This document shows, one piece after another, positions 1-64,000 of a stretch of DNA of 64,000 bases. The translations under genes and the position numbers were made by a program. The DNA lies in contig DXAL01000035.1 in the NCBI GenBank assembly GCA_019117125.1, forward strand, positions 52,618-116,617, in the 5' to 3' direction. The notes beneath the pieces were generated by a model, which ran no database searches, was not told where the DNA came from, and was given only the letters and a program-made list of their open reading frames with translations. Origin of the DNA: Candidatus Mediterraneibacter merdipullorum. GTDB lineage: Bacteria > Bacillota > Clostridia > Lachnospirales > Lachnospiraceae. The number at the start of each line of letters is the position of its first letter. Positions within the stretch are counted from its first letter, which is position 1.

Positions 1-2952
1 CTCGAACCCGAACGTGCTGTTGATGGTCGAGAAGTCTGGGATATCGAGAGAGAGCGCTCCCATGGAGCTGTACACGTCCGAATCCAGGGAATAAATCACA
101 TCCATGTAGGAGCTTAAGTTCGGCAGCATGGTCAGGGCGTCGTACCCGGACAGATTCCGGCGGTCGCTCATCGTCTCGAACCGCTTCTGTTCTCCCGCAA
201 TATACGGGAGCAGCGTAACCGGGAGCGCCGCATCCTCATAATGTTCCTGAGGATTCTCCACACAGAGGAATCCCGTCACTTCATTATTCTTCTTCACAGG
301 GCATACGGTAAAATGCCACTTCCCGCTCTCCTGGCTCTGCGCCGCCACAAGGGAGGAGCTCTCCATCCGGATTGGTTTCTTCTCTTCCAGACAGGTCAGA
401 AGAAGCGGAATCTGGCTAATCTGGACGCCGGACATCACATACCGGATGCTCTGCCTTCCCCATTCCGTCCATTCGTGCTGCATTGTCACAGTCTGCCGGT
501 CATCCGAGAGCGCCAGCATATAGACCCGCGCCGCCCGATAGTATACGCCGATGCACTTGAGCGCGCTCATGATGGACGCCTCCAGGGAGCCGGACCTCAG
601 CATATCCGTCACGCAGCGGAACGCCACTTTCTGTTCCTCGCGGGTGAGCGCCCGGTCGGTCTCATTCTCCGGCACAGCCGCGCCCGGGGACGCCTCTTCG
701 CTGCGCAGTCCCGCCCACGCCCAGTCCTCGTCTTCCCCCGGGAAGGCGACCGTATCCATCGCAGAATTCTTCCACTTCTCACACAGGTAGCCTGCCCGGA
801 ACATCAGCGTCTCCAGGTCCGCCGAGCCGCAGGGCGCCAGCACGGTGCCGGCAACGAAGCGGACTTTTTCCATCCACGGGGTGGATTCCATGGACACCCG
901 CGCATAGGCAAACGCATCTTCGATCTTCCGCTTGACCTCGTAGCGGGACTTTGCATCCGGGAAGAACACATACACCATATCCGGGCGGTAGCTCCCGACA
1001 ATGCAGTCGTTGCCAAGGGCGATGAACAGCGCTTCGGCAATGAACTTCCTGCTTTCCCCGGCAGTCCCGTTTTCCTCTCTTTCTTCTTCCAGCCCCACCA
1101 GCCGTATCAGGCTCAGGGCGCAGGAAGAGATGGCGCCGTTCTCCATCAGATACGCGGACAGTTTCTTCGCCGCAGGATAGGCGTACAGCCCGGTGCCCGG
1201 CTCCCGTTCCATCTCTCCGCCTGCCTCCTGCTCCCATTCGTGGCGCTTCTGGCAGTCGCTGAAGCAGGCAAACAGGTAGACCGCGTCCGTCGCCGGGTCC
1301 CGGGCGAGATTGACGCCGTACATGGTCCAGCGGATGTGCCCGCCTCCGTCCACGCGGCGGAACTCTCCCACCGCCCACAGTCTGCCCTTCTCATACGCAT
1401 CCAGCAGGTTGTCCCTGCTGAAATACTCCCGGAAATCCATACGTTCCGAATCACTGAAGAGACGGTCCGCCTGGTCTGCGATAATCTCCGTATAAGTCTT
1501 TCCCCAGGTCCATCCGGTCTGGTCCTTCCCTTCGCGCCAGACCTCATCGATATAATCCTCCGTGATGTTCGCCCGGAGCCGGATGATGAGATGACGCCGG
1601 AGAGTCTCCGGAAGGGGTCTGCGTGGAAAAATGCCCGGTCCGATGCCGGAGACGTCCGGGAGCTTTGACTGTATCCCGATGGCTTTCAGCGGCGCGCCGT
1701 CTGCGTCATACATCATCAGATAGGACATTGCCACCCAGCCGTACCATCTGCCGGACGGGTCCCGGAGAATGAAGTTTGCCGAATCCCCTTTCTTCCCGCC
1801 GAGCATCTCGGAAGCAAATTTCAGGAAATCCTCCGCCGAATCCGGATGGACGATGCCCTTCTCCAGAAATGCATCCGGAAAGCCTTCTATCACAGTAGCC
1901 GGACTGCACTGCTGTTCATCCACGTTGAATATATTATACGTACCGGCGCTTATATCTACCTCCCACAGTACGTGCGGAGTCTGCCGAAACGCCACCCGCA
2001 GCCTGTCGCTGCTCTCCAGGAGCTTCCGCTCCGCCAGTATCACATTGGACACATCGGTGGAAATCTCCAGCAGGACCGGCGCAGAGCTTGCCGGATAGGA
2101 GACCCGCGCCACACGCGCATTCCTCCAGACCCAGTCTTTCCCGTTCCCGGATATCCGGTGGATATGGCTGGATATCCCGTCTTTCTTTACGCTGTCTATT
2201 AAAAACTGCCTGTAGTCCGCCACATAATCCGGATGGATGCCGATATCCTCCAGGTCCCGGGGCAGTTCCCACGCGTCCCTGGGCAGTCCCAGCATCCGGT
2301 AAAATCCGTGGCTGGCATACAGCAGACGGATTGCATCGCCTGCTTCCACCAGCGCCACTCCCACATCCAGACATTCCAGGAGTGTGTTCATGGGGATGGC
2401 ATTGGACGGCTTCTGCCGCTCCGCCTCTGCGTGCGCCTGTGCTTCCGCCTCGTTCGTCAGCACGCAGACCTCTCCGGGTCCGTTGGTTTTCGCGGCATAC
2501 AGAGCCGCTGCGCTCCTGCCGAAGACAGCGTCAAAAGTGAGCTCCTTTCCTTTTCCCATATACGCGCCCACGCACGCGCTCACTCTGAGGGCCGGGTCCT
2601 CTCTCGCCTCAAAGCAGAGGCTGTCCCGCACCTGCTCCGCCTTCTTTTCCAGCTGCCCTTTTCCGGCGTCCCAGGAAGCGAATATGAGATATTCATCCCT
2701 CCCGATGCAGCTTACGATGTCCGAAGCGTAGAACAGGGAGGAGAGTATCTGCCCTGCCTTCTTCCTGACGTCCTCCTCCGCTTCTCTTCCCAGCTTTTCC
2801 CGGATTTCCGGCGTGTTGTCGATATCCGCCATAAAGACGGCGCAGACGGAATCATCCTCCATCTCACGGAGTCTGTTCCCGATGTATTCCTGTGCCTCTG
2901 TCCCGCTGAGTATCTCTGTCCGTCCTTTGTTCGGAAGCTGCCTGCTCTTCAT
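1..2952 (-). CDS. Multi-domain GGDEF/PAS/GAF signalling protein, 3' end outside window
   Basis: An uninterrupted reading frame of 984 codons starts at the ATG at 2952, behind a GGAGGG ribosome site, and runs off the left edge without a stop. Approximate domains: residues 15-165 a GGDEF-type domain with the metal-binding stretch MADID and the signature changed to GRDEY (84-88); 185-430 two PAS-like sensor segments; about 440-580 a further PAS-like segment; 590-735 a very degenerate GGDEF-like segment with no recognisable signature; 765-930 a GAF-like segment; from about 940 a fresh GGDEF start (YDALTMLPN) that continues outside. No membrane segment is visible, so a cytosolic sensor is likely. 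Family knowledge: GGDEF domains make or sense cyclic di-GMP. Inference: the last, truncated domain may be the active one. The order of the middle domains is uncertain by eye. Confidence 0.85.
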   Translation of the reverse strand, partial: MKSRQLPNKGRTEILSGTEAQEYIGNRLREMEDDSVCAVFMADIDNTPEIREKLGREAEEDVRKKAGQILSSLFYASDIVSCIGRDEYLIFASWDAGKGQLEKKAEQVRDSLCFEAREDPALRVSACVGAYMGKGKELTFDAVFGRSAAALYAAKTNGPGEVCVLTNEAEAQAHAEAERQKPSNAIPMNTLLECLDVGVALVEAGDAIRLLYASHGFYRMLGLPRDAWELPRDLEDIGIHPDYVADYRQFLIDSVKKDGISSHIHRISGNGKDWVWRNARVARVSYPASSAPVLLEISTDVSNVILAERKLLESSDRLRVAFRQTPHVLWEVDISAGTYNIFNVDEQQCSPATVIEGFPDAFLEKGIVHPDSAEDFLKFASEMLGGKKGDSANFILRDPSGRWYGWVAMSYLMMYDADGAPLKAIGIQSKLPDVSGIGPGIFPRRPLPETLRRHLIIRLRANITEDYIDEVWREGKDQTGWTWGKTYTEIIADQADRLFSDSERMDFREYFSRDNLLDAYEKGRLWAVGEFRRVDGGGHIRWTMYGVNLARDPATDAVYLFACFSDCQKRHEWEQEAGGEMEREPGTGLYAYPAAKKLSAYLMENGAISSCALSLIRLVGLEEEREENGTAGESRKFIAEALFIALGNDCIVGSYRPDMVYVFFPDAKSRYEVKRKIEDAFAYARVSMESTPWMEKVRFVAGTVLAPCGSADLETLMFRAGYLCEKWKNSAMDTVAFPGEDEDWAWAGLRSEEASPGAAVPENETDRALTREEQKVAFRCVTDMLRSGSLEASIMSALKCIGVYYRAARVYMLALSDDRQTVTMQHEWTEWGRQSIRYVMSGVQISQIPLLLTCLEEKKPIRMESSSLVAAQSQESGKWHFTVCPVKKNNEVTGFLCVENPQEHYEDAALPVTLLPYIAGEQKRFETMSDRRNLSGYDALTMLPNLSSYMDVIYSLDSDVYSSMGALSLDIPDFSTINSTFGFE

Positions 2953-3090
2953 CCTGTCTGTCTCCCTCCGGAATTTTCACTTATGTCCACACTTAAGTAC
3001 GGTATACACCTGTTTATTTGATTGTTCTATACATTTTTATCCCCCCCGGAAAAAATTTTCTATCCTGCACACCTGGAAGTGATTCTGTGG

Positions 3091-3163
3091 TATAATTAGC
3101 GTCAGTGTGCAAGAGGACGATACGGTTGTACACTGACGCTACCGTCAGCAAAAGCTGACCGCA
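3091..3163 (+). promoter_or_regulatory. Extended -10 promoter and two-hairpin leader before the DUF5721 gene
   Basis: TATAAT at 3091-3096 is preceded by TGG, an extended -10 element with no good -35 box. Directly after it lies a perfect 12-base inverted repeat, 3097-3108 against 3130-3141 (TAGCGTCAGTGT), with a 21-base loop. A second hairpin follows, GTCAGC/GCTGAC at 3144-3159. The ribosome site GGAGGA lies at 3176-3181. The stems could act on transcript stability or translation; no known riboswitch was recognised. Confidence 0.5.
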
Positions 3164-3183
3164 AAAAGATACATGGAGGACTC

Positions 3184-3672
3184 ATGATCGCACTGAACCT
3201 GACAGAAATCAAAAACATCACGTCACACCTTTTCCTGAAAGACACCTTCGACGCCTTCCGCTTTATCGAGGGCGAGGTCGTGACATTTAATACATTCCGG
3301 ATAGACGGCTATATCCAGAAGGACTTTTTTGACTCGGACGCCGCGCTGCCGGAATACTCCTGCTGGAAAGATATCCGGGAATACTGCTTCTCCCTGGTCC
3401 GGGGAAAGCGCACGCCGGTGAGCTTCCGGTTCATCTTCCGCCTGTCCGCGGAAAACACCGCCCGGCTCATCGCCCGGGAAGCCCCCTCCATCCGCCCTGA
3501 GGACGTCCAGGGGCTGTACCTGAACCTGCGCTATGACAGTTCCGGACTGACCTGCGTGACCGGGACATCCTTCCGGACCTTCATCCCGGACAAATCTCTG
3601 GAACACGTCTGGGACGAAATGGTACAGAAGTTCTTCCGGCAGCACGGCATCCTGTTCGAGCAGGCTGTATAG
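3184..3672 (+). CDS. DUF5721 family protein
   Basis: A 162-residue soluble protein that resembles the DUF5721 family of Clostridia: the N-terminus has the typical pattern of a short helix followed by FNTFRIDGYIQKDFF. There is no signal peptide or membrane segment. The function is unknown; the family is found mainly in Lachnospiraceae, often as a lone gene, as here. It has its own promoter and hairpin leader and ends at a symmetrical terminator. The start is supported by the ribosome site ending three bases before the ATG and by the hairpin leader stopping upstream of it. The assignment rests on recalled family similarity, not on a search. Confidence 0.65.
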   Translation: MIALNLTEIKNITSHLFLKDTFDAFRFIEGEVVTFNTFRIDGYIQKDFFDSDAALPEYSCWKDIREYCFSLVRGKRTPVSFRFIFRLSAENTARLIAREAPSIRPEDVQGLYLNLRYDSSGLTCVTGTSFRTFIPDKSLEHVWDEMVQKFFRQHGILFEQAV

Positions 3673-3742
3673 ATGCCGCTGCCCCTCAGATGCCGGTTCA
3701 TGCAGGCACAGTGACCGCCCGTCCGGCGCACTCACGCAAAAA

Positions 3743-3780
3743 AAAGATGCATCTGCAATGGTTTCTGCAGATGCATCTTT
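3743..3780. terminator. Bidirectional intrinsic terminator
   Basis: A perfect 15-base inverted repeat, AAAGATGCATCTGCA at 3743-3757 and its complement at 3766-3780, with an 8-base loop. The stem ends in A or T runs on both strands, so it can terminate the DUF5721 gene on the plus strand. Confidence 0.8.
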
Positions 3781-3783
3781 CTA

Positions 3784-3976
3784 GGATGCCAGGGTCAAAA
3801 GGTCTAAGCCCACATGAGCTTGCTCATAAGTGGGTGAAAGACCTTGGGACCCGCCCCACTATGAGCATAAAAGTGGGATATATATCCCACGATATGCGAA
3901 TATTGGGGCGGATTATGGGAGTGCGGAGCACGGAACAATCCGCAGGCATCGCAATTAAGGGGCTTTTGACACCCTA
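3784..3976. repeat. Nested-palindrome intergenic element
   Basis: About 190 non-coding bases built almost wholly of nested inverted repeats. The ends are AGGGTCAAAAG (3791-3801) against CTTTTGACACCCT (3963-3975). Inside are AAGGTCT/AGACCTT (3799-3805 and 3839-3845), GCCCAC...GTGGG around a TGAGC/GCTCA stem (3808-3834), CCGCCCC/GGGGCGG (3851-3857 and 3905-3911) and the perfect palindrome GTGGGATATATATCCCAC (3873-3890). It abuts the stop codon of the DHHW gene. This architecture suits a miniature inverted-repeat element or a structured RNA; no other copy was seen in this window. Confidence 0.6.
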
Positions 3977-3982
3977 ATCTTT

Positions 3983-5278
3983 TTATCCTTCCGCTGCAGC
4001 TCCATCTTCCGCTGCATCGTCTTCTGCCGCGCCTTCCTCTACCGCGCCTTCTTCTGCGGCGCCTTCTTCCGCCGGCGATTCGCCGCCGTTTCCTTCCACC
4101 GCCAGCACGTCTGCCAGGGAATTATCTGTAACAAAGGTATTCACATTGTACAGGAACAGGATGTCCGTAATCGCGTAATTCTGTATCAGGCTGTCCACAT
4201 TGTCGTAGAAATACCGCGCGTCCACCATGATGATGTTCTGGTAGTAAGGCAGGAGGAACTGCATGAAGCAGTTGGCGTAGGAATCCTTGAACACCAGGAG
4301 GTTCCTCCGCTCCGGCTGGGTCGTCGCGATGTCCACTCTCGCGTGGTTGCCCCCGAAGAAAACCGTATACTTGTCTTTCTCATTGAGACATTCGCTCTTG
4401 TAGATGGACGTGGATTTCTCATTGGATTCCACATAGGTGACCACATACTCGGGCTCCAGGTTCGCCGCCTCATAAATCTGGACCAGGTCCTCTGAGCCGT
4501 GGTATCCGCTCTTGGACGCCAGGGTCCCCTGGAAATCGCTTGCCACGGTGTGGATGTTGTAATCCGTCTCCACGTTCTGGATGCCCATGGCTTCCGCCAC
4601 CGTACCGAACGCGTAGTACGCGCCCAGGCTCGTCCAGTGGTGGTCGGTCCTGTAGTAGATTTCCTCATCCGCATGCTCTCTGAGCGCATCGTCCACGCTG
4701 ATGTCGCGCACCGACGAGCCCAGCATCCCCCGGATACGTCCCAGGTCCTCCTCCTGGTCCCGCACCGGCGCCTGCGCCGGCAGCCTGTTGGACAGGATAT
4801 TGTATGCATTGGGAACGAAGCACGTATAGGTCGGGATGTCGGGATACCGCTCGGCAAGAGCCGCTATCTGGGCTGTATTCCTCTCGATGCTCTCCCAGTC
4901 CGGCTCATCCGGCTTCTCGATGAGATAGCCGTCTTTCCCGAGATACACGCCGTTGGACTCTTTCTTTCCAAGCAGCATGTCCTGGTACAGCTTCAGCGTA
5001 ATCCACTGGTTCCTTGCAACGAACTGGTCGGACACATAGCTCTCATAATCCGTCATATAATCTCCGTTCATGAGAGACTCCCAGGTCAGCTTCGGCCGCT
5101 GGGTGAGCATCCGGTTCTCCTCGTCCGAAAATTCCTGGTCTCTTTTTATGAAATTGGCAAGGACGAGGAGCACCAGCAGCACGCCGAACACTTTCAGCAT
5201 CCGGATGTAAAAACTGCGCTGGAGCTTCTTTCCGCCTCTTCTTTTTCTATTTCTGTTCTCACGTTCTCTTAACGCCAT
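3983..5278 (-). CDS. DHHW family protein of a surface O-acetylation operon
   Basis: A 431-residue protein with one N-terminal membrane anchor (about residues 29-45) after a basic cytoplasmic tail, then an extracellular SGNH/AlgX-like domain with the family motif RTDHHWTSLGAYYAF near residue 210. Family knowledge: DHHW and AlgX-like proteins work with MBOAT acyltransferases in acetylating exported polysaccharide or teichoic polymers, and the MBOAT gene lies 12 bases upstream. The C-terminal 30 residues are a low-complexity Glu/Ala/Asp/Gly tail (repeats of EEGAAEEG) encoded by a minisatellite, probably variable in length and not part of the fold. The start has an AGGGG ribosome site. It is the last gene of the operon. 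Confidence 0.8.
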   Translation of the reverse strand: MALRERENRNRKRRGGKKLQRSFYIRMLKVFGVLLVLLVLANFIKRDQEFSDEENRMLTQRPKLTWESLMNGDYMTDYESYVSDQFVARNQWITLKLYQDMLLGKKESNGVYLGKDGYLIEKPDEPDWESIERNTAQIAALAERYPDIPTYTCFVPNAYNILSNRLPAQAPVRDQEEDLGRIRGMLGSSVRDISVDDALREHADEEIYYRTDHHWTSLGAYYAFGTVAEAMGIQNVETDYNIHTVASDFQGTLASKSGYHGSEDLVQIYEAANLEPEYVVTYVESNEKSTSIYKSECLNEKDKYTVFFGGNHARVDIATTQPERRNLLVFKDSYANCFMQFLLPYYQNIIMVDARYFYDNVDSLIQNYAITDILFLYNVNTFVTDNSLADVLAVEGNGGESPAEEGAAEEGAVEEGAAEDDAAEDGAAAEG

Positions 5279-5290
5279 CTTTTCTGACCC

Positions 5291-6709
5291 CTAAAATCTG
5301 AAATACAGGAACGGATTGTAAGTCGCGTTCACAAGGTATGCGAGCGACAGCACGAAAATCGCCACATACACGCCCATTGCCACCGCTGTGTGTCCTTTTC
5401 CCCTGCGCCCGCCGAATACGGTCCTGCTGAACAGCCGGTAGGTAAACGGCACCGAACAGATGGCTGCGATGACAAAGAGCAGCGCGTAGTTATACAGGTA
5501 GTAGATGCCCGCCGCATCCGCGAACCCGTTCGCGCCGATGCCGAACATCGCGCCGATATAGGAAAGGGCGTCTCCCATGCCCGGCGAGAAGAAGAGCACC
5601 CAGCCTATCAGGACGAACAGCATCGTATAGATATGCTTTACGGCGGAGGGCAGCTTTTCCAGCACGCGGTTCAGCACATACTTCTCCAGGAGCAGGAGCA
5701 CGCCGTAGTACAGCCCCCAGAAGATGAAGTTCCATGCAGCCCCATGCCAGAATCCGGTCAGGAACCACACGATAAAGATATTGCGAATTGCCTTGAGCGT
5801 GCCGCCCCGGTTTCCCCCGAGCGGGATGTATACATATTCCCGGAACCAGGTCCCCAGCGAAATGTGCCAGCGGCGCCAGAATTCCGTGATGCTTTTTGAG
5901 ATATACGGGTAGTCGAAGTTCTTCATGAACTCGAATCCGAACATCTTGCCCAGACCAATCGCCATGTCCGAGTATCCGCTGAAGTCGAAATAAATCTGGA
6001 ACGCATACGCGATGCAGCCGACCCACGCGGAAAGCACCGACATCTGCCCGTCCGGGAGCGCGGCGATGGCGTCATATGCCATGCCGATATTGTTTGCAAG
6101 AAGGACCTTCTTGCCCAGACCTCTTAAGAACCATGCGATGCCGTTCCCGAATCCGGACGGCGTAATCTTCCGTCTGTCAAGCTGCGTCTCGATGTCCGCA
6201 TAGCGCACGATGGGGCCTGCAATCAGCTGCGGGAACATGGTGATGTATGTTCCGAAATTGATCAGGTTCTTCTGGACCTTCACATTGTCCTTGTACACAT
6301 CGATGATGTAGGACAGTGTCTGGAAGGTATAGAACGAGATGCCTACCGGGAGCGCCAGTTCCTTGTACGGGATGTCAATGGGGAGGATATGGTTGATATT
6401 CTCCATAAGGAATCCGTAATACTTGAAGAACATAAGGATGGCGAGGTTCACGCCCACCGTCAGCCAGAACACGAAACGCATCCGCCCGCTGTTCCGCTCT
6501 CTCCTGTGATAGTCTATCTCGATTCCGCTGATATAGTTATAGACGATGCTGAATACCATCAGCACGATATACACCGGTTCCCCCCATGCATAGAAGATAA
6601 GACTGCAGATAAGGAGCACCAGGTTTTTCCCCGGTTTCGGCATCACAAAGTACAGGAGCAATGTGATTGGAAGAAATACAAATATAAAAAATACACTGCT
6701 GAATATCAT
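5291..6709 (-). CDS. MBOAT family O-acyltransferase (DltB/AlgI-like)
   Basis: A 472-residue polytopic membrane protein of the DltB/AlgI class. It has about ten hydrophobic segments, the conserved opening IFSSVFFIFVFLPI, the central YADIETQ and SITEFWRRWHISL motifs and the catalytic-region pattern TGFWHGAAWNF, whose histidine is essential in characterised members. Such enzymes move acyl groups across the membrane onto secreted glycans or D-alanyl carriers. There are no dlt genes nearby; the partners here are an SGNH hydrolase, a DUF4358 protein and a DHHW protein, which points to acetylation of a surface polysaccharide rather than D-alanylation. The start follows an AGGGAGAAG ribosome site. 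Confidence 0.92.
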   Translation of the reverse strand: MIFSSVFFIFVFLPITLLLYFVMPKPGKNLVLLICSLIFYAWGEPVYIVLMVFSIVYNYISGIEIDYHRRERNSGRMRFVFWLTVGVNLAILMFFKYYGFLMENINHILPIDIPYKELALPVGISFYTFQTLSYIIDVYKDNVKVQKNLINFGTYITMFPQLIAGPIVRYADIETQLDRRKITPSGFGNGIAWFLRGLGKKVLLANNIGMAYDAIAALPDGQMSVLSAWVGCIAYAFQIYFDFSGYSDMAIGLGKMFGFEFMKNFDYPYISKSITEFWRRWHISLGTWFREYVYIPLGGNRGGTLKAIRNIFIVWFLTGFWHGAAWNFIFWGLYYGVLLLLEKYVLNRVLEKLPSAVKHIYTMLFVLIGWVLFFSPGMGDALSYIGAMFGIGANGFADAAGIYYLYNYALLFVIAAICSVPFTYRLFSRTVFGGRRGKGHTAVAMGVYVAIFVLSLAYLVNATYNPFLYFRF

Positions 6710-6736
6710 AAAATCTTCTCCCTGTCCCTTCTTCCT

Positions 6737-7234
6737 TTATAAACTGTCCAGAAATGCCTGGTCCGCCTCCTGTGCCTGTCCGTTCACGATGAACAGCACA
6801 TAGTTTCCCTGCACGTCAAGCACGTGGTCGTCCAGGAGCTTGCACTGCTCCGGACCGTATCCCTCAAAGCTCTGGAGCTGGGAATCCACCCTTGCCTGGG
6901 CTGCGCTTTCCACAGCAGACGCCTGGGACGCGTCTTTGAGCTTTACGATAAGTATCTCTTCTACTTTCATATTGGAATCCGACATATACATGACGACGCC
7001 GTCGTAATCATTGGCGTTGATTCCATAGATGCGCCTTACCGTGCGGTGGTCCGCCTCGGAAAGGTCCGTCATGTCCGCCGCGCCCGTCACCGCCGCCTTG
7101 ACGTCGTCTATCGGGGTATTGCTCATCTTGTCCCCTTTCATCAGGGTCACGATAAAAAATATCAGAAACAGGATGAGTATGTATTTCACGATTCCTAATA
7201 CTTTCATCAGGTTCTCTGTCAGCCTGTCCATCAT
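6737..7234 (-). CDS. DUF4358 membrane-anchored protein
   Basis: A 165-residue protein with one N-terminal transmembrane helix (residues 14-31) and an external domain of about 130 residues typical of DUF4358. That family recurs in Clostridia beside MBOAT and SGNH/DHHW genes; its biochemical role is unknown. Its ATG overlaps the stop of the upstream SGNH gene (7231-7234), indicating translational coupling, and the MBOAT gene follows 27 bases downstream. An accessory or scaffold role in polymer acetylation is inferred from context only. Confidence 0.75.
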   Translation of the reverse strand: MMDRLTENLMKVLGIVKYILILFLIFFIVTLMKGDKMSNTPIDDVKAAVTGAADMTDLSEADHRTVRRIYGINANDYDGVVMYMSDSNMKVEEILIVKLKDASQASAVESAAQARVDSQLQSFEGYGPEQCKLLDDHVLDVQGNYVLFIVNGQAQEADQAFLDSL

Positions 7235-8085
7235 CCATCGACCTCCGCCAGCATATTCATCGCCCAGTACTGATAAAAATCCTTCTGGAAATGGATACCG
7301 TCCTGGTCATACAGGTCGCTGTGCTCCTCGTATACCTGGGTATTGTCGATAAAGTGATACCCCTTCTCCTCGCACCACGCCTTGAGCGCCTCATTGTACT
7401 CCGGTATCTCACGCCACTTCTCATTCTTCTCGAAAGCGCGTTCCTCCGCCGGGAAGATGGAATTGATATAGATTTCCGTATTCGGAAGGAGCGCTGTCAG
7501 CTGCTGCATGACTTCCTCGTACGCCGCCACATATTCCTCCGGCGTGTTCCACAGCCCGATGCCCTCGTCATTGAGCCCGGTGCACAGGAACAGATAGGAC
7601 GGATTGAGCGTCGCCATCTTCTCTTCGTGTTCTTCGATATTCAGGATGGTATACCCTGCTTCCGCGATGACGCGCTGACTGTCCAGGAATTCATAGAAGG
7701 TAAATCCCACGCTCCTGGAGTCCCCGAATATCAGGCAGTCGCTGAACTGCGCCCAGAGCGGTATCTCCCCCGCCTCGATTGCCTTTATCATGGACTGCTT
7801 CTGCACGGACTTGACATCCGCCTCCACAGTGGCGATATCCCTGCTCTCCAGTTCTTTAAGGTATTCGGTCCCGACACGGACCTCCTCCCTGTGCGGGTCC
7901 CAAAACGCCCGGACGAGCGTCACGATGCACAGGACCAGAATGAGCGCCCCCACGCAGAGGACAGGCAGCCTGTGCTTCCGGAACGAGCCTGCAATGCTCT
8001 CTTTTATCTGAACGAGACTGTTTTTCATCTCTCTGTAAAACCCCCAGTTTTTCATCTTTCGGCAGAATTCGACAGAATTAGCCAT
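7231..8085 (-). CDS. Membrane-anchored SGNH/GDSL hydrolase family protein
   Basis: A 284-residue protein with an N-terminal transmembrane helix (about 41-60) and an external SGNH-hydrolase domain. Block I reads IFGDSRSVG, the oxyanion-type motif is GLNDEGIG, and the C-terminal pair reads DQDGIHFQ. Enzymes of this fold transfer or remove acetyl esters; with the MBOAT neighbour it probably handles O-acetyl groups on an exported polymer. The first ATG (8085) has no good ribosome site and a TATTAT -10-like box lies only about ten bases upstream of it, so translation may start at 8028 (residue 20). It is the first gene of a four-gene operon and overlaps the next gene by 4 bases. Confidence 0.8.
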   Translation of the reverse strand: MANSVEFCRKMKNWGFYREMKNSLVQIKESIAGSFRKHRLPVLCVGALILVLCIVTLVRAFWDPHREEVRVGTEYLKELESRDIATVEADVKSVQKQSMIKAIEAGEIPLWAQFSDCLIFGDSRSVGFTFYEFLDSQRVIAEAGYTILNIEEHEEKMATLNPSYLFLCTGLNDEGIGLWNTPEEYVAAYEEVMQQLTALLPNTEIYINSIFPAEERAFEKNEKWREIPEYNEALKAWCEEKGYHFIDNTQVYEEHSDLYDQDGIHFQKDFYQYWAMNMLAEVDG

Positions 8086-8262
8086 ACTGAGATATAATAT
8101 CTGTATAATGTTACTTTTTTGTTAAGTTTTTATGTCATATTTATTAATTTCATCTGCCCGGACAGTAATCATTTCTCGTTTTCAGTATGGAAGAAGCGGT
8201 TTTCTTTTCGCGGGATGCCCGCTCGTGCAGGTCCGGCGTCCGCCCACCGGGCGCAGCCGCGC

Positions 8263-8305
8263 AAAAAACTCCACCCAGCCCGCACACCGGTGCGGTCACT
8301 GAGTG
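8263..8305 (-). terminator. Intrinsic terminator of htpG
   Basis: Downstream of the htpG stop on the minus strand a GC-rich hairpin (stem pairs CCAC/GTGG, CAG/CTG and CGCAC/GTGCG over 8271-8305) is followed by a T run at 8263-8268. Confidence 0.75.
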
Positions 8306-8326
8306 GATATTTCACACAATGTTTCT

Positions 8327-10384
8327 TTATTTTGTCAGGAGCATCATAATCTCATTGCTGCGCTGTACGAAAGCCGTCATCTCCTCCGGGCTGAGCGGCT
8401 TGTGCGCCAGCATCGCCAGGTCATAGAGCTGTCTGCAGATGATGGGCACATTCTTGCTGCGCTTATGCTCCACGAGGAACTTCACGAGCGGATGGTTCGC
8501 GTTCAGGATGAGCGTTGCCTGGCTGCCGAACATGGACGGGTCCATACCGTTCATGCCGTACATCTTCATCATCTCCGCCATACGCCTCTCCTGCTCGGAA
8601 AGGACTGCCATGGATGCCACATGGTCGTCTTTGAGCCTCTCGACTTTCACATCCAGCTTGTCATTGCCCAGCTCTTTGCGGAATATCTCCACAAGGCTGT
8701 CCGCGGTTTTCTGAAAATCTTCTTTCTCCTCCTCAGCCACTTCGTCTTTCAGGGACTCGTGGACATCGGCGTCAATCCGCAGGAAACGGATATCCTCATG
8801 CTTCTGCTCCAGATAGGTCACAAAGGCGGAATCAATGTTGTGCGTCAGGATGATGGCATCCTGCCCCTGCGCCTTGAACATGTTGATGTACTGGCTCTGC
8901 TGTACTTCGTCCGTCACATAGAAGATATCGGTCTTCTTCTCCTCTTTGCCGGCGCCGTCTCCAGCGGCATCGTCCTTCTGCTCCGCGTCCGGGGTGCTGT
9001 CTGCGCCTTCCGCCTCCGCAGTCTGCTCCTCCTCTTTCCGGTTCTCTTTGATGACCTCCTCAAGAGTCAGATATTTATGCTCCAGATTCTTGTAAATCAT
9101 GGAATCTTTCATCTTTTCGCCGAACTTCTCATCCTTGAGGCAGCCGAACTTGATGAACGGGCTGATGTCATCCCAGTATTTCTCATAGTTCTCCCGGTCT
9201 GTCTTGAACATCCCGACCAGCTTGTCCGCCACTTTCTTAGAGATGTAGTCCGCCACTTTCCCCACGAAGCCGTCATTCTGCAGGGCGCTTCTGGATACGT
9301 TGAGCGGCAGGTCCGGGCAGTCGATAACGCCCTTTAATACCATCAGGAATTCCGGGATGACCTCTTTGATGTTGTCCGCGATGAACACCTGATTGTTGTA
9401 CAGCTTAATCGTGCCCTCGATGGATTCGTACTCCATGTTAATCTTCGGGAAATAGAGGATACCCTTTAAGTTGAACGGATAATCCATGTTCAGATGTATC
9501 CAGAACAGCGGCTCCTTGTAATCCATAAATACCTTGCGGTAAAATGCGATATACTCGTCCTTTGTGCACTCGCTCGGGTTCTTGCCCCAGAGCGGATGGG
9601 TATCGCTGATGGACACCGGGCGCTTCACAATCTTCACCCGTTTCTTCGGCTCGCCCTCGCCCTCTTCTTTCTTCTCTTCCTCGATATGCTCGACCACTTC
9701 GTCGGTGTCGAGCAGTTCATCCTCGTCAATGGTCTCGTACTCCGGCTCCGCGTTCGCTTTGGAGAGGAATATCTCCACCGGCATGAAGGAGCAGTACTTC
9801 TCCAGGACTTCTCTTGCACGGTACTCGTTGGCAAACTCCAGGCTGTCTTCATTTAAGAACAGGGTAATCTCTGTGCCCACCGTCTCTTTGACGCCGTCCT
9901 GCATCTCGTACTCCGTGCCGCCCTGGCTCGCCCAGTGTACCGGAGATGCGCCTTCCTTATAAGAGAGCGTATCAATCTGCACCTCGTCCGCCACCATGAA
10001 CGCCGAGTAGAAGCCCAGACCGAAATGTCCTATCATATCATCTTCCGTCGTCTTGTCCTTGTACTTCTCCAGGAACTGGGTCGCACCGGAAAATGCAATC
10101 TGCGTGATATACTCTTCCACTTCCTCCGCCGTCATGCCAAGACCGTTGTCGATGAACTTCATCGTCTTCTCTTCCGGATTGACGATGACCTCAATCTTCG
10201 GCTGATAGCCTTCCGGGAGCTCATACTCTCCCATCATGTCCAGCTTCTTCAGCTTCGTGATGGCATCGCATCCGTTGGATATCATCTCGCGGACGAAAAT
10301 ATCATGGTCCGAATATACCCATTTCTTTATGATAGGAAATATATTCTCGCTGTCAATCGATAAATTGCCTTTCTTTACTTCCAT
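8327..10384 (-). CDS. htpG: Molecular chaperone HtpG (Hsp90 family)
   Basis: A 685-residue ATP-dependent chaperone. The GHKL ATPase N-domain shows the expected NGCDA, DNGLGM and GHFGLGFYSAFMVAD motifs in the first 130 residues, followed by the middle domain and a C-terminal dimerisation domain. Two acidic, lysine-rich linkers (near residues 215-235 and 475-500) are longer than in Escherichia coli HtpG, probably surface insertions. It is preceded by a sigma-A promoter and a CIRCE operator, so heat-shock control by HrcA is expected. It is monocistronic, with its own terminator. The start follows an AGGTGTGAA ribosome site. Confidence 0.97.
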   Translation of the reverse strand: MEVKKGNLSIDSENIFPIIKKWVYSDHDIFVREMISNGCDAITKLKKLDMMGEYELPEGYQPKIEVIVNPEEKTMKFIDNGLGMTAEEVEEYITQIAFSGATQFLEKYKDKTTEDDMIGHFGLGFYSAFMVADEVQIDTLSYKEGASPVHWASQGGTEYEMQDGVKETVGTEITLFLNEDSLEFANEYRAREVLEKYCSFMPVEIFLSKANAEPEYETIDEDELLDTDEVVEHIEEEKKEEGEGEPKKRVKIVKRPVSISDTHPLWGKNPSECTKDEYIAFYRKVFMDYKEPLFWIHLNMDYPFNLKGILYFPKINMEYESIEGTIKLYNNQVFIADNIKEVIPEFLMVLKGVIDCPDLPLNVSRSALQNDGFVGKVADYISKKVADKLVGMFKTDRENYEKYWDDISPFIKFGCLKDEKFGEKMKDSMIYKNLEHKYLTLEEVIKENRKEEEQTAEAEGADSTPDAEQKDDAAGDGAGKEEKKTDIFYVTDEVQQSQYINMFKAQGQDAIILTHNIDSAFVTYLEQKHEDIRFLRIDADVHESLKDEVAEEEKEDFQKTADSLVEIFRKELGNDKLDVKVERLKDDHVASMAVLSEQERRMAEMMKMYGMNGMDPSMFGSQATLILNANHPLVKFLVEHKRSKNVPIICRQLYDLAMLAHKPLSPEEMTAFVQRSNEIMMLLTK

Positions 10385-10470
10385 ATTTCACACCTCTTTA
10401 TACTGTCTCTTAACCTCGCCGCCGGCAGCAGACCGGCGTGCGCAGGGACTGTCCCCGCGCCCTAAGAGAC

Positions 10471-10499
10471 ATTGTAGTACAGGGAAAATTAAAAGTCAA
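10471..10499 (-). promoter_or_regulatory. Sigma-A promoter of htpG
   Basis: On the minus strand, -35 TTGACT (10499-10494), a 17-base spacer and -10 TACAAT (10476-10471), about 85 bases upstream of the htpG start. This is a near-consensus promoter. Confidence 0.85.
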
Positions 10500-10506
10500 T
10501 ATAAAA

Positions 10507-10533
10507 TTAGCACTCTTTTGGCAAGAGTGCTAA
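10507..10533 (-). promoter_or_regulatory. CIRCE operator (HrcA site) upstream of htpG
   Basis: Perfect CIRCE: TTAGCACTC at 10507-10515, nine spacer bases, GAGTGCTAA at 10525-10533. It sits 7 bases upstream of the -35 box of the htpG promoter; CIRCE more often overlaps or follows the start site. The same type of operator occurs before lon at 42405. Confidence 0.92.
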
Positions 10534-10547
10534 TAGTTCATGTGAAA

Positions 10548-11880
10548 TCACGATGCGTCTTTCCGTCTTCTGTACCTGAGATATCCGATGCCGCCGAGCA
10601 CAACCACAGATGCAAAGACCGCAATCACATATCCCGTCCAGCTTTCTTCGCCGGTTTGCACCGCCTGCGTCCTGCCGGGAGAGCCGTCCTCTGCTTGCTC
10701 TGTTTTCAGACTCTCCGCGTTCCCCTTATCATCAGAGGCAGAAGGCTGTTTCCCACCGCCGCTGTCCGAACTGCCGGGAGTTGTATCGTCCGGGTCCGAC
10801 GTTCCCGGAGTATCACTGCCTGTGTCATCCGGGTCCGACGGTTCCGGAGTATCACTGTCTGTGTCATCCGGGTCTGACGGTTCCGGGGTATCGCCGCCTG
10901 TATCAGCCGGGTCTTCCGCATAAAAGGATGTGCTTTCCTTCTCTGTCAGGCTGTCCGCGATATCTAACGCCACAAGACCGTTCTTTGTATAAGAGGCTGG
11001 TAAACTGGGTGGCATCCAAACCTTCCGCGTCTGCCGGAAGGCAAATTCTCCGGATGTTTTCATTATCTGTCGAAAACACATTTTCCTCAAACTTTGTCAC
11101 GGAATCCGGGAATACGACCTCCTGCAGGTTTGTTGCATAAAGCGCCCCTGACGCGACTGTTTTTGTGCCTTCCCGCACAGTGTAGCTTCCTTCCCGGTAC
11201 GTGGGAATGTTCACCAGTATCTGTTTCTCCTGGTCATACAGGACTCCGTCCACCGCCAGATATCTCCCGCCTGTATTCGGAGTTTCATACCGGTAGACTG
11301 CCCGCCAGTCATTCCAGACAGATACTTCCTCCTGAATCGATTCCGGCAGAATCAGTGTGCCGATGCTGTACCGGGATTTTGGCTGCCCCATCCCCTTAAC
11401 TCCCTCCGGGATGCAGGCTATCACAAATCTTTCCTTCATGCCGGTCAGATATCCCTGCTCGTCTATTTCCAGGCACTCGTCCCAGTCGCAGTATTTTTCC
11501 ATTGTCAGTCTTCCGGCAGACTGCGCCGCTGAATACGTGGTATAATTTTCAATCCGGAATGTATACCTCTTTCCCTGCTCCAGCATATAGTAGCCTCTTG
11601 AGCCGGTCAGGAGATTCCCGTCGTCGTCATACACCTGGCAGTAAATCTGCATCTCGTATGCCCACAACTCTCCATAAAAATCGAGATAATATCCGGCGCT
11701 TTCTTCCGGCTCAAATAAAAAAGTATAGTAGGCATGGGCGCCGCCGGGATTTTTCATCTGGTATGCCTGACCGCATACCATATTCGTGGTCGTCTCCGGC
11801 TCCAACTCTATCATCTCACTGTCGTCGACATAGGGTACCGGCTGGTCCGTCTCCTGCCCGGCAGCCTGTACACTGTCTTC
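10548..11880 (-). pseudogene. Decayed leucine-rich-repeat-like surface protein
   Basis: Two frames join into one gene remnant. The 5' part (11880 to about 10985) encodes an extracellular protein with LRR-like segments (ALYATNLQEVVFPDSV). Near 10983, in the context TAC AAA G AAC, one extra G shifts the frame; skipping it continues as YKNGLVALDIAD into the second frame, which runs to 10548. The C-terminal part carries three copies of a 13-residue repeat (DTPEPSDPDDT), a membrane helix and a basic RYRRRK tail, as in wall-associated proteins. The 5' end is also missing: no signal peptide or ribosome site precedes the frame, which opens directly after a TGA at 11881-11883, 17 bases past the cyclophilin stop. 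A sequencing error could explain the frameshift but not the missing 5' end. Confidence 0.75.
10793..10911 (-). repeat. 39-base tandem repeat in the surface-protein remnant
   Basis: Three units with a 39-base period (equivalent positions at 10811, 10850 and 10889) encode the Asp/Pro/Thr/Ser-rich stalk repeat of the decayed surface protein. Stalk repeats of this kind hold a surface domain away from the membrane. Confidence 0.85.
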
Positions 11881-11899
11881 TCACAATCTCAATGATACC

Positions 11900-12418
11900 C
11901 TACATCTTCTCCGGCTCTTCGTACGCTTCCCCGAAGGTCTCCGCCGTGACTTTCTTCATCTTCTGCTCTTCCAGCGGGCGGTCGCTGTAGTCTGTCGCGG
12001 TCTCCGCTATCCTGTTGACTGCGTCCATCCCCTCGATGACTTTCCCGAAGGCAGCGTACGCGCCGTCAAGATGCGGAGATTTCTCATGCATAATGAAGAA
12101 CTGGCTTCCCGCGGAATCGGGATGCATGGCTCTCGCCATGGAAAGCACGCCCGGGTCGTGCGCCAGGTCATTTTTAAACCCGTTCTGGAGGAACTCTCCT
12201 TTGATGGTGTATCCCGGACCGCCCATGCCTGTCCCGTCCGGGCAGCCGCCCTGTATCATGAAGCCGCGGATGACGCGGTGGAAGATGAGCCCGTCATAGA
12301 AGCCTTTCTGCACGAGAGAGATGAAGTTTCTTACTGTGTTCGGCGCAATCTCCGGATAAAGCTCCGCCTTTATGATGTCGCCGTTTTCCATTTCAAATGT
12401 AACGATTGGATTTGCCAT
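11900..12418 (-). CDS. Peptidyl-prolyl cis-trans isomerase, cyclophilin type
   Basis: A 172-residue single-domain cyclophilin with the catalytic and cyclosporin-site pattern FHRVIRGFMIQGGCPDGTG, followed by GSQFFIM and AAFGKVIEGMD. There is no signal peptide, so it is cytoplasmic; it assists folding by isomerising X-Pro bonds. The length fits bacterial PpiB. The start follows AAAAGGAG. It stands alone on the minus strand; the remnant downstream has lost its own 5' end right at the stop codon of this gene. Confidence 0.93.
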   Translation of the reverse strand: MANPIVTFEMENGDIIKAELYPEIAPNTVRNFISLVQKGFYDGLIFHRVIRGFMIQGGCPDGTGMGGPGYTIKGEFLQNGFKNDLAHDPGVLSMARAMHPDSAGSQFFIMHEKSPHLDGAYAAFGKVIEGMDAVNRIAETATDYSDRPLEEQKMKKVTAETFGEAYEEPEKM

Positions 12419-12442
12419 GATTTTTTCTCCTTTTTCTTTTTG

Positions 12443-12587
12443 TTAAGATACCTTCTTTATCATACACTCTTTCCGGTAAAATGCCACGCCGTATTTCATG
12501 ATATCCTGATATCCTTCCTGTCGGAGCGCCGCTTCATAGTCCTGCTCCTCAATCTGGCGCAGCGCCTCCCTTCCGTCCTCCCCATTT
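12443..12587 (-). pseudogene. C-terminal fragment of an AAA-ATPase/PD-(D/E)XK nuclease family protein (DUF1703 type)
   Basis: Reading the minus strand between the cyclophilin and the msmK promoter gives 47 residues ending in TAA at 12445-12443. The tail QDIMKYGVAFYRKECMIK, preceded by ALRQIEEQDYEAAL, is characteristic of the C-terminus of AAA-ATPase-like proteins with a PDDEXK_9 (DUF1703) domain. The frame is closed by a stop just upstream and there is no start signal, so the remaining roughly 500 codons are missing. This is a leftover of a deleted accessory gene. Confidence 0.65.
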
Positions 12588-12712
12588 TATCCTGATTCCG
12601 GCGAAATAGCAAGCGCCGCCCGAACCCTGCCGGGGACTGGCGGCGACGCAGCCTGCCCCTCCATATGGTCGATGTGTACATTATTTTCTCTTTTTTTTAG
12701 TTACTCGTGACA

Positions 12713-12741
12713 TTGTACCTTTCCCCCGGCAGCGGTATACT
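12713..12741 (+). promoter_or_regulatory. Sigma-A promoter of msmK/ugpC
   Basis: TTGTAC (12713-12718), a 17-base spacer and TATACT (12736-12741), 54 bases before the ATG. A strong AAGGAGG ribosome site follows. Together with the biased codon choice of the gene this suggests high expression. Confidence 0.75.
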
Positions 12742-12795
12742 GTTTCCAGATTCAAACAGAACAGTATAGGAACAATATTAAGGAGGCAACATAAA

Positions 12796-13908
12796 ATGGC
12801 AAGTTTATCACTTGAAGGCATTCAGAAAATCTACCCGAACGGTTTCCACGCTGTCAAGGACTTCAATCTTGAGATTGAAGACAAAGAGTTCATCATCTTC
12901 GTCGGTCCTTCCGGATGTGGTAAGTCCACAACGCTCCGTATGGTTGCAGGACTTGAGGACATCTCCGGCGGCACACTGAAGATTGACGGCAAGGTAATGA
13001 ACGATGTAGAGCCGAAAGACCGCGATATCGCGATGGTATTCCAGAACTACGCTCTGTATCCGCATATGACCGTATATGACAACATGGCATTCGGACTGAA
13101 GCTCCGCAAAGTCCCGAAGGCTGAGATTGACAAGAAAGTCCGCGAGGCAGCAAGGATACTTGACCTTGAGAAACTGCTCGACCGCAAGCCGAAAGCTCTT
13201 TCCGGCGGTCAGAGACAGCGTGTTGCCATGGGACGTGCAATCGTACGTAACCCGAAGGTATTCCTGATGGACGAGCCGCTCTCCAACCTGGATGCTAAGC
13301 TGAGAGTCCAGATGCGTATCGAGATTTCCAAGCTCCACGAGAACCTGGGCGCTACCATCATCTACGTAACGCATGACCAGACAGAGGCTATGACCCTCGG
13401 TACAAGAATCGTCGTTATGAAAGACGGCGTTGTACAGCAGGTAGACACACCGCAGAACCTTTACAATACTCCGTGCAACCTGTTCGTTGCAGGATTCATC
13501 GGCTCTCCGCAGATGAACTTCATGGATGCCGTATGCAAGGTCAACGGCGAAGACGTGACACTGACAGTCGGCGAGCACGTACTGAAAGTACCGGCTTCCA
13601 AGAAGAAAGCGCTCATCGACGGCGGATATGACGGAAAGACTGTCATCCTCGGCATCCGTCCGGAGGACGTACACGATTCCGAAGCATTCATCGCCAACTC
13701 ACCGGACAGCGTGATTACATCTACCATCAAGGTATACGAGCTGCTCGGCGCCGAAGTATTCCTGTACTTCGATGTAGAGGGAACTCAGATGACAGCACGT
13801 GTAAATCCGCGTACAACACTGAGGACAGGCGACAAGGCTGTATTCGCACTCGACATGGAGAAGATTCATGTATTCGACAAAGAGACAGAGTTGACGATTA
13901 CAAACTAA
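12796..13908 (+). CDS. Carbohydrate ABC transporter ATP-binding protein, MsmK/UgpC type
   Basis: A 370-residue ABC ATPase: Walker A GPSGCGKS (residues 38-45), signature LSGGQRQRVAMGRA, Walker B VFLMDEPLSNLD, H-loop THDQTEAM, and a C-terminal TOBE/OB-fold regulatory domain from about residue 240. This subfamily energises several oligosaccharide importers and is often encoded apart from the permeases, as here, suggesting a shared ATPase serving many sugar transporters. Codon use is more biased than in neighbouring genes, typical of strongly expressed genes. It has its own promoter and ends at a terminator about 100 bases downstream. Confidence 0.95.
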   Translation: MASLSLEGIQKIYPNGFHAVKDFNLEIEDKEFIIFVGPSGCGKSTTLRMVAGLEDISGGTLKIDGKVMNDVEPKDRDIAMVFQNYALYPHMTVYDNMAFGLKLRKVPKAEIDKKVREAARILDLEKLLDRKPKALSGGQRQRVAMGRAIVRNPKVFLMDEPLSNLDAKLRVQMRIEISKLHENLGATIIYVTHDQTEAMTLGTRIVVMKDGVVQQVDTPQNLYNTPCNLFVAGFIGSPQMNFMDAVCKVNGEDVTLTVGEHVLKVPASKKKALIDGGYDGKTVILGIRPEDVHDSEAFIANSPDSVITSTIKVYELLGAEVFLYFDVEGTQMTARVNPRTTLRTGDKAVFALDMEKIHVFDKETELTITN

Positions 13909-14009
13909 TGCTTTAAAATTGGAATAGCAGCTAGGCGGTCGCAAAGATGCTATTCACCGCTGGTCAGCCTGACCGGCAAGCTTACCGCTTATCTATCATA
14001 ATATGAGGG

Positions 14010-14042
14010 GGCTGCACTTGGATAACGAGTGCAGCCTTTTTC
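14010..14042 (+). terminator. Intrinsic terminator after msmK/ugpC
   Basis: Stem GGCTGCACT (14010-14018) and AGTGCAGCC (14028-14036) with a 9-base loop, followed by a T run. Confidence 0.9.
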
Positions 14043-14088
14043 ATTACAGTTTTTTCGCTGCAGCATTTTATTATCACGGAGAGAAAAG

Positions 14089-14994
14089 ATGGACCAGACA
14101 CAGGAACTGACAAAGGCTCTTGCCGAGCTCAGACGCATCACGGGCATCACTCTGGAAATCTCCTCTTCCGAAGGAGAAGACGCAGACCATGTGCTTTCCC
14201 AGATACGCTGTCTGTGCACTGCCTATAAAGAAAAATATAACAAGACCGATTTTCTCTACGGTCTCATGACAGGCGGAATCCCCGCCTATGATATCCACGA
14301 GCGGGCTGTGCGTCTCCACATCGAGCCGGAAGAGCAGCGCGTCCTCTTTCTCCTGGAGACGAGGAACATGGACGAGACCGTAGGCGAGATACTGAAAAAC
14401 CTGTTCCCCGCCCGCACGAAAGCATATCTCGTTCCCATATCCGACCAGATGACCGCCGTCCTGCGCCCCCTGCGTCCGGAAGAGACTTCCCAGGACAGCA
14501 GGCACATCGCGCGGACAATCGTCGACACCCTGAACGCAGAAGCTCTCGTACAGGTGCAGGTCTCCTACAGCTTCGTGACCGAAAGCCTCTCAGACCTTCC
14601 CGCAGCATTCCGGGAAGCCGCTCTGGCGCTCAAAGTCGGGAAACTTTTCTATTCGGAGCAGACGGTCTTCCCGTACAATGAGCTCGGGATCGGGCGCCTC
14701 ATCTATCAGCTCCCCGTCCCGCTGTGCGAGAATTTCCTGAAGGAAATCTTCGGTCCCGATATCCCGGATGCATTCGACGAGGAAACGCTGGGGACTGTCA
14801 ACCGGTTCTTTCAGAACAACCTCAATATCGCAGAGACTTCCAGGCAGCTCCACATGCACCGGAACACGCTCATCTACCGCCTGGAGCAGATAGAAAAGCG
14901 CACCGGGCTTGACATCCGCCTCTTTGAGGACGCCATGACGTTCAAGATTGCCATCATGGTGCTGAATTATTTACAAACAGAAAGGAATCCTTAG
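14089..14994 (+). CDS. CdaR/PucR-type transcriptional regulator
   Basis: 301 residues. The C-terminal part (about 240-295) is the PucR-type helix-turn-helix with the usual pattern LNIAETSRQLHMHRNTLIYRLEQIEKRTGLD written around residues 245-278; the preceding region resembles the GGDEF-like fold found in CdaR proteins. This family controls sugar-acid, purine or amino-acid genes in response to metabolites; the target is unknown here. The ATG at 14089 is chosen because it follows CGGAGAG; an upstream ATG at 14029 would lie inside the previous terminator. The DUF6106 gene follows after 3 bases, indicating cotranscription. Confidence 0.82.
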   Translation: MDQTQELTKALAELRRITGITLEISSSEGEDADHVLSQIRCLCTAYKEKYNKTDFLYGLMTGGIPAYDIHERAVRLHIEPEEQRVLFLLETRNMDETVGEILKNLFPARTKAYLVPISDQMTAVLRPLRPEETSQDSRHIARTIVDTLNAEALVQVQVSYSFVTESLSDLPAAFREAALALKVGKLFYSEQTVFPYNELGIGRLIYQLPVPLCENFLKEIFGPDIPDAFDEETLGTVNRFFQNNLNIAETSRQLHMHRNTLIYRLEQIEKRTGLDIRLFEDAMTFKIAIMVLNYLQTERNP

Positions 14995-14997
14995 ACT

Positions 14998-15498
14998 ATG
15001 AACGACGCATTATATGAACAGCTTGTCACACGCAGACCAAAGCCATACGACCTGCCGGTCCGGATACTGGTGATACTTGTCATCGTTGCCGTCGCGGTGC
15101 TCCTGATGCCCTTTATCGGCATCCTTTCCTTTATCATCGCGGTCATCCTGGCGCTCGTGGCATATTATTTCATCTTTCCGAAGCTCAACGTGGAGTATGA
15201 ATACATCATCCTCAACCACGACCTGCAGATTGACGCCATCTACAACCGCGCAAAGCGCAAACGTATGACAAGCCTGGATATCCAGTCCGCAGAGATTATC
15301 GCCCCGAAAGATTCCCCCCGGCTTCACTCTTACAAGCCGGATAAGATATGCGATTACAGTTCCGGAAATCCGTCCGGAAAAGCCTATGCCATCATGCTTC
15401 CGATGGAGCAGAAAAACGTGTGCATCTACATCGAGCCCGATGCGAAGATGATTGAGCACATGAAGCAGTGGATGGGCATGAAAATGTTCCAGGATTAG
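14998..15498 (+). CDS. DUF6106 family membrane protein
   Basis: 166 residues with two closely spaced hydrophobic helices (about 23-40 and 42-62) and a C-terminal cytoplasmic domain. The N-terminus (MNDALYEQLVTRR) and layout match my recollection of DUF6106, a Lachnospiraceae family of unknown function. It follows the CdaR-type regulator with a 3-base gap and is probably cotranscribed and translationally coupled. The C-terminal domain may resemble a PH-like fold, but this cannot be established by eye. Confidence 0.65.
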   Translation: MNDALYEQLVTRRPKPYDLPVRILVILVIVAVAVLLMPFIGILSFIIAVILALVAYYFIFPKLNVEYEYIILNHDLQIDAIYNRAKRKRMTSLDIQSAEIIAPKDSPRLHSYKPDKICDYSSGNPSGKAYAIMLPMEQKNVCIYIEPDAKMIEHMKQWMGMKMFQD

Positions 15499-15531
15499 GG
15501 ATGCGACGTCCCGTTTCCGGTCACTGCCGGA

Positions 15532-16437
15532 TTACGACGCAATGTACTTACACGCCGCCAGCGCCGCAACAGCGCCATCTGCCGCTGCTGTGGTGAGCTG
15601 GCGGACTTCTTTTGTCCGGCAGTCGCCTGCTGCGAAGATGCCCGGGCAGGATGTAACGCAGTCCTCAGCGGCGAGGATGAATCCGCTCCCGTCCAGTTTA
15701 ACCACATCGGCAAATGCGTCATTCTGTGGGATATGCCCCACCGCAATGAACAGGCCGGACACTTCCAGCTTGAACTGTTTCCCCGTCTTTTTGCTGTTCA
15801 GTATCAGTCTTTCCACAGCCGCGTCCCCTATGATTTCCCGGACCGTCGCACTGAGGATAAATTCTACATTTTCTTTTTCTTCCAGACGTTTCACGATACG
15901 CTCTTCCCCCCGGAACTCGTCTCTCCGGTGGATGAGATATACTTTCCGGCAGTAGTTCGAGAGAAACTCCGCATCCTGCAGGGCTGTGCTGCCGCCTCCC
16001 ACGACCGCCACATCCCGTCCCCGGAAAAAGGCGCCGTCGCACGTCGCGCAGTAGGACACTCCGGAACCGGTGAGGCGCTCCTCATTCGGCACCCCGAGAT
16101 GCCGGTGGGTGACGCCGGTGGCAAGGATGACGCTCCTGCACGGATACTCTTTCTCCGTCGTTAGAATGACTTTCACCGCCCCTTCGTCGCGGATGCCCGT
16201 CACCTGTTCCGTCACGGTCTCCGCCCCCAGCTTCATCGCCTGGTCCAGAAGGTTCATGGAAAACTCGCTCCCGCTCACGCTGGCGATGCCGGGATAATTC
16301 TCCACATTCGGGGAAGATGTAATCTGTCCGCCGAACGCTGCCCCTTCTATGATGACCGTGCGCTTCCCCGCACGCTGTCCGTAAATGGCGGCTGTCATTC
16401 CGGCAGTGCCGCCCCCGATGATTCCGATATCATACAT
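15532..16437 (-). CDS. trxB: Thioredoxin reductase
   Basis: 301 residues of the two-domain flavoprotein family: FAD-binding GGGTAGMTAAIYGQRAG at the N-terminus, the redox-active pair in SYCATCDGAFF near residue 130, the NAD(P)H-binding GGGSTALQDAEFL and the C-terminal FAD motif GIFAAGDCR. It reduces thioredoxin-like disulfides. It lies about 105 bases downstream of nrdD on the same strand. NrdD carries its own C-terminal CPNC thioredoxin-like domain, so the reductase may directly recharge that domain. The start follows AAAAGGAG. Confidence 0.95.
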   Translation of the reverse strand: MYDIGIIGGGTAGMTAAIYGQRAGKRTVIIEGAAFGGQITSSPNVENYPGIASVSGSEFSMNLLDQAMKLGAETVTEQVTGIRDEGAVKVILTTEKEYPCRSVILATGVTHRHLGVPNEERLTGSGVSYCATCDGAFFRGRDVAVVGGGSTALQDAEFLSNYCRKVYLIHRRDEFRGEERIVKRLEEKENVEFILSATVREIIGDAAVERLILNSKKTGKQFKLEVSGLFIAVGHIPQNDAFADVVKLDGSGFILAAEDCVTSCPGIFAAGDCRTKEVRQLTTAAADGAVAALAACKYIAS

Positions 16438-16542
16438 GTTGTGATGCTCCTTTTCTGTGATTTTCTATGATTTTTTCATTTCCGGAACGCGGGAAAACTG
16501 CGTTCCGGATGATAAGTCCGCTTCAATCCGTCTCAGTCCGCC

Positions 16543-18948
16543 TCATTCCGCCCTCTGCGCGCCGTCCGCAAACGCACGGATATTGGACGCATTGGCAAAT
16601 TTCTCCACCTGGCCGCCGCGCACAACAATCAGGGTCGGAGCCTGCATGACGCCGTACTTCTGCGCCAGTTCCATCTCCTCCTCTGCATCGATGAGTTCAT
16701 ACGGTATCTGCGCTTTCTCCAGAGAGCCCGCCGCGACCCTGCAGTTCGGACAGGTCTTTGTGGTAAAGAGCAGGGTCCTCGTCCCGGACGCCGCCTCTTC
16801 CTTCGCGCCTGGCATGGTCTGTGCAGCCGCCTTTCTCTCTTCTTCCGCTGCCGCCGCTGTCCTTGCCGCGCCGCGGGAACGGGTGATGTCGTAGACCTTC
16901 CGCTCTTTGAACTCCTGGGTCTTCCCGTCGTTCCAGTTCTTGACCGGACGGTAATATCCCGTGATGCGGCTGTACACTTCTGCCTCCTCTCCGCAGTACG
17001 GGCAGGTGAACTGCTCGCCGGTCAGATAGCCGTGGTTCTTACAGATGGAATAGGTGGGCGACATCGTGTAGTACGGGAGCCGGTAATTTTCTGCAATCTT
17101 GCGCACCAGAGCCGCCGCAGATTTCCAGTCGGGCAGCTTCTCGCCCAGGAATGTGTGGAATACCGTTCCCGATGTGTACAGGGTCTGGAGTTCATCCTGG
17201 ATATCCAGAGCCTCGAACACATCGTCCGTGTAGCCTACCGGGAGATGGGAACTGTTCGTATAGTACGGCGTGCCGTTCTTCTCCGCTGCGGTGATGATGT
17301 CCGGGAACTGCTCCACGTCGTGCTTTGCCAGGCGGTATGTGGTAGACTCCGCCGGCGTCGCCTCCAGATTATACAAATCCCCGTACAGTTCCTGATAATC
17401 CGAGAGTCTCTCCCGCATGTGGTTCAGCACATCCTTCGTAAATGCCTGCGCCTCGTCGTGGGTCAGGTCCTGCCGAATCCATTTCGCATTGAGGCACGCC
17501 TCGTTCATCCCGATAAGTCCTATCGTGGAGAAATGATTCTCAAATGTCCCGAGATACCGCTTCGTATACGGGTACAGCCCTTCCTCCAGAAGTTTCGTGA
17601 TGACCGTGCGCTTGATGTGGAGCGAGCGCGCGGAAAGATCCATCAGCCGGTCCAGCCTCTTATAAAATTCTGCCTCATTGGCGGACAGATATGCAATCCT
17701 GGGCATATTGATAGTCACAACGCCCACGGAACCGGTGCTCTCGCCGCTGCCGAAAAAGCCGCCGGACTTCTTGCGCAGTTCTCTTAAATCCAGGCGCAGG
17801 CGGCAGCACATGCTCCGCACATCGCTGGGCTCCATGTCGCTGTTGATATAGTTGGAGAAATAGGGCGTGCCGTATTTTGCCGTCATCTCAAAGAGCAGGC
17901 GGTTATTCTCCGTCTCAGACCAGTCAAAATCCTTCGTGATGGAATAGGTCGGGATGGGATACTGGAATCCCCGCCCCTGGGCATCGCCTTCGAGCATGGT
18001 CTCGATGAAGGCGCGGTTGACCATATCCATCTCTTCCTTACAGTCTCCGTAAGTAAAGTCCATCTCTTTCCCGCCCACGATTGCCGGAAGGTTCTTCAGG
18101 TCATCCGGCACGGTCCAGTCCAGGGTGATATTGGAGAACGGGGCCTGGGTCCCCCACCTGGACGGGATGTTCACCCCGTAGATAAAGGACTCGATGCACT
18201 TCTTCACTTCCGGGTAGGACAGATTGTCCGCCCGGACAAAAGGCGCCAGATACGTGTCAAAGGACGAGAACGCCTGGGCGCCTGCCCATTCATTCTGCAT
18301 GATGCCCAGGAAATTGACCATCTGGTTGCACAGCACGCTCAGGTGCTTCGCTGGCGACGACGTAATCCTGCCGGGGATGCCGCCCAGTCCTTCCTGGATG
18401 AGCTGCTTTAACGACCAGCCCGCGCAGTATCCGGTCAGCATGGAGAGGTCGTGGATGTGGATGTCCGCATTCTTGTGGGCTTTCCCTATCTCTTCGTCAT
18501 AAATCTCCGACAGCCAGTAGTTCGCCGTAATGGCGCCCGAATTGCTCAGGATGAGGCCGCCCACGGAATAGGTGACCGTGGAATTTTCCTTGACGCGCCA
18601 GTCGGTCACCTTCACATAGCTGTCCACGATTTCCTTATAATCCAGGAGGGTGGAGTTGAGATTCCGTATCTTCTCCCTCTGCTTGCGGTACAGGATGTAG
18701 CCCTTCGCCACATCGTCGTATCCCGCTTTGATGAGGACCGACTCCACACTGTCCTGAATATCTTCCACGGAGATGAGTTCTTCCTTGATCTTCGGCTCGA
18801 AATCCGCCGTCACCTTGAGCGCCAGCAGTTCGATGATGTCCTGGTTGTAGTTCTTCTCCTGCGCTTCAAATGCCTTGCGTATCGCTTCCCCTATCTTTGC
18901 GAGATTAAACGGCGCAATCTTGCCGTCCCGTTTCCTGACCTGATACAT
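16543..18948 (-). CDS. nrdD: Anaerobic (class III) ribonucleoside triphosphate reductase with fused thioredoxin-like domain
   Basis: 801 residues from the ATG at 18948; an upstream ATG at 19101 would add 51 unconserved residues. Order: an ATP-cone (about 1-95, VRKRDGKIAPF), the large glycyl-radical barrel, a zinc-binding segment with ICKNHGY and CPYCGEE, and the glycyl-radical loop RITGYYRPVKNW. After a low-complexity Ala/Glu linker, about 75 residues form a thioredoxin/glutaredoxin-like domain with the redox motif CPNC and the cis-proline loop QAPTL. Family knowledge: some class III enzymes use a thiol reductant instead of formate, and a fused domain fits that type. Upstream paired NrdR boxes and the flanking nrdG and trxB genes agree. 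Confidence 0.94.
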   Translation of the reverse strand: MYQVRKRDGKIAPFNLAKIGEAIRKAFEAQEKNYNQDIIELLALKVTADFEPKIKEELISVEDIQDSVESVLIKAGYDDVAKGYILYRKQREKIRNLNSTLLDYKEIVDSYVKVTDWRVKENSTVTYSVGGLILSNSGAITANYWLSEIYDEEIGKAHKNADIHIHDLSMLTGYCAGWSLKQLIQEGLGGIPGRITSSPAKHLSVLCNQMVNFLGIMQNEWAGAQAFSSFDTYLAPFVRADNLSYPEVKKCIESFIYGVNIPSRWGTQAPFSNITLDWTVPDDLKNLPAIVGGKEMDFTYGDCKEEMDMVNRAFIETMLEGDAQGRGFQYPIPTYSITKDFDWSETENNRLLFEMTAKYGTPYFSNYINSDMEPSDVRSMCCRLRLDLRELRKKSGGFFGSGESTGSVGVVTINMPRIAYLSANEAEFYKRLDRLMDLSARSLHIKRTVITKLLEEGLYPYTKRYLGTFENHFSTIGLIGMNEACLNAKWIRQDLTHDEAQAFTKDVLNHMRERLSDYQELYGDLYNLEATPAESTTYRLAKHDVEQFPDIITAAEKNGTPYYTNSSHLPVGYTDDVFEALDIQDELQTLYTSGTVFHTFLGEKLPDWKSAAALVRKIAENYRLPYYTMSPTYSICKNHGYLTGEQFTCPYCGEEAEVYSRITGYYRPVKNWNDGKTQEFKERKVYDITRSRGAARTAAAAEEERKAAAQTMPGAKEEAASGTRTLLFTTKTCPNCRVAAGSLEKAQIPYELIDAEEEMELAQKYGVMQAPTLIVVRGGQVEKFANASNIRAFADGAQRAE

Positions 18949-19094
18949 AACCCGAAAAGCCCCTTTCTTCTGTTGTTTTGTCTTCTGTTTCCGTCCGCTG
19001 CCGCCCTTTTTCCAGCGCTGCAGCACTCCCTGTCCGCCCTCTGGCGGCATCTGGGTCCATTGTAGCACCCCGGTCCTTTTTGCGCAATAGAAAA

Positions 19095-19142
19095 ACACCA
19101 ATATCTGGTTTTTTTACAATTCTCTTACACTAGATATAGGTG
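19095..19142 (-). promoter_or_regulatory. Paired NrdR boxes upstream of nrdD
   Basis: Two imperfect palindromes, ACACCAATATCTGGTT (19095-19110) and ACACTAGATATAGGTG (19127-19142), match the 16-base NrdR box pattern. Their starts are 32 bases apart, about three helical turns, the spacing usual for paired NrdR sites. They precede nrdD by about 150 bases, so NrdR repression of nrdD (and possibly trxB) is expected. Confidence 0.8.
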
Positions 19143-19172
19143 TTTTGTCTTATCGTCTCTTTATCCTGTACC

Positions 19173-19300
19173 AGCCCGGGCACATGCCCCGGCTCAGATG
19201 CCCCGCCCGGCTCAGATGTCCCGCCCGGCTCAGATGTCCTGCCCGGACCAGACGCTCCCCCGGCTCAAACGCCCTGTCCCTGCTCAGACGCCCCGCAGCT
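19173..19300. repeat. 18-base minisatellite downstream of nrdG
   Basis: At least three clear copies of an 18-base unit containing GGCTCAGATG (19191, 19209, 19227), with two or three degraded copies running into the last codons and stop of nrdG. The stop codon of nrdG is itself part of a repeat unit. No coding potential. Confidence 0.8.
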
Positions 19301-19976
19301 CTGCATGGGGCACATATTTTCGCACGACCGCCAGCGCCTGCTCCATAATGTCCTTCGTATATCCCTGCATCCCCGGGCTTATCAGGTCCCCGGAGTCCAC
19401 GAACGCCTGCAGATAGTAGCGCTCCGCCCCTCTGAGCCATTGCCCGAGTTCCTCGAAATCCTTCCGCTCATGCAGCCCCCGCACGACCGTGGTGCGGAAT
19501 TCATATGGCACGCTGCCTTCCACGAGGAAGCGGACGCTCTCCCGGACCCGGTCCAGAAGGGCGCCGCCGGTGCCTGTCGTCACCGCGTACTTTGCGGGAG
19601 AATTCTTCACATCCATGGCGATATAATCGACCAGCCCCGCGTCCGCCAGCCGCTTCAGCCGCTCCGGTCCGGTCCCGTTCGTGTCCAGCTTGATTTCATA
19701 TCCCATCCCCCGGATTTCCGTGAGCAGTTCTTCCAACCCGTCAGAGAGGAGGGGTTCGCCTCCTGTGATGCACACGCCGTCCAGGACGCCTGCGCGCTTT
19801 TTCAGAAAAGCAAGCAGTCCGCTGCGTGGAATGGACCTTCCGGGCTCGATGCGGGTCACGAGCGATGCGTTGTGACAGAACGGGCAGCGGAAATTGCATC
19901 CCGCCAGGAATACGGTGCACGCCACCTTCCCGGGGAAATCAAGAAGCGTGACTTTCTGGAGCCCCTGTATGTTCAT
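19284..19976 (-). CDS. nrdG: Anaerobic ribonucleotide reductase activating protein (radical SAM)
   Basis: 230 residues with the radical-SAM cluster motif CNFRCPFC (CX3CX2C) at about residues 28-35, preceded by LLDFPGKVACTVFLAGC, a hallmark of NrdG-like activases, and GGEPLL further on. It generates the glycyl radical on NrdD. The gene is longer than the roughly 155-residue E. coli NrdG, as usual for the Clostridia type. The 3' end overlaps a minisatellite that supplies the stop codon. It is encoded upstream of nrdD on the same strand but separated by repeats and the NrdR promoter region. Confidence 0.9.
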   Translation of the reverse strand: MNIQGLQKVTLLDFPGKVACTVFLAGCNFRCPFCHNASLVTRIEPGRSIPRSGLLAFLKKRAGVLDGVCITGGEPLLSDGLEELLTEIRGMGYEIKLDTNGTGPERLKRLADAGLVDYIAMDVKNSPAKYAVTTGTGGALLDRVRESVRFLVEGSVPYEFRTTVVRGLHERKDFEELGQWLRGAERYYLQAFVDSGDLISPGMQGYTKDIMEQALAVVRKYVPHAELRGV

Positions 19977-20013
19977 CCTGCCTCATCCCCCTTCCTTTCC
20001 TTCCGGTCTGCGC

Positions 20014-20090
20014 GGACCGGCTGCGCGCCTGCAAACGTTCGCCCGGAACCGGACCGGCTGCACGCCTGCACTCTCCCGCCCGGTCAGACC
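20014..20090. repeat. Short 37-base direct repeat between proC and nrdG
   Basis: Two copies of a GC-rich unit (GGACCGGCTGCGCGCCTGCA at 20014 and a close copy at 20051) plus partial copies fill the space between the proC stop and the nrdG start. Confidence 0.6.
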
Positions 20091-20097
20091 GGTCCTG

Positions 20098-20913
20098 TCA
20101 CAGACTGCGGGATACGTCTGCGCAGGCTTTCATCGCCTCGAATACCGCGCTGCGGAATCCCTTCTCTTCCAGCACACGCACCGCCTCGATGGTCGTTCCC
20201 GCCGGGGAGCAGACCATATCTTTTAACTCGCCCGGATGCTTCCCGGTCTCCAGCACCATCTTCGCGCTGCCGTACACTGCCTGCGCCGCAAACTCATACG
20301 CCTGGGCTCTGGGCATCCCCTCCGCCACAGCCGCATCCGCCATTGCCTCGATGAAAAGGAAGACATACGCCGGGGAGCTGCCGCTCACCGCCACCACAGC
20401 GTCAATGAGATGCTCCGGCACTACCTGGACCTTTCCGAAGGAGCCAAGTATCTTCAGGGCGTACTCCATCTCTTCCTCTGTCACATTGGAGTTTTTGCAC
20501 GCCGCAGTCATCCCTTCTCCTACCAGCGCCGGTGTATTCGGCATGGTGCGCACGAGCTTCACCGGTTTCCCGAACTGCTCCTGGAGCCAGGAGAGGGTCT
20601 TTCCCGGCGCGATGGTAATGATAAGCTGGTCCTCACTCACACAGTCCCTGATTTCCGCGATGGCGTCCGCATAATACTGGGGCTTCACAGAAAGGATGAG
20701 CACCTCTGCCTCCCGCGCCGCCTCCTGGTTGCTCTCTGTGACACAGATGCCGTGCTCCGCCTTCACTCTGTCGCGCCCTGCCGGGGAGATATCCGCCCCG
20801 ATGATTTCCTCCGGTGAAAATATCTGATTGCGGATAATGCCGCCCATGATGGCTCCTGCCATATTGCCCGTTCCGATAAATCCCAGTCTCATGCTGCTCT
20901 TCTTCATAATCAT
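20098..20913 (-). CDS. proC: Pyrroline-5-carboxylate reductase
   Basis: 271 residues: the Rossmann motif GFIGTGNMAGAI at the N-terminus, VKPQ and RTMPNTPA in the middle, and the C-terminal helical dimerisation domain with the PROSITE-like region starting PGELKDMVCSPAGTT. It catalyses the last step of proline synthesis with NAD(P)H. The length is typical. The start at 20913 follows AAAAGGAG. Upstream on the same strand is acyP (gap about 135 bases); downstream lies a short repeat and nrdG. Confidence 0.96.
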   Translation of the reverse strand: MIMKKSSMRLGFIGTGNMAGAIMGGIIRNQIFSPEEIIGADISPAGRDRVKAEHGICVTESNQEAAREAEVLILSVKPQYYADAIAEIRDCVSEDQLIITIAPGKTLSWLQEQFGKPVKLVRTMPNTPALVGEGMTAACKNSNVTEEEMEYALKILGSFGKVQVVPEHLIDAVVAVSGSSPAYVFLFIEAMADAAVAEGMPRAQAYEFAAQAVYGSAKMVLETGKHPGELKDMVCSPAGTTIEAVRVLEEKGFRSAVFEAMKACADVSRSL

Positions 20914-21048
20914 CTGTTCTCCTTTTCCTGCTGCTGTTGTCTTTTCCTGTGGTCTTTCTGCGCCCTGTCTTTTCCTGCTGCCGCCCGTCTGCCGGACAGG
21001 CGGTCCGCGCCGCGCTCCCGCGTCCTGTTTATGACCGCCAGCCGGTCC

Positions 21049-21321
21049 TCACCGGACCGAAAAGCTCCTCTCATCGTCCTCCAACGGGATTTCCTCCGCA
21101 TCCATCCAGTCGATGGAAATGAACCGGTCGTGATTGAGCCGGACCAGCATCTTGTCGATGAGCGGCTCCCGCCCCTGCACTTCCATCGTCACCGTCCCGT
21201 CCCACTCGTTTCGCGCCCAGCCGGTCAGTCCCAGCGAGTTGGCGGTGTATTTCGCCGTGTAGCGGAATCCCACGCCCTGCACGCGCCCGTGGAATACGAT
21301 GTGTTTTCTCACTTCTGCCAT
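21049..21321 (-). CDS. acyP: Acylphosphatase
   Basis: 90 residues with the family signature VFHGRVQGVGFRYTAKYTA (catalytic Arg) and GWARNEWDGTVTMEVQG containing the catalytic Asn. It hydrolyses acyl phosphates. The ATG at 21321 is preferred because GAGGAGG lies 9 bases upstream; a GTG at 21339 would overlap that ribosome site. It is a stand-alone cytoplasmic enzyme. Confidence 0.93.
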   Translation of the reverse strand: MAEVRKHIVFHGRVQGVGFRYTAKYTANSLGLTGWARNEWDGTVTMEVQGREPLIDKMLVRLNHDRFISIDWMDAEEIPLEDDERSFSVR

Positions 21322-21381
21322 GACAAATTTCCTCCTCACATTATTTTAGCCTCTGGGGGAAAGAAAATCAATGAGGGATTC

Positions 21382-21552
21382 TTGTATATTTCCCCGCTCC
21401 GTGATATACTCCAGAGAGACACACGTTCTGACTGTAAAGGCGGTCCCGGGACACGACCTGAGCAAAAAGGCGCGGCAATATACAGAAGACTTCCTCTCCA
21501 CGGGAGAGGACTCTCGTTTTGTATCCGGACGGCGCCTTTGGCGTCTTTTTTT
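21382..21552 (+). promoter_or_regulatory. Promoter and attenuator-like leader of the hydrogenase maturation operon
   Basis: A sigma-A promoter (TTGTAT 21382-21387, 17 bases, TATACT 21405-21410) starts a leader of about 190 bases. A hairpin CCTCTCC/GGAGAGG lies at 21493-21509, and an intrinsic terminator (CGCC/GGCG stem plus seven T) at 21528-21552 sits about 55 bases before the first ATG. The segment AAAGGCGC (21466-21473) is perfectly complementary to GCGCCTTT (21532-21539) in the terminator, so an alternative antiterminator pairing is possible. No known riboswitch class was recognised. Confidence 0.6.
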
Positions 21553-21608
21553 GCGCCCGGGCGGCAGCGCCGGACTTTCCGGAAATATCCGGACAACGGA
21601 GGTTTTTT

Positions 21609-21857
21609 ATGGAGACAAGAATCGCACTCATCGGCATCATTCTCGAATCCCGGGAATCGGTGGACGAACTGAACCATCTGCTGAGCACATACGGGGAATA
21701 TGTCATCGGCAGAATGGGCATTCCCTATCGGGAAAAGGGCATCCACGTCATCAGCGTGGCGATGGACGCCCCCAATAACGTCATCAGCGCGCTCTCCGGG
21801 AAACTGGGGATGCTCCCGGGCGTGAGCACGAAGACGATATACGGGAAAAACATATGA
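21609..21857 (+). CDS. Iron-only hydrogenase system regulator (TM1266 family)
   Basis: 82 residues with a small ferredoxin-like (ACT/NikR-C-like) fold: ETRIALIGIILE at the start and the typical HVISVAMDAPNNVISALSGKLG. The family is found next to [FeFe]-hydrogenase maturation genes and is thought to be regulatory. It overlaps hydE by 4 bases (ATGA), so translation is coupled. The start at 21609 follows CGGAGG; earlier in-frame ATGs lie inside the leader. Confidence 0.88.
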   Translation: METRIALIGIILESRESVDELNHLLSTYGEYVIGRMGIPYREKGIHVISVAMDAPNNVISALSGKLGMLPGVSTKTIYGKNI

Positions 21858-22921
21858 TACCGGCAAAAAGAGAAGAAACCGTCAAAAACCTCATCGGGAA
21901 GCTCTGCCTGACCGGACATCTGAAAAAGGCGGAATGGGTCACCGTGATACGGGAGCGCACCCCCGCCGCAGCGGAGTATCTCTTCGACCTGGCGCGCGCC
22001 GTCCGCATCCGGCACTACGGGCGCGACGTGTACATCCGCGGGCTCATCGAATTTACGAACTACTGTAAAAACGACTGCTACTACTGCGGGATACGAAAGA
22101 GCAATGCAGGCGCCCGGCGCTACCGGCTGTCCCAGGAAGACATCCTCGCCTGCTGCGAACAGGGCTATGCTCTGGGATTTCGCACCTTCGTGCTCCAGGG
22201 CGGGGAAGACGGCTATTTTACCGACGAGCGGCTGTGCGGCATCGTCTCCGCCATCCGGATTCGGTTCCCCGACTGCGCCGTCACGCTCTCGGTGGGCGAG
22301 CGCTCCTTCGACAGCTACCGGCGGCTCTACGAGGCAGGCGCGGACCGCTACCTGCTCCGCCATGAGACGTACGACGCCGCACATTACCGCAGGCTTCACC
22401 CGCCCGGACTCTCTGCCGGGCACCGGAAGAAATGCCTGTGGGACTTAAAAAAAATCGGCTACCAGGTGGGGACCGGATTCATGGTCGGCTCACCGTACCA
22501 GACACCGGAAAATCTGGCAGACGACATGCTCTTTCTGGAGAAGCTGAACCCCCAGATGGTGGGCATCGGTCCCTTCGTCCCTCACCATGAGACGCCTTTT
22601 GCAGACGCCCCCGGCGGGACTGCGGAGCTCACCGTCTATCTGCTGGGGCTCATCCGCCTGCTTCTGCCCCGCGTCCTGCTGCCCGCCACCACGGCGCTTG
22701 GCACCATCGCCCGCGACGGGCGGGAACAGGGGATACTCGCAGGGGCAAATGTCATCATGCCGAACCTCTCCCCGCCGGATGTGCGGGAGAAATATCTCCT
22801 GTATGACAATAAACTCTGCACCGGAGATGAGGCGGCGGAGAGCTTAAACGACCTGAAAAAGCGGATGGAAGGCATCGGATACCATATCACCGTCAGCCGG
22901 GGAGATTCACTGAACGTATAA
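21854..22921 (+). CDS. hydE: [FeFe] hydrogenase H-cluster radical SAM maturase HydE
   Basis: 355 residues. The radical-SAM motif CKNDCYYC (CX3CX2C) lies near residue 71 after FTNYC, and the biotin-synthase-like barrel shows LQGGEDGY, RHETYD and the C-terminal LPATTALGTI. HydE, with HydG and HydF, builds the di-iron subcluster of [FeFe] hydrogenases. It is the second gene of the operon and overlaps the regulator; hydG follows after 13 bases. Confidence 0.95.
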   Translation: MIPAKREETVKNLIGKLCLTGHLKKAEWVTVIRERTPAAAEYLFDLARAVRIRHYGRDVYIRGLIEFTNYCKNDCYYCGIRKSNAGARRYRLSQEDILACCEQGYALGFRTFVLQGGEDGYFTDERLCGIVSAIRIRFPDCAVTLSVGERSFDSYRRLYEAGADRYLLRHETYDAAHYRRLHPPGLSAGHRKKCLWDLKKIGYQVGTGFMVGSPYQTPENLADDMLFLEKLNPQMVGIGPFVPHHETPFADAPGGTAELTVYLLGLIRLLLPRVLLPATTALGTIARDGREQGILAGANVIMPNLSPPDVREKYLLYDNKLCTGDEAAESLNDLKKRMEGIGYHITVSRGDSLNV

Positions 22922-22934
22922 GGAGGAAACCATC

Positions 22935-24356
22935 ATGTACGACGTAAATTCAAGATGCGCAGACGATTTCATCGACCACGGAGAAATCCTGGAAACCCTC
23001 GCCTACGCAGACGAAAACAAAGAGAACATCGGGCTCATCGACTCCATCATCGAAAAGGCAAAGAAGCGCAAAGGGCTGTCCCACCGGGAGGCTTCCGTCC
23101 TGCTCGCCTGCCCCATCGAGGAGAAAAATCAGGAAATTTACAGGCTCGCGGAGCAGATTAAAAAGGACTTCTACGGGAACCGCATCGTCATGTTCGCGCC
23201 GCTCTACCTGTCCAACTACTGCATCAACGGCTGTACCTACTGCCCGTACCACGCAAAGAATAAACACATCCCACGCAAGCAGCTCTCCCAGGAGGACATC
23301 CGCAGGGAAGTCATCGCCCTGCAGGATATGGGGCACAAACGCCTCGCCCTGGAAGCCGGTGAGGACCCGGTCCGCAATACGATGGATTACTACCTGAAAT
23401 CCATCGAGACTATCTACAGCATCAAACATAAAAACGGCGCCATCCGCCGCGTCAATATCAACATCGCCGCGACGACCGTGGATAATTACCGTCTCTTAAA
23501 GGAAGCAGGCATCGGCACGTACATCCTCTTCCAGGAGACCTATCACAAGGAGAGCTATCTGGAGCTCCATCCCACCGGACCGAAGCACGACTACAACTAC
23601 CACACCGAGGCGATGGACCGCGCCATGGAGGGCGGCATTGACGACGTGGGGCTGGGCGTGCTCTTCGGGCTGGACAAATACCGGTATGAATTCGCCGGAC
23701 TCCTGATGCATGCGGAGCACCTGGAAGCAGCCTTCGGCGTAGGTCCCCACACCATCAGCGTGCCGCGGCTCAAACACGCGGACGACATCAATCCGGATGA
23801 CTTCGACAACGGCATCGACGATGATACCTTTGCAAAAATCGTGGCGTGCATCCGCATCGCAGTCCCGTACACCGGCATGATTATCTCCACCCGGGAGAAC
23901 CAGAAGACCCGCGAGCGCGTTCTTCATCTGGGCATCTCCCAGATAAGCGGCGGCTCCCGGACGAGCGTGGGCGGCTACTGCGAGCCGGAGCCGGAAGATG
24001 AGAAATCCGAACAGTTCGACGTCAGCGACAACCGCACGCTGGACGAGGTGGTGCGCTGGCTCATGGAGATGGACTACATCCCCAGCTTCTGCACCGCATG
24101 CTACCGCGAGGGACGCACCGGCGATCGGTTCATGTCACTGTGCAAGAGCGGTCAGATACAGAACTGCTGCCATCCAAACGCGCTGATGACACTGAAAGAA
24201 TACCTGATGGACTACGCTTCACCCGAGACAAAGGCAATCGGTGACAGGCTCATCGAAAAAGAAGTGCTCAACGTACCAAATGAGAAAGCGCGCGCCGTCG
24301 TACTGGAAAACCTGCGGCTCATCGAGCAGGATAACCGGAGGGATTTCCGGTTCTGA
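22935..24356 (+). CDS. hydG: [FeFe] hydrogenase H-cluster radical SAM maturase HydG
   Basis: 473 residues resembling ThiH. The radical-SAM motif CINGCTYC is near residue 93, followed by EAGEDP, FQETYHKESY and, at the C-terminal end, CTACYREGRTG and the second cluster-binding region ending in NCCHPNA. It cleaves tyrosine to supply CO and cyanide for the H-cluster. Start: ATG 15 bases after AAGGAGG. It is the last gene of the operon. Neither hydF nor a hydrogenase structural gene occurs in the window. Confidence 0.96.
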   Translation: MYDVNSRCADDFIDHGEILETLAYADENKENIGLIDSIIEKAKKRKGLSHREASVLLACPIEEKNQEIYRLAEQIKKDFYGNRIVMFAPLYLSNYCINGCTYCPYHAKNKHIPRKQLSQEDIRREVIALQDMGHKRLALEAGEDPVRNTMDYYLKSIETIYSIKHKNGAIRRVNINIAATTVDNYRLLKEAGIGTYILFQETYHKESYLELHPTGPKHDYNYHTEAMDRAMEGGIDDVGLGVLFGLDKYRYEFAGLLMHAEHLEAAFGVGPHTISVPRLKHADDINPDDFDNGIDDDTFAKIVACIRIAVPYTGMIISTRENQKTRERVLHLGISQISGGSRTSVGGYCEPEPEDEKSEQFDVSDNRTLDEVVRWLMEMDYIPSFCTACYREGRTGDRFMSLCKSGQIQNCCHPNALMTLKEYLMDYASPETKAIGDRLIEKEVLNVPNEKARAVVLENLRLIEQDNRRDFRF

Positions 24357-24396
24357 GGCTGCGGGATAACCATGGCGGTGGAAAAACCAGCTCTGT

Positions 24397-24592
24397 CCGG
24401 CAGGAGTGCGCCCGGGTGAATCTGAGGAAATTGTCTGAAAAACACAGGGCGCGGGCAGGCAGTATAAAAGGCGTGTTGAGGTTGTCTGAATGAAATGAGT
24501 TCCTCAACACGCCTTTTGCTTTCACTGGATGTCCGCGCCCTGCATTGTTTTTCGCAGGTTCCGAACTGAATCCGGGCGCACTCTCTGCCTGG
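24397..24592. repeat. Long imperfect palindrome between hydG and the sugar isomerase
   Basis: The convergent intergenic space is one large inverted repeat. The core stem AAAAGGCGTGTTGAGG (24466-24481) pairs with its perfect complement at 24502-24517 and can terminate both flanking genes. Outside the core both arms share, in the same order, AGGGCGCGG, GAAAAACA and AGTGCGCCCGG, reaching about 24400 on the left and 24590 on the right, with arm divergence between these blocks. Confidence 0.75.
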
Positions 24593-24632
24593 GACATCCT
24601 CTGTCTTTCCGTCCCTCTATCTTCCCGTCCCT

Positions 24633-26051
24633 TTATCTTGTCACGACATCTACCGGCACATCAAAGATTTTCGCAACTTTCAGTATCGTATCGATATGTC
24701 TTCCCGTTGCCGCCGCGAAGTGATGAGTCGGTCCGCACTCGCTCCACCGGTTCACGAATTCTCTCGCGCCGCAGGTGAAGCGGGTCCGCATATTCGTATC
24801 GCCAAAGGAGAGGATGGGGCCTTCCTCATTGACGCCCTCTGCCGCGATGAACTTGAAGCGACCCTCGCCGTCCTGGGTGATGGCAAGGTATGTGACCGGA
24901 CCTGTATACGGATAGAACTGGGTCAGGTATCCGCCGCCGGTCTTGCCGTGGAAGACTTTCACAATCTTCATGGTCGGCTTTTTGTCGGAGATATCCGCAT
25001 CCCCGGAGCCGCTGTGCCCGATGATGGCGATGTCGTCGTTGAAGTCGATGGAGTACATCTCTGCCAGCTGTCCGGTCCCGGAGATGGTCTTTAAGATGCT
25101 CATCGCCATGGCGACTTTCATATCGCCTTCCACTGCGCACGCCGTCCCCTGTTTGATGAGCATGGAGAACGCCGGGATGAGCATGCTGTCCAGGACGCCT
25201 GCCTTGCCCTGGGCGAATCCGTCATAGTGGGAAGCGATGAGTCCGAGTTTCTCCTCTTTGACCCATTTCTCAAATGCAACGACATATTTTGCCATCTCCC
25301 AGACTTCCTCGATGCTTCCGCCGCCCTCGATGTCAAAGGTATCGAGGATATCCTGCGCTTTCGCGCGGATGGCGTCCTCATCGGTCACATCGTCGGCAAT
25401 CGCCCACATCTTCTCCCAGTCGAACTGTTTCGTATAGAGGTGCATTCTCCGGTACAGGTTGGACTCGTCGATATAGAGGTCCATCATGCCCGGATATGGT
25501 CTGCCAATCTGCGCGATGTTCGTATCCCGGAATCTCCTTCTTACCTGGGCTGCCCGGCACCACTCTTCTATCTCTTTCTGAACGCCCGGGTCTCCGCCTT
25601 CGACGACCCCTGTAATCACGGCGTGCCTCTTGCCGTACCGCTCCAGGTCAGCGACCATCTCGCCCACTGCGCCGCAGGCGTAGCCTTCGCCCAGCCAGGA
25701 CGCGATGTCCGTGTGGTCGTAGTCGAGGGCTTTTAACTTCTGCACGTTTACAAGGACTACCGGCACATCCAGGTCTTTGACTGCCGGGAGCATGTTGTAG
25801 GATGTGGCGTAGGTGAGGAGCTGCATAATCACCAGGTCCACATCCGCCGCACGGAACTTGTCCCCCGCTGCCTGGGACTGTTCCTTGGTCGTCACCATCC
25901 CGCCGTCGACGAGCTCGACGGTGTCCGGTATGGTCTTTTTAAACGCCTCGTACTGGGACTCAAATTCCGGCACCAGGGAAGGGAACTGGGGCAGGTATGC
26001 GCCCAGCGCGATGGAAAATACGCCTACTCTTGCTTTTGTGTCAACTAACAT
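24633..26051 (-). CDS. L-fucose/L-arabinose isomerase family protein
   Basis: A 472-residue cytosolic enzyme of the FucI/AraA structural superfamily. The N-terminal Rossmann-like part has VGVFSIALGAYLPQFP, the middle part GEGYACGAVGEMVADLE, and the C-terminal region GPTHHFAAATGRH with the metal-binding histidine typical of these isomerases. It lies downstream of rhamnulokinase and an AraC regulator on the same strand. Inference: it may supply the aldose-ketose isomerase step for L-rhamnose, L-fucose or a related 6-deoxysugar; the exact substrate cannot be read from sequence. The start at 26051 is set by AGGAGG eight bases upstream; the GTG six bases earlier is too close to that site. Confidence 0.82.
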   Translation of the reverse strand: MLVDTKARVGVFSIALGAYLPQFPSLVPEFESQYEAFKKTIPDTVELVDGGMVTTKEQSQAAGDKFRAADVDLVIMQLLTYATSYNMLPAVKDLDVPVVLVNVQKLKALDYDHTDIASWLGEGYACGAVGEMVADLERYGKRHAVITGVVEGGDPGVQKEIEEWCRAAQVRRRFRDTNIAQIGRPYPGMMDLYIDESNLYRRMHLYTKQFDWEKMWAIADDVTDEDAIRAKAQDILDTFDIEGGGSIEEVWEMAKYVVAFEKWVKEEKLGLIASHYDGFAQGKAGVLDSMLIPAFSMLIKQGTACAVEGDMKVAMAMSILKTISGTGQLAEMYSIDFNDDIAIIGHSGSGDADISDKKPTMKIVKVFHGKTGGGYLTQFYPYTGPVTYLAITQDGEGRFKFIAAEGVNEEGPILSFGDTNMRTRFTCGAREFVNRWSECGPTHHFAAATGRHIDTILKVAKIFDVPVDVVTR

Positions 26052-26122
26052 TCTCACTACCTCCTGTTTGAAATATGCTTCTTTTGAAATTGGATTCTTT
26101 GAAATCAGATTCCCGACTGCGG

Positions 26123-27520
26123 TCAGCCGTATATCTTTACGTCAAACGACTCTTTCACGCACGTCCGCGCCTCCGGAAGGCTTACGAACACCCCGTCGTG
26201 GAGCATCTGCACGATGACATTTCCGATGGCGGTGGCTTCCGACGGTCCGGCGGACACCGTTCTTCCGGTATACTTGGCCGTCAGTTCATTTAAGTACCCT
26301 GCATTGGAACCGCCGCCCACCACATAGATGGTGCTGTACTTCTTTCCGGTAATTGCCTCGATTTCTTCCACTGTGTCGCCGTAGCATTTTGCCAGGCTGT
26401 TGTAGATAACGGAAGATATCTCCCCCACCGTCTCCGGGACCTGCTGCCCGGTCCTGCGGCAGAACTCCTGCACCGCTTTAATCATGCTCTTTGGAGCGAG
26501 GAAGCAGTCGTCGTTGCAATCGACAATCGACGGGATTGTCTCTTTCGATGCCATCTCGCATATCTGTGCGAAAGAGAGGTCTTCCGCAAATTCTTTCTTC
26601 ACCGACTGTATCATCCAGAGCCCCATGATATTTTTCAGATAGCGGAACCGGTGGTCGTATCCGCCCTCGTTGGTGAAGTTTGCCTGCATGCTCTCCATGG
26701 AGCAGTCCGCCTCTTTCCGCTCGATGCCCATCAGCGACCATGTGCCGGAGCTGATGTACACCGCGTCGTCGTCATTGGTCGGGACCGCCAGCACGGCGCT
26801 TCCCGTATCATGGGTGGCGGGGAGGACCACCGTGCAGTTGAAGCCCACTTCTTTCTGCACTTCCTCCGTCAGGTTTCCGACCACGGTCCCCGGCATGGAA
26901 ACCGGGCGGAACATCTTTTTGTTATATCCGAGCATGTCCAGCAGTTCATAGTCCCAGTCATTGGTCTGCGGGCTGATGAGCTGCCCGGTGGTCGCCTCGG
27001 TGTACTCATTTTTCTTCACGCCGGTCAGGCGGAAATTGAAATAATCCGGTATCATCAGGATGGACTCCGCCTGCTCCAGGTACTCCGGGTGAGACTGCTT
27101 TACCGCCATGAGCTGATAGACGGTGTTGAATATCTGCTTCTGAATGCCGGTCCTTGCGTACAGCTCATCCTGTGGGATGATGTCGTACACTTTCGCATCC
27201 ATGCCTTCTGTCCGGCTGTCCCGGTAGCCCACCGTATCGCCCAGGATGCGGTCGTCCTTGTCCAGAAGGACGAAATCCACGCCCCACGTATCGATTCCCA
27301 TGGTGGCCGGTATCTTCCCGATTTCCCTGCATTTTTTCAGCCCGTTCTTAATCTCGCTGAACAGCCGGTCCACATCCCAGCACAGCGTCCCGTTCCGGTC
27401 GTCCATCCCGTTGGGGAAGCGGTACACTTCCTCCAGCTGCATCTTTCCGTCCTTCATGGATGCGAGCATGTGGCGTCCGCTGGATGCGCCGATGTCAACG
27501 GCAAGATAATACTTCTCCAT
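26123..27520 (-). CDS. rhaB: Rhamnulokinase
   Basis: 465 residues of the FGGY sugar-kinase family: the N-terminal ATP-phosphate motif AVDIGASSGRHM, GIDTWGVDFVLLD, ATHDTGSAVLAVP and SSGTWSLMG, and the C-terminal adenosine motif VVGGGSNAGYLNELTA. It phosphorylates L-rhamnulose. The ATG at 27520 follows AAAAGGAGG; the longer frame from 27613 has no ribosome site. The isomerase gene follows after about 70 bases. Rhamnulose-1-phosphate aldolase is not in the window. The pathway ends in lactaldehyde, which links to the orphan shell protein gene at 31 kb. Confidence 0.92.
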   Translation of the reverse strand: MEKYYLAVDIGASSGRHMLASMKDGKMQLEEVYRFPNGMDDRNGTLCWDVDRLFSEIKNGLKKCREIGKIPATMGIDTWGVDFVLLDKDDRILGDTVGYRDSRTEGMDAKVYDIIPQDELYARTGIQKQIFNTVYQLMAVKQSHPEYLEQAESILMIPDYFNFRLTGVKKNEYTEATTGQLISPQTNDWDYELLDMLGYNKKMFRPVSMPGTVVGNLTEEVQKEVGFNCTVVLPATHDTGSAVLAVPTNDDDAVYISSGTWSLMGIERKEADCSMESMQANFTNEGGYDHRFRYLKNIMGLWMIQSVKKEFAEDLSFAQICEMASKETIPSIVDCNDDCFLAPKSMIKAVQEFCRRTGQQVPETVGEISSVIYNSLAKCYGDTVEEIEAITGKKYSTIYVVGGGSNAGYLNELTAKYTGRTVSAGPSEATAIGNVIVQMLHDGVFVSLPEARTCVKESFDVKIYG

Positions 27521-27596
27521 CTGCAAGTGCCTCCTTTTTCTCGTATTCTCTCTGTTTTCTGCTTGTTCTGATTTCATTATAGTAAGAAAAAATACG

Positions 27597-27633
27597 CAAA
27601 AAAAGGACGCCATTTATATAAAACAGCGTCCTT
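27597..27633 (-). terminator. Intrinsic terminator of the AraC-type regulator
   Basis: Stem AAGGACGC/GCGTCCTT (27626-27633 and 27603-27610 in plus coordinates), followed on the minus strand by a T run. It begins at the stop codon of the AraC gene and separates it from rhaB. Confidence 0.85.
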
Positions 27634-28597
27634 ATTTGCACATTGCCATTCTGTATTCCTTCGGGCTCATCCCGTACTTTTCCCGGAACTTCCGGTAAAA
27701 ATAACTTGTATTGTCATATCCCACGGATTCGATGATATCGGTCACCGGCAGCCTGCTGGCAGCGAGAAGGTACGCAGCCTGCTGCATCCGCTTTTCCCGG
27801 AGCAGTTCCTTGTAAGTCTTCCCCATCCTGCGCCGGATTTCCCGGCTCAGCCAGTAGACGTCGTTTCCCGTCTGCGCCGCGAGCTCGGAGAGGGTCCCGT
27901 TCCGGTAGTGTTCATTTACATAGTTCAGCACCGCCACCGTAATCTCCGTATCGTACTTCGACCCGCCGGTCTCCATCTTGTCCATATAGTCCAGGAGCTG
28001 CAGGAAGAGAAGCCCCATGGTAATCTGCGTGCTGCTCCGCTTGTTGGAGGAATCATAGAAGATGGTCCAGACCAGATTCTCCACCAGGTTCTGGACCGGC
28101 AGGATATCCGACACATGAAAATACATCCAGGGCGTCTCCCCGTCCCTGCCGCTCAGCGCCCCCAGGAGGAATTCCCTCAACTGGTTCTCTTCCGCCCCCA
28201 TCATGGCGAACGCCGTGTCCAGGAACTCCGGCAGCACGATGAAGTTCACCGCGATATCGTCTTTCCCTGCCGGAAATATCTCCTGCACCGCATTCTGGTT
28301 CAGAAAGAGCAGGTCCCCCTCTTCCAGCACGACTTTCCGCCCGTTGATGATGTGGGTGGTGCTCCCCTGGCACATGTAGATGACTTCGATGTAGTTGTGC
28401 GTATGCTTCGGGAAATGCACGAACCGCGTATGGGGGCGGACCTGAATCAGCTTCCCCTTCTGTAGAAGCTTTTTACTGTCGATGACCATATCCTTTTTTT
28501 CGGTATAGAGCCGCTGGTCTATCTCTTTCCTGCCGCCTAATATCTTCTGTTCTTCCTCGGTGATGACTGACAGCGCTTTCAGCAGTTCTTCATGCAT
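27632..28597 (-). CDS. AraC family transcriptional regulator with cupin sensor domain
   Basis: 321 residues. The N-terminal half has an AraC-type cupin (VRPHTRFVHFPKHTHNYIEV and LEEGDLLFLNQ, about residues 53-110). The C-terminal 100 residues carry two helix-turn-helix units ending in VGYDNTSYFYRKFREKYGMSPKEYR, the family signature. It lies upstream of rhaB and the isomerase on the same strand and is a likely activator of these sugar genes. A terminator between this gene and rhaB indicates separate transcription. Confidence 0.9.
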   Translation of the reverse strand: MHEELLKALSVITEEEQKILGGRKEIDQRLYTEKKDMVIDSKKLLQKGKLIQVRPHTRFVHFPKHTHNYIEVIYMCQGSTTHIINGRKVVLEEGDLLFLNQNAVQEIFPAGKDDIAVNFIVLPEFLDTAFAMMGAEENQLREFLLGALSGRDGETPWMYFHVSDILPVQNLVENLVWTIFYDSSNKRSSTQITMGLLFLQLLDYMDKMETGGSKYDTEITVAVLNYVNEHYRNGTLSELAAQTGNDVYWLSREIRRRMGKTYKELLREKRMQQAAYLLAASRLPVTDIIESVGYDNTSYFYRKFREKYGMSPKEYRMAMCK

Positions 28598-28615
28598 CGT
28601 CCATCCCCGCTCCTG

Positions 28616-29404
28616 TCACTTCCGCCCGTCGATTTCCTTTGTCAGTTCCATGTATTCCTTCGCACTGCGGCTGCTCTTCCGGTACGCCATGACCGGCGCG
28701 TTGTTATCCTGGGACCACTCCACACCGCTGTCCACGCGGATGTATGTGTCGAACACCTTCACATCGTCCAGCTCTTTTAAAGTTTCCAGCGTCTGCCGGA
28801 AATAGTTCTTCCTCGTATCCACTTTCGTGATGACGATGCCGCCCAGCTTCAGTTCCGCTGCGACCTGCTTCACCTGTTCCAGGAACTCGAACATATTTCC
28901 CAGACCGAAAAGCCCCCACGGGGAAGCCTCCACCGGGATGATAATCTCGTCCGACGCGCACAGAATGTTCATCACCCATCCGCCCAGGGTCGGCGGCGCG
29001 TCGATGAGGATGTAGTCATACTTCCCGGATTCCACGATGGTCCCCAGCCCTTTTTTCAGGATATATTCCCGCTGCCACTTCGTGAACAGCTCATATTCGA
29101 TGGAGCTCATCAGCGTGGAGGACGGGATGAGGTCCAGGTTCTCATAGGGCGTGCGGACGATATAGTCTGCAAGGTCATCCTGCCTGCGTATCCCCTCGTA
29201 GAGATTTTTCTCTCCCTGGGCGAAGCCGAGTACCGTGTCCTCATCAAAAAGAGAGAGGGAAAGGTTCAGCTGCATGTCCCCGTCTATCAGCAGGACGTTT
29301 CGTCCAAGCTGTGTCAGACCGTATCCCACGTTGGAACATGTCGTCGACTTTCCGCTCCCTCCTTTATTATTTGCAAAGCAGATTACCCTGGTCTTCTGCG
29401 CCAT
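28616..29404 (-). CDS. ParA/Soj-type ATPase
   Basis: 262 residues with the deviant Walker A motif KGGSGKST at residues 14-21, Walker A' DGDMQLNLS, Walker B YDYILIDAPPTL and the C-terminal sorting-domain pattern. No ParB gene or parS site is nearby, so a chromosomal Soj role is unlikely; orphan ParA proteins position varied cargo. The ATG overlaps by 38 bases the end of the HD-domain gene upstream, so the two are coupled. The start follows AGGAG. Confidence 0.85.
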   Translation of the reverse strand: MAQKTRVICFANNKGGSGKSTTCSNVGYGLTQLGRNVLLIDGDMQLNLSLSLFDEDTVLGFAQGEKNLYEGIRRQDDLADYIVRTPYENLDLIPSSTLMSSIEYELFTKWQREYILKKGLGTIVESGKYDYILIDAPPTLGGWVMNILCASDEIIIPVEASPWGLFGLGNMFEFLEQVKQVAAELKLGGIVITKVDTRKNYFRQTLETLKELDDVKVFDTYIRVDSGVEWSQDNNAPVMAYRKSSRSAKEYMELTKEIDGRK

Positions 29405-29981
29405 GATTGTTGTCTCCTTTCATCCATTCGTCCTGCGCTTCTCCGTCTCCGAAGTTCTTATCGATCAGGCGGCAGTATTCCTCATATGCCGCCACACCGG
29501 CGAAATTGCTCCGCAGTGCGTCCCGTATCCCCTTGTAATACCACGCCAGCGCCGATTTGCTCTGCATCCGGAAACGCATCCAGAGTGCGTCTCCCTCTGT
29601 GGGGTAATCCCGGTCGATGTCGCGCATATTGGAGAGCTTGTCCGCAAGCCCGATCATCTGCACCTCCACGGGCGCATCCTTCATCCGCCGTATCGTCGCT
29701 CCCTTGCGCTCTTCCCAGCTCAGGCTCTTGTCCTCACTCTCCTGGGCGACCATGTCCGCCACCCTGCTCCCGAACCGGAGCTTTAAAATATCCCACGTAA
29801 TGCCGCTGCAGTCCTCGATTGTATCGTGCAGCACTGCCGCGCAGATTACTTCCTCGTCTCTTGTCATGGTCGACACGATATCCGCCACTTCAATGGGATG
29901 GACGATGTACGGCCGTCTCGTCCCTTTCCGAAACTGTCCCTCGTGTGCCTTCGTCGCAAAATCCATGGCGTCATCTATCAT
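29367..29981 (-). CDS. HD-domain phosphohydrolase, SpoT/MESH1-like
   Basis: 204 residues. The N-terminal 150 form a bifunctional RelA/SpoT hydrolase-like HD domain: FATKAHEGQFRKGTRRPYIVHP (residues about 8-29), VLHDTIED with the HD pair, and LADKLSNMRD. This resembles small alarmone hydrolases that degrade (p)ppGpp, but the substrate is inferred. The synthetase and TGS/ACT domains of long Rel proteins are absent. It overlaps the ParA gene. The start follows GGAGGT. A separate RelQ-type synthetase lies at 38.7 kb. Confidence 0.8.
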   Translation of the reverse strand: MIDDAMDFATKAHEGQFRKGTRRPYIVHPIEVADIVSTMTRDEEVICAAVLHDTIEDCSGITWDILKLRFGSRVADMVAQESEDKSLSWEERKGATIRRMKDAPVEVQMIGLADKLSNMRDIDRDYPTEGDALWMRFRMQSKSALAWYYKGIRDALRSNFAGVAAYEEYCRLIDKNFGDGEAQDEWMKGDNNHGAEDQGNLLCK

Positions 29982-30132
29982 GTCCTACCTCCGCAAAGAC
30001 CGGAACCTGACCTGGCTTCTTTTGCCGGAATACTTCCGCATACTCTATCCGTTGTCAGATAAATTTTAACACAAGGCGGAGGCAAGTACAATGAAAAGTC
30101 ATGTTTTTATTCTCTCTTTATCCGGGATATGG

Positions 30133-30138
30133 TATACT
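30133..30138 (+). promoter_or_regulatory. Extended -10 element before the SDR gene
   Basis: TATACT at 30133-30138 preceded by TGG (extended -10), about 50 bases before the ATG at 30191. No convincing -35 box is seen. Confidence 0.45.
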
Positions 30139-30190
30139 GTAGGAGAATCCGCAGGCATTTTCCTTTCCGCCTGCACAACGGAGATGCATT

Positions 30191-30922
30191 ATGAAGAAAA
30201 AGAACATCCTTGTGACCGGCTCTTCCCGGGGCATCGGGCGTGCATGCGCCCTTGCATTCGCCCGGGGCGGCCACCATCTGTTTCTGAACGGCAGGACCCC
30301 ATCCGGCGCGCTGGAAGAGACCGCCCGCGATGTCGCGGCTGCCGGCGGGACATACACCATGCTTCCCGGCGACGTGAGCGACCCGGACCAGGTCCGCGGC
30401 ATGTTCCGGCAGATTACATCCTGCTGCGGCGGTCTGGATATCCTTGTCAACAATGCCGGCTGCGCCTGCTTCGGGCTCCTGAGCGACATGACGGACGCGC
30501 AGTGGCGCCAGGTGCTGGATACTGACCTCTCTTCCGCATTTTACTGCTGCCGTGAAGCGATTCCCAATATGGTCGCGCAGAAACGCGGGAAAATCATCAA
30601 TATCTCCTCCATGTGGGGGACCTCCGGCGCTTCCTGCGAAACCGCCTACTCCGCCGCAAAGTCCGGGCTGAACGGGCTGACCCGGGCGCTGGCAAAAGAA
30701 CTGGCTCCCAGCAATATCCAGGTCAACGCTCTTGCCTGCGGCGTCATCGATACGGAGATGAACGCCCGCCTCAGTGCAGAAGAGCGCGCCGCGCTGGAAG
30801 ACGAAATCCCGGCAGGGCGCTACGGCACTGTGGATGAAGTCGCTTCCGCCGTGCTCCTGCTCGCAGACGCGCCGTCCTATCTGACCGGACAGGTCATCGG
30901 ACTCGACGGCGGGATGCTCTGA
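30191..30922 (+). CDS. Short-chain dehydrogenase/reductase (FabG-like)
   Basis: 243 residues of a classical SDR: cofactor motif TGSSRGIGRA (residues 9-18), NNAG at about 89, catalytic Ser in NISSMWG, the YSAAKSG Tyr-Lys pair and the C-terminal GQVIGLDGGML. It is likely a 3-oxoacyl-ACP reductase-like NAD(P)H enzyme, but the substrate is not fixed by sequence. Codon 1 follows GGAG seven bases upstream. It stands alone, outside a fab operon; a 23-base repeat array separates it from the shell protein gene. Confidence 0.88.
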   Translation: MKKKNILVTGSSRGIGRACALAFARGGHHLFLNGRTPSGALEETARDVAAAGGTYTMLPGDVSDPDQVRGMFRQITSCCGGLDILVNNAGCACFGLLSDMTDAQWRQVLDTDLSSAFYCCREAIPNMVAQKRGKIINISSMWGTSGASCETAYSAAKSGLNGLTRALAKELAPSNIQVNALACGVIDTEMNARLSAEERAALEDEIPAGRYGTVDEVASAVLLLADAPSYLTGQVIGLDGGML

Positions 30923-30926
30923 AGGG

Positions 30927-30995
30927 CTGACCGCATCAGGACATGAATACTGACCGCGTCAGGGCATGACTGCTGACCGCGTCAGGATGTGAAAC
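30927..30995. repeat. 23-base tandem repeat between the SDR and PduB genes
   Basis: Three copies of a 23-base unit beginning CTGACCGC (30927, 30950, 30973). It starts four bases after the SDR stop and ends in the ribosome-site region of the next gene. Confidence 0.85.
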
Positions 30996-30998
30996 ACG

Positions 30999-31754
30999 AT
31001 GGAAACAATCTGTAATCAGGTGATGGATATGATAGACGTGAACAATCTGAAGACAATCCCCATGGACTGCTCCATGGCAGAATTTGTAGGGACGACCGTG
31101 CTCGACACCATCGGTCTTGTCATTCCCGGCACAGACCCCGGGCTTCTTGCGCACATGCAGCTTGAAAAGCCCTGCCGGAGCCTGGGACTTATCAGCTCCC
31201 GCACCGGAGCCGCCGGACAGGTCAATGCGGCGGACGAAGCGGTGAAATCCACGAACACGGAAATCCTGTCCATCCAGCTCCCCCGGGATACAAAAGGCTG
31301 GGGCGGACACGGCTGCTTCATCGTCATTGGCGGGGAACATGTCTCCGACGTCCGGCGCGCCGTGGAGATTGCCCTGGAGTATATCGAAAAATACGCCGGT
31401 GAAGTGTATATCAGCCAGGCGGGACACCTGGAGTTTGCCTACTCCGCCTGCGCGGACCAGGCGCTCCACATGGCGTTTGACGCTCCCGTTGGGAAGCCCT
31501 TCGGGTTCTTCTGCGGCTCCCCGGCTGCCATCGGGCTCGTCATGGCGGACCTTGCCGTCAAGGCATCCCCTGTGGAAATCATCCGGTATATGACGCCGGA
31601 GCAGGGCACGAGCCATTCCAATGAAGTCATCGTCACGGTAACCGGCGACGCATCCGCTGTAAAGAACGCGGTCCTGACCGCGCGGGAGGCAGGGCTTAAG
31701 CTCCTCATCTCCATGGGGAGCTATCCGGAAACGCCCTCCAGCCCCTTCCTGTAA
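30999..31754 (+). CDS. pduB: Bacterial microcompartment shell protein, PduB type
   Basis: 251 residues made of two tandem BMC domains (roughly 45-140 and 150-245), as in PduB-type trimeric shell proteins. Recognisable PduB segments are FVGTTVLDTIGLVIP, NAADEAVKSTNTEILSI, ELPRDTKG-like QLPRDTKGWGGHG and the tail SMGSYPETPSSPF. Such proteins tile the facets of microcompartments for propanediol, choline or similar aldehyde-producing metabolism and may form a gated pore. No other microcompartment gene is in the window. Inference: it may serve 1,2-propanediol use linked to rhamnose breakdown (rhaB lies 3.5 kb away). A 23-base repeat lies in its leader. Confidence 0.85.
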   Translation: METICNQVMDMIDVNNLKTIPMDCSMAEFVGTTVLDTIGLVIPGTDPGLLAHMQLEKPCRSLGLISSRTGAAGQVNAADEAVKSTNTEILSIQLPRDTKGWGGHGCFIVIGGEHVSDVRRAVEIALEYIEKYAGEVYISQAGHLEFAYSACADQALHMAFDAPVGKPFGFFCGSPAAIGLVMADLAVKASPVEIIRYMTPEQGTSHSNEVIVTVTGDASAVKNAVLTAREAGLKLLISMGSYPETPSSPFL

Positions 31755-31812
31755 CCCCTTGTTTTCCGGCGCTGTTACCGCTTTCCGACAGTTTTAGAGT
31801 TTTCCGGCGCTT

Positions 31813-33051
31813 CTACAGCTTTCCGTATATATCTTTCGGGACATAAGCTTTCACCGCAATCCCGTCCGGCACGTATTCCTCGGACAAAAGCTGTCCGCGG
31901 CTGCGGATGAGCTGGACCTTTCCCGCTTCCGAAAAGCCGTACAGGCGCTCGATATAAATCTCATCCCTCCGGAGGATTTCCAGGAGGGCTTTTTTCAGCT
32001 CTTCCAGCCCCTGTCCGGTCTTTGCCGATGTGGGGATGGAGTAATCCGCCCGGAAGTCCCGGCACTTCCTGTCCGTCCCCTCCAGCCGGTCCTGCTTGTT
32101 AAAAAGCGTCACCACCGGGCGGTCGCCGACTCCCAGCTCCCGCAGCGTCTCATACACTACGTGCATCTGTTCCTCCATCTGCGGATTGGAGGCGTCCACC
32201 ACATGGATGATGATATCCGCATACTTCGCCTCTTCCAGGGTGCTCTGAAATGCTTCCACCAGGTGGTGCGGAAGTTTGCGGATAAATCCCACCGTATCGG
32301 TGAGGAGGATTTCCCGGGTCCCGTCCAGTGTCAGCGTCCGGGTCGTGGTATCCAGCGTGGAGAACAGCATGGCATCCGCCAGTATCCCCGCGCCGGTCAG
32401 CGCATTCTCGATGCTGCTCTTGCCGGCGGAAGTGTATCCGACCAGAGCGGCGCTCTTCACCCCGGACTGCATGCGCTGGGAACGCACCAGTTCCCGGTGT
32501 CGTTCCACAGCCTTTAAATCTTTCTTCAATCTGCTGATGCGCTCCCGGATGAGCCGCCGGTCCATCTCCAGCTTCTTTTCCCCCGGTCCTCTCGTGCCGA
32601 TGCCTCCGCCCAGCCGGGAAAGGGACCTGCCAAGCCCGGTCAGGCGGGAAGCGCGGTATCTCAGCTGCGCCAGCTCCACCTGAATCTTGCCCTCGCCGGA
32701 CACGGCGCGCGCCGCAAAGATATCCAGTATCAGAAGGGTCCGGTCGATAATCTTGCAGGAGAGCTCCGACTCCAGACTGCCCAGCTGGGCGCTGGTGAGC
32801 TCGTCGTCGCAGATGATGCCCGAGCTTTCCGTCTCCCAGAGCAGGTCTTTTAATTCTTCCAGCTTTCCCTTCCCGATGTAGGTCGCCGGATGAGCGCTCT
32901 CCCGCGCCTGTATGAGCCGCCCGGCGACTTCGGCGCCTGCGGTCTTCGCAAGCTCCGCCAGCTCGTCCAGGGAGCGCTCTGCCTGTTCGGCGCTCCCCGT
33001 ATCCAGCCCTACAAGGATTACTTTTTCATAAATCTGTCCCGTCTCATGCAT
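31813..33051 (-). CDS. hflX: GTPase HflX
   Basis: 412 residues. The N-terminal HflX domain is followed by the glycine-rich linker GRSLSRLGGGIGTRGPGE, then the G domain: G1 GYTSAGKSS (consensus usually GYTNAGKST), G3 DTVGFI, and G4 NKQD. HflX splits stalled or hibernating ribosomes under stress. The small G1 changes (Asn to Ser, Thr to Ser) keep the invariant Gly-Lys-Ser. It is followed 12 bases upstream on the operon by the TPR lipoprotein gene in the same orientation. Confidence 0.95.
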   Translation of the reverse strand: MHETGQIYEKVILVGLDTGSAEQAERSLDELAELAKTAGAEVAGRLIQARESAHPATYIGKGKLEELKDLLWETESSGIICDDELTSAQLGSLESELSCKIIDRTLLILDIFAARAVSGEGKIQVELAQLRYRASRLTGLGRSLSRLGGGIGTRGPGEKKLEMDRRLIRERISRLKKDLKAVERHRELVRSQRMQSGVKSAALVGYTSAGKSSIENALTGAGILADAMLFSTLDTTTRTLTLDGTREILLTDTVGFIRKLPHHLVEAFQSTLEEAKYADIIIHVVDASNPQMEEQMHVVYETLRELGVGDRPVVTLFNKQDRLEGTDRKCRDFRADYSIPTSAKTGQGLEELKKALLEILRRDEIYIERLYGFSEAGKVQLIRSRGQLLSEEYVPDGIAVKAYVPKDIYGKL

Positions 33052-33063
33052 GGAGTGTTCCCT

Positions 33064-33624
33064 CTATCGCGTCTCCAGGAATTCCGCTTCTTTCTGCATC
33101 GCCTCATCGTCCGGGTAGGCTTCCACGTACGCCGCCGCCTTCTGCTTCGCATTTTCCCAGTCCGCCTGCTGCTCGTAGCAGATGACCTCGTTGTACTTCA
33201 TTTCCTGTATCAGACCCGGGTCTGTCTCTTCCTTCCCCTCGGACGTGCTGGTCAGCGCCAGCCCGGACTGGAGATACTCCAGCGCGGACGGATAATCTCC
33301 GGTCTGCATCGCGCAGATTCCCATCAGGTTGTACATCTGGACGCTCTGCTGCGCTCCGTGCTCCAGCGCCTGCGCGAACGCGTCCAGGGCGCCCTGGTAA
33401 TCTTCCGTCTCATAGTAGGTCATGCCTAGTCCACGGTATCCCTCTGCCGCGTCTTCGTCTTCACCGCTTCGGGCAAGCTCCAGGAACTGTGTCTCCGCTT
33501 CTTTGTAATCTCCGTTTTCCAGGGCTTTCACGCCGTCTTTCTGCGCATCTGCGCAGCCGCAGAGGACGCCGCCCAGGATGACGGATGCGGCAATGAGAGC
33601 CGCCGCTTTTCTGTTCTTCTTCAT
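33064..33624 (-). CDS. TPR-repeat lipoprotein
   Basis: 186 residues from the ATG at 33624 (AGGAG eight bases upstream; a GTG nine bases earlier would overlap the site). A lipoprotein signal peptide ends in the lipobox LCGC near residue 22, and four to five tetratricopeptide units follow (for example DGVKALENGDYKEAETQFLE and GLGMTYYETEDYQGALDAF regions). It is expected on the outer face of the membrane as an interaction scaffold. It sits between the metal ATPase and hflX genes on the same strand. Partner unknown. Confidence 0.82.
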   Translation of the reverse strand: MKKNRKAAALIAASVILGGVLCGCADAQKDGVKALENGDYKEAETQFLELARSGEDEDAAEGYRGLGMTYYETEDYQGALDAFAQALEHGAQQSVQMYNLMGICAMQTGDYPSALEYLQSGLALTSTSEGKEETDPGLIQEMKYNEVICYEQQADWENAKQKAAAYVEAYPDDEAMQKEAEFLETR

Positions 33625-33635
33625 ATCCTGCACTC

Positions 33636-35501
33636 CTATACTCCCCGTTCCGGATACTGCATCATCCAGAAGGAATTTAAGATGTTGATGAGCATCACGA
33701 CCATATCGGCGATGATGGCATTCTGCATCGTCACCAGCCCGAAAAACGCCAGGATAATGAGCAGCACCTTCATGCCGATGGCAAATGCCATATTTTCTTT
33801 CACCGCGCGGAGCGTCCCTTTCGCAATGCGCACTGCATTGATGATGCGGGACGGTTCATCTTCCATCAGGATGATGTCCGCCGCCTCCAGCGCGGCGTCC
33901 GCTCCGAGCCCGCCCATGGCAATGCCGATGTCTGCCAGGGAGAGGACCGGCGCATCGTTGATGCCGTCGCCGACGAAGGCGAGCTTTTCCCCTTCCATCT
34001 GGTTCTCCCGGAACTCTTCCAGAAGTTCCACCTTGTGCTCCGGCATCAGTTCCGCGTAGACGCTCTCGATGCCGAGCCTGCCCGCGACTTCCTCCGCCAC
34101 GCGCTCATTGTCTCCTGTGAACATCACTGCCGCGAAATCATTCCGGCGCATCCACCGCATCAGGCGGGAGGCGTCTTTCCGGATGATATCCGATATGAGG
34201 ATATAGCCTACATACTCGCCGTCCACCGCCGCGTAAATAACCGTGCCCGCCTCTTCCACCGGCTGATAGAAGATGCCCTGCCTGCTCATGAGGCGGCTGT
34301 TCCCCACGTACACTTCTCTTCCGTCCACCCGGGCGCGGACGCCGTACCCCGGCTGCTCCTCGATATCCCGGACCCGGGTCCTGTCAGTTTCTTTCCCGTA
34401 TGCCTCTCCCAGAGACAGGGCAATGGGGTGGTTGGAGTAGGACTCCGCCAGCGCCGCCATCTCCAGCAGTTCTTCTTTGCCCATCTTGTGGGGGACGATT
34501 TTCCGGACGTGGAACACGCCCTCCGTGAGGGTTCCCGTTTTATCAAACACAAAGGTATCCACTTCCGTCAGGTCCTCCAGGAAGGAACCGCCCTTGATGA
34601 GGACGCCCTGCTTGGAAGCCGACCCGATGCCGCCCAGAAACGCCAGCGGGATTGATACCATGAGGCCGCAGGGGCATGCCGCCACCAGGATGACGAGTCC
34701 CCGGTATATCCACTCCATCCGCGCCTCGACGAACATCATCGGCGGCAGTATCACGGTCAGGAGCGCGATGAGTATCACAATGGGCGTGTAATATCTGGTA
34801 AATTTATCTGCAAAATGTACACTCTGGGATTTCTTCTCGTTGGCGGTCTCCACGAGCTTCATGATGCGCGCCGCCGTGGAGTCGTTATATAACCGGATGA
34901 CCCTTGCCTCCAGCACTCCGTTTAAGTTGATGCTGCCGCTGTAGAGCCGGTCCCCTGTGCGGACCGCTTTCGGCTCAGACTCGCCGGTCAGGGCTTTCAT
35001 GTCCACTGTGCCGCTTCCGGATGTCACGACAGAATCCACCGGTATCTTTTCCCCGGGGCGCAGCACGATGACCTGCTTTAACTCCAGTTCCTGGGGCGGT
35101 ACGATCTTCTCTTTGTTTCCCACCTTAAGGTTGGCATATTCGGGACGGATGTCGATGAACTTCGCGATGGACTTCTTCGTCTTTCCCACCGATACCTCTT
35201 CCACAAAATTTGCCACCTGGTAAAAGAGCATGGCAGCCACTGCTTCCCTGTGCCTCCCCACAAAAAAAGCGCCTGCCGTCGCAATGAGCATCAGGAGATT
35301 CTCATCCAGGAACTCCTTTCGCACAATCTTCTTTGCCTGCCTGATATAGGTCGTGGCAGAAAGGACCACGTACGCCGCCAGATACAGGAGCGTCTCCGCT
35401 AAAAACGGGACCGCCCAGTGCGATGTGAGCGCCCACGCGAACAGGCTCAGGAGCATGCCGGCTCCGATTTCTATCCCCTTTTTCCTTGCCTCTTCCGTCA
35501 T
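33636..35501 (-). CDS. Heavy-metal translocating P-type ATPase (P1B, Zn/Cd-type)
   Basis: 621 residues from the ATG at 35501. P1B features: a transmembrane CPC motif in AACPCGLMV, the phosphorylation loop DKTGTLTEG, the HP locus SNHPIALS, the TGDN/GDGINDAPVL hinge motifs and eight predicted membrane segments. There is no N-terminal metal-binding HMA domain, so it is shorter than CadA or ZntA. It likely exports zinc, cadmium or lead, although CPC alone does not exclude copper. A sigma-A promoter lies at 35547-35575. The TPR lipoprotein and hflX genes follow on the same strand. Confidence 0.9.
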   Translation of the reverse strand: MTEEARKKGIEIGAGMLLSLFAWALTSHWAVPFLAETLLYLAAYVVLSATTYIRQAKKIVRKEFLDENLLMLIATAGAFFVGRHREAVAAMLFYQVANFVEEVSVGKTKKSIAKFIDIRPEYANLKVGNKEKIVPPQELELKQVIVLRPGEKIPVDSVVTSGSGTVDMKALTGESEPKAVRTGDRLYSGSINLNGVLEARVIRLYNDSTAARIMKLVETANEKKSQSVHFADKFTRYYTPIVILIALLTVILPPMMFVEARMEWIYRGLVILVAACPCGLMVSIPLAFLGGIGSASKQGVLIKGGSFLEDLTEVDTFVFDKTGTLTEGVFHVRKIVPHKMGKEELLEMAALAESYSNHPIALSLGEAYGKETDRTRVRDIEEQPGYGVRARVDGREVYVGNSRLMSRQGIFYQPVEEAGTVIYAAVDGEYVGYILISDIIRKDASRLMRWMRRNDFAAVMFTGDNERVAEEVAGRLGIESVYAELMPEHKVELLEEFRENQMEGEKLAFVGDGINDAPVLSLADIGIAMGGLGADAALEAADIILMEDEPSRIINAVRIAKGTLRAVKENMAFAIGMKVLLIILAFFGLVTMQNAIIADMVVMLINILNSFWMMQYPERGV

Positions 35502-35546
35502 TTTCTCATTTCCCTGGCTTTCATAAACTTTTTCTATCAAATATAC

Positions 35547-35575
35547 AGTATAGCGAAAATGCGCGGAAGCATCAA
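35547..35575 (-). promoter_or_regulatory. Sigma-A promoter of the P-type ATPase
   Basis: On the minus strand, TTGATG (35575-35570), a 17-base spacer and TATACT (35552-35547), 46 bases before the preferred ATG at 35501. Confidence 0.7.
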
Positions 35576-35845
35576 CATCTTTTCCGGTCAAGTTCCAATC
35601 TTAAGGATTTTTTTACCTTTTGCAGGATCCCGGCAGGTTCTTTACAGATTCCTGACAGGTTTTTTACAGGTTTTTTACCTGCAGATATATCAATCTGCAC
35701 CAATACGTGGTACAATAGACCCGATATTTTCATACAGTGATACACCGGTTCCCGCGCAGGAATATCACGGAAATATCACGGGAATATCCCAGGGATATCC
35801 CGCCTGTACAGGAACCGGAAGACATGAAGTATAAGGAGGTGGAGC
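35576..35845 (+). promoter_or_regulatory. Divergent intergenic region with plus-strand promoter and short repeats
   Basis: No gene is seen here. An extended -10 box (TGG TACAAT, 35708-35716) can drive the zinc-ribbon gene. Upstream are direct repeats of ACAGGTTTTTTAC around 35645-35690, and downstream (35760-35805) repeated AATATCACGG and GGATATCCC units. The ribosome site AAGGAGG lies just before 35846. Confidence 0.5.
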
Positions 35846-37132
35846 ATGGCAGGCAGAAAATGCAGCCTGTGCGGCGGCAGGCTCTCCGATAACCGATGCA
35901 CCTTCTGCGGGCTTGATAATTCCATCTATTCCCGCGAAGAGCAGATGCAGACAATCATCAGCACCGGACAGCGCCGCGCAGAACATGAAATCCATACCGG
36001 GCAGGAGCAGGCAGCGCGCACTGCGGCAGCCGCTCAGCATTACACCGCGGCGTCGGCTCCGCAGTACACCGCAGCATCAGCTCCGCAATACACCGCAGCA
36101 CCTCAGCAGTATGCCCCGGCATCGGCAGGAAAGCGCAGCACCCGGACGGCAGAGTGGGCATCAGGGAAGCGCAAGGCACAGGCACAGACCGGTTCCCCGC
36201 GTTCCGCCTCTGTGTCCCCGTCAAGAGCTGCCTACGAAGCCCAGAAGAGCGTCCGCAGGAAAAAGCGGCTCATCCTTATCATCGTTGTCATCATCATCCT
36301 GTTCTCCGTACTGCCCGCACTCATAGAAGCCGGACAGTCCCTGCTGTCCGATATGTCCATCAGTACGGACGGCTTCCTGGGGACAGACGATAACAGCGAG
36401 GATGGTTTCCTTTGGACAGACGATAACAGCTATGACAGTCTGTTCAGCAGCGACGACTATGATGACTATGCATATGACCCGTATGAAGATGTGCCCGAGG
36501 AAATCCCGGAAACAGGGGATGCCTATGAGACCGTGCTCGGGAACGGGACCTACATCGTCGGTCTCCACATCCCGGAAGGCGTCTACACGGCGACCCTCGT
36601 GGAAGGCAGCGGAAGCCTCACGGCGGAAAGCGACGACTTCTCCCTCTATGAACACATCTATTTCGGTACAGAGCCCGAATACAACGAGGTGACAGAGCAG
36701 GAGGACCTGCCGCTCTACAACGGGGAGACCGTCAGCATCGGCAGCGGAGTCCTCGTACAGCTTGAGACGTCCAACGCCCAGCCGCTCACAGAAGAGCCCT
36801 CCGCCAATCCGCTGACCGAATCCGTCTTCCTGGAAGAGGGGACTTACACAGTCGGCGACGGGACGGTGCCCGAGGGAACCTATGATGTCACTGCCCAAAG
36901 CGACGAGTACGGCTTCGGATACGCCAGCATTTCCCTGCTCTATCCGAATGAAACGTCGGGTTACTACTGGGTGGACAGCCCGGAATTCGCCAGTATCTCG
37001 GATGAGTATACTTCCATTTCCGCAAAGAACGTGATTCTGCCGGAAGGGACAGAGATTACCATCGAGTACGGGGACATCGTCCTGGAGCCCAGCGAGACTT
37101 ATTTCCCGATTGATTACGCGCAGTATCCGTGA
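35846..37132 (+). CDS. Zinc-ribbon membrane protein with tandem beta-domains
   Basis: 428 residues. An N-terminal zinc ribbon (CSLCGG and CTFCGL, residues 6-22) is followed by a low-complexity stretch with repeats of ASAPQYTA (55-95), a basic segment, one membrane helix (about 143-162) and an acidic linker with the repeated sequence DGFLGTDDNS. Two similar external beta-rich domains each open with a GTYIVG/GTYTVG strand and PEGVY/PEGTY. The topology suggests a cytosolic zinc finger linked to an extracellular sensor or wall-binding part. The function is unknown. The ribosome site is near ideal. Confidence 0.75.
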   Translation: MAGRKCSLCGGRLSDNRCTFCGLDNSIYSREEQMQTIISTGQRRAEHEIHTGQEQAARTAAAAQHYTAASAPQYTAASAPQYTAAPQQYAPASAGKRSTRTAEWASGKRKAQAQTGSPRSASVSPSRAAYEAQKSVRRKKRLILIIVVIIILFSVLPALIEAGQSLLSDMSISTDGFLGTDDNSEDGFLWTDDNSYDSLFSSDDYDDYAYDPYEDVPEEIPETGDAYETVLGNGTYIVGLHIPEGVYTATLVEGSGSLTAESDDFSLYEHIYFGTEPEYNEVTEQEDLPLYNGETVSIGSGVLVQLETSNAQPLTEEPSANPLTESVFLEEGTYTVGDGTVPEGTYDVTAQSDEYGFGYASISLLYPNETSGYYWVDSPEFASISDEYTSISAKNVILPEGTEITIEYGDIVLEPSETYFPIDYAQYP

Positions 37133-37204
37133 TGTAAAAATCGCGCAGCGTATCCATGATACAGAAAATCCGGTCTTCACGGCCGGCAAGAAAGGAGATG
37201 TCCT

Positions 37205-37684
37205 ATGGACGCAGATATCCTGATGACGTCCGGTCCCCAGCTCACGCTCATCTGGCTCGGACTGTTCATCATACTTATCATCATCGAACTGTTCACCGTC
37301 GGTCTGACTACCATCTGGTTCGCCGCAGGGTCCCTCGCGGCGCTGGCGGCCAATGCCCTCGGAGCCGGACTGCCCGTGCAGATTATCCTTTTCCTCGCCG
37401 TATCCTGCGTGCTCCTGGTCTTCACCAGACCATGGGCGTTGAAGCACTTAAACCGGCGGCGCACCCTGACAAACTACGAGGGTGAGATTGGGAAGGTCGT
37501 CCGCATCACCGAGCGCGTGGACAATCTGGAAGAGACCGGCGCGTGTACGGCGGACGGAAAAGAGTGGAGCGTGCGCTCCAAAGAAGACAGCGAGACGCTG
37601 GAGCCCGGAACACTGGCAAAAGTCGTATCCATCTCCGGCGTAAAACTCATCGTAGAAAAATATGAGGAGGAACAGAAATCATGA
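37205..37684 (+). CDS. NfeD-like membrane protein
   Basis: 159 residues with three or four membrane helices in the first 85 residues and a C-terminal OB-fold domain (about 95-155). This is the short NfeD form, which is normally encoded next to an SPFH/stomatin gene, as here: its stop overlaps the next start by four bases. It is thought to partner the SPFH oligomer in membrane microdomains. The start follows GAAAGGAG. Confidence 0.88.
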   Translation: MDADILMTSGPQLTLIWLGLFIILIIIELFTVGLTTIWFAAGSLAALAANALGAGLPVQIILFLAVSCVLLVFTRPWALKHLNRRRTLTNYEGEIGKVVRITERVDNLEETGACTADGKEWSVRSKEDSETLEPGTLAKVVSISGVKLIVEKYEEEQKS

Positions 37685-38649
37685 ATGCAGCATTTATCAG
37701 TATCGGGACCATCATCTTTTTCTTTATCATCCTGGTCATCGTCATACTTGTCCTGATTTCCTGTGTCAAAATCGTACACCAGGCACAGGCGGTGGTCGTG
37801 GAGCGTCTCGGCGCATATCTCACGACGTGGAACACGGGGCTCCACTTCAAGATACCCATCATCGACCGGGTGGCGCGGCGCATCGACTTAAAAGAGCAGG
37901 TCGTGGATTTCCCGCCCCAGCCCGTTATCACAGAGGATAATGTAACGATGCAGATAGACACGGTCATCTTCTATCAGATTACAGACCCGAAGATGTTCTG
38001 CTACGGCGTTGCCAGCCCCATCGTTGCCATCGAGAACCTGACAGCCACCACCCTCAGGAATATCATCGGCGACCTGGAACTGGACCAGACGCTCACCTCC
38101 CGCGAGACCATCAACACCAAGATGCGCGCGGAACTGGACAAAGCCACGGATGCGTGGGGAATCAAAGTGAACCGGGTGGAGCTCAAAAACATCATCCCTC
38201 CCACAGCCATCCGCGACGCCATGGAAAAACAGATGAAGGCAGAGCGGGAAAGACGGGAAGCCATCCTCCGGGCGGAAGGCGAGAAGAAGTCCACTGTCCT
38301 TGTGGCGGAAGGTCAGAAGGAATCCGTCATCCTGGAAGCGGAAGCTGCGAAACAGGCGGCAATCCTGAAAGCGGAAGCCGAGAAGGAGAAGATGATTCGC
38401 GAGGCGGAAGGTGAAGCCGAGGCAATCCTCAAAGTCCAGCAGGCGACAGCCGACGGTCTGAAATTCTTAAAGGACGCCGGCGCCGATGAATCCGTCCTCA
38501 CACTGAAGAGCCTGGAAGCCTTTGAGAAGGCGGCGGACGGAAAAGCTACGAAAATCATCATCCCTTCGGAGATACAGGGAATTGCGGGACTCGTCAAATC
38601 CATCACCGAAGTGGCGGCGGATGCGGAGAAAAATTCGGCTCAGGGATAA
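37681..38649 (+). CDS. SPFH/band-7 (stomatin-like) protein
   Basis: 322 residues: an N-terminal membrane hairpin (about 7-28), the SPFH/band-7 domain (30-190: VVVERLGAYLTTWNTGLHFKIP and ITEDNVTMQIDTVIFYQI), a long Ala/Glu/Lys coiled coil (190-260) and a short C-terminal region. Such proteins form large rings in the membrane and organise proteases or fluid microdomains. Cotranscribed with the NfeD partner. A strong terminator follows. Confidence 0.92.
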   Translation: MNAAFISIGTIIFFFIILVIVILVLISCVKIVHQAQAVVVERLGAYLTTWNTGLHFKIPIIDRVARRIDLKEQVVDFPPQPVITEDNVTMQIDTVIFYQITDPKMFCYGVASPIVAIENLTATTLRNIIGDLELDQTLTSRETINTKMRAELDKATDAWGIKVNRVELKNIIPPTAIRDAMEKQMKAERERREAILRAEGEKKSTVLVAEGQKESVILEAEAAKQAAILKAEAEKEKMIREAEGEAEAILKVQQATADGLKFLKDAGADESVLTLKSLEAFEKAADGKATKIIIPSEIQGIAGLVKSITEVAADAEKNSAQG

Positions 38650-38664
38650 AAGCCGACAAAGAAT

Positions 38665-38708
38665 AAGACCGGATGAAGGGAACTCACTCCCGCATCCGGT
38701 CTTCTCTT
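38665..38708. terminator. Intrinsic terminator after the NfeD/SPFH pair
   Basis: Stem AAGACCGGATG (38665-38675) and CATCCGGTCTT (38693-38703), followed by a T-rich run; symmetrical enough to serve the convergent relQ-like gene as well. Confidence 0.88.
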
Positions 38709-38738
38709 TTTGTCCTCTTTTGTTTTCCCTGTCTGTCA

Positions 38739-39425
38739 TCAGGCATGTTCCGCCGGTATCATCCCGCTTTCCTGCTGCATGATGCACTCCTGTATCGCCT
38801 CGTTGAGCGTGAGCATCTTCTCATCCAGCTCCGAGACCATCTTTGCACATTCCCTCAGGTCCCTGCTGATATACTCCGGGGCGTTCCCCTCGAACTTGTA
38901 ATAAATCTTATGCTCCAGACTCGCCCAGAAATCCATGGCAATGGTCCGAATCTGTATCTCGACCTTCGTATCCACCACGCTGTCCGAAAGGAATATCGGG
39001 ACGGATACGAGCATATGATAGCTCTTGTAGCCGCTCTCTTTCGGATTCTTTATGTAATCTTTGATGGAGAGCACCTTCAGGTCGCTCTGATTTCCTATCA
39101 TCTCCGCCAGCCGGTAGATATCCGACGTAAAAGAGCATATCAGACGCACGCCCGCTATGTCGTTGACATACCGGACCATATTTTCAATCGAGGTCTCATA
39201 GCCGTAGCGCTTTAATTTCTTGACAATGCTCTCCGGCGTCTTTATCCTGGTCTTTATGTGTTCGATGGGATTGTATTTGTGTACATGCTGAAATTCGTCG
39301 TTCAGTATCTCCAGCTTTGTGCCCACTTCTTTCAAAGCTGCATTGTAGAGAAATATCACCGTCTTCCAACTGTCGACATCCTCGTAGCTTTTCAGCGCAG
39401 CTTCAACCTGTTGTTCTTCTCTCAT
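38739..39425 (-). CDS. Small alarmone synthetase, RelQ/YjbM family
   Basis: A 228-residue single-domain RelA/SpoT synthetase without HD, TGS or ACT domains. Recognisable are IKTRIKTPESIVKKLKRYGY, the DIAGVRLICSF catalytic region, NPKESGYKSYHM and the EIQIRTIAMDFWASLEHKIYYK stretch with the catalytic Glu. It makes (p)ppGpp from GTP/GDP and ATP. The ATG at 39425 has GGGGG nine bases upstream; the ATG at 39434 lies directly on that site. It is monocistronic and convergent with the SPFH gene. Confidence 0.92.
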   Translation of the reverse strand: MREEQQVEAALKSYEDVDSWKTVIFLYNAALKEVGTKLEILNDEFQHVHKYNPIEHIKTRIKTPESIVKKLKRYGYETSIENMVRYVNDIAGVRLICSFTSDIYRLAEMIGNQSDLKVLSIKDYIKNPKESGYKSYHMLVSVPIFLSDSVVDTKVEIQIRTIAMDFWASLEHKIYYKFEGNAPEYISRDLRECAKMVSELDEKMLTLNEAIQECIMQQESGMIPAEHA

Positions 39426-39535
39426 CGCGGACATCCCCCATTGGTTTATTGCTCCGTTCAGTATACCATATTTTGTAGTCCGTGTTAACAGAGTTCACTC
39501 TTTTTTTATTATCTTTTCATAATCTGCCTGCGCGC

Positions 39536-40588
39536 TCAGTCCAGTTTCATGTCACCGAAGCGTATCCATTTCTTCTTTCTCATGAATTCGGAAAACGCCA
39601 GCGTCAGCACTGCCGGGAGGACAAACTGTATCAGCAGTATCTTCACGAACACCACCAGCTGTGCTTCCGTCTGGGTCATCACCTGCCAGGTCATCAGCGG
39701 TCCCACCAGACCTGCCGTGCCCATTCCGGACCCGGTGGCATTACTCGTCATGTGGAACACCATGGTCCCCACGGGACCGAGGATGGCGCTTGATAAGATT
39801 GCCGGAATCCATATCTGCGGATGGCGCACGATGTTCGGCACCTGGAGCATGGACGTCCCGATGCCCTGGGAGAGCAGCCCGCCCACTTTATTTTCCCGGA
39901 AGCTCGCCACGGCAAAGCCGACCATGTTGCAGCAGCATCCGACCGTTGCCGCGCCCGCCGCCAGTCCGGACAGATTGAGGATGACGCCCAGCGCTGCGGA
40001 GCTGATGGGAAGGGTCAGTATCATTCCCATCAGGACCGAGACGACGATGCCCATGACAAACGGCTGCTGCTCTGTCCCCCAGTTGATAAGGGAGCCGAGC
40101 CATGCCATGAACCCGGAGATAGGCGGACCCGCCAGCAGTCCCACACCCGCGCCGATGCTGATGCATGCAAGGGGCGTCAGGATGATATCCAGCTTCGTCC
40201 TGCCTGAGACAAGCGCTCCGATTTCAATGGCGATATAGGAGGCGATGAAAGCGCCCAGCGGCTCTCCCGGTCCGGAGAGCACGAGGCTGCCCTCCACCAG
40301 CAGGTCCCCTGAGAGGAAATCTCCTGCAAATGCGCCGACCATGCCCGCCACTGCCGCAGACACCACGACGAGATGCCCTGCTTCCAGTTTCCGGGCGACT
40401 CCCGCGCCAATGCCAGCGCCGGTCAGTCCTGCCGCCACTTTCCCGAGCGTAAAAATGATGTCCCCCGGAACGCCACCGCAGTACGTCCCAATCTGCTGTA
40501 TGATGGTCCCGATGATGAGCGTCGCAAAGAGCCCCTGCGCCATCCCGGTCAGACCGTCGATAAATATCCTGTCAAGAAACTTCTTCAT
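39536..40588 (-). CDS. PTS transporter subunit IIC-like membrane protein
   Basis: 350 residues with about nine hydrophobic segments and the layout of the PTS_EIIC_2 family: FLDRIFIDGLTGMAQGLFATLIIGTIIQQ at the start, and a central repeated GAGVGLLAGPPISGF / GMGTAGLVGPL pattern. No IIA or IIB component is encoded nearby, so it may act with general components elsewhere or as a non-PTS channel. The ATG at 40588 is preferred (AAGGAGT); the longer frame to 40810 runs through a repeat array. Confidence 0.85.
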   Translation of the reverse strand: MKKFLDRIFIDGLTGMAQGLFATLIIGTIIQQIGTYCGGVPGDIIFTLGKVAAGLTGAGIGAGVARKLEAGHLVVVSAAVAGMVGAFAGDFLSGDLLVEGSLVLSGPGEPLGAFIASYIAIEIGALVSGRTKLDIILTPLACISIGAGVGLLAGPPISGFMAWLGSLINWGTEQQPFVMGIVVSVLMGMILTLPISSAALGVILNLSGLAAGAATVGCCCNMVGFAVASFRENKVGGLLSQGIGTSMLQVPNIVRHPQIWIPAILSSAILGPVGTMVFHMTSNATGSGMGTAGLVGPLMTWQVMTQTEAQLVVFVKILLIQFVLPAVLTLAFSEFMRKKKWIRFGDMKLD

Positions 40589-40690
40589 AACTGACTCCTT
40601 CCGTCTTTCAGCTGACCTCTTCCGTCTTTGCCTACCTGATAAATATACCAGATAGCCCGCGCGGAGACAAGCACACATCTCGCAAAACTG

Positions 40691-40756
40691 TCCTGCACAG
40701 TTCCCGTTCTGCGCAGTTCCTGTTCTGCGCAGTTCCTGTGTTCTGCGCAGTTCCTG
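40691..40756. repeat. 16-base tandem repeats upstream of the PTS IIC gene
   Basis: Four imperfect copies of TTCTGCGCAGTTCCTG (for example 40707, 40723, 40741). Within each unit CTGCGCAG is palindromic. Lies between the divergent IIC gene and the small gene at 40846. Confidence 0.8.
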
Positions 40757-40845
40757 ATGACTTTCCGCATGTTGTGTGCTAAAATAGCATCTGTGAACCA
40801 TCGTTTTCACAAAAAATCTGCTTTATGGAAAAGGAGCCGCAGCAT

Positions 40846-41109
40846 ATGTTCCGTTTATGGGGAAAAGAATTTAAAGACAACCGGATGCTGAAAGACACGG
40901 TCATCTGTGATGATACGGAAGATACCCGCACACATAAGATTTTCAATGCCCTCGACCAGATATGCTATGAATTCGACCTGAGCAAGCCCATCTGGCTGGA
41001 CGTCACAATCAACGAGTTCAAACGCCATGCAAAAGCACGGTTTTATCAGGACAGCTTTGTAGATTCCATCGATTTTGATTATCTGGAAATACAGGTAATT
41101 GAAGAATAG
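40846..41109 (+). CDS. Small conserved hypothetical protein
   Basis: An 87-residue acidic soluble protein (MFRLWGKEFKDNRMLKD). It has no membrane segment or recognised motif; similar small proteins occur in related Clostridia, but the family was not identified. The ATG at 40846 is chosen because AAGGAG lies nine bases upstream; an ATG at 40825 has no ribosome site. A -10 box TAAAAT near 40780 with a TGACTT -35 (16-base spacer) may drive it. A strong terminator follows directly. Confidence 0.7.
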   Translation: MFRLWGKEFKDNRMLKDTVICDDTEDTRTHKIFNALDQICYEFDLSKPIWLDVTINEFKRHAKARFYQDSFVDSIDFDYLEIQVIEE

Positions 41110-41154
41110 AAACTCCCTCCTGCCGGATACATGGCGCCCGGCGGGAGGGAGTTT
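41110..41154 (+). terminator. Intrinsic terminator after the small hypothetical gene
   Basis: Stem AAACTCCCTCC (41110-41120) extended by CCGG pairs to GGGAGGGAGTTT (41143-41154). Starts at the stop codon of the preceding gene. Confidence 0.85.
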
Positions 41155-41247
41155 GACAAATGTTCGTACTCAACTGTTATCGTATTGTCTTTCTGATATA
41201 ACTGTCTTTGTCGATAACTGTTTCCCGTGGATTGTCGCAAAAAAGAA

Positions 41248-41661
41248 TTAATTAACTGCTTTACCTATGCCCAAAACATTCATTAATGCATCCTGAAGCA
41301 CCTTTGAAAAATTAATCCCTGCTTTTTCTGCTTCCACATTTAGCCAATATGGAATAGTGCAGTTCTTTTTTACCGCTTTATTATCCACTTTTTTTCTGTA
41401 TTCCGTAAAATCTACATCGACAAGTGTTACGATATCATCTTTGCCGGAGTGTACTTCTTTTGAATTGGGTTCAGGTATGCTCTTTCCATCATCAAGAAAA
41501 TCAATCCCCATTAATCCAATCGCATCTCTTGCCATTTCCATAGCATCTGCTACGCTTTCTCCCTGTGTCGCGATATCAAAGTCCGGAATTTCCACATAGT
41601 AAAATCCATCATTTTCTTTCGATATCACGATTGGATATGCCTTTCTTCCTACAGGTAACAT
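41248..41661 (-). CDS. hicB: HicB family antitoxin
   Basis: 137 residues from the ATG at 41661 (GGGAGGAG upstream). The N-terminal HicB fold has the pattern YPIVISKENDGFYYVEIPDF and the helix VADAMEMARDAIGL. The C-terminal 40 residues (TIPYWLNVEAEKAGINFSKVLQDAL) form a ribbon-helix-helix DNA-binding domain. The antitoxin neutralises the HicA mRNA interferase and represses its own operon. The toxin gene upstream is interrupted by a stop, while this gene is intact. The base composition is AT-richer than the surroundings, suggesting transfer. Confidence 0.9.
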   Translation of the reverse strand: MLPVGRKAYPIVISKENDGFYYVEIPDFDIATQGESVADAMEMARDAIGLMGIDFLDDGKSIPEPNSKEVHSGKDDIVTLVDVDFTEYRKKVDNKAVKKNCTIPYWLNVEAEKAGINFSKVLQDALMNVLGIGKAVN

Positions 41662-41723
41662 TTTTCTCCTCCCGATTTCCAATACACTTTACACTTAATG
41701 ATACGTATATTAATCCATCGGAG

Positions 41724-41897
41724 CTATTTAAGCCCCAGTTTCTTAATAATACTTTTTGCAAGTCTTTCGTTAATATCCGGATGTCTTGGAATAGGTTCTG
41801 TTCTATTTCCATCAGTGTATATATCATGGTTTCCGCCATTTCTCTTTATATATCATCCATTATCTTCGAGCAACTTAACTAATTCTCTACGTTTCAT
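41724..41897 (-). pseudogene. hicA: HicA toxin gene with in-frame stop
   Basis: The frame from the ATG at 41897 reads MKRRELVKLLEDNG, then TGA (41855-41853), then YIKRNGGNHDIYTDGNRT...PIPRH and ends at TAG (41726-41724). In HicA the residue after NG is normally Trp (NGWYIKRNGGNHDIY), so TGG has become TGA at codon 15. The rest of the 57-codon frame, including the catalytic His in GGNHD, is intact, so the inactivation looks recent. The operon order (toxin then antitoxin) and the promoter are preserved. Confidence 0.88.
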
Positions 41898-41920
41898 TAA
41901 GTATATTTCCTTTCTTATTT

Positions 41921-41982
41921 ATGCGTATATTATACGCATTTCTTATACAGATGTCAATATTTCATACGTATTTTATACGCAT
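41921..41982 (-). promoter_or_regulatory. hicAB promoter with two operator palindromes
   Basis: On the minus strand, TTGACA (41957-41952), a 17-base spacer and TATAAT (41934-41929). The -10 box lies inside the perfect palindrome ATGCGTATATTATACGCAT (41921-41939). A related 19-base palindrome (41964-41982) lies just upstream of the -35 box. The arrangement suits autorepression by the ribbon-helix-helix domain of HicB. Confidence 0.88.
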
Positions 41983-42111
41983 TTTCAAAGATGAGCCACG
42001 TTCAGATTATCCCTGCCCAGCACTTTACCCAGGGTATCTGGCTCTGCCCTGTCCCTTTCCTTCCATATCCGGGATTTTCGCTTGTCAGAAACATACTCCG
42101 CCAGGCGCATC
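41983..42111. other. Non-coding junction between hicAB and tRNA-Gly
   Basis: The sequence returns from AT-rich to the window's usual composition here. No gene, repeat or clear attachment duplication is seen. Confidence 0.4.
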
Positions 42112-42148
42112 AAAAAAACCGGGAGCGCTGGTTTTTCAACGCTTCCGG
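42112..42148 (-). terminator. Terminator of the tRNA-Gly gene
   Basis: Stem CCGGAAGCG/CGCTCCCGG (42148-42140 and 42127-42119), followed on the minus strand by a T run at 42118-42112. Confidence 0.8.
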
Positions 42149-42159
42149 CTTTCTTCGAG

Positions 42160-42230
42160 AGCAGATGACGGGAATCGAACCCGCCTCCCCAGCTTGGGAA
42201 GCTGGTGTTCTACCGATGAACTACATCTGC
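42160..42230 (-). tRNA. tRNA-Gly (anticodon CCC)
   Basis: 71 bases fold as a cloverleaf: acceptor GCAGATG/CATCTGC, the short D-arm typical of tRNA-Gly, anticodon stem CCAGC/GCTGG with loop TTCCCAA (anticodon CCC), and a T-arm with GGTTCGATTCC. The 3' CCA is not encoded. A terminator follows. The AT-rich hicAB module lies just downstream of the 3' end; tRNA 3' ends are common integration sites, but no direct repeat was seen. Confidence 0.95.
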
Positions 42231-42363
42231 ATCTGGCACATGAAAGATTATACTGCGGTTTCCCCGAAAAAGCAAGATATATTTTTCCGCCCCACATTTT
42301 TTCAGGCTGCCGCCCTGCAAAGGATACGAAGCAGTTCTATCCGCACACTTCTGCCCGCAAGTA

Positions 42364-42431
42364 TTGACATCTTCCGCATTTTATGCTACTTTTCTATTTA
42401 TAGATTAGCACTCTCCGGTTAAGAGTGCTGA
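42364..42431 (+). promoter_or_regulatory. lon promoter with CIRCE operator
   Basis: TTGACA (42364-42369), a 17-base spacer and TACTTT (42387-42392). TTAGCACTC (42405-42413), nine bases and GAGTGCTGA (42423-42431) form a CIRCE element with one mismatch, downstream of the -10 box and covering the transcription start region. HrcA repression of lon is therefore expected. Confidence 0.85.
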
Positions 42432-42528
42432 CAATCTATTTCCCCGGAGCTCACGCTCCGGTTTCATTGTAACGACTATTTACCGGAAAAATAAGATTTC
42501 ATATAACTATGTAGTAGGAGGTGTTTCC

Positions 42529-44802
42529 ATGTTTATACAACCTGTTTATAATATCATGCTCCTGCCGGAGGTCACTTACTTTTTTAAAAAGGATTTCTTC
42601 GCCGACAGAGCCGAGGAACTCACACCCGACGCAGACATCCTCTTTGTACTGCTCAGAGAAGAGTTGCCGGGAGGCGGCGTACAGCCGGAGAATTTCTACC
42701 CCATCGGACTTTCTGCAAAGGTGGAAAATATCAGCGAGGAAGACGTCATCCAGATACGCACCGTGGACCGCGTGGAGATTGCCGGCGCCTCGGTTGAGGA
42801 CGGGGAAATCCGCGCTTCGTTCGCCGTGCGTCCTTCTGTGGAAGACATGACCGAGGAGGAGGCGCAGACCGCATTTACCGAGCTGCGCACCGAACTGCTG
42901 CGCTTTGTCCAGGGATACCAGTGGGGTCTGTGGGCGCGGGGATTCCTCCTCCAGCGGAAAAACATGTACGATATGGCGTCCGCCCTTTCCGAATACCTGA
43001 ACCTGACGACAGACGAGAAGTATCAGGTGCTTGCATCTGACTCCGTCCGCACAAGGTATGAGCTCATCAGCCGCGCATTCCGGGAGTTCATGGAGATTGC
43101 AAGGGTCTCGTCCGAAGCGCAGGAAGCGCAGAAAGGCGACCAGGAGCAGCTCTACCGGGAAGCCGCGCTGAAAAAGCAGATTGATTATCTCCAGAAGGAA
43201 CTGGACGACATGCATCCGGAAAATGTTTCCGATGTCCGGAAATTCGAGAAGAAGATTGCCCGCTCCGGCATGAACAAAGAAGCACGGCGCGAGGCGGAGA
43301 AGGTGCTCAACCGCATGCGCCAGGAAGGAAAGGAAAGCCATGAGTACGGCATGCTCTATGATTATCTGGATTTCGTCACCAGCCTTTCATGGAAAGCGCC
43401 GGAGTACACCCCCATCGACCTGGACCGCGCCGGAGCCATCCTCGATGAAGACCACTACGGGTTAAAAAAGGTGAAAGAGCGCATCATCCAGCAGCTCGCC
43501 GTCATGGCGCTGAACCGGAAACAGTACGGCTCCATCCTGCTCTTTGTGGGCGCGCCCGGCACCGGCAAGACGAGCATCGGACAGAGCATTGCCCGCGCGC
43601 TGGGCAGGGAGTACGTGCGCATCAGCCTGGGCGGCATCCGGGATGAAGCAGAGATACGCGGGCACCGCCGGACCTACATCGGCGCCATGCCCGGCAGAAT
43701 CATGGAAGCCATGAAGCGCAGCGGCGTCTCCAACCCGGTTATGGTGCTGGACGAAGTCGACAAGCTGGCAAAAGACTACGGCGGAGACCCGGCGAGCGCT
43801 CTTCTGGAAGTCCTCGACCCGGAGCAGAACAGCACATTTACCGACCACTACATGAACGTGCCCTACGACCTGTCCAACGTGCTTTTCGTCTGCACCGCGA
43901 ACACCACAGACACCATCCCAGAGCCGCTTTTGAACCGGATGGAAGCGATTTCATTCCCCGGATATACTGCCGTGGAGAAATACCACATCGCGCGGAAGCA
44001 TCTCATCCCGAAAGCCCTGGATACGATGGGAATACGAAAAGACCAGTTAAAGATAACCGACAGCGCCCTGCGCCGCATCATCGAGGAATACACGATGGAG
44101 TCCGGCGTCCGCGACCTGAAGAAATGCATCGAGACCATCTGCCGTTCTGCAGCAGTAGAGCTGGTAAAAAACGGCGCGCAGAAGGCAGACGCCCTCTCCG
44201 TCACCCGGCAGAACCTGGCGGATTACCTCGGGCGCAAACAGGTCCAGACCGAGCGGAAGCTGCGCGCGAAGACCCCCGGCGTCGTGACCGGACTGGCATG
44301 GACGCGGGCGGGAGGCGCCATCCTCTTTATCGAGACAAAACTCACGGAAGGAAAGGGGAAGGTGCAGATTACGGGACAGCTCGGCGATGTAATGAAGGAG
44401 TCGGTGCAGATTGCGCTCACCCTCGTGAAGTCGCTGTACCCGAAAGAAAGCCGGGTGCTGGAAGACCATGACCTGCACATCCACGTTCCTGCAGGCGCAG
44501 TGCCCAAAGACGGACCTTCTGCCGGCATCACCATCACCACGGCGCTGGCGTCCCTTCTGACCGGAAAGGCTGTGGATACGGACCTTGCCATGACCGGCGA
44601 GGTATCGCTCCGGGGCGGCGTCATGCCCATCGGCGGACTGCCGGAAAAACTGATGGCAGCGCAGCGCTCCGGGATTAAAAAAGTCTTTATCCCGGAAGAA
44701 AACGTGGAAGACCTGGAAGATGTGGCAGCCGAAGTGAAGGAAAAACTGGACATCGTACCGGTAAAGAAAGTGACCGATGTACTGAAAAAAGCGCTGGGAT
44801 GA
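42529..44802 (+). CDS. lon: ATP-dependent protease Lon
   Basis: 757 residues of LonA type: an N-terminal substrate domain (1-200), coiled coil (200-265), AAA+ module with Walker A GAPGTGKT, Walker B VMVLDEVDK and sensor regions, and a C-terminal serine-lysine protease domain with the catalytic Ser in KDGPSAGITIT and Lys in GGLPEKLMAAQRSGIKKV. It degrades misfolded and regulatory proteins in the cytoplasm. A CIRCE box in its promoter places it in the HrcA heat-shock group together with htpG. It is convergent with a protease-less relative at 44821. Confidence 0.97.
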   Translation: MFIQPVYNIMLLPEVTYFFKKDFFADRAEELTPDADILFVLLREELPGGGVQPENFYPIGLSAKVENISEEDVIQIRTVDRVEIAGASVEDGEIRASFAVRPSVEDMTEEEAQTAFTELRTELLRFVQGYQWGLWARGFLLQRKNMYDMASALSEYLNLTTDEKYQVLASDSVRTRYELISRAFREFMEIARVSSEAQEAQKGDQEQLYREAALKKQIDYLQKELDDMHPENVSDVRKFEKKIARSGMNKEARREAEKVLNRMRQEGKESHEYGMLYDYLDFVTSLSWKAPEYTPIDLDRAGAILDEDHYGLKKVKERIIQQLAVMALNRKQYGSILLFVGAPGTGKTSIGQSIARALGREYVRISLGGIRDEAEIRGHRRTYIGAMPGRIMEAMKRSGVSNPVMVLDEVDKLAKDYGGDPASALLEVLDPEQNSTFTDHYMNVPYDLSNVLFVCTANTTDTIPEPLLNRMEAISFPGYTAVEKYHIARKHLIPKALDTMGIRKDQLKITDSALRRIIEEYTMESGVRDLKKCIETICRSAAVELVKNGAQKADALSVTRQNLADYLGRKQVQTERKLRAKTPGVVTGLAWTRAGGAILFIETKLTEGKGKVQITGQLGDVMKESVQIALTLVKSLYPKESRVLEDHDLHIHVPAGAVPKDGPSAGITITTALASLLTGKAVDTDLAMTGEVSLRGGVMPIGGLPEKLMAAQRSGIKKVFIPEENVEDLEDVAAEVKEKLDIVPVKKVTDVLKKALG

Positions 44803-44820
44803 TACCCGGCGCTTTTTCTT
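44786..44820. terminator. Bidirectional terminator between lon and the Lon-like ATPase
   Basis: Inverted repeat AAAAAGCGC.GGG/CCC.GCGCTTTTT around 44786-44817 overlaps the last lon codons; A and T runs on both flanks allow termination of both convergent genes. Confidence 0.85.
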
Positions 44821-46305
44821 TTATCCCAGCAGCTGTTCCACCATCTCCCGGTCAAACGCCACCGTCTTCCGGTCCCCCGTCTCTATCCGGTAGAGGGCGT
44901 TTGCCGCAATGTGCTCCGCAGCCTGTTCCAGGTCGCGGATGCCGCTGGTATCTTTATGCAGTTCGATGACCGCTTCCAGCCCGTCCGGCGTCAGGACACA
45001 TTCTTCCGGCTGCATCCCGAGCCGTTTGAACACCTTGGAAAGGGCATATTCCGAGAAAATGACTTTCTTTTCTTCCGGCGTGTAATCCGGAATCTCAATG
45101 ACCGCAAACCGCGACATCAGCGGCGCACTGATTTGATTTCTGTCGTTTGCCGTGGCGATGGGATAGACGCCCACGGTGGGGATCATGCACTCGATATAGT
45201 TGTCCGTAAATCCCAGATTATCCAGCAGGGTCAGCAGCACGTCCGCAGGATTTCCGTTCCCTTTTCCCGCCGCAGCCTTGTCCAGCTCGTTGATGATGAA
45301 GACGAGGCTGGACTCGCCCGCCATGGAAAATGCGTCCATGATGATGCCCGGCTTCGCGTTCGCATAAATCCTGGAGCTTCCCGTGAGCTGCTCGGGGTCG
45401 TTGATGGAGCTCATATCCAGCGTCGTCCACGGCAGCTTCAGGATGCGCGCCACCGCGTAGGCAATCTGGGATTTCCCGGTCCCGGCAGGACCAATCAGCA
45501 GCAGCCCGTATGCCGGAAGCGTGTGGGTGCGGTTAATCTGGATGATGGTCTCGATGATGCGCTGCTTGACCGACTCCATGCCGTAGAGTTCTTCATCCAG
45601 GATGCGGCGCGCCTCCACCGGGTCGATGGCTTCAAAATAATTTCCCTTCCACTGGATGTTCATCATGATGGAAAGGGCTCTCTGGGCATGCCGGCGCTCC
45701 TCGGCGGACACCTCGTTTGACCGCGCCACAGCGAGATTCCTCCGCGCCCACAGACGGATATTATCCGGCAGCGTCCGCCCCGCGCATGTGATAAAGTCCG
45801 TGATGCTCTGGATGCTCGTCAGCTTCATGCTGTCCCCGGTCTCTTCCTCTTCTTCCTCCGGGATTTCCTCGGACGGCGCGTCGCTGGAAAGGAGCCGCTC
45901 AATCATAAACTGCAGGAATCCGTCCTCCGCAGAGAGCTTCGCGCCGCCTCCGAAGGCAATCTCCCGTATCTTATACACTGCGTAGCCTTCCTCCCGGTCC
46001 GCTCCTGAGAGGCGCACATTGATGTGATTCTCCCCCAGCCAGCGCAAAAGACTGACAAAGCGGGCGTCTATCCGGAGGATATCGGCGTCCAGCGTCCCAT
46101 CTTCCCCCTTAAATTCAAACGCGGTCCTGCGGACCGGATTGGTAAACACTCCGACCGAGTGGTGCTTCAGCCATCCCTTCCTGTTGTCGAGCACAAGAAT
46201 CGGGTGCTCTGGGGACGCCTCGGATATGTTGGAACAGAATACTTCGTAAGTACATTCTGCACCTTCCGCGTCTGCGGATGTGTGATTAAAATCAAAAACC
46301 GGCAT
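44821..46305 (-). CDS. Lon-like AAA+ ATPase lacking a protease domain
   Basis: 494 residues. The N-terminal 150 residues match no family I recognise and end in a poly-Glu linker (near 148-155). A helical region follows and then an AAA+ module (about 230-450) close to that of Lon: LDEELYGMESVKQRIIETI, Walker A GPAGTGKS, and a Walker B-like stretch VFIINELDKAA where the usual Asp is Asn. The DNLGFTDNYIE and PLMSRFAVIEIPDY parts mirror the Lon sensor regions. The protein ends right after the AAA+ lid, with no Ser-Lys protease domain. It may be an unfoldase or adaptor, possibly tied to the convergent lon. The start follows AGGAGAAAG. Confidence 0.75.
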   Translation of the reverse strand: MPVFDFNHTSADAEGAECTYEVFCSNISEASPEHPILVLDNRKGWLKHHSVGVFTNPVRRTAFEFKGEDGTLDADILRIDARFVSLLRWLGENHINVRLSGADREEGYAVYKIREIAFGGGAKLSAEDGFLQFMIERLLSSDAPSEEIPEEEEEETGDSMKLTSIQSITDFITCAGRTLPDNIRLWARRNLAVARSNEVSAEERRHAQRALSIMMNIQWKGNYFEAIDPVEARRILDEELYGMESVKQRIIETIIQINRTHTLPAYGLLLIGPAGTGKSQIAYAVARILKLPWTTLDMSSINDPEQLTGSSRIYANAKPGIIMDAFSMAGESSLVFIINELDKAAAGKGNGNPADVLLTLLDNLGFTDNYIECMIPTVGVYPIATANDRNQISAPLMSRFAVIEIPDYTPEEKKVIFSEYALSKVFKRLGMQPEECVLTPDGLEAVIELHKDTSGIRDLEQAAEHIAANALYRIETGDRKTVAFDREMVEQLLG

Positions 46306-46472
46306 CTGTCTTTCTCCTGTTCTATATGATTCCTCTGTTCATGGCAGCAACCGTGCTGCCCGCTGTACACGCTACCAGTTTATCATGAAACTCCCGTCGG
46401 TACAATCGATAAAAAGTCAATAAAAATGTTCCTTTTCCGGGAAGATAACATGTTCCCACTCCCGGGAGATTG

Positions 46473-46481
46473 TGTTATAAT
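46473..46481 (+). promoter_or_regulatory. Extended -10 promoter of pncB
   Basis: TGT TATAAT at 46473-46481 forms an extended -10 element; the -35 region is weak. About 100 bases of leader precede the ATG at 46582, with inverted GCCGGCAGACTGCC-like sequence around 46510-46555. Confidence 0.6.
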
Positions 46482-46581
46482 CACACTAAAAGTGCAATCC
46501 GGACAAGATGCCGGCAGACTGCCAAAGCGCCGGGACGTTCCGGCAGGCGGCAGTCTGTACAAACGAAAAGAGGGAAATAGT

Positions 46582-48030
46582 ATGAGTGCACAGAATCTCA
46601 CCCTGCTGACAGATTTATATGAATTGACTATGATGCAGGGCTACTTTGAGACACAGGAAAATGAAACCGTCATATTCGATATGTTTTTCCGGGAGAATCC
46701 GAACAAAGGCGGATACTCCATCATGGCTGGACTGGAGCAGGTCATCGATTATATCAAGAACCTGAACTTCTCCTATGAAGACGTAGATTATCTGAGGGGT
46801 CTCGGCATCTTCAGCGAGGATTTTCTCCACTATCTGAGCGGCTTCCACTTCAGCGGCGATATCTACGCCATCCCCGAGGGCAGCGTGATATTTCCCCGGG
46901 AACCGCTGATCAAAGTCATCGCCCCCATCATGGAGGCGCAGCTTGTGGAGACCGCAATCCTCACCATCATCAACCACCAGTGCCTCATCGCCACAAAGGC
47001 GTCGCGGGTCGTCCACGCCGCCCGGGGCGACGGCATCATGGAGTTCGGTCTGCGGCGGGCGCAGGGACCGGACGCCGGGCTTTACGGCGCGAGAGCGGCA
47101 ATCATCGGCGGATGCGCAGGCACTTCCAATGTACTTGCAGGCGAGATGTTCGACGTGCCGGTGCTGGGCACTCATGCCCACAGCTGGATTATGAGTTTTA
47201 AAGATGAATATACCGCATTCAAAGAATACGCCCGCCTCTATCCCGACGCATGCACTCTGCTCGTGGACACATACGATACGCTGAAATCCGGCGTGCCCAA
47301 CGCCATCCGCGTCTTCTCGGAGATGCGCGATGCCGGCATCCATCCGAAGAGCTACGGCATCCGCCTGGATTCCGGAGACCTTGCATACCTGTCCAAAAAA
47401 GCCAGGAAGATGCTGGACGAAGCTGGATTTACCGACGCGGTCATCGCCGCTTCCAACGACCTGGACGAATTCCTCATCAACGACCTGAAGATACAGGGCG
47501 CAGCCATCTCTTCCTGGGGTGTGGGGACGAACCTCATCACATCAAAGGACTGCCCTTCCTTCGGCGGCGTATACAAGCTGGCGGCGATACAGAACAGCGA
47601 AGGCGAGTTCGTGCCGAAGATAAAGATTTCGGAAAACGTGGAGAAAATCACCAATCCGGGCAACAAAACCATCTACCGCATCTATGACAAAGAGAGCGGA
47701 AAGATGCGCGCGGACCTGATCTGTTTCGTCGGCGAAGAATACGATACGTCAAAAGACCTTCTCCTGTTCGACCCCAATGCCACCTGGAAAAAGACCAGGC
47801 TGGAAGGCGGCACCTACACGATGAAGGAAATCCTCAAACCGGTCTTCATCCGCGGCGAGTGCAAATATCAGTCGCCGTCCGTCCGCGAGATTGCGGATTT
47901 CTGCAGGCAGGAAAAGGATACCCTCTGGGATGAGACAAAGCGTCTCTTCAATCCGCACAAAGTATATGTGGACCTCTCCCGGAAGCTGTATGACACAAAG
48001 ACAGAACTCTTAAACAACGTCGGGTTCTGA
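46582..48030 (+). CDS. pncB: Nicotinate phosphoribosyltransferase
   Basis: 482 residues from the ATG at 46582 (GAGGGAAATAGT upstream). Family motifs: LLTDLYELTMMQGYF at the N-terminus, FGLRRAQGPD, the conserved HAHSWIMSF and IRLDSGDLAYLSKKAR. It converts nicotinate and PRPP to nicotinate mononucleotide for NAD salvage. The long clostridial/bacillar form fits. It is likely monocistronic; ddl follows after 90 bases. Confidence 0.95.
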   Translation: MSAQNLTLLTDLYELTMMQGYFETQENETVIFDMFFRENPNKGGYSIMAGLEQVIDYIKNLNFSYEDVDYLRGLGIFSEDFLHYLSGFHFSGDIYAIPEGSVIFPREPLIKVIAPIMEAQLVETAILTIINHQCLIATKASRVVHAARGDGIMEFGLRRAQGPDAGLYGARAAIIGGCAGTSNVLAGEMFDVPVLGTHAHSWIMSFKDEYTAFKEYARLYPDACTLLVDTYDTLKSGVPNAIRVFSEMRDAGIHPKSYGIRLDSGDLAYLSKKARKMLDEAGFTDAVIAASNDLDEFLINDLKIQGAAISSWGVGTNLITSKDCPSFGGVYKLAAIQNSEGEFVPKIKISENVEKITNPGNKTIYRIYDKESGKMRADLICFVGEEYDTSKDLLLFDPNATWKKTRLEGGTYTMKEILKPVFIRGECKYQSPSVREIADFCRQEKDTLWDETKRLFNPHKVYVDLSRKLYDTKTELLNNVGF

Positions 48031-48120
48031 CGCGCGCCGGGCGAACAGGCAGCCGGGCTCCGGCGCAATAGCATTTCATGACTGCTGCATCACTATTTTA
48101 ATGAAGGGATATCAATCACT

Positions 48121-49176
48121 ATGAAAATCATCGTACTTGCCGGCGGGCTGAGCACGGAGCGGGATGTCTCCCTCGCCTCATCCGCCGGGATATGCAGGAC
48201 ACTTCTCGAACGGGGGCACGACGCTTTTCTCCTGGATGTCTTCCTTGGTCTGGAACACGCGCCGGAACATCTGGAAGATGTGTTCACCCAACCCGGGCAC
48301 GGACTTGAGATTGCCCGCAACATCAGCGAAGAAGAACCGGACCTTGACGCGGTCCGCGCTTCCCGCGCCGACCAGTCCCCCTGTTTCTTCGGTCCCCATG
48401 TCATCGAGCTGTGCCGGCTCGCCGATATTACGTTCATCGGGCTCCACGGAGGGGAAGGGGAAAACGGCAAGCTCCAGGCAGCGTTTGACCTGCTCGGCAT
48501 CCGCTACACCGGACCCGATTCTCTCGGGTGCGCCGTCGCCATGGACAAAGGCTTTACAAAACAGATTTTCCTCGAGGCAGGTATTGATACGCCGCCGGGC
48601 GTGTGCCTGCACAAAAATGCAGCGGACCACTCTCTGGCTTCCACCGGACTGTCCCTGCCCGTTGTCGTAAAACCGTGCTGCGGCGGATCCAGCATCGGCG
48701 TGTGCATCGCCCATACAGAAGAAGAATATGACGCGGCGCTGGCTCATTCCTTCCGCTATGAAGACGAGGCGGTCGTAGAAGCATACATCAAAGGCAGAGA
48801 ATTTGCCTGCGGCGTTGTCGGCGAAAAAGCGCTGCTTCCAATCGAGATTATCCCGAAGAAAGGCTTCTTCGATTATGCCAATAAATATCAGGAGGGCGCC
48901 ACAGAAGAAATCTGCCCCGCCGATATTCCGAAGGAAATCGAGGAACGCATGATGGAACTGACCGTGCGGGCGTATCACGCGCTCAAGCTCAACGTGTACA
49001 GCCGGGCGGACTTCCTGCTGGATGAAGACGGGAACCTCTACTGCCTGGAGATGAACACGCTGCCGGGCATGACCGCTGCCAGCCTGCTCCCGAAAGAGGC
49101 GCAGGCAATGGGCATCGCGTACAGCGACCTGTGCCAGCTCATCATCGAAGAATCCATGAAAGGAAGATACGCATGA
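48121..49176 (+). CDS. ddl: D-alanine--D-alanine ligase
   Basis: 351 residues of the ATP-grasp ligase family: VLAGGLSTERDVSLAS at the N-terminus, GLHGGEGENGKLQAAFDLLGIRYTG near residue 105, the ATP-grasp core VVKPCCGGSSIGV, and the C-terminal SRADFLLDEDGNLYCLEMNTLPGMTAASLLP. It makes the D-Ala-D-Ala dipeptide for peptidoglycan. Its stop overlaps the murF start by four bases, so the next enzyme of the pathway is coupled to it. The start follows GAAGGGATA with a long spacer. Confidence 0.94.
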   Translation: MKIIVLAGGLSTERDVSLASSAGICRTLLERGHDAFLLDVFLGLEHAPEHLEDVFTQPGHGLEIARNISEEEPDLDAVRASRADQSPCFFGPHVIELCRLADITFIGLHGGEGENGKLQAAFDLLGIRYTGPDSLGCAVAMDKGFTKQIFLEAGIDTPPGVCLHKNAADHSLASTGLSLPVVVKPCCGGSSIGVCIAHTEEEYDAALAHSFRYEDEAVVEAYIKGREFACGVVGEKALLPIEIIPKKGFFDYANKYQEGATEEICPADIPKEIEERMMELTVRAYHALKLNVYSRADFLLDEDGNLYCLEMNTLPGMTAASLLPKEAQAMGIAYSDLCQLIIEESMKGRYA

Positions 49177-50630
49177 AACATATGTCATTACAGGAGATTG
49201 CCGCTGCATGCAGCGGCATTTATCACGGAGACGCCTCCGCCGCTTCCAGGGAAGTATCCGGCGTCGTTATCGACAGCAGGAAGGTGGAAAAGGACAACCT
49301 CTTCGTCGCCATAAAGGGCGCCCGCGTGGACGGCCACACCTTCATCCCGCAGGTCATGGAACAGGGTGCGCTCTGCGCGCTGTCCGAACAAGACCTGGGC
49401 GACGTTCCCTACCCCTACATCCGGGTGCAGTCCTGCGAGCAGGCGCTCAAAGACCTTGCGGAACACTACCGCCGCTCCCTGGACATCAAAGTCGTAGGCA
49501 TCTCCGGCAGTGTGGGAAAGACCAGTACGAAAGAGATGATTGCCTCTGTCCTCTCGCAGAAATATTCGGTCCTGAAAACCGAGGGGAACTTCAATAATGA
49601 AATCGGGCTCCCCCTCACAGTATTTCGCATCCGCGAAGAACACGAGGTGGCAGTCCTTGAGATGGGCATCAGCAATTTCGGCGAGATGTCCCGCCTGGCG
49701 CGCATCGCACGGCCGGATATCTGCGTCATCACGAATATCGGCGTAGCGCACATCGAGAATCTCGGCTCCCGCGACGGGATATTGAAAGCCAAGACCGAAA
49801 TGTTCGACTACATAGCTTCAGACGGCGCTGTCATCTTAAACGGCGACGACGACAAACTGCGCGGCTGCGCACCGAAAAACAGCGGCGATAACAAGCCGTG
49901 CAGCTGCGCACCGAATAACAGCGGCGATGGCAAGCCGTGCGGCTGCGCACCGAAAAACAGCATCGCACCGACCTTCTTTGGGCTGGACGCTTCCTGCCCG
50001 TTCCACGCAGAAGACATCCAGAGCCGCGGGCTCAAAGGGACGGACGCGCGCTTCGTCACCCCGGATTCCTCCTTCTGCGCGCACATCTCCATCCCGGGCG
50101 CGCATATGGTGTACAACGCCCTGGCAGCGACAGCCGTCGGATACGCGCTGGGAATGGATGACCGGCAGATTGCTGCAGGAATCGAGGCGAACGTCCCAAT
50201 CGCCGGCCGCAACAACCTGATTGAGGGGGCGCGCTATACGGTCATCGATGACTGCTACAACGCCAACCCCGCATCCATGAACTCTTCTCTCGACGTCCTT
50301 GCCTGTGCAGACACGAGAACCGTCGCCATACTCGGCGATATGTTCGAGCTCGGAAGAGCTGAGAAGCAGATGCATTACGATGTGGGCGCACACGCCGCCG
50401 CATCCGGCATCGACGTCGTCGTCTGCATCGGCGGCTTAAGCAAAGAAACTGCCCGCGGCGCAGAAGAGACCGCCGCCGGAAACAAAACAGAGACTGCCGT
50501 CTTCCACTATGACACAAAGGCAGATTTCTTTGCAGACGCAGAACACATCCTCCGGGAAAAAGACACCATCCTCGTCAAGGCATCCCACGGAATGGAATTC
50601 CCTGAAATCGTGGAATACCTGACCCGGTGA
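49173..50630 (+). CDS. murF: UDP-N-acetylmuramoyl-tripeptide--D-alanyl-D-alanine ligase
   Basis: 485 residues. N-terminal domain with VVIDSRKVEKDNLFVAIKG, ATP site GISGSVGKTSTKEM, TEGNFNNEIGLPLT, EMGISNFGEM and TNIGVAHIENLGS, and the C-terminal ligase domain with DDCYNANPASM. It attaches the D-Ala-D-Ala made by Ddl to the peptidoglycan precursor. Unusual: residues about 231-263 are two and a half copies of a 13-residue Cys-rich repeat (CAPKNSGDNKPC) from an in-frame 39-base minisatellite. It lies between the ATP-binding part and the conserved later motifs, probably in a surface loop. The start is set by the overlap with ddl. Confidence 0.94.
   Translation: MKHMSLQEIAAACSGIYHGDASAASREVSGVVIDSRKVEKDNLFVAIKGARVDGHTFIPQVMEQGALCALSEQDLGDVPYPYIRVQSCEQALKDLAEHYRRSLDIKVVGISGSVGKTSTKEMIASVLSQKYSVLKTEGNFNNEIGLPLTVFRIREEHEVAVLEMGISNFGEMSRLARIARPDICVITNIGVAHIENLGSRDGILKAKTEMFDYIASDGAVILNGDDDKLRGCAPKNSGDNKPCSCAPNNSGDGKPCGCAPKNSIAPTFFGLDASCPFHAEDIQSRGLKGTDARFVTPDSSFCAHISIPGAHMVYNALAATAVGYALGMDDRQIAAGIEANVPIAGRNNLIEGARYTVIDDCYNANPASMNSSLDVLACADTRTVAILGDMFELGRAEKQMHYDVGAHAAASGIDVVVCIGGLSKETARGAEETAAGNKTETAVFHYDTKADFFADAEHILREKDTILVKASHGMEFPEIVEYLTR
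49863..49975 (+). repeat. In-frame 39-base tandem repeat within murF
   Basis: Units begin at 49863, 49902 and 49941 (each GCTGCGCACCGAA-like) with an exact 39-base period; the third is partial. Each unit encodes 13 residues with two cysteines. The reading frame is preserved. Confidence 0.92.
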
Positions 50631-50644
50631 GCAGGAGAAAAGAC

Positions 50645-51460
50645 ATGGCATATGAAGTAATCGCACTCGACCTGGACGGAACGCTGACCAACTCGGACAA
50701 AATCATCACCGAACCTACGCGCCGGGGGATCATCGAACTGCAGAAGAGAGGAAAGACCGTGGTCCTCGCCAGCGGACGCCCCATCAACGGCGTCGTGTAT
50801 CTCGCAGAGGAACTGGAGCTTGCGCGCTACGGCGGATATACCCTCTCCTTCAACGGAGCCCGCATCACACGGTGCTCAGACGGCAGCATCATCCACAACC
50901 AGACACTGCCGCCGGAGGTCATCCGTCCCATCTGGGAATATGTGAAAACCATCCCCGGACTGGACCTCATCTCCTATACCGATACCGAAATCCTCTCCGG
51001 CATACAGGACAATCCGTTCAACCAGGTGGAAGCGGACAACTGCCGCATCGGCATCGTCCCTGTGGACGACTTTCCTTCTGTCCTTGATTTCCCGGTGAAT
51101 AAGATGATCGTCTCCGGCGACCCCGCTCTGGTCCGCACCGTCATCGAACCGCTCCGGAAACAGTATCAGGGGCGCTTAAGCATCTATCTCTCCGAACCGT
51201 TCTATCTGGAAATCATGCCGCTGAACGTGGATAAGGCCGCAGCGCTCGACTCCCTGATGAAGCGGCTCGGCATGACGGCGGAAAACCTGATCTGCTGCGG
51301 CGACAGCTACAACGACATTTCCATGATACAGTACGCCGGACTCGGCGTCGCCATGGCGAACGCCCGCCCGGAAGTAAAAGAAGCCGCCGACTACATCACT
51401 CTTTCCAATGATGAAGACGGCGTGCTCCATGTCATCCGACAGTTTATGATGCAGGTCTGA
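50645..51460 (+). CDS. Cof-type HAD-IIB family phosphatase
   Basis: 271 residues. Motif I ALDLDGTLTN at residues 7-16 with the nucleophile Asp, motif II LASGRP, a large cap domain (85-190) and the C-terminal NLICCGDSYNDISMIQYAGLGVAMANA with the metal-binding Asp. Cof-type enzymes dephosphorylate sugar phosphates, flavin or PLP compounds; the substrate is not predictable. The ATG at 50645 follows GGAG seven bases upstream and lies 14 bases after murF, so it is probably in the ddl-murF operon. A terminator overlaps its stop codon. Confidence 0.9.
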   Translation: MAYEVIALDLDGTLTNSDKIITEPTRRGIIELQKRGKTVVLASGRPINGVVYLAEELELARYGGYTLSFNGARITRCSDGSIIHNQTLPPEVIRPIWEYVKTIPGLDLISYTDTEILSGIQDNPFNQVEADNCRIGIVPVDDFPSVLDFPVNKMIVSGDPALVRTVIEPLRKQYQGRLSIYLSEPFYLEIMPLNVDKAAALDSLMKRLGMTAENLICCGDSYNDISMIQYAGLGVAMANARPEVKEAADYITLSNDEDGVLHVIRQFMMQV

Positions 51461-51480
51461 TGCACAGACCTGCTTTCTTC
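51451..51480 (+). terminator. Terminator of the ddl-murF-HAD operon
   Basis: Stem GCAGGTCT (51451-51458) and AGACCTGC (51466-51473) followed by TTTCTT. It overlaps the stop codon of the HAD gene. Confidence 0.85.
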
Positions 51481-51489
51481 ATGCAAAAA

Positions 51490-52371
51490 TCATTCTCTGA
51501 AAAATTTTTCCCGCACTTCTTCCGCAGGCATCTCCTGACCGGTGAACAGACGGAACGCTTCTGCGCCCTGCCAGAGCAGCATGCCGATGCCTCCCACCGC
51601 CGCGCGGCACCCGGCGGCCTTTGCCTCGCGGAGGAGGCGGGTCTCCCTGGGATTGTAGACGACATCCGCCACCGTCAGGTCACGGTGCAGATATTCCGCC
51701 GGAACCGGCGTCAGATCATCCATCGGGCACATGCCCACGCGGGTTCCATTGACAAGGATGTCGCTCCGGACAATCACCTCTCTGAGGAGGCTTTTGTCCT
51801 CCAGGTCCCCCACCGAAACCTCCCGGATGTCCAGACCCGCATTTCTTATCTTCTCCGCTGTCTTTACGGCATTCTCATAAGAGTGCCCGCTCCTGCGGTT
51901 CAGGATGGCGATTTCCTCTGCGCCGTCCAGCGCTGCCTGCACTGCCACAGCCGTTGCCGCGCCTCCGGCTCCCAGTATCGCGACCTTCTGTCCCCGGACG
52001 TCCGTCCCGTGTTCTTTCAGGCTTCGCAGGAAGCCGGTGCCATCGGTATTATATCCGGTTGTCGTGCCGTCTTCTTCTATCACCACGGTATTGCATGCGC
52101 CGATGAGCGCCGCCTCCGGCGACAGTCTGTCCACAAGGCGGGCCGCCTCTTTCTTACACGGCATCGTCACGTTGAACCCGCCCGCATGAAGGGTGCGCAG
52201 CGCCCGGAAAGCGTCCGCCGTCTTCTCCTCCGTCACGTCAAAGGCAAGATATGCCGCGTCGATGCCAAGCCGCTGAAAACTGTAGTTGTGCATCGCCGGG
52301 GAGCCCGAGTGCCCAACGGGAGAGCCAATCAGCGCGTAAAGTTTTGTGTGTCCACTGAGCCTTGCTTCCAT
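51490..52371 (-). CDS. aroE: Shikimate dehydrogenase
   Basis: 293 residues. The N-terminal substrate-binding domain opens with LYALIGSPVGHSGSPAMHN and contains the catalytic Lys in NVTMPCKKEAARL; NTDGTGF and the Rossmann motif ILGAGGAATAVAVQAAL follow, then LVNGTRVGM. It reduces 3-dehydroshikimate in aromatic amino-acid synthesis. It is alone on the minus strand, convergent with the HAD gene. Confidence 0.95.
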   Translation of the reverse strand: MEARLSGHTKLYALIGSPVGHSGSPAMHNYSFQRLGIDAAYLAFDVTEEKTADAFRALRTLHAGGFNVTMPCKKEAARLVDRLSPEAALIGACNTVVIEEDGTTTGYNTDGTGFLRSLKEHGTDVRGQKVAILGAGGAATAVAVQAALDGAEEIAILNRRSGHSYENAVKTAEKIRNAGLDIREVSVGDLEDKSLLREVIVRSDILVNGTRVGMCPMDDLTPVPAEYLHRDLTVADVVYNPRETRLLREAKAAGCRAAVGGIGMLLWQGAEAFRLFTGQEMPAEEVREKFFRE

Positions 52372-52485
52372 GTCTGTCTTACTCCTTCTGCAGTGCGTCC
52401 TGATTATCTAACCACACGCATTATATCACATACGGATAATAAAGTGGGGATGAAATATTCATATTTCCTCCTGTATTTGAGTTCT

Positions 52486-53235
52486 TTATTTCAAAGCGTT
52501 GTATGTCTCATCGTTTACCGCTTCCAGCCATTCATTGGAAGCGTCTTCACCGGGCAGTTCCACCGCCAGATGGGAAAACCAGCTGTCCTTTGCAGCGCCA
52601 TGCCAGTGTTTGACGCCCGCAGGAATCTCCACCGCATCGCCGGGATGCAGTTCCCTGGCTTCCCTGCCCCACTCCTGATACCATCCCCGGCCTTCGGTGC
52701 AGAGCAGGAGCTGTCCGCCGCCTTTCTGCGCTTTATGGATATGCCAGTTGTTGCGGCAGCCCGGCTCAAAGGTCACATTTGCAATATGAACGCCGCTCTG
52801 ACCGACCACAGGATTCAAGTAGCTCTGCCCTACAAAATACTGAGCATAGGCATCATTTGGCTGTCCAAGACCGAACATGCCGCCGTGCTGTTCCTCTTTC
52901 ACTTCATCCTCGTCCTTCCAGACCTCCTGTGCCAGACGAAATACCGCCCAGCCCTTGGGCCAGCCAACATAAAATGCGACATGCGTGATGATGGCTGCCG
53001 CTTCCGCTCTGGTCACTCCATGGGCTTTCGCGTTTTCCAGATGATACACCAGGGAAGAATCTGTAATCCCGGAGGACATCAGCGCCACCATCGTCACAAT
53101 ACATCGGGTTTTCAGGTCAATATCCTGGTTATTCCAGTTTTCTCCAAAGAGAACGTCATCGTTATAGTGGGCAAATTCCGGGGCAAAACCGCCCAGCTGG
53201 TCTCTGCCTGCTGTCTGTACAATTTTTTTACTCAT
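52486..53235 (-). CDS. Carboxymuconolactone decarboxylase-cupin fusion protein
   Basis: 249 residues from the ATG at 53235 (TGGAGGG upstream). The first part (about 20-110) is an AhpD/carboxymuconolactone decarboxylase-like helical domain (LKTRCIVTMVALMSSG and the helix with EAAAIITHVAFYVGWPKGW). The second (130-245) is a cupin with metal-binding His pattern NNWHIHKAQ...GQLLL and PAGVKHWHGA. The CMD part lacks the CXXC redox pair of AhpD, so a peroxidase role is unlikely. Such fusions are common in anaerobes; the substrate is unknown. It lies 37 bases downstream of the MerR regulator and is probably controlled by it. Confidence 0.88.
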   Translation of the reverse strand: MSKKIVQTAGRDQLGGFAPEFAHYNDDVLFGENWNNQDIDLKTRCIVTMVALMSSGITDSSLVYHLENAKAHGVTRAEAAAIITHVAFYVGWPKGWAVFRLAQEVWKDEDEVKEEQHGGMFGLGQPNDAYAQYFVGQSYLNPVVGQSGVHIANVTFEPGCRNNWHIHKAQKGGGQLLLCTEGRGWYQEWGREARELHPGDAVEIPAGVKHWHGAAKDSWFSHLAVELPGEDASNEWLEAVNDETYNALK

Positions 53236-53272
53236 CTTTTTTCCCTCCATTTTTATTTTCAATCTTTCCAAC

Positions 53273-53656
53273 TTACTGTTTCATATCATTCATTTCACAC
53301 TGCACAGAATCTGAAGTTTTATTAACGTCAAAAATAATATAATCCAGCTGATCCAGCAATCTCTGTTTCGAGTGGATACTTTCCAGAAGTTTTTGCCGCT
53401 GGCTGCGCAAATAAAGAAGCTTCTCCTCTTTTGTAACAGAGCTCTGCATGAGCCTCTGCATAAAACTGCGCAACGCGTCCGCTTCAGCGCCTGCATCTGT
53501 CAACACATTGATGATTCCGATATAATCCATCAAATCATCCGTGTATTCAATACGACCGTCCGGCTGTTTATGACAGTCAAACAATCCCTGTTCTTCATAA
53601 AGATGCAGTTTGTCAAGCGGAACACCAAAGTGTTCACTCGCCTGCCTGATATTCAT
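53273..53656 (-). CDS. MerR family transcriptional regulator
   Basis: 127 residues from the ATG at 53656, five bases after GGGGAGGGG. The N-terminal winged helix has MNIRQASEHFGVPLDKLHLYEEQGLF, the MerR DNA-binding pattern, followed by a coiled-coil dimerisation helix. There is no Cys cluster for metal sensing, so an organic or stress signal is more likely. It lies directly upstream of the CMD-cupin gene on the same strand. Confidence 0.88.
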   Translation of the reverse strand: MNIRQASEHFGVPLDKLHLYEEQGLFDCHKQPDGRIEYTDDLMDYIGIINVLTDAGAEADALRSFMQRLMQSSVTKEEKLLYLRSQRQKLLESIHSKQRLLDQLDYIIFDVNKTSDSVQCEMNDMKQ

Positions 53657-53723
53657 AGGCACCCCTCCCCATCTGATAAAAAAATGAGTGTCCAAAAATC
53701 TTTCCGATTTCCGGTACACTCAC

Positions 53724-53752
53724 ATTATAGGAAACGTTTTGAAATATGTAAA
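53724..53752 (-). promoter_or_regulatory. Promoter of the MerR-CMD/cupin operon
   Basis: On the minus strand TTTACA (53752-53747), 17 bases and TATAAT (53729-53724). Just downstream GAGTGT...ACACTC forms a loose inverted repeat. The spacer is 17 rather than the 19 bases usual for MerR-twisted promoters. Confidence 0.7.
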
Positions 53753-53772
53753 ATACCTGGTTTCTCTTATTG

Positions 53773-54648
53773 CTATGCTTTGTAAGCATTTCTGGCAAGT
53801 TCAATAAATTTCTGGACAGCCGCACTGGACGGCAGATATTTTTTCCATACCAATACGGAGGTATTGCTGATTTCCGGGGAAAGCGGACGAAAAACAAGAC
53901 CCGGATAATTTTTTAAGGCGCCTTCAATCACAAAGGCATATCCCAGACGGCGCTCCACCAGCAGCGCAGCGTTATCAATCAGGTCGTATGTGCAGATTAC
54001 ATTCAAATGGTCCGTGTCGCCGCCAAACCATGCTTTGGCTTCCCGCTCCACAATGCGCCAGCTTGCAATCAGCGGAAGCATTCGCAAATCAGCGGGCGTT
54101 ATACTGGTTTTTTGCGCCAGAGGAGCATCTTCCGGCATAAGGATTCCCCAGACATCTTTTTCGGGCAAACGGACAAAATCATACTTTTCCACTTCCACCG
54201 GCTCCATTAAAATGCCGACATCCAAAAGCCCCTTGTCCAGCTGGTCTTTGATTACCGCCGCCGTACCTGTGTGCAGCTCAAAACGCACATGCGGATACCG
54301 GTTTGAATATGTCTGTATCAGATTCGGCAGATTCTCAGAAACCACAGCAGACACACCGCTTCCGATTGAAATCAGCCCGGTCAGCTCTTCGCCGGAATCC
54401 TTGAATTCCAGCTCCGTCTTTTCTGCCAGAGACACCAGTTCTTCAGCCCGGCGGCGCAGCAGCATGCCCGCTTCCGTCAATACAATTTTCCGGTTTGTCC
54501 GCTCGAACAGCCTCGTATTTAATTCAGCCTCCAGTTCCGCCATCTGGCGGCTGAGCGTCGGCTGCGTGATATGTAAAATCTCCGCGGCACGGGTGATATT
54601 TTCTTCCCGCGCAACGGTTAAATAGTACCGTAAAACCCGAAGTTCCAT
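53773..54648 (-). CDS. LysR family transcriptional regulator
   Basis: 291 residues. The N-terminal helix-turn-helix reads LRVLRYYLTVAREENITRAAEILHITQPTLSRQMAELE, the LysR signature, followed by the linker helix and a periplasmic-binding-like effector domain from about residue 90. The ATG at 54648 is chosen because AGGTGG lies eight bases upstream; two earlier in-frame starts fall on or next to that site. It is upstream of the MerR and CMD-cupin genes on the same strand. Both regulators may control the CMD-cupin gene. Confidence 0.9.
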   Translation of the reverse strand: MELRVLRYYLTVAREENITRAAEILHITQPTLSRQMAELEAELNTRLFERTNRKIVLTEAGMLLRRRAEELVSLAEKTELEFKDSGEELTGLISIGSGVSAVVSENLPNLIQTYSNRYPHVRFELHTGTAAVIKDQLDKGLLDVGILMEPVEVEKYDFVRLPEKDVWGILMPEDAPLAQKTSITPADLRMLPLIASWRIVEREAKAWFGGDTDHLNVICTYDLIDNAALLVERRLGYAFVIEGALKNYPGLVFRPLSPEISNTSVLVWKKYLPSSAAVQKFIELARNAYKA

Positions 54649-54703
54649 TGACATTTCCACCTTTCACGACAGTATTGTACGAATTCTCTTATAAAATCAT
54701 TCA

Positions 54704-54952
54704 TCATTTTACTTTGTGTGCAGTGATAACGGTATAGCTGTACGCATTTATTGTAATGATACAATTATCAATCGTTATGTACCAGTTTTTCCCTTTTCTT
54801 ATAATTTCTGCATTAGGAAGACTGATTTTTTCTTTACACCATTCAATCACATTTTTTTCATTCAAAGATAACGCTAAGTTCTTTTTAATACGCATAACGC
54901 CGAGTTCTGTTGTATGAAGTCTCTCCAGGTTTTCCAGTAATTCATTTGCCAT
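54704..54952 (-). CDS. DUF3781 family protein
   Basis: 82 residues with the DUF3781 pattern: LLENLERLHTTELGVMRIKKNLAL at the N-terminus, VIEWCKEKI and NWYITIDNCIITINAYSYTVITAHK at the end. The function is unknown. The family occurs in accessory regions of Clostridia beside acetyltransferase genes, as here. The start follows GGGGGG. Base composition is AT-richer than the core genes of the window. Confidence 0.8.
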   Translation of the reverse strand: MANELLENLERLHTTELGVMRIKKNLALSLNEKNVIEWCKEKISLPNAEIIRKGKNWYITIDNCIITINAYSYTVITAHKVK

Positions 54953-55100
54953 ACTATTCCCCCCTAAATCTTTTCAACGCTCGTTGCATAAAGGTCAAGA
55001 ACCTGCCGGTACATCACCTTTTCAGACGAACAGATATCCCGTATGGGATTTTACTGCAGTCTGTGCGTACATCTCGTCACCTCGTCAAACTGGAAAATGT
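54953..55100 (-). other. Gap with a possible gene-end remnant
   Basis: A minus-strand frame ending at TAG near 54966 reads VMYRQVLDLYATSVEKI, which looks like the C-terminus of a lost gene; no start or family was identified. Confidence 0.3.
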
Positions 55101-55544
55101 TCATAACGGTCTTTTCAGGTAGACCATATCTACCAACTGAATACCGTTCTCAAATATTGGATGATCATAATTGTCTATAAAAAAGTTTGGTAAGCTATGA
55201 GAATAAACGAAGCCGCACTTTTCATAGAACGGAATCGTCAAAGGACTATCACCGGTTCCGACCTGCACAACGGTATACTGTCCTTTATATTTATTGACAA
55301 CAAAATCAATCATCGCTTTTGCATATCCTTTACCTTGGTACTCCGGAACTGTCGCAATGTTTTTTATCTCCAGCACACCATTTCCTTCATCGGTTACAAC
55401 ACACTCGCACTTAATGCCATCATCATCAAGAATGTACATCCTGCCCCTGGAAAGATAACGATCTATCATATCTTCTTGCTCATCCGCTAATAACAATAAA
55501 TCGAGATACTGTTTCTTATCAGTCAAAATCTCAATAACACTCAT
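55101..55544 (-). CDS. GNAT family N-acetyltransferase
   Basis: 147 residues. The acetyl-CoA site is the motif A segment ATVPEYQGKGYAKAMIDF near residue 78; later GTGDSPLTIPFYEKCGFVYSH gives the typical strand-helix before the C-terminal strand. The substrate is unknown. The ATG at 55544 is preceded by AGGTG; an upstream TTG is a weaker choice. Part of a run of small genes on the same strand. Confidence 0.88.
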   Translation of the reverse strand: MSVIEILTDKKQYLDLLLLADEQEDMIDRYLSRGRMYILDDDGIKCECVVTDEGNGVLEIKNIATVPEYQGKGYAKAMIDFVVNKYKGQYTVVQVGTGDSPLTIPFYEKCGFVYSHSLPNFFIDNYDHPIFENGIQLVDMVYLKRPL

Positions 55545-55568
55545 GCCACACACCTGCAAAATAAATTT

Positions 55569-56081
55569 TTACGTAATCCCAAATTCCCCTGCATATCGCA
55601 TTACTCCGCAAGCCTCCGGTGCATCTTCCCTCAGCTTATATGCCATGAAATTCTTCTTCGGCACGTCAAAGGGTGCCTGTATGCCAACGGTATCAGCCGG
55701 AACATATCCGAATTTGGGATAATAATTTTCGCTGCCCAGTACAACAGAATACGCAAAGCCAAGGTCAGCTGCAATCCTATGTCCCTCTTTTACCAATGCC
55801 GTACCGATTCCTTTTCTTTGGTACTCTGGGATTACAGAAAGCGGAGCAAGCGCAAGAACCGGAATATCTCCAACCCACGCTTTTGTAAACATAACGTGTC
55901 CGACAATGATTCCATCTATTTCCACAACGAGCGACAGCTCGGAGATATAGGAATCCCCGTTTCTAAGAGCATTGACCAGATCCTGCTCGTTGCCGTCCGC
56001 ATGGTCAGCGCTCTCAAAAGCTGTCTTTACCACATCATAAATACTTTCGTAATCACTTTTATTTTCTCTTCGTATCAGCAT
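55569..56081 (-). CDS. GNAT family N-acetyltransferase
   Basis: 170 residues. Motif A is LSVIPEYQRKGIGTALVKEGHRIA near residue 81, followed by VVLGSENYYPKFGYVPAD, a pattern seen in the predicted N-acetyltransferase subgroup with a C-terminal GNAT extension. The substrate is unknown. Its ATG lies within the stop-codon region of the ACT-domain gene (7-base overlap), so the two are coupled. Confidence 0.9.
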   Translation of the reverse strand: MLIRRENKSDYESIYDVVKTAFESADHADGNEQDLVNALRNGDSYISELSLVVEIDGIIVGHVMFTKAWVGDIPVLALAPLSVIPEYQRKGIGTALVKEGHRIAADLGFAYSVVLGSENYYPKFGYVPADTVGIQAPFDVPKKNFMAYKLREDAPEACGVMRYAGEFGIT

Positions 56082-56473
56082 GCGGATTCCCCTGTCACAA
56101 TCTGATATTCTGCCTGACCAAGCACACTTAATGCCTCCATCTCATATTCTGCCTTTACCAACACATAGTCTGTATTAAAAGTGGATATGGCAAATATCGG
56201 TATATTCTTTTCTGCTAGATGAGAAGCAATCTTGGCCAGTATGCCGGTCAGAGAAAAGTCCAGCAAACCCTCTATCCGAAAAGCTCTCCATCCATCCTCT
56301 CGGTCTGTGGTGTTATCTGGAGCATCCTTTGTAAGACAGACAACCGATTTTTCTTCATCTGTTTTCCCGATAAAAATAAATTCTGATTCCAAATTCACTT
56401 GTGAAAAATCGTGAACTTTACATACAGTGAAATCCTCGTTTATCTTTTTAATCTGAATCTCACTAATCCTCAT
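56075..56473 (-). CDS. ACT-domain protein
   Basis: 132 residues. Two ACT-like halves are suggested by the C-terminal SLTGILAKIASHLAEKNIPIFAISTFNTDYVLVK, the usual ACT_7 pattern of CASTOR-like amino-acid-binding proteins. It probably binds an amino acid as an allosteric effector. It overlaps the TIGR04076 gene by 11 bases upstream and the acetyltransferase downstream, forming a coupled operon. Confidence 0.82.
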   Translation of the reverse strand: MRISEIQIKKINEDFTVCKVHDFSQVNLESEFIFIGKTDEEKSVVCLTKDAPDNTTDREDGWRAFRIEGLLDFSLTGILAKIASHLAEKNIPIFAISTFNTDYVLVKAEYEMEALSVLGQAEYQIVTGESAC

Positions 56474-56858
56474 AATCTATCCTCTCAATTCTAAAGATAA
56501 CCGGTCTTGTCCCGTCCGAACAACAGGCGATCATCTCATTCTCACGCTCCATCCAGCCCTTCATGATAGAGCCGCCCTGCAGCCCGGTATAAATATATCT
56601 GCTGATGGCATCCCAAAGCTCGGAGCAGTGGGGCATCTTCGGTCCGCCTGCCACCGTATCCGGATCGGCTGATGTTTTCACAAGGGTATTCAGTCCCATA
56701 TGCCAGAAATCATCCCGCTCATCATCTCGGTAAAAAATAAACTCGTCCCCAACGTTATAGCATGGGCATGCACCGGAATTTGGATCAGCACAGTACTGCT
56801 GCTGAAGCTCCGGGTACAGTTTCTTGTCTATTACGGTCAGTTTTACTTTGTGTTTCAT
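56463..56858 (-). CDS. TIGR04076 family protein
   Basis: 131 residues. MKHKVKLTVIDKKLYPELQQQY and the Cys-rich CADPNSGACPCYNVGDEF, then MPHCSELWDAISRYIYTGLQGG match the TIGR04076 family, a small Clostridia protein of unknown function with conserved cysteines. It is coupled to the ACT-domain gene. The C-terminus (VIFRIERID) is typical of the family. Confidence 0.82.
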   Translation of the reverse strand: MKHKVKLTVIDKKLYPELQQQYCADPNSGACPCYNVGDEFIFYRDDERDDFWHMGLNTLVKTSADPDTVAGGPKMPHCSELWDAISRYIYTGLQGGSIMKGWMERENEMIACCSDGTRPVIFRIERIDYED

Positions 56859-56880
56859 ATCATAGCTCCTTCCATAGATT

Positions 56881-57339
56881 TCATCGAGATTTAAAATGCT
56901 CTGCCTCCAGCACCCATTCGTTCCTAATTTCCCACAAGGTTGCCTGAGTGCTTAGCGGTATATCCTCTTCTCCAGCATACTTATAAGTGAAATCAAATAT
57001 CTTTTCCCAACTGTCCTGTTTTTCTGTTTCAGAGCACTCCTCAATTTCACCATTTTCATCAAACCTAAGTGGCGTATCATTAAGAACGAAATGCCAGTAG
57101 TCAAAGTCTGAAAGCAATACAAATTTCTCCGGCACATCTACAGTAAGCAGTACAATAGGAGTGCCTTTTGCTCCATATCCTTTATTATGTGTCCGCATAT
57201 CCGGACGTTTTCGCTTTCCTTCCCACTGATACCATGCCCACACGGGATATGTAACACCATGTGGAGGTACACTAAGTCGTTTTTGCATCTGTTCCGACAT
57301 CCAACGATATGAACGGGCAAAGCAGTCCTCATCCGGCAA
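56881..57339 (-). CDS. DUF3841 family protein, probably 5'-truncated
   Basis: About 152 residues. The body matches DUF3841: SYRWMSEQMQKR, YPVWAWYQWEGKRKRPD, VLLTVDVPEKFVLLSDFDYWHFVLN and the C-terminal ATLWEIRNEWVLEAEHF. Members normally begin about 30 residues earlier with a segment resembling the start of an ADP-ribosyl-like fold. Here the only start is a TTG without a good ribosome site and the frame is closed by TAA about 35 bases upstream. The gene therefore looks like a truncated remnant. Confidence 0.7.
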   Translation of the reverse strand: MPDEDCFARSYRWMSEQMQKRLSVPPHGVTYPVWAWYQWEGKRKRPDMRTHNKGYGAKGTPIVLLTVDVPEKFVLLSDFDYWHFVLNDTPLRFDENGEIEECSETEKQDSWEKIFDFTYKYAGEEDIPLSTQATLWEIRNEWVLEAEHFKSR

Positions 57340-57404
57340 ATATTTATCATCCGCTCTCAGATACCCCTTTTACAGACTGTCGTGTATATTGCTGCGCCAT
57401 AATA

Positions 57405-57620
57405 CTACTCCTCCTCGCGTTTTACATAGGTCAACTCAACATCGTATCCCAGCTTTTCCATCAGCTGTAGAAAGGTCTTATTGACAATTTTTTCGTTATT
57501 CCTTATGAGCCGACTGACATACGGTGCCGAAGTTCCTATTTCTTCTGCCAGTTTTGCTTGGGTAACATCGCCCTCTATACATTTCACTTTTACATCGACT
57601 TCTACATTATTCTTCAGCAT
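57405..57620 (-). CDS. Small XRE-family helix-turn-helix protein
   Basis: 71 residues from the ATG at 57620 (AAAGGAG upstream). The helix-turn-helix covers residues 17-55 (TQAKLAEEIGTSAPYVSRLIRNNEKIVN). The length and the C-terminal YDVELTYVKREEE resemble small phage or plasmid-type regulators. No partner is seen. It borders the repeat-rich non-coding stretch to its right and may mark the edge of the mobile segment. Confidence 0.82.
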   Translation of the reverse strand: MLKNNVEVDVKVKCIEGDVTQAKLAEEIGTSAPYVSRLIRNNEKIVNKTFLQLMEKLGYDVELTYVKREEE

Positions 57621-57699
57621 TCCGACTCTCCTTTGCTGTAGTAACATATATTACACTCACACTACAATTTATTGTATCACAGATTTATGAATTTTTCTA

Positions 57700-58045
57700 C
57701 CCCTTAACGAAAAAGGTATGTTGATAGCTCTCTAAAAAGAAACCATAGCACATCTTAACGATAGCCCTACTCTGTAACGATAGCTTTTCTATCGTTACAG
57801 AGTACCACCAAAATGGTGAACCGCCTTGTCAAAACCGCCATTTTGCCTATGCCACCACAGTGCTGAAAATAGAAAAACCGCCCAGAAACGGCGGATTTAC
57901 GGCATTTTTGAGGGTATGGAATTGTATCAATCTCGGCGTGGTTTTGTCCGTTGCCATACCGAAATTGATACAATGTAACGATGCACCGGATACCCCATTA
58001 ACGATGAACACGCCACCCCTTTAACGATAGTAAACAGGTGCAAGG
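57700..58045. repeat. Repeat-rich non-coding stretch at the left of the DGR cargo
   Basis: No gene is seen. At least six copies of a TAACGAT(AG) motif occur (57754, 57775, 57789 inverted, 57976, 57999, 58022 regions, with a degraded one near 57703). There is a perfect 15-base hairpin, ACTCTGTAACGATAG (57769-57783) against 57789-57803. ATTGTATCAAT (57921-57931) is matched by ATTGATACAAT (57964-57974), and GGTATGG/CCATACC and CCGCC/GGCGG stems also occur. Clusters like this are found at element ends, transfer origins or replication control sites; the role is undecided. Confidence 0.6.
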
Positions 58046-58108
58046 GTAACAGAAGGGGCATACTTATGAAACTGCCCTGCGGTTATTCGCCGCAGGGCAG
58101 TGTTGGTA

Positions 58109-60160
58109 TTATCTGTTTTGCTTTTTCCATCGTCTGTAGATTACGGTACCTGTAAGACCAGCGCTTGATGCCAGCGCCAGAATGATCCAGAGCAGGTAAT
58201 TGGAATTATCTCCCGTAGGAGGAGCTTCGTTTGTTCCTGATGGTTCTTCCTTGTCTGTCGGTGTCGTTGCATCCGGTTTCTCGGTCGGCTGGGAAGGATC
58301 GCCTGTCGTTCCAGTTGCTGGGATTTCAACTGCGTCCTTTTTGTAGCCGCATACGGTACATTCCTCATGCCTGGAGCCTGCCTGCGTAGCGGTAGCTTCC
58401 GTATCAATTACCCACTTAAAGGTATGTTCCGCCTTGTTTATGGTTTCGCCGCATTCACAGGTATTCCAATGGTTGGTTTCGTCATACTGCCAGTCGCCTT
58501 CTGCCACGCAGGTGTGTGCGGCAATTGTGACAGTCACAGCGGTGGATGCAAGAGCTGTTCCGTCTGCCTTTACACGGACTTCATAGGCTCCGTTGGTAAG
58601 TCCCGTAACGGAATTACCGGGAACGTCCGTCCAAACGGAAGCCGTGGACAGCTTATATTCCATTGTGCTGTCAACGCCCGTGATCTGTCCATCGTTCTGT
58701 TCGCTTGTGGTGCAGTCCACTGCAAGAACGCCTGTTGGCGGCTCCGCCTGCGTCACGTCAATGGTCTGCACTGCGGAGTCGGAAGTCGTTATACCGTTCC
58801 CTGGTTTGTACACCTTTACATCATTTGACGCTGTTACGCCGGTAATCGGCATTGTTGTATCAGTAATACCATTCCATGTACTGCCGCCGTCCACGCTGTA
58901 TTTCATAGAAACATCCACGTCCGAAAGGACGCCGCCGTTATCACTTGCGGCGGTAAACGTGGCGTTTGGCGTTGTTTCCAGCGACAGGGGGACTTTCAGA
59001 TTAATCGTTTGAAAAGAGCTGGCATAGTCTGTTTTATAGTTGCCGTTGCACTGCTCGGAAAACACCTCCAGCTTATAATCTCCGGCCGCAAGGCCTGACG
59101 GAAGGCTGACCGTAGCCGTGCCGCTTTCGCTGTCCTGGGCGATATTTCCGTAGTAAAGAACGGTGTTACTGCTGTCACAGAGCAGGACAGAAACATATTC
59201 TTTTTCGCCTGTCTCTGCACCCGAATAGCTAATCTGTACGCTGTCGCCCGCCTGAGCGGAAACGTTTGTCTGTCCGTTCACATTGGCTGAAAATCTGCGG
59301 CTTTCATCCTTTAGTGTTAATTTCCATTCGTTTCCGGTATAATCTCCAATTTCAAAAATCGATCCGGCTGCTTCGCCGCCTTGATTACCGCCGCTTGCAG
59401 CGGAGGAGATTTTTCCGCCTTCGGCGGCAGATATGAAGAGGACAGAGTTCAGATCTAAATTAAAAGCGGGGCGCGCAGCCCAGTCGTGGTCCACATTGTG
59501 AATGTACACTTGGCCGTGAGCGTAGACGAGGCCCGCACTGCTCGTAATGCCGGCGTAGGGCGAGCGGAGCCACCACACACCGGCTCTATTGCCATAATTG
59601 GCAATACGCGCATTGTCATCGGTAAAACCGTATGCGCTGTTTTCCGCTTCCTCTGCCGAGAGGAAAAATACCTTGTCGCCGTTTAAGATATTTTCAGAAG
59701 CGGCAAATGGTACTCTATATGTACTGCTGCTGGTAAACTCTGTATCGCTTTTCGTGGTTTCTAAAACCGCGTTTTGCTCTTTACTACTGAAATTATTACT
59801 GTAAAAGTTTTTACACCACGTTTGCGCCGTACTATTTTGCCATACTTTGCTGTCGCTTCCGCTATTGTCAAAATACACGCCTCCATAAGTATCCGTCCCA
59901 AGCAACACATCAGAGAGCAGGAACAGACCTTCGTTTTGGGTGTTGGTCTGCTCGTCCAATACCCGCCATTTTATGGGGCTATTGTCCCATTCGCCGTAAT
60001 AGATATAGTCATATCCATTTGTACTGTCATAGCCGCTGATGTTGCTTGCGCCAAGCTGAATAGCCTTATCGTTATTGGCCGCAAAAGCCGCTGTGGGCAT
60101 AATCCCTACTACAAGGCAGATTGCAAGTAGTAAACTTAAAATCCTTCTTTTGGGTTTCAT
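58109..60160 (-). CDS. Surface-anchored DGR target protein with internal variable region
   Basis: 683 residues. Signal peptide 1-28 (cut after AAFA). Residues about 30-245 resemble the DUF6273/C-type-lectin-like domain: DYIYYGEWDNSPIKWRVLD, VWWLRSP and WAARPAFNLDLNSVLF. Residues 196-232 are the variable repeat, rich in Tyr, Ser, His, Gly and Asp at template Asn positions. Further on are Ig-like or fibronectin-like beta segments (about 270-540), a Cys-containing CEC/CTVC segment, a Pro/Thr-rich stalk, the sortase-like PPTGD motif, a membrane helix and RRWKKQNR. It is therefore displayed on the cell wall. The ribosome site AGGAGGAGG is strong. The variable region is internal, not at the C-terminus as in many DGR targets. 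Confidence 0.92.
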   Translation of the reverse strand: MKPKRRILSLLLAICLVVGIMPTAAFAANNDKAIQLGASNISGYDSTNGYDYIYYGEWDNSPIKWRVLDEQTNTQNEGLFLLSDVLLGTDTYGGVYFDNSGSDSKVWQNSTAQTWCKNFYSNNFSSKEQNAVLETTKSDTEFTSSSTYRVPFAASENILNGDKVFFLSAEEAENSAYGFTDDNARIANYGNRAGVWWLRSPYAGITSSAGLVYAHGQVYIHNVDHDWAARPAFNLDLNSVLFISAAEGGKISSAASGGNQGGEAAGSIFEIGDYTGNEWKLTLKDESRRFSANVNGQTNVSAQAGDSVQISYSGAETGEKEYVSVLLCDSSNTVLYYGNIAQDSESGTATVSLPSGLAAGDYKLEVFSEQCNGNYKTDYASSFQTINLKVPLSLETTPNATFTAASDNGGVLSDVDVSMKYSVDGGSTWNGITDTTMPITGVTASNDVKVYKPGNGITTSDSAVQTIDVTQAEPPTGVLAVDCTTSEQNDGQITGVDSTMEYKLSTASVWTDVPGNSVTGLTNGAYEVRVKADGTALASTAVTVTIAAHTCVAEGDWQYDETNHWNTCECGETINKAEHTFKWVIDTEATATQAGSRHEECTVCGYKKDAVEIPATGTTGDPSQPTEKPDATTPTDKEEPSGTNEAPPTGDNSNYLLWIILALASSAGLTGTVIYRRWKKQNR
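59466..59575 (-). repeat. DGR variable repeat (VR)
   Basis: 110 bases inside the target gene (codons about 196-232). Aligned without gaps to the template repeat at 60336-60445 it shows 20 differences; 17 lie at adenines of the template coding strand and three at other bases (two C, one T). Fifteen of sixteen template AAY codons are changed (to Tyr, Gly, Ile, Ser, Ala, His, Gln, Asp). The 3' end is an unmutated GC-rich block (GCTGCGCGCCCCGC), as expected of an initiation-of-mutagenic-homology site. Confidence 0.95.
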
Positions 60161-60335
60161 TGTGCCTCCTCCTGTCCTTCTTCATATCATTTATGCGTTC
60201 ATGGGCATTTCGCCCAGAATAGCCGTTACTTCCCCTTTTGGGGCTTTCGTCAATACGAAGCTGCCATATATCTAGCCGTTTTCCGGCTCGCACAGGCTTG
60301 TCCCGCTTGGGGCAAGCATCGGGCGATAAGGCGAC

Positions 60336-60445
60336 GCGGGGCGCGCAGCCCAGTCGTTGTTCACATTGTTGTTGTTCACGTTGCCGTTATTGTTGACGAG
60401 GCCCGCATTGTTCGTATTGTTTGCGTTGGGAGAGCGGAGCCACCA
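60336..60445 (-). repeat. DGR template repeat (TR)
   Basis: Non-coding template copy of the variable repeat, read on the minus strand. Translated in the matching frame it gives WWLRSPNANNTNN and further runs of Asn from AAC/AAT codons, the classical adenine-rich template. It lies 57 bases downstream of avd and about 175 bases upstream of the target gene start. No reverse transcriptase follows at the usual place; the leader of the target gene follows instead. Confidence 0.95.
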
Positions 60446-60502
60446 GTAGCCCGCGCTCAAGATTTTACAACCTTATCCCGTATATGATGAAAGCCTTTCG
60501 GC

Positions 60503-60892
60503 TTACACCCCCAGTCGTTTCCTGTCGCTGTTCAGCCATGCGCACAGCATGTTCTGGCAGTCGTGGATTTTCTTTGTGATCTGCTCATACTGCTTTGGCA
60601 GTATGCAGCCCTGCTCCATAGATAGCTGCGCCATATAGCCCAATAGTTTCAATTCCGTCAAGGCTTGGTGCTGGAAGTCTATGCGCTGCTGCGCCTTTTC
60701 CCTGTCGCCCGCTTTGACAAACACCTCGTTTGCCCGGTACAGGTTTTCGATAATGTTCAGCGCGTAGTTTTGCAGCTTTGCAACAAGGGTAAATCGGAAA
60801 CGCTTTGGCGATTTATCCGTTACCGTCATCACATAGGAGCAGAGGTCTTTTGCCTTTGTGATAACCGCTAACTCGCTTTGATAAGCCGCCAT
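60503..60892 (-). CDS. avd: DGR accessory protein Avd (four-helix bundle)
   Basis: 129 residues, all helical. The segments KDLCSYVMTVTDKSPKRFRFTLVAKLQNYALNIIENLYRANE, HQALTELKLLGYMAQLSMEQGCI and YEQITKKIHDCQNMLCAWLNSDRK match the Avd/23S-IVP four-helix-bundle family. Avd pentamers bind the DGR reverse transcriptase and template RNA. The ATG at 60892 follows AGGAGAGG by eight bases; an ATG at 60916 has no site. It directly precedes the TR, the usual order, but the reverse transcriptase is missing. Confidence 0.9.
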   Translation of the reverse strand: MAAYQSELAVITKAKDLCSYVMTVTDKSPKRFRFTLVAKLQNYALNIIENLYRANEVFVKAGDREKAQQRIDFQHQALTELKLLGYMAQLSMEQGCILPKQYEQITKKIHDCQNMLCAWLNSDRKRLGV

Positions 60893-61034
60893 ATCCTTAA
60901 CCTCTCCTTGCGCCATCTACACACAGATATACATAGTAAATTATACAAGAAAACCCGCGTAAAAGCAAAGGCACATGAAGAATGTTCACCAACATTCACG
61001 AAAAGTTTTCTGAAAATTTATGATTTGCCGACAC

Positions 61035-61073
61035 AAAACAGGCACCCGCCTGATAGAATCGGATGCCTGTTTT
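61035..61073 (-). terminator. Terminator after the serine recombinase
   Basis: Stem AAAACAGGCA/TGCCTGTTTT (61035-61044 and 61064-61073), just after the recombinase stop at 61077. It separates the recombinases from avd. Confidence 0.85.
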
Positions 61074-61076
61074 CTG

Positions 61077-62651
61077 TTATGCCTGTATCTCTGTCCCGTC
61101 CTTAAAGGTGACCCGGATATCCTTTTCGCTGTGCACCGTGACGAAATCTACCAGGCTCGACCACAGCCTTTCATCAAACTGCGTGACCGGCTCCTGCACC
61201 TCCACCGTATGGAGGAACTGCTCCAGCAGCTTTTTGCGGTCGGCTTTGTCGGCGACTGCCTGTGTGACCTCATCGTACTGTGCCTTGACCGCTTCATAGC
61301 GGCTGACCAGCCCATTGTAACGCTCGGTATACTCGTCCTGATCGAGGGCGACACGGGCATTCTCCGTCACGCACCGCTCTACCAGGCCAACCACGACCTC
61401 CAGTTCTTCCTTCAGTTCTGTCTGTCGCTTTTCCAGTTCTGCACTGTCGCACAGCATGGCGATGACCATCTGCACATTGGCAGATAATTCTTCCTTCTCT
61501 GAGAGCAGGATGTTGACTGCTCGGACAAATGCGTCCTTGACCTGATCTTCCGTGACATGGGGCGTGCTGCATGGCTTTCCGCCTTTGTACTTGTGATTGC
61601 ACTGGTAGATGACCCGGCGGTATTTATCTGTGGAGTGCCATACCTTTGAGCCATACCAACATCCGCATTCGCCGCATTTGATCTTGGAGGAAAACATACT
61701 CACGCCGCTGTAGCGGTGCTTATCCTTCATCCGCCGCGCCATCTCCGCCTGGACGTAGTCGAAGGTGTCCGGATCGATGATGGCTTCATGGTTGCCTTCC
61801 ACATAGTACTGCGGGACCTCGCCCTCGTTCTTTTTCGTTTTCTTCTGGAGGAAGTCCACCGTGAACTCCTTCTGCAGGAGTGCATCGCCTTTGTACTTCT
61901 CGTTGGTAAGGATGCTGCGGACGGTGCTTTGGCTCCAGACCGCCTTGCCGCCCGGAGTCGGCAGTTTCCGCTCTGTCAGTTCCTTTGCGATGGCGTGGCA
62001 GGTCAGCCCATCCAGAAACAGCTTGTAAATCAACTTGACCGTCTTTGCCTGTTCCTGATTGACCACGAAGCCGCCGTTGGGACCCCGGTCATAGCCCAGG
62101 AACCGCTTGTAGGCCACACTCGCCTTGCCGTCGGCGAACCGCTTCCGCTGGCCCCAGGTTGTGTTCTCCGAAATGCTCCGGCTCTCCTCCTGGGGGAGGC
62201 TTGACATGATGGTGATGAGCAGCTCGCCCTTGGCGTCCAGCGTCCAGATGTTCTCCTTTTCAAAGTAGATCTCCACGCCCTTTTCTTTCAGCATCCGCAC
62301 GGTAGTCAGGCTGTCCACTGTATTTCTGGCAAACCGGCTGACACTTTTTGTTACTATAAGGTCGATCTTTCCGGCAAGGGCATCCGCCACCATCGCCTTG
62401 AAGCCCTCGCGCCGCTTGGTATTGGTCGCAGAGATTCCTTCGTCCGTATAGATGGAAACAAACTCCCAATCATCCCGTCCCTTGATGTAATTGGTGTAAT
62501 AGTCCACCTGCGCTTCGTAGCTGGTGACCTGGTCTTCGTGGTCGGTGGAGACGCGGGCATAACCGGCGACACGGCGTTTCCGCTTGCTGCCGATGGGCGC
62601 GGCGGTGTATTTCGTGATGGTAGCCGGAATCGCCGTTACTTTTTTCTGCAT
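61077..62651 (-). CDS. Large serine recombinase
   Basis: 524 residues. Resolvase catalytic domain at the N-terminus: AGYARVSTDHEDQ with catalytic Ser near residue 35, and SVSRFARNTVDSL. A recombinase domain (about 180-300), a zinc-ribbon domain with KCGECGCWYG and CNHKYKGGKPCS, and a coiled-coil segment (400-470) follow. Enzymes of this type integrate and excise transposons and integrative elements. It overlaps the recombinase upstream by 16 bases, so both are coupled. It lies next to the DGR cargo. Confidence 0.95.
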   Translation of the reverse strand: MQKKVTAIPATITKYTAAPIGSKRKRRVAGYARVSTDHEDQVTSYEAQVDYYTNYIKGRDDWEFVSIYTDEGISATNTKRREGFKAMVADALAGKIDLIVTKSVSRFARNTVDSLTTVRMLKEKGVEIYFEKENIWTLDAKGELLITIMSSLPQEESRSISENTTWGQRKRFADGKASVAYKRFLGYDRGPNGGFVVNQEQAKTVKLIYKLFLDGLTCHAIAKELTERKLPTPGGKAVWSQSTVRSILTNEKYKGDALLQKEFTVDFLQKKTKKNEGEVPQYYVEGNHEAIIDPDTFDYVQAEMARRMKDKHRYSGVSMFSSKIKCGECGCWYGSKVWHSTDKYRRVIYQCNHKYKGGKPCSTPHVTEDQVKDAFVRAVNILLSEKEELSANVQMVIAMLCDSAELEKRQTELKEELEVVVGLVERCVTENARVALDQDEYTERYNGLVSRYEAVKAQYDEVTQAVADKADRKKLLEQFLHTVEVQEPVTQFDERLWSSLVDFVTVHSEKDIRVTFKDGTEIQA

Positions 62652-63985
62652 TTGTCTTTCCGCTCCTTTCTCCGCGCCATTTCTTTTTTCATAAATTCCG
62701 CCTTTGCCGCCCTCCGCTCCGGCGTCCAGCAGTCCTGATGCCCCGTATTCGGACAGGCCTTTGTTACCACACTGCCATCCGCCATATGAAACTCCAGCGT
62801 ATAGCGTTCTGGCACATCGATATGGTCCACCTTTTCCAAAAAGATGGCTTCATCAAATTCATCAAGCCCCAGAACTTCCGTGCAGACCCTGACCATATTT
62901 TTGTGGTTGATGGTGCCTCCCACAGGACAGCCGGTGCCTTTCTTCTTTTTCTTTTTGCTTCCGCAGTTCCAGAACTCCATATAGCCCCGGTCTGTCCGCT
63001 TGTTGTGCATATAGCTCTGGCCGCAGTATGGGCATTTGATTTTTCCTGTAAAGCAGGAAGTGTTCAGGCTCTTGTTTGCCAACGGTCCCAGTTCCCTGCG
63101 CCTTGCCATTTCTTCCTGCACAAAGTCAAAAGCGGCCTTGTCGATTATGGCAGGATGGGTGTCCTCCACATAGTACTGCGGAAGTTCCCCTCGGTTCTTT
63201 TTCCGCTGCTTGGAGATAGGGTCGGAGATGAACTCCTTTTGCAGGAGCAGGTTTCCTGTGTAGGTCACATTGGTCAGCACCACCTTGATGTTGGAATCCA
63301 CCCAACGGTGCCCCTCTCTGGTAGTGATGCCCTCGGCGGCAAATTCCCGCTCTGTTTCCAGCCGGGATTTTCCGTCCAGAAAGTTCTGGAAGATTCGCTT
63401 TACGATTTCCGCCTCCTCCGGTACAATGACCAGTTCGTCACCCTCCCAACGGTAGCCGTAGATGCGGAAACGGCCGTTGGGAATGCCGTTCTGCATCCGC
63501 TTCCGAATGCCCCATTTCACATTATCAGAAATGCTGCGGCTCTCCTCCTGGGCAAAGGACGCCAGGATGGTCAGCATCAGTTCGCCGTCCCCATCCATCG
63601 AGCGTATGCGTTCTTTCTCGAACTGCACCTCAACGCCTAAATCCTTCAAATGCCGCACCGTTTCCAGAAGATCCACCGTATTCCTGGCAAACCGTGAAAT
63701 GCTCTTTGTCAGGATGATGTCTATCTTGCCTGCCTCGCAGTCGGCAAGCATCCGTTTGAACTCATCGCGCTTTACCGTGTTGGTACCGGAAATAAAATCA
63801 TCTGCATAGACCCCGGCATACTCCCAGTCTGGGTTCTTCTGGATCAGCCCGCTGTAGTAGCTCACCTGTGCGGAAAGGGAGTGGAGCATCCGTTCCGACT
63901 GCATGGACACTCTGGCGTAAGCGGCTACCTTCTTCTTTTCCCGGATGGCGGGTACAGCCGCTTCGATTTTTCTTAAATTCGGCAT
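62636..63985 (-). CDS. Large serine recombinase, second of a pair
   Basis: 449 residues. Catalytic domain AAYARVSMQSERM (Ser near residue 27), SISRFARNTVDLL, then the recombinase domain and the zinc-ribbon with KCPYCGQSYM; the C-terminal Lys/Arg-rich helix ends at the start of the next gene. It differs from the downstream recombinase by a shorter C-terminus and a different catalytic context, so it is not a recent duplicate. The start follows AAGGAGCG. The gene overlaps the next one by 16 bases. More recombinase genes may lie to the right of the window. Confidence 0.95.
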   Translation of the reverse strand: MPNLRKIEAAVPAIREKKKVAAYARVSMQSERMLHSLSAQVSYYSGLIQKNPDWEYAGVYADDFISGTNTVKRDEFKRMLADCEAGKIDIILTKSISRFARNTVDLLETVRHLKDLGVEVQFEKERIRSMDGDGELMLTILASFAQEESRSISDNVKWGIRKRMQNGIPNGRFRIYGYRWEGDELVIVPEEAEIVKRIFQNFLDGKSRLETEREFAAEGITTREGHRWVDSNIKVVLTNVTYTGNLLLQKEFISDPISKQRKKNRGELPQYYVEDTHPAIIDKAAFDFVQEEMARRRELGPLANKSLNTSCFTGKIKCPYCGQSYMHNKRTDRGYMEFWNCGSKKKKKKGTGCPVGGTINHKNMVRVCTEVLGLDEFDEAIFLEKVDHIDVPERYTLEFHMADGSVVTKACPNTGHQDCWTPERRAAKAEFMKKEMARRKERKDKCRKK

Positions 63986-64000
63986 GAAATCACGCTCCTT

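Follow-up and report, generated by a model that had tools for sequence, protein, structure and literature searches.

A Probably Inactivated Diversity-Generating Retroelement Retaining avd and Its Repeats but Only the Last 26 Reverse Transcriptase Codons in Candidatus Mediterraneibacter merdipullorum

Gene Content of the Locus

The analysed stretch of contig DXAL01000035.1 of Candidatus Mediterraneibacter merdipullorum (64,000 nucleotides at its full length, referred to as the window) belongs to a 55-contig draft genome of 2.31 Mb that is 94.26% complete. The contig's end coincides with the window's end (64000). The window carries a cassette with components of a diversity-generating retroelement (DGR): the accessory gene avd, a template repeat (TR), a remnant of a reverse transcriptase (RT) gene and a target gene carrying a variable repeat (VR). 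A homologous RT-bearing cassette, locus L007, is present in Christensenellaceae MAG Phil1. The features of the window locus are as follows.

58109..60160, minus strand: target gene, 683 aa (open reading frame with a profile match to DUF6273; signal peptide and C-terminal features by eye)
59366..59429, minus strand: three short GC-rich inverted repeats downstream of the VR, possible retrohoming hairpins (role by analogy with BPP-1; PMC3240598)
59466..59575, minus strand: VR, target residues 196-232 (TR/VR alignment)
60194..60271, minus strand: RT gene remnant, last 26 codons, with the stop codon at 60191-60193 (identity to P0243, P0244 and P0245)
60273..60274, minus strand: deletion junction, where L007 8642-9855 (1,214 bases) is absent (blastn against L007)
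60336..60445, minus strand: TR (alignment with the VR)
60503..60892, minus strand: avd (accessory variability determinant), open frame of 129 codons plus stop (profile matches)
61077..63985, minus strand: two adjacent large serine recombinases (61077-62651 and 62636-63985), upstream of avd (profile matches)

The Avd accessory protein is encoded by the cassette, as evidenced by the match of the avd product to phrog_3206 of PHROGs ('Avd protein of DGR', 1.5e-22); the matches to NF033474 of NCBIfam (6e-15) and PF22296 (bAvd) of Pfam (2e-9) lie below the cut-offs of these models. A start at 60892 is likely, the resulting length of 129 aa being common to many relatives among the matches listed, while the alternative reading from 60916 (137 aa) overlaps the ribosome-binding site of avd. 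An avd gene adjoining the TR and starting at 60892 had been predicted originally, and both the PHROGs match and the 129-aa relatives listed support this assignment.

The serine recombinases likely belong to a mobile element that would have brought the cassette. The position of these two adjacent genes suggests that the cassette lies at one extremity of the mobile element and that the remainder is unassembled. The two recombinases are about 45-47% identical to each other over the matched stretches and reach the contig end. Carriage of the cassette on a known plasmid or phage was considered and rejected: no known plasmid matched avd or the stretch that reaches from avd as far as the start of the target, and the phage and viral matches were at just 35-36% identity. 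The latter comprise two matches of avd among phages (about 36%), one of them to a record named Phage nd12, and one match of an RT query to viral contigs (35%); with avd as the query no match to viral contigs was confirmed.

Template and Variable Repeats

The TR (60336-60445) and VR (59466-59575), both on the minus strand, align without gaps over 110 bases, of which 90 are identical. Adenines of the TR account for 17 of the 20 differences (33/110 TR bases are A; hypergeometric p = 2e-8), so that the computed alignment bears out the original prediction on this point, and only 3 of the 77 non-adenine TR positions differ from the VR. Substitutions at TR adenines are spread about evenly (A to C, 6; A to G, 6; A to T, 5). 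Of the AAY codons of the TR, 14 of 15 are altered in the VR, which corrects the earlier count of 15 of 16. With adenines treated as wild cards, the VR matches the TR at 107 of 110 positions, and the next best stretch in a scan of the whole window reaches 75. A search of the genome with the TR (E <= 0.001) returned solely the TR and the VR themselves; no further TR/VR pair, which the original prediction had proposed looking for, was found in this draft genome. The predicted RNA fold of the TR region is not unusual (z = -1.47).

Differences between the repeats are similarly concentrated at adenines in L007 (18/19, main block), L008 (20/20), L058 (15/15), L060 (21/24), L009 (21/35) and L059 (20/34). 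A second candidate VR of L060 is weak (23/53, p = 0.04). Both repeats of the window can be read as a DUF6273-like peptide, and the best TR/VR alignment of L011 lacks significance (8/13, p = 0.13), as would suit an ordinary diverged gene duplication in which the adenine bias arose by chance. The strength of the bias in the window, its recurrence in L007, L008, L058 and L060 and the position of avd next to the TR leave such a duplication a negligible probability.

Target Protein and Its Variation among Relatives

The VR lies in frame within the open reading frame 58109-60160, at the C-terminal end of a DUF6273 domain (residues 95-236, 5.2e-17), a known target domain, which agrees with the earlier description of the target as a DUF6273-like protein bearing the VR. 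An Ig-like match at residues 298-383 is weak and below the cut-off. A signal peptide and, at the C terminus, a PPTGD motif, a hydrophobic helix and basic residues were seen by eye. The original prediction described the protein as wall-anchored, a description that lacks support: the motif and the helix are present, yet a profile search of the genome for sortase (PF04203) found none, the same search being positive in 3 of 14 control genomes. Membrane anchoring is the safer reading of this sequence, and the protein may be displayed at the surface. The predicted model of the variable domain had a mean pLDDT of 38.8, too low to use, and comparison of this domain with the PDB by sequence gave no convincing relative.

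Among the best 120 target relatives listed, eight (P0127-P0130, P0132-P0134 and P0149) are, leaving aside P0124, which is the entry of the window itself, at least 94% identical to the window's target across the non-VR part of residues 31-270. Differences from the window affect 134 of 5,138 aligned positions outside the VR (2.6%; about 97% identity) and 3 of 144 adenine-free VR codons (2.1%). At AAY codons 100 of 120 differ (83%), and at the other adenine codons of the VR 7 of 24. One common VR is carried by P0130 and P0132. Differences among related copies are thus concentrated at adenine codons, in a comparison close to the test that the original prediction had proposed. Because the relatives differ at AAY codons and hardly at adenine-free ones, the target family diversifies in nature, in the adenine-codon pattern that mutagenic retrohoming leaves.

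Deletion of the Reverse Transcriptase Gene

Complete DGRs require an RT. No RT gene is present in the window, a point on which the original prediction was silent. A PF00078 profile search of the genome's contigs yielded no candidates, while 3 of 14 control genomes were positive, and with the RT P0243 as the query (E <= 1, all contigs) the remnant at 60194-60271 was the sole match. This remnant, which comprises 26 codons, is identical at 25 of 26 residues to the ends of three public RTs (P0243, P0244 and P0245).

The avd gene of L007 is 84% identical to that of the window, and the gene order of its cassette is avd-TR-RT (359 aa)-target. In blastn alignments, window positions 60952-60274 correspond to L007 positions 7963-8641, and positions 60273-59295 to 9856-10829. 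The 1,214 bases missing at the single point 60274|60273 encode RT residues 1-333 in L007, about 93% of the gene. In the comparison with L007, the sequence shared at the breakpoint amounts to at most a base or so. The breakpoint is located 62 bases past the TR and 113 bases ahead of the target's start codon. As the leader and ribosome-binding site of the target gene were spared by the deletion, the target protein is probably still made. With its distance of 62 bases, the breakpoint may coincide with the region that in BPP-1 primes cDNA synthesis. No viral contig contains the exact junction, and of 102 loci it occurs in just 6, all of them cut from the window's own contig.

Of a DGR-type RT gene there are 26 terminal codons here, and nothing was found elsewhere in the draft genome; the locus is therefore DGR-derived and not a complete DGR. 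In this assembly it has the features of an inactivated DGR, namely a retained TR/VR pair and an RT disabled by mutation. A side observation concerns P0244 (492 aa), in which an open frame reads the same TR peptide through into the RT; in that copy the template itself could thus be translated, forming the N-terminal part of a fusion with the RT.

Reverse Transcriptase Loss at Other avd Loci

Searches for avd were positive in 2 of 61 relatives, 15 of 392 genomes of the order and 5 of 391 genomes of the class (E <= 1e-12 for the class), the source genome being counted among the positives each time. From these positives and four named loci, 19 avd loci with sequence extending past the RT position were taken for comparison. 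An RT frame of at least 300 codons is open in 14 of them; these include L077, where the first 43 residues are not covered by the RT match, and L009, whose open avd frame is shorter than the avd match. In the other five (the window, L010, L060, L061 and L066) the RT is broken or absent.

At L010 (Flavonifractor sp. An10, 7999-11765) avd is joined at its residue 94 to residue 169 of the RT, with no TR between, and the target (1,013 aa) is open. This cassette looks mosaic at the DNA level, because its avd piece is 98% identical to that of the window and its RT tail and target about 77-79%. At L060 (7404-8966 and 8947-13725) avd, TR and target are open, and RT residues 105-169 are missing with a frame change. 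The avd gene of L061 is cut at residue 90, with no RT match, and L066, on an inverted-duplicate contig, has pieces missing from both avd and RT; these two loci, both from one 77% complete genome, may be assembly faults. The right-hand RT breakpoints of L010 and L060 are close together, but with two cases this is too few to be taken as a pattern.

Left out of the 19 loci were L057, whose avd is located where a contig ends, another avd fragment on the contig of L058, and seven weak avd places (G378:C146, G068, G406, G245, G293:C18, G212 and G098). Because three of these places (G098, G212 and G068) adjoin RT matches whose frames are open over a long stretch, the proportion of 5/19 probably overstates RT loss, and becomes 5/22 if they are added. 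A separate RT search of 344 genomes of the order was positive in 18 at E <= 1e-40, although some of these matches are broken or truncated where a contig stops.

Decay Signs and Post-VR Stems

The decay signs in the window copy are mild. Against its three non-adenine TR/VR differences, L007 has 1, L008 and L058 have none, and L009 and L059 have 14 each. As the last two loci have open RT frames, such differences alone do not date the loss of an RT.

The inverted repeats downstream of the VR were placed by hand and their pairing compared at the DNA level in three loci. The pairs formed are 6/7, 7/8 and 5/6 in the window, 7/7, 8/8 and 6/6 in L007, and 7/7, 8/8 and 5/6 in L010. When at least six pairs were demanded in a scan, L007 had three stems and L010 two, whereas the window and L009 had none; only 30 bases were available to scan in L008. 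The change in the second stem of the window replaces Ala by Ser. For 29 of 119 listed relatives this position holds Ala in 26, falls in a deletion across the stretch in 1, belongs to an absent stretch in 2, and is Ser in none. Across these three loci the mismatches would fit a loss of constraint after RT loss. In BPP-1 a hairpin is needed for efficient retrohoming, and 4-nt GRNA hairpin loops are reported for phage DGRs (available text of PMC3240598); the loops here are 3 nt. The open RT frame of L009, which has no such stems, speaks against a strict need for them.

Interpretation of the Locus

The adenine bias, the presence of avd, the homologous RT-bearing cassette L007 and the adenine-codon variation among near-identical relatives together identify the footprint of DGR retrohoming. 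In this respect the original prediction of mutagenic retrohoming stands; its further proposal, that the system would diversify the target, lacks support, as the RT gene is deleted in this assembly and the searches of the 94.26% complete genome yielded no other RT. An active DGR was for the same reason rejected as the main reading of this assembly. Because avd, the TR and the adenine-substituted VR are kept but the RT is reduced to its last 26 codons, the locus is very probably a DGR that formerly rewrote its target and was then inactivated by a single deletion, its VR now being frozen. In the intact ancestor, TR RNA, RT and Avd would have produced an error-prone cDNA of the TR, which would have been copied into the VR of the DUF6273 protein gene. 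A single deletion, if real in the organism, would then have removed 1.2 kb including RT residues 1-333, and the VR would since have been altered solely by ordinary mutation or recombination.

The strongest limit on the deletion is that it comes from a single draft assembly, whose completeness of 94.26% leaves some room for an RT elsewhere in the strain. The organism might possess the RT, the deletion being an assembly artefact or a minority allele from mixed strains, and the DGR be active: the genome is fragmented into 55 contigs with a contig end 3.7 kb away, full-length public RTs have a nearly identical tail, and the VR varies strongly among near relatives. We regard this as improbable, given that, in the comparison with L007, there is at most a base or so of shared sequence at the junction, no contig contains another RT piece that the P0243 query detects, the close relative in the named Flavonifractor record (L010) has an RT deletion of its own, and the target-site stems of the window differ from those of the intact L007. 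Supply of RT in trans by another DGR of the same cell, with the cassette still active, would be consistent with the intact avd, TR and VR, and the loss of one RT because another suffices has been proposed for Pseudogulbenkiania (PMC3521204, available text). With no RT domain in the genome by either the PF00078 profile or the P0243 query and no second TR-like place, this is very improbable here.

A broader proposal builds on the preferred reading of the window as an inactivated DGR. In gut Firmicutes of this family, RT loss might have been selected repeatedly as a means of fixing a receptor that fits well: the DUF6273 protein would diversify, a good variant would win, and deletions removing the RT but sparing the target would then be favoured. 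The window, L010 and L060 fit this scheme, since each has a deletion of its own and has kept its target open; we nevertheless consider it improbable. An earlier suggestion, in the available text of PMC7517822, is that diversification parts are perhaps removed once a good variant has been selected.

Comparison with Known Systems

Inactivated DGRs with intact TR/VR have been described in Ruminococcus gnavus ATCC 29149, Acaryochloris marina MBIC11017 and Bacteroides sp. 9_1_42FAA (Schillinger 2012, PMC3521204; this and the following sources in the text available). DGR inactivation itself is therefore already described, and the window is a further case. Like these systems, it retains an adenine-biased TR/VR pair with the RT gene disabled; they differ in that inactivation was by nonsense mutation, insertion or frameshift and their VRs have only A changes, whereas the window has a deletion of about 93% of the RT and three non-adenine differences. 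Targets without RT or TR occur in Treponema denticola isolates (PMC4891356), where the target likewise keeps its VR after the machinery is lost; there both TR and RT were not found, whereas in the window TR and avd remain. A metagenome survey reported signs of recent activity in 50-75% of DGRs per group (PMC8144416). A word search of the available text of PMC6642488 found no mention of a missing RT.

The window shares with L007 avd, the TR, the target, the gene order and the flanking sequence up to the breakpoint. It differs from L007 in the complete RT frame of the latter (359 aa), its fully paired post-VR stems and the 1-base deletion of its VR. That deletion in the L007 VR (10537-10660), relative to its TR, would shift the target frame and may be an assembly error.

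The tentaclins of gut phages combine DUF6273 and Ig-like domains, and their variable domain was modelled as a C-type lectin (PMC10743442, available text); the same paper describes targets of a phage nd12, the name borne by one of the phage records matched by avd. The window target resembles them in its N-terminal DUF6273 domain with the VR, followed by an Ig-like region (a weak match); tentaclins are phage proteins, whereas in the window target a signal peptide and, towards the C terminus, a hydrophobic helix can be recognised by eye. The DUF6273 targets of Faecalibacterium phages also have the VR at the C-terminal end of this domain (PMC11792537, available text).

The locus, previously presented as an active hypermutation system, thus becomes a case of natural loss for which a working counterpart is available. 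Cassettes of this kind occur both with an RT (L007) and without one (the window, L010 and L060), and near-identical targets with different VRs are present in public data. Their comparison would allow asking whether selection maintains a VR once it is frozen and at what rate a target site decays after the loss of the enzyme.

MutS-like genes are known to occur near DGRs, and at L011, from the same genus, a gene between the TR and the RT (1162-1728) resembles, by eye, the N-terminal domain of MutS. Elsewhere in the source genome, a stretch of 149 bases at C32:869-1017 (L052) shows 73% identity to a segment of the target gene that encodes its C-terminal part and does not include the VR. The window also contains a Clostridiales-1 RNA (RF01699, 133 bits) at 3784-3951 on the plus strand.
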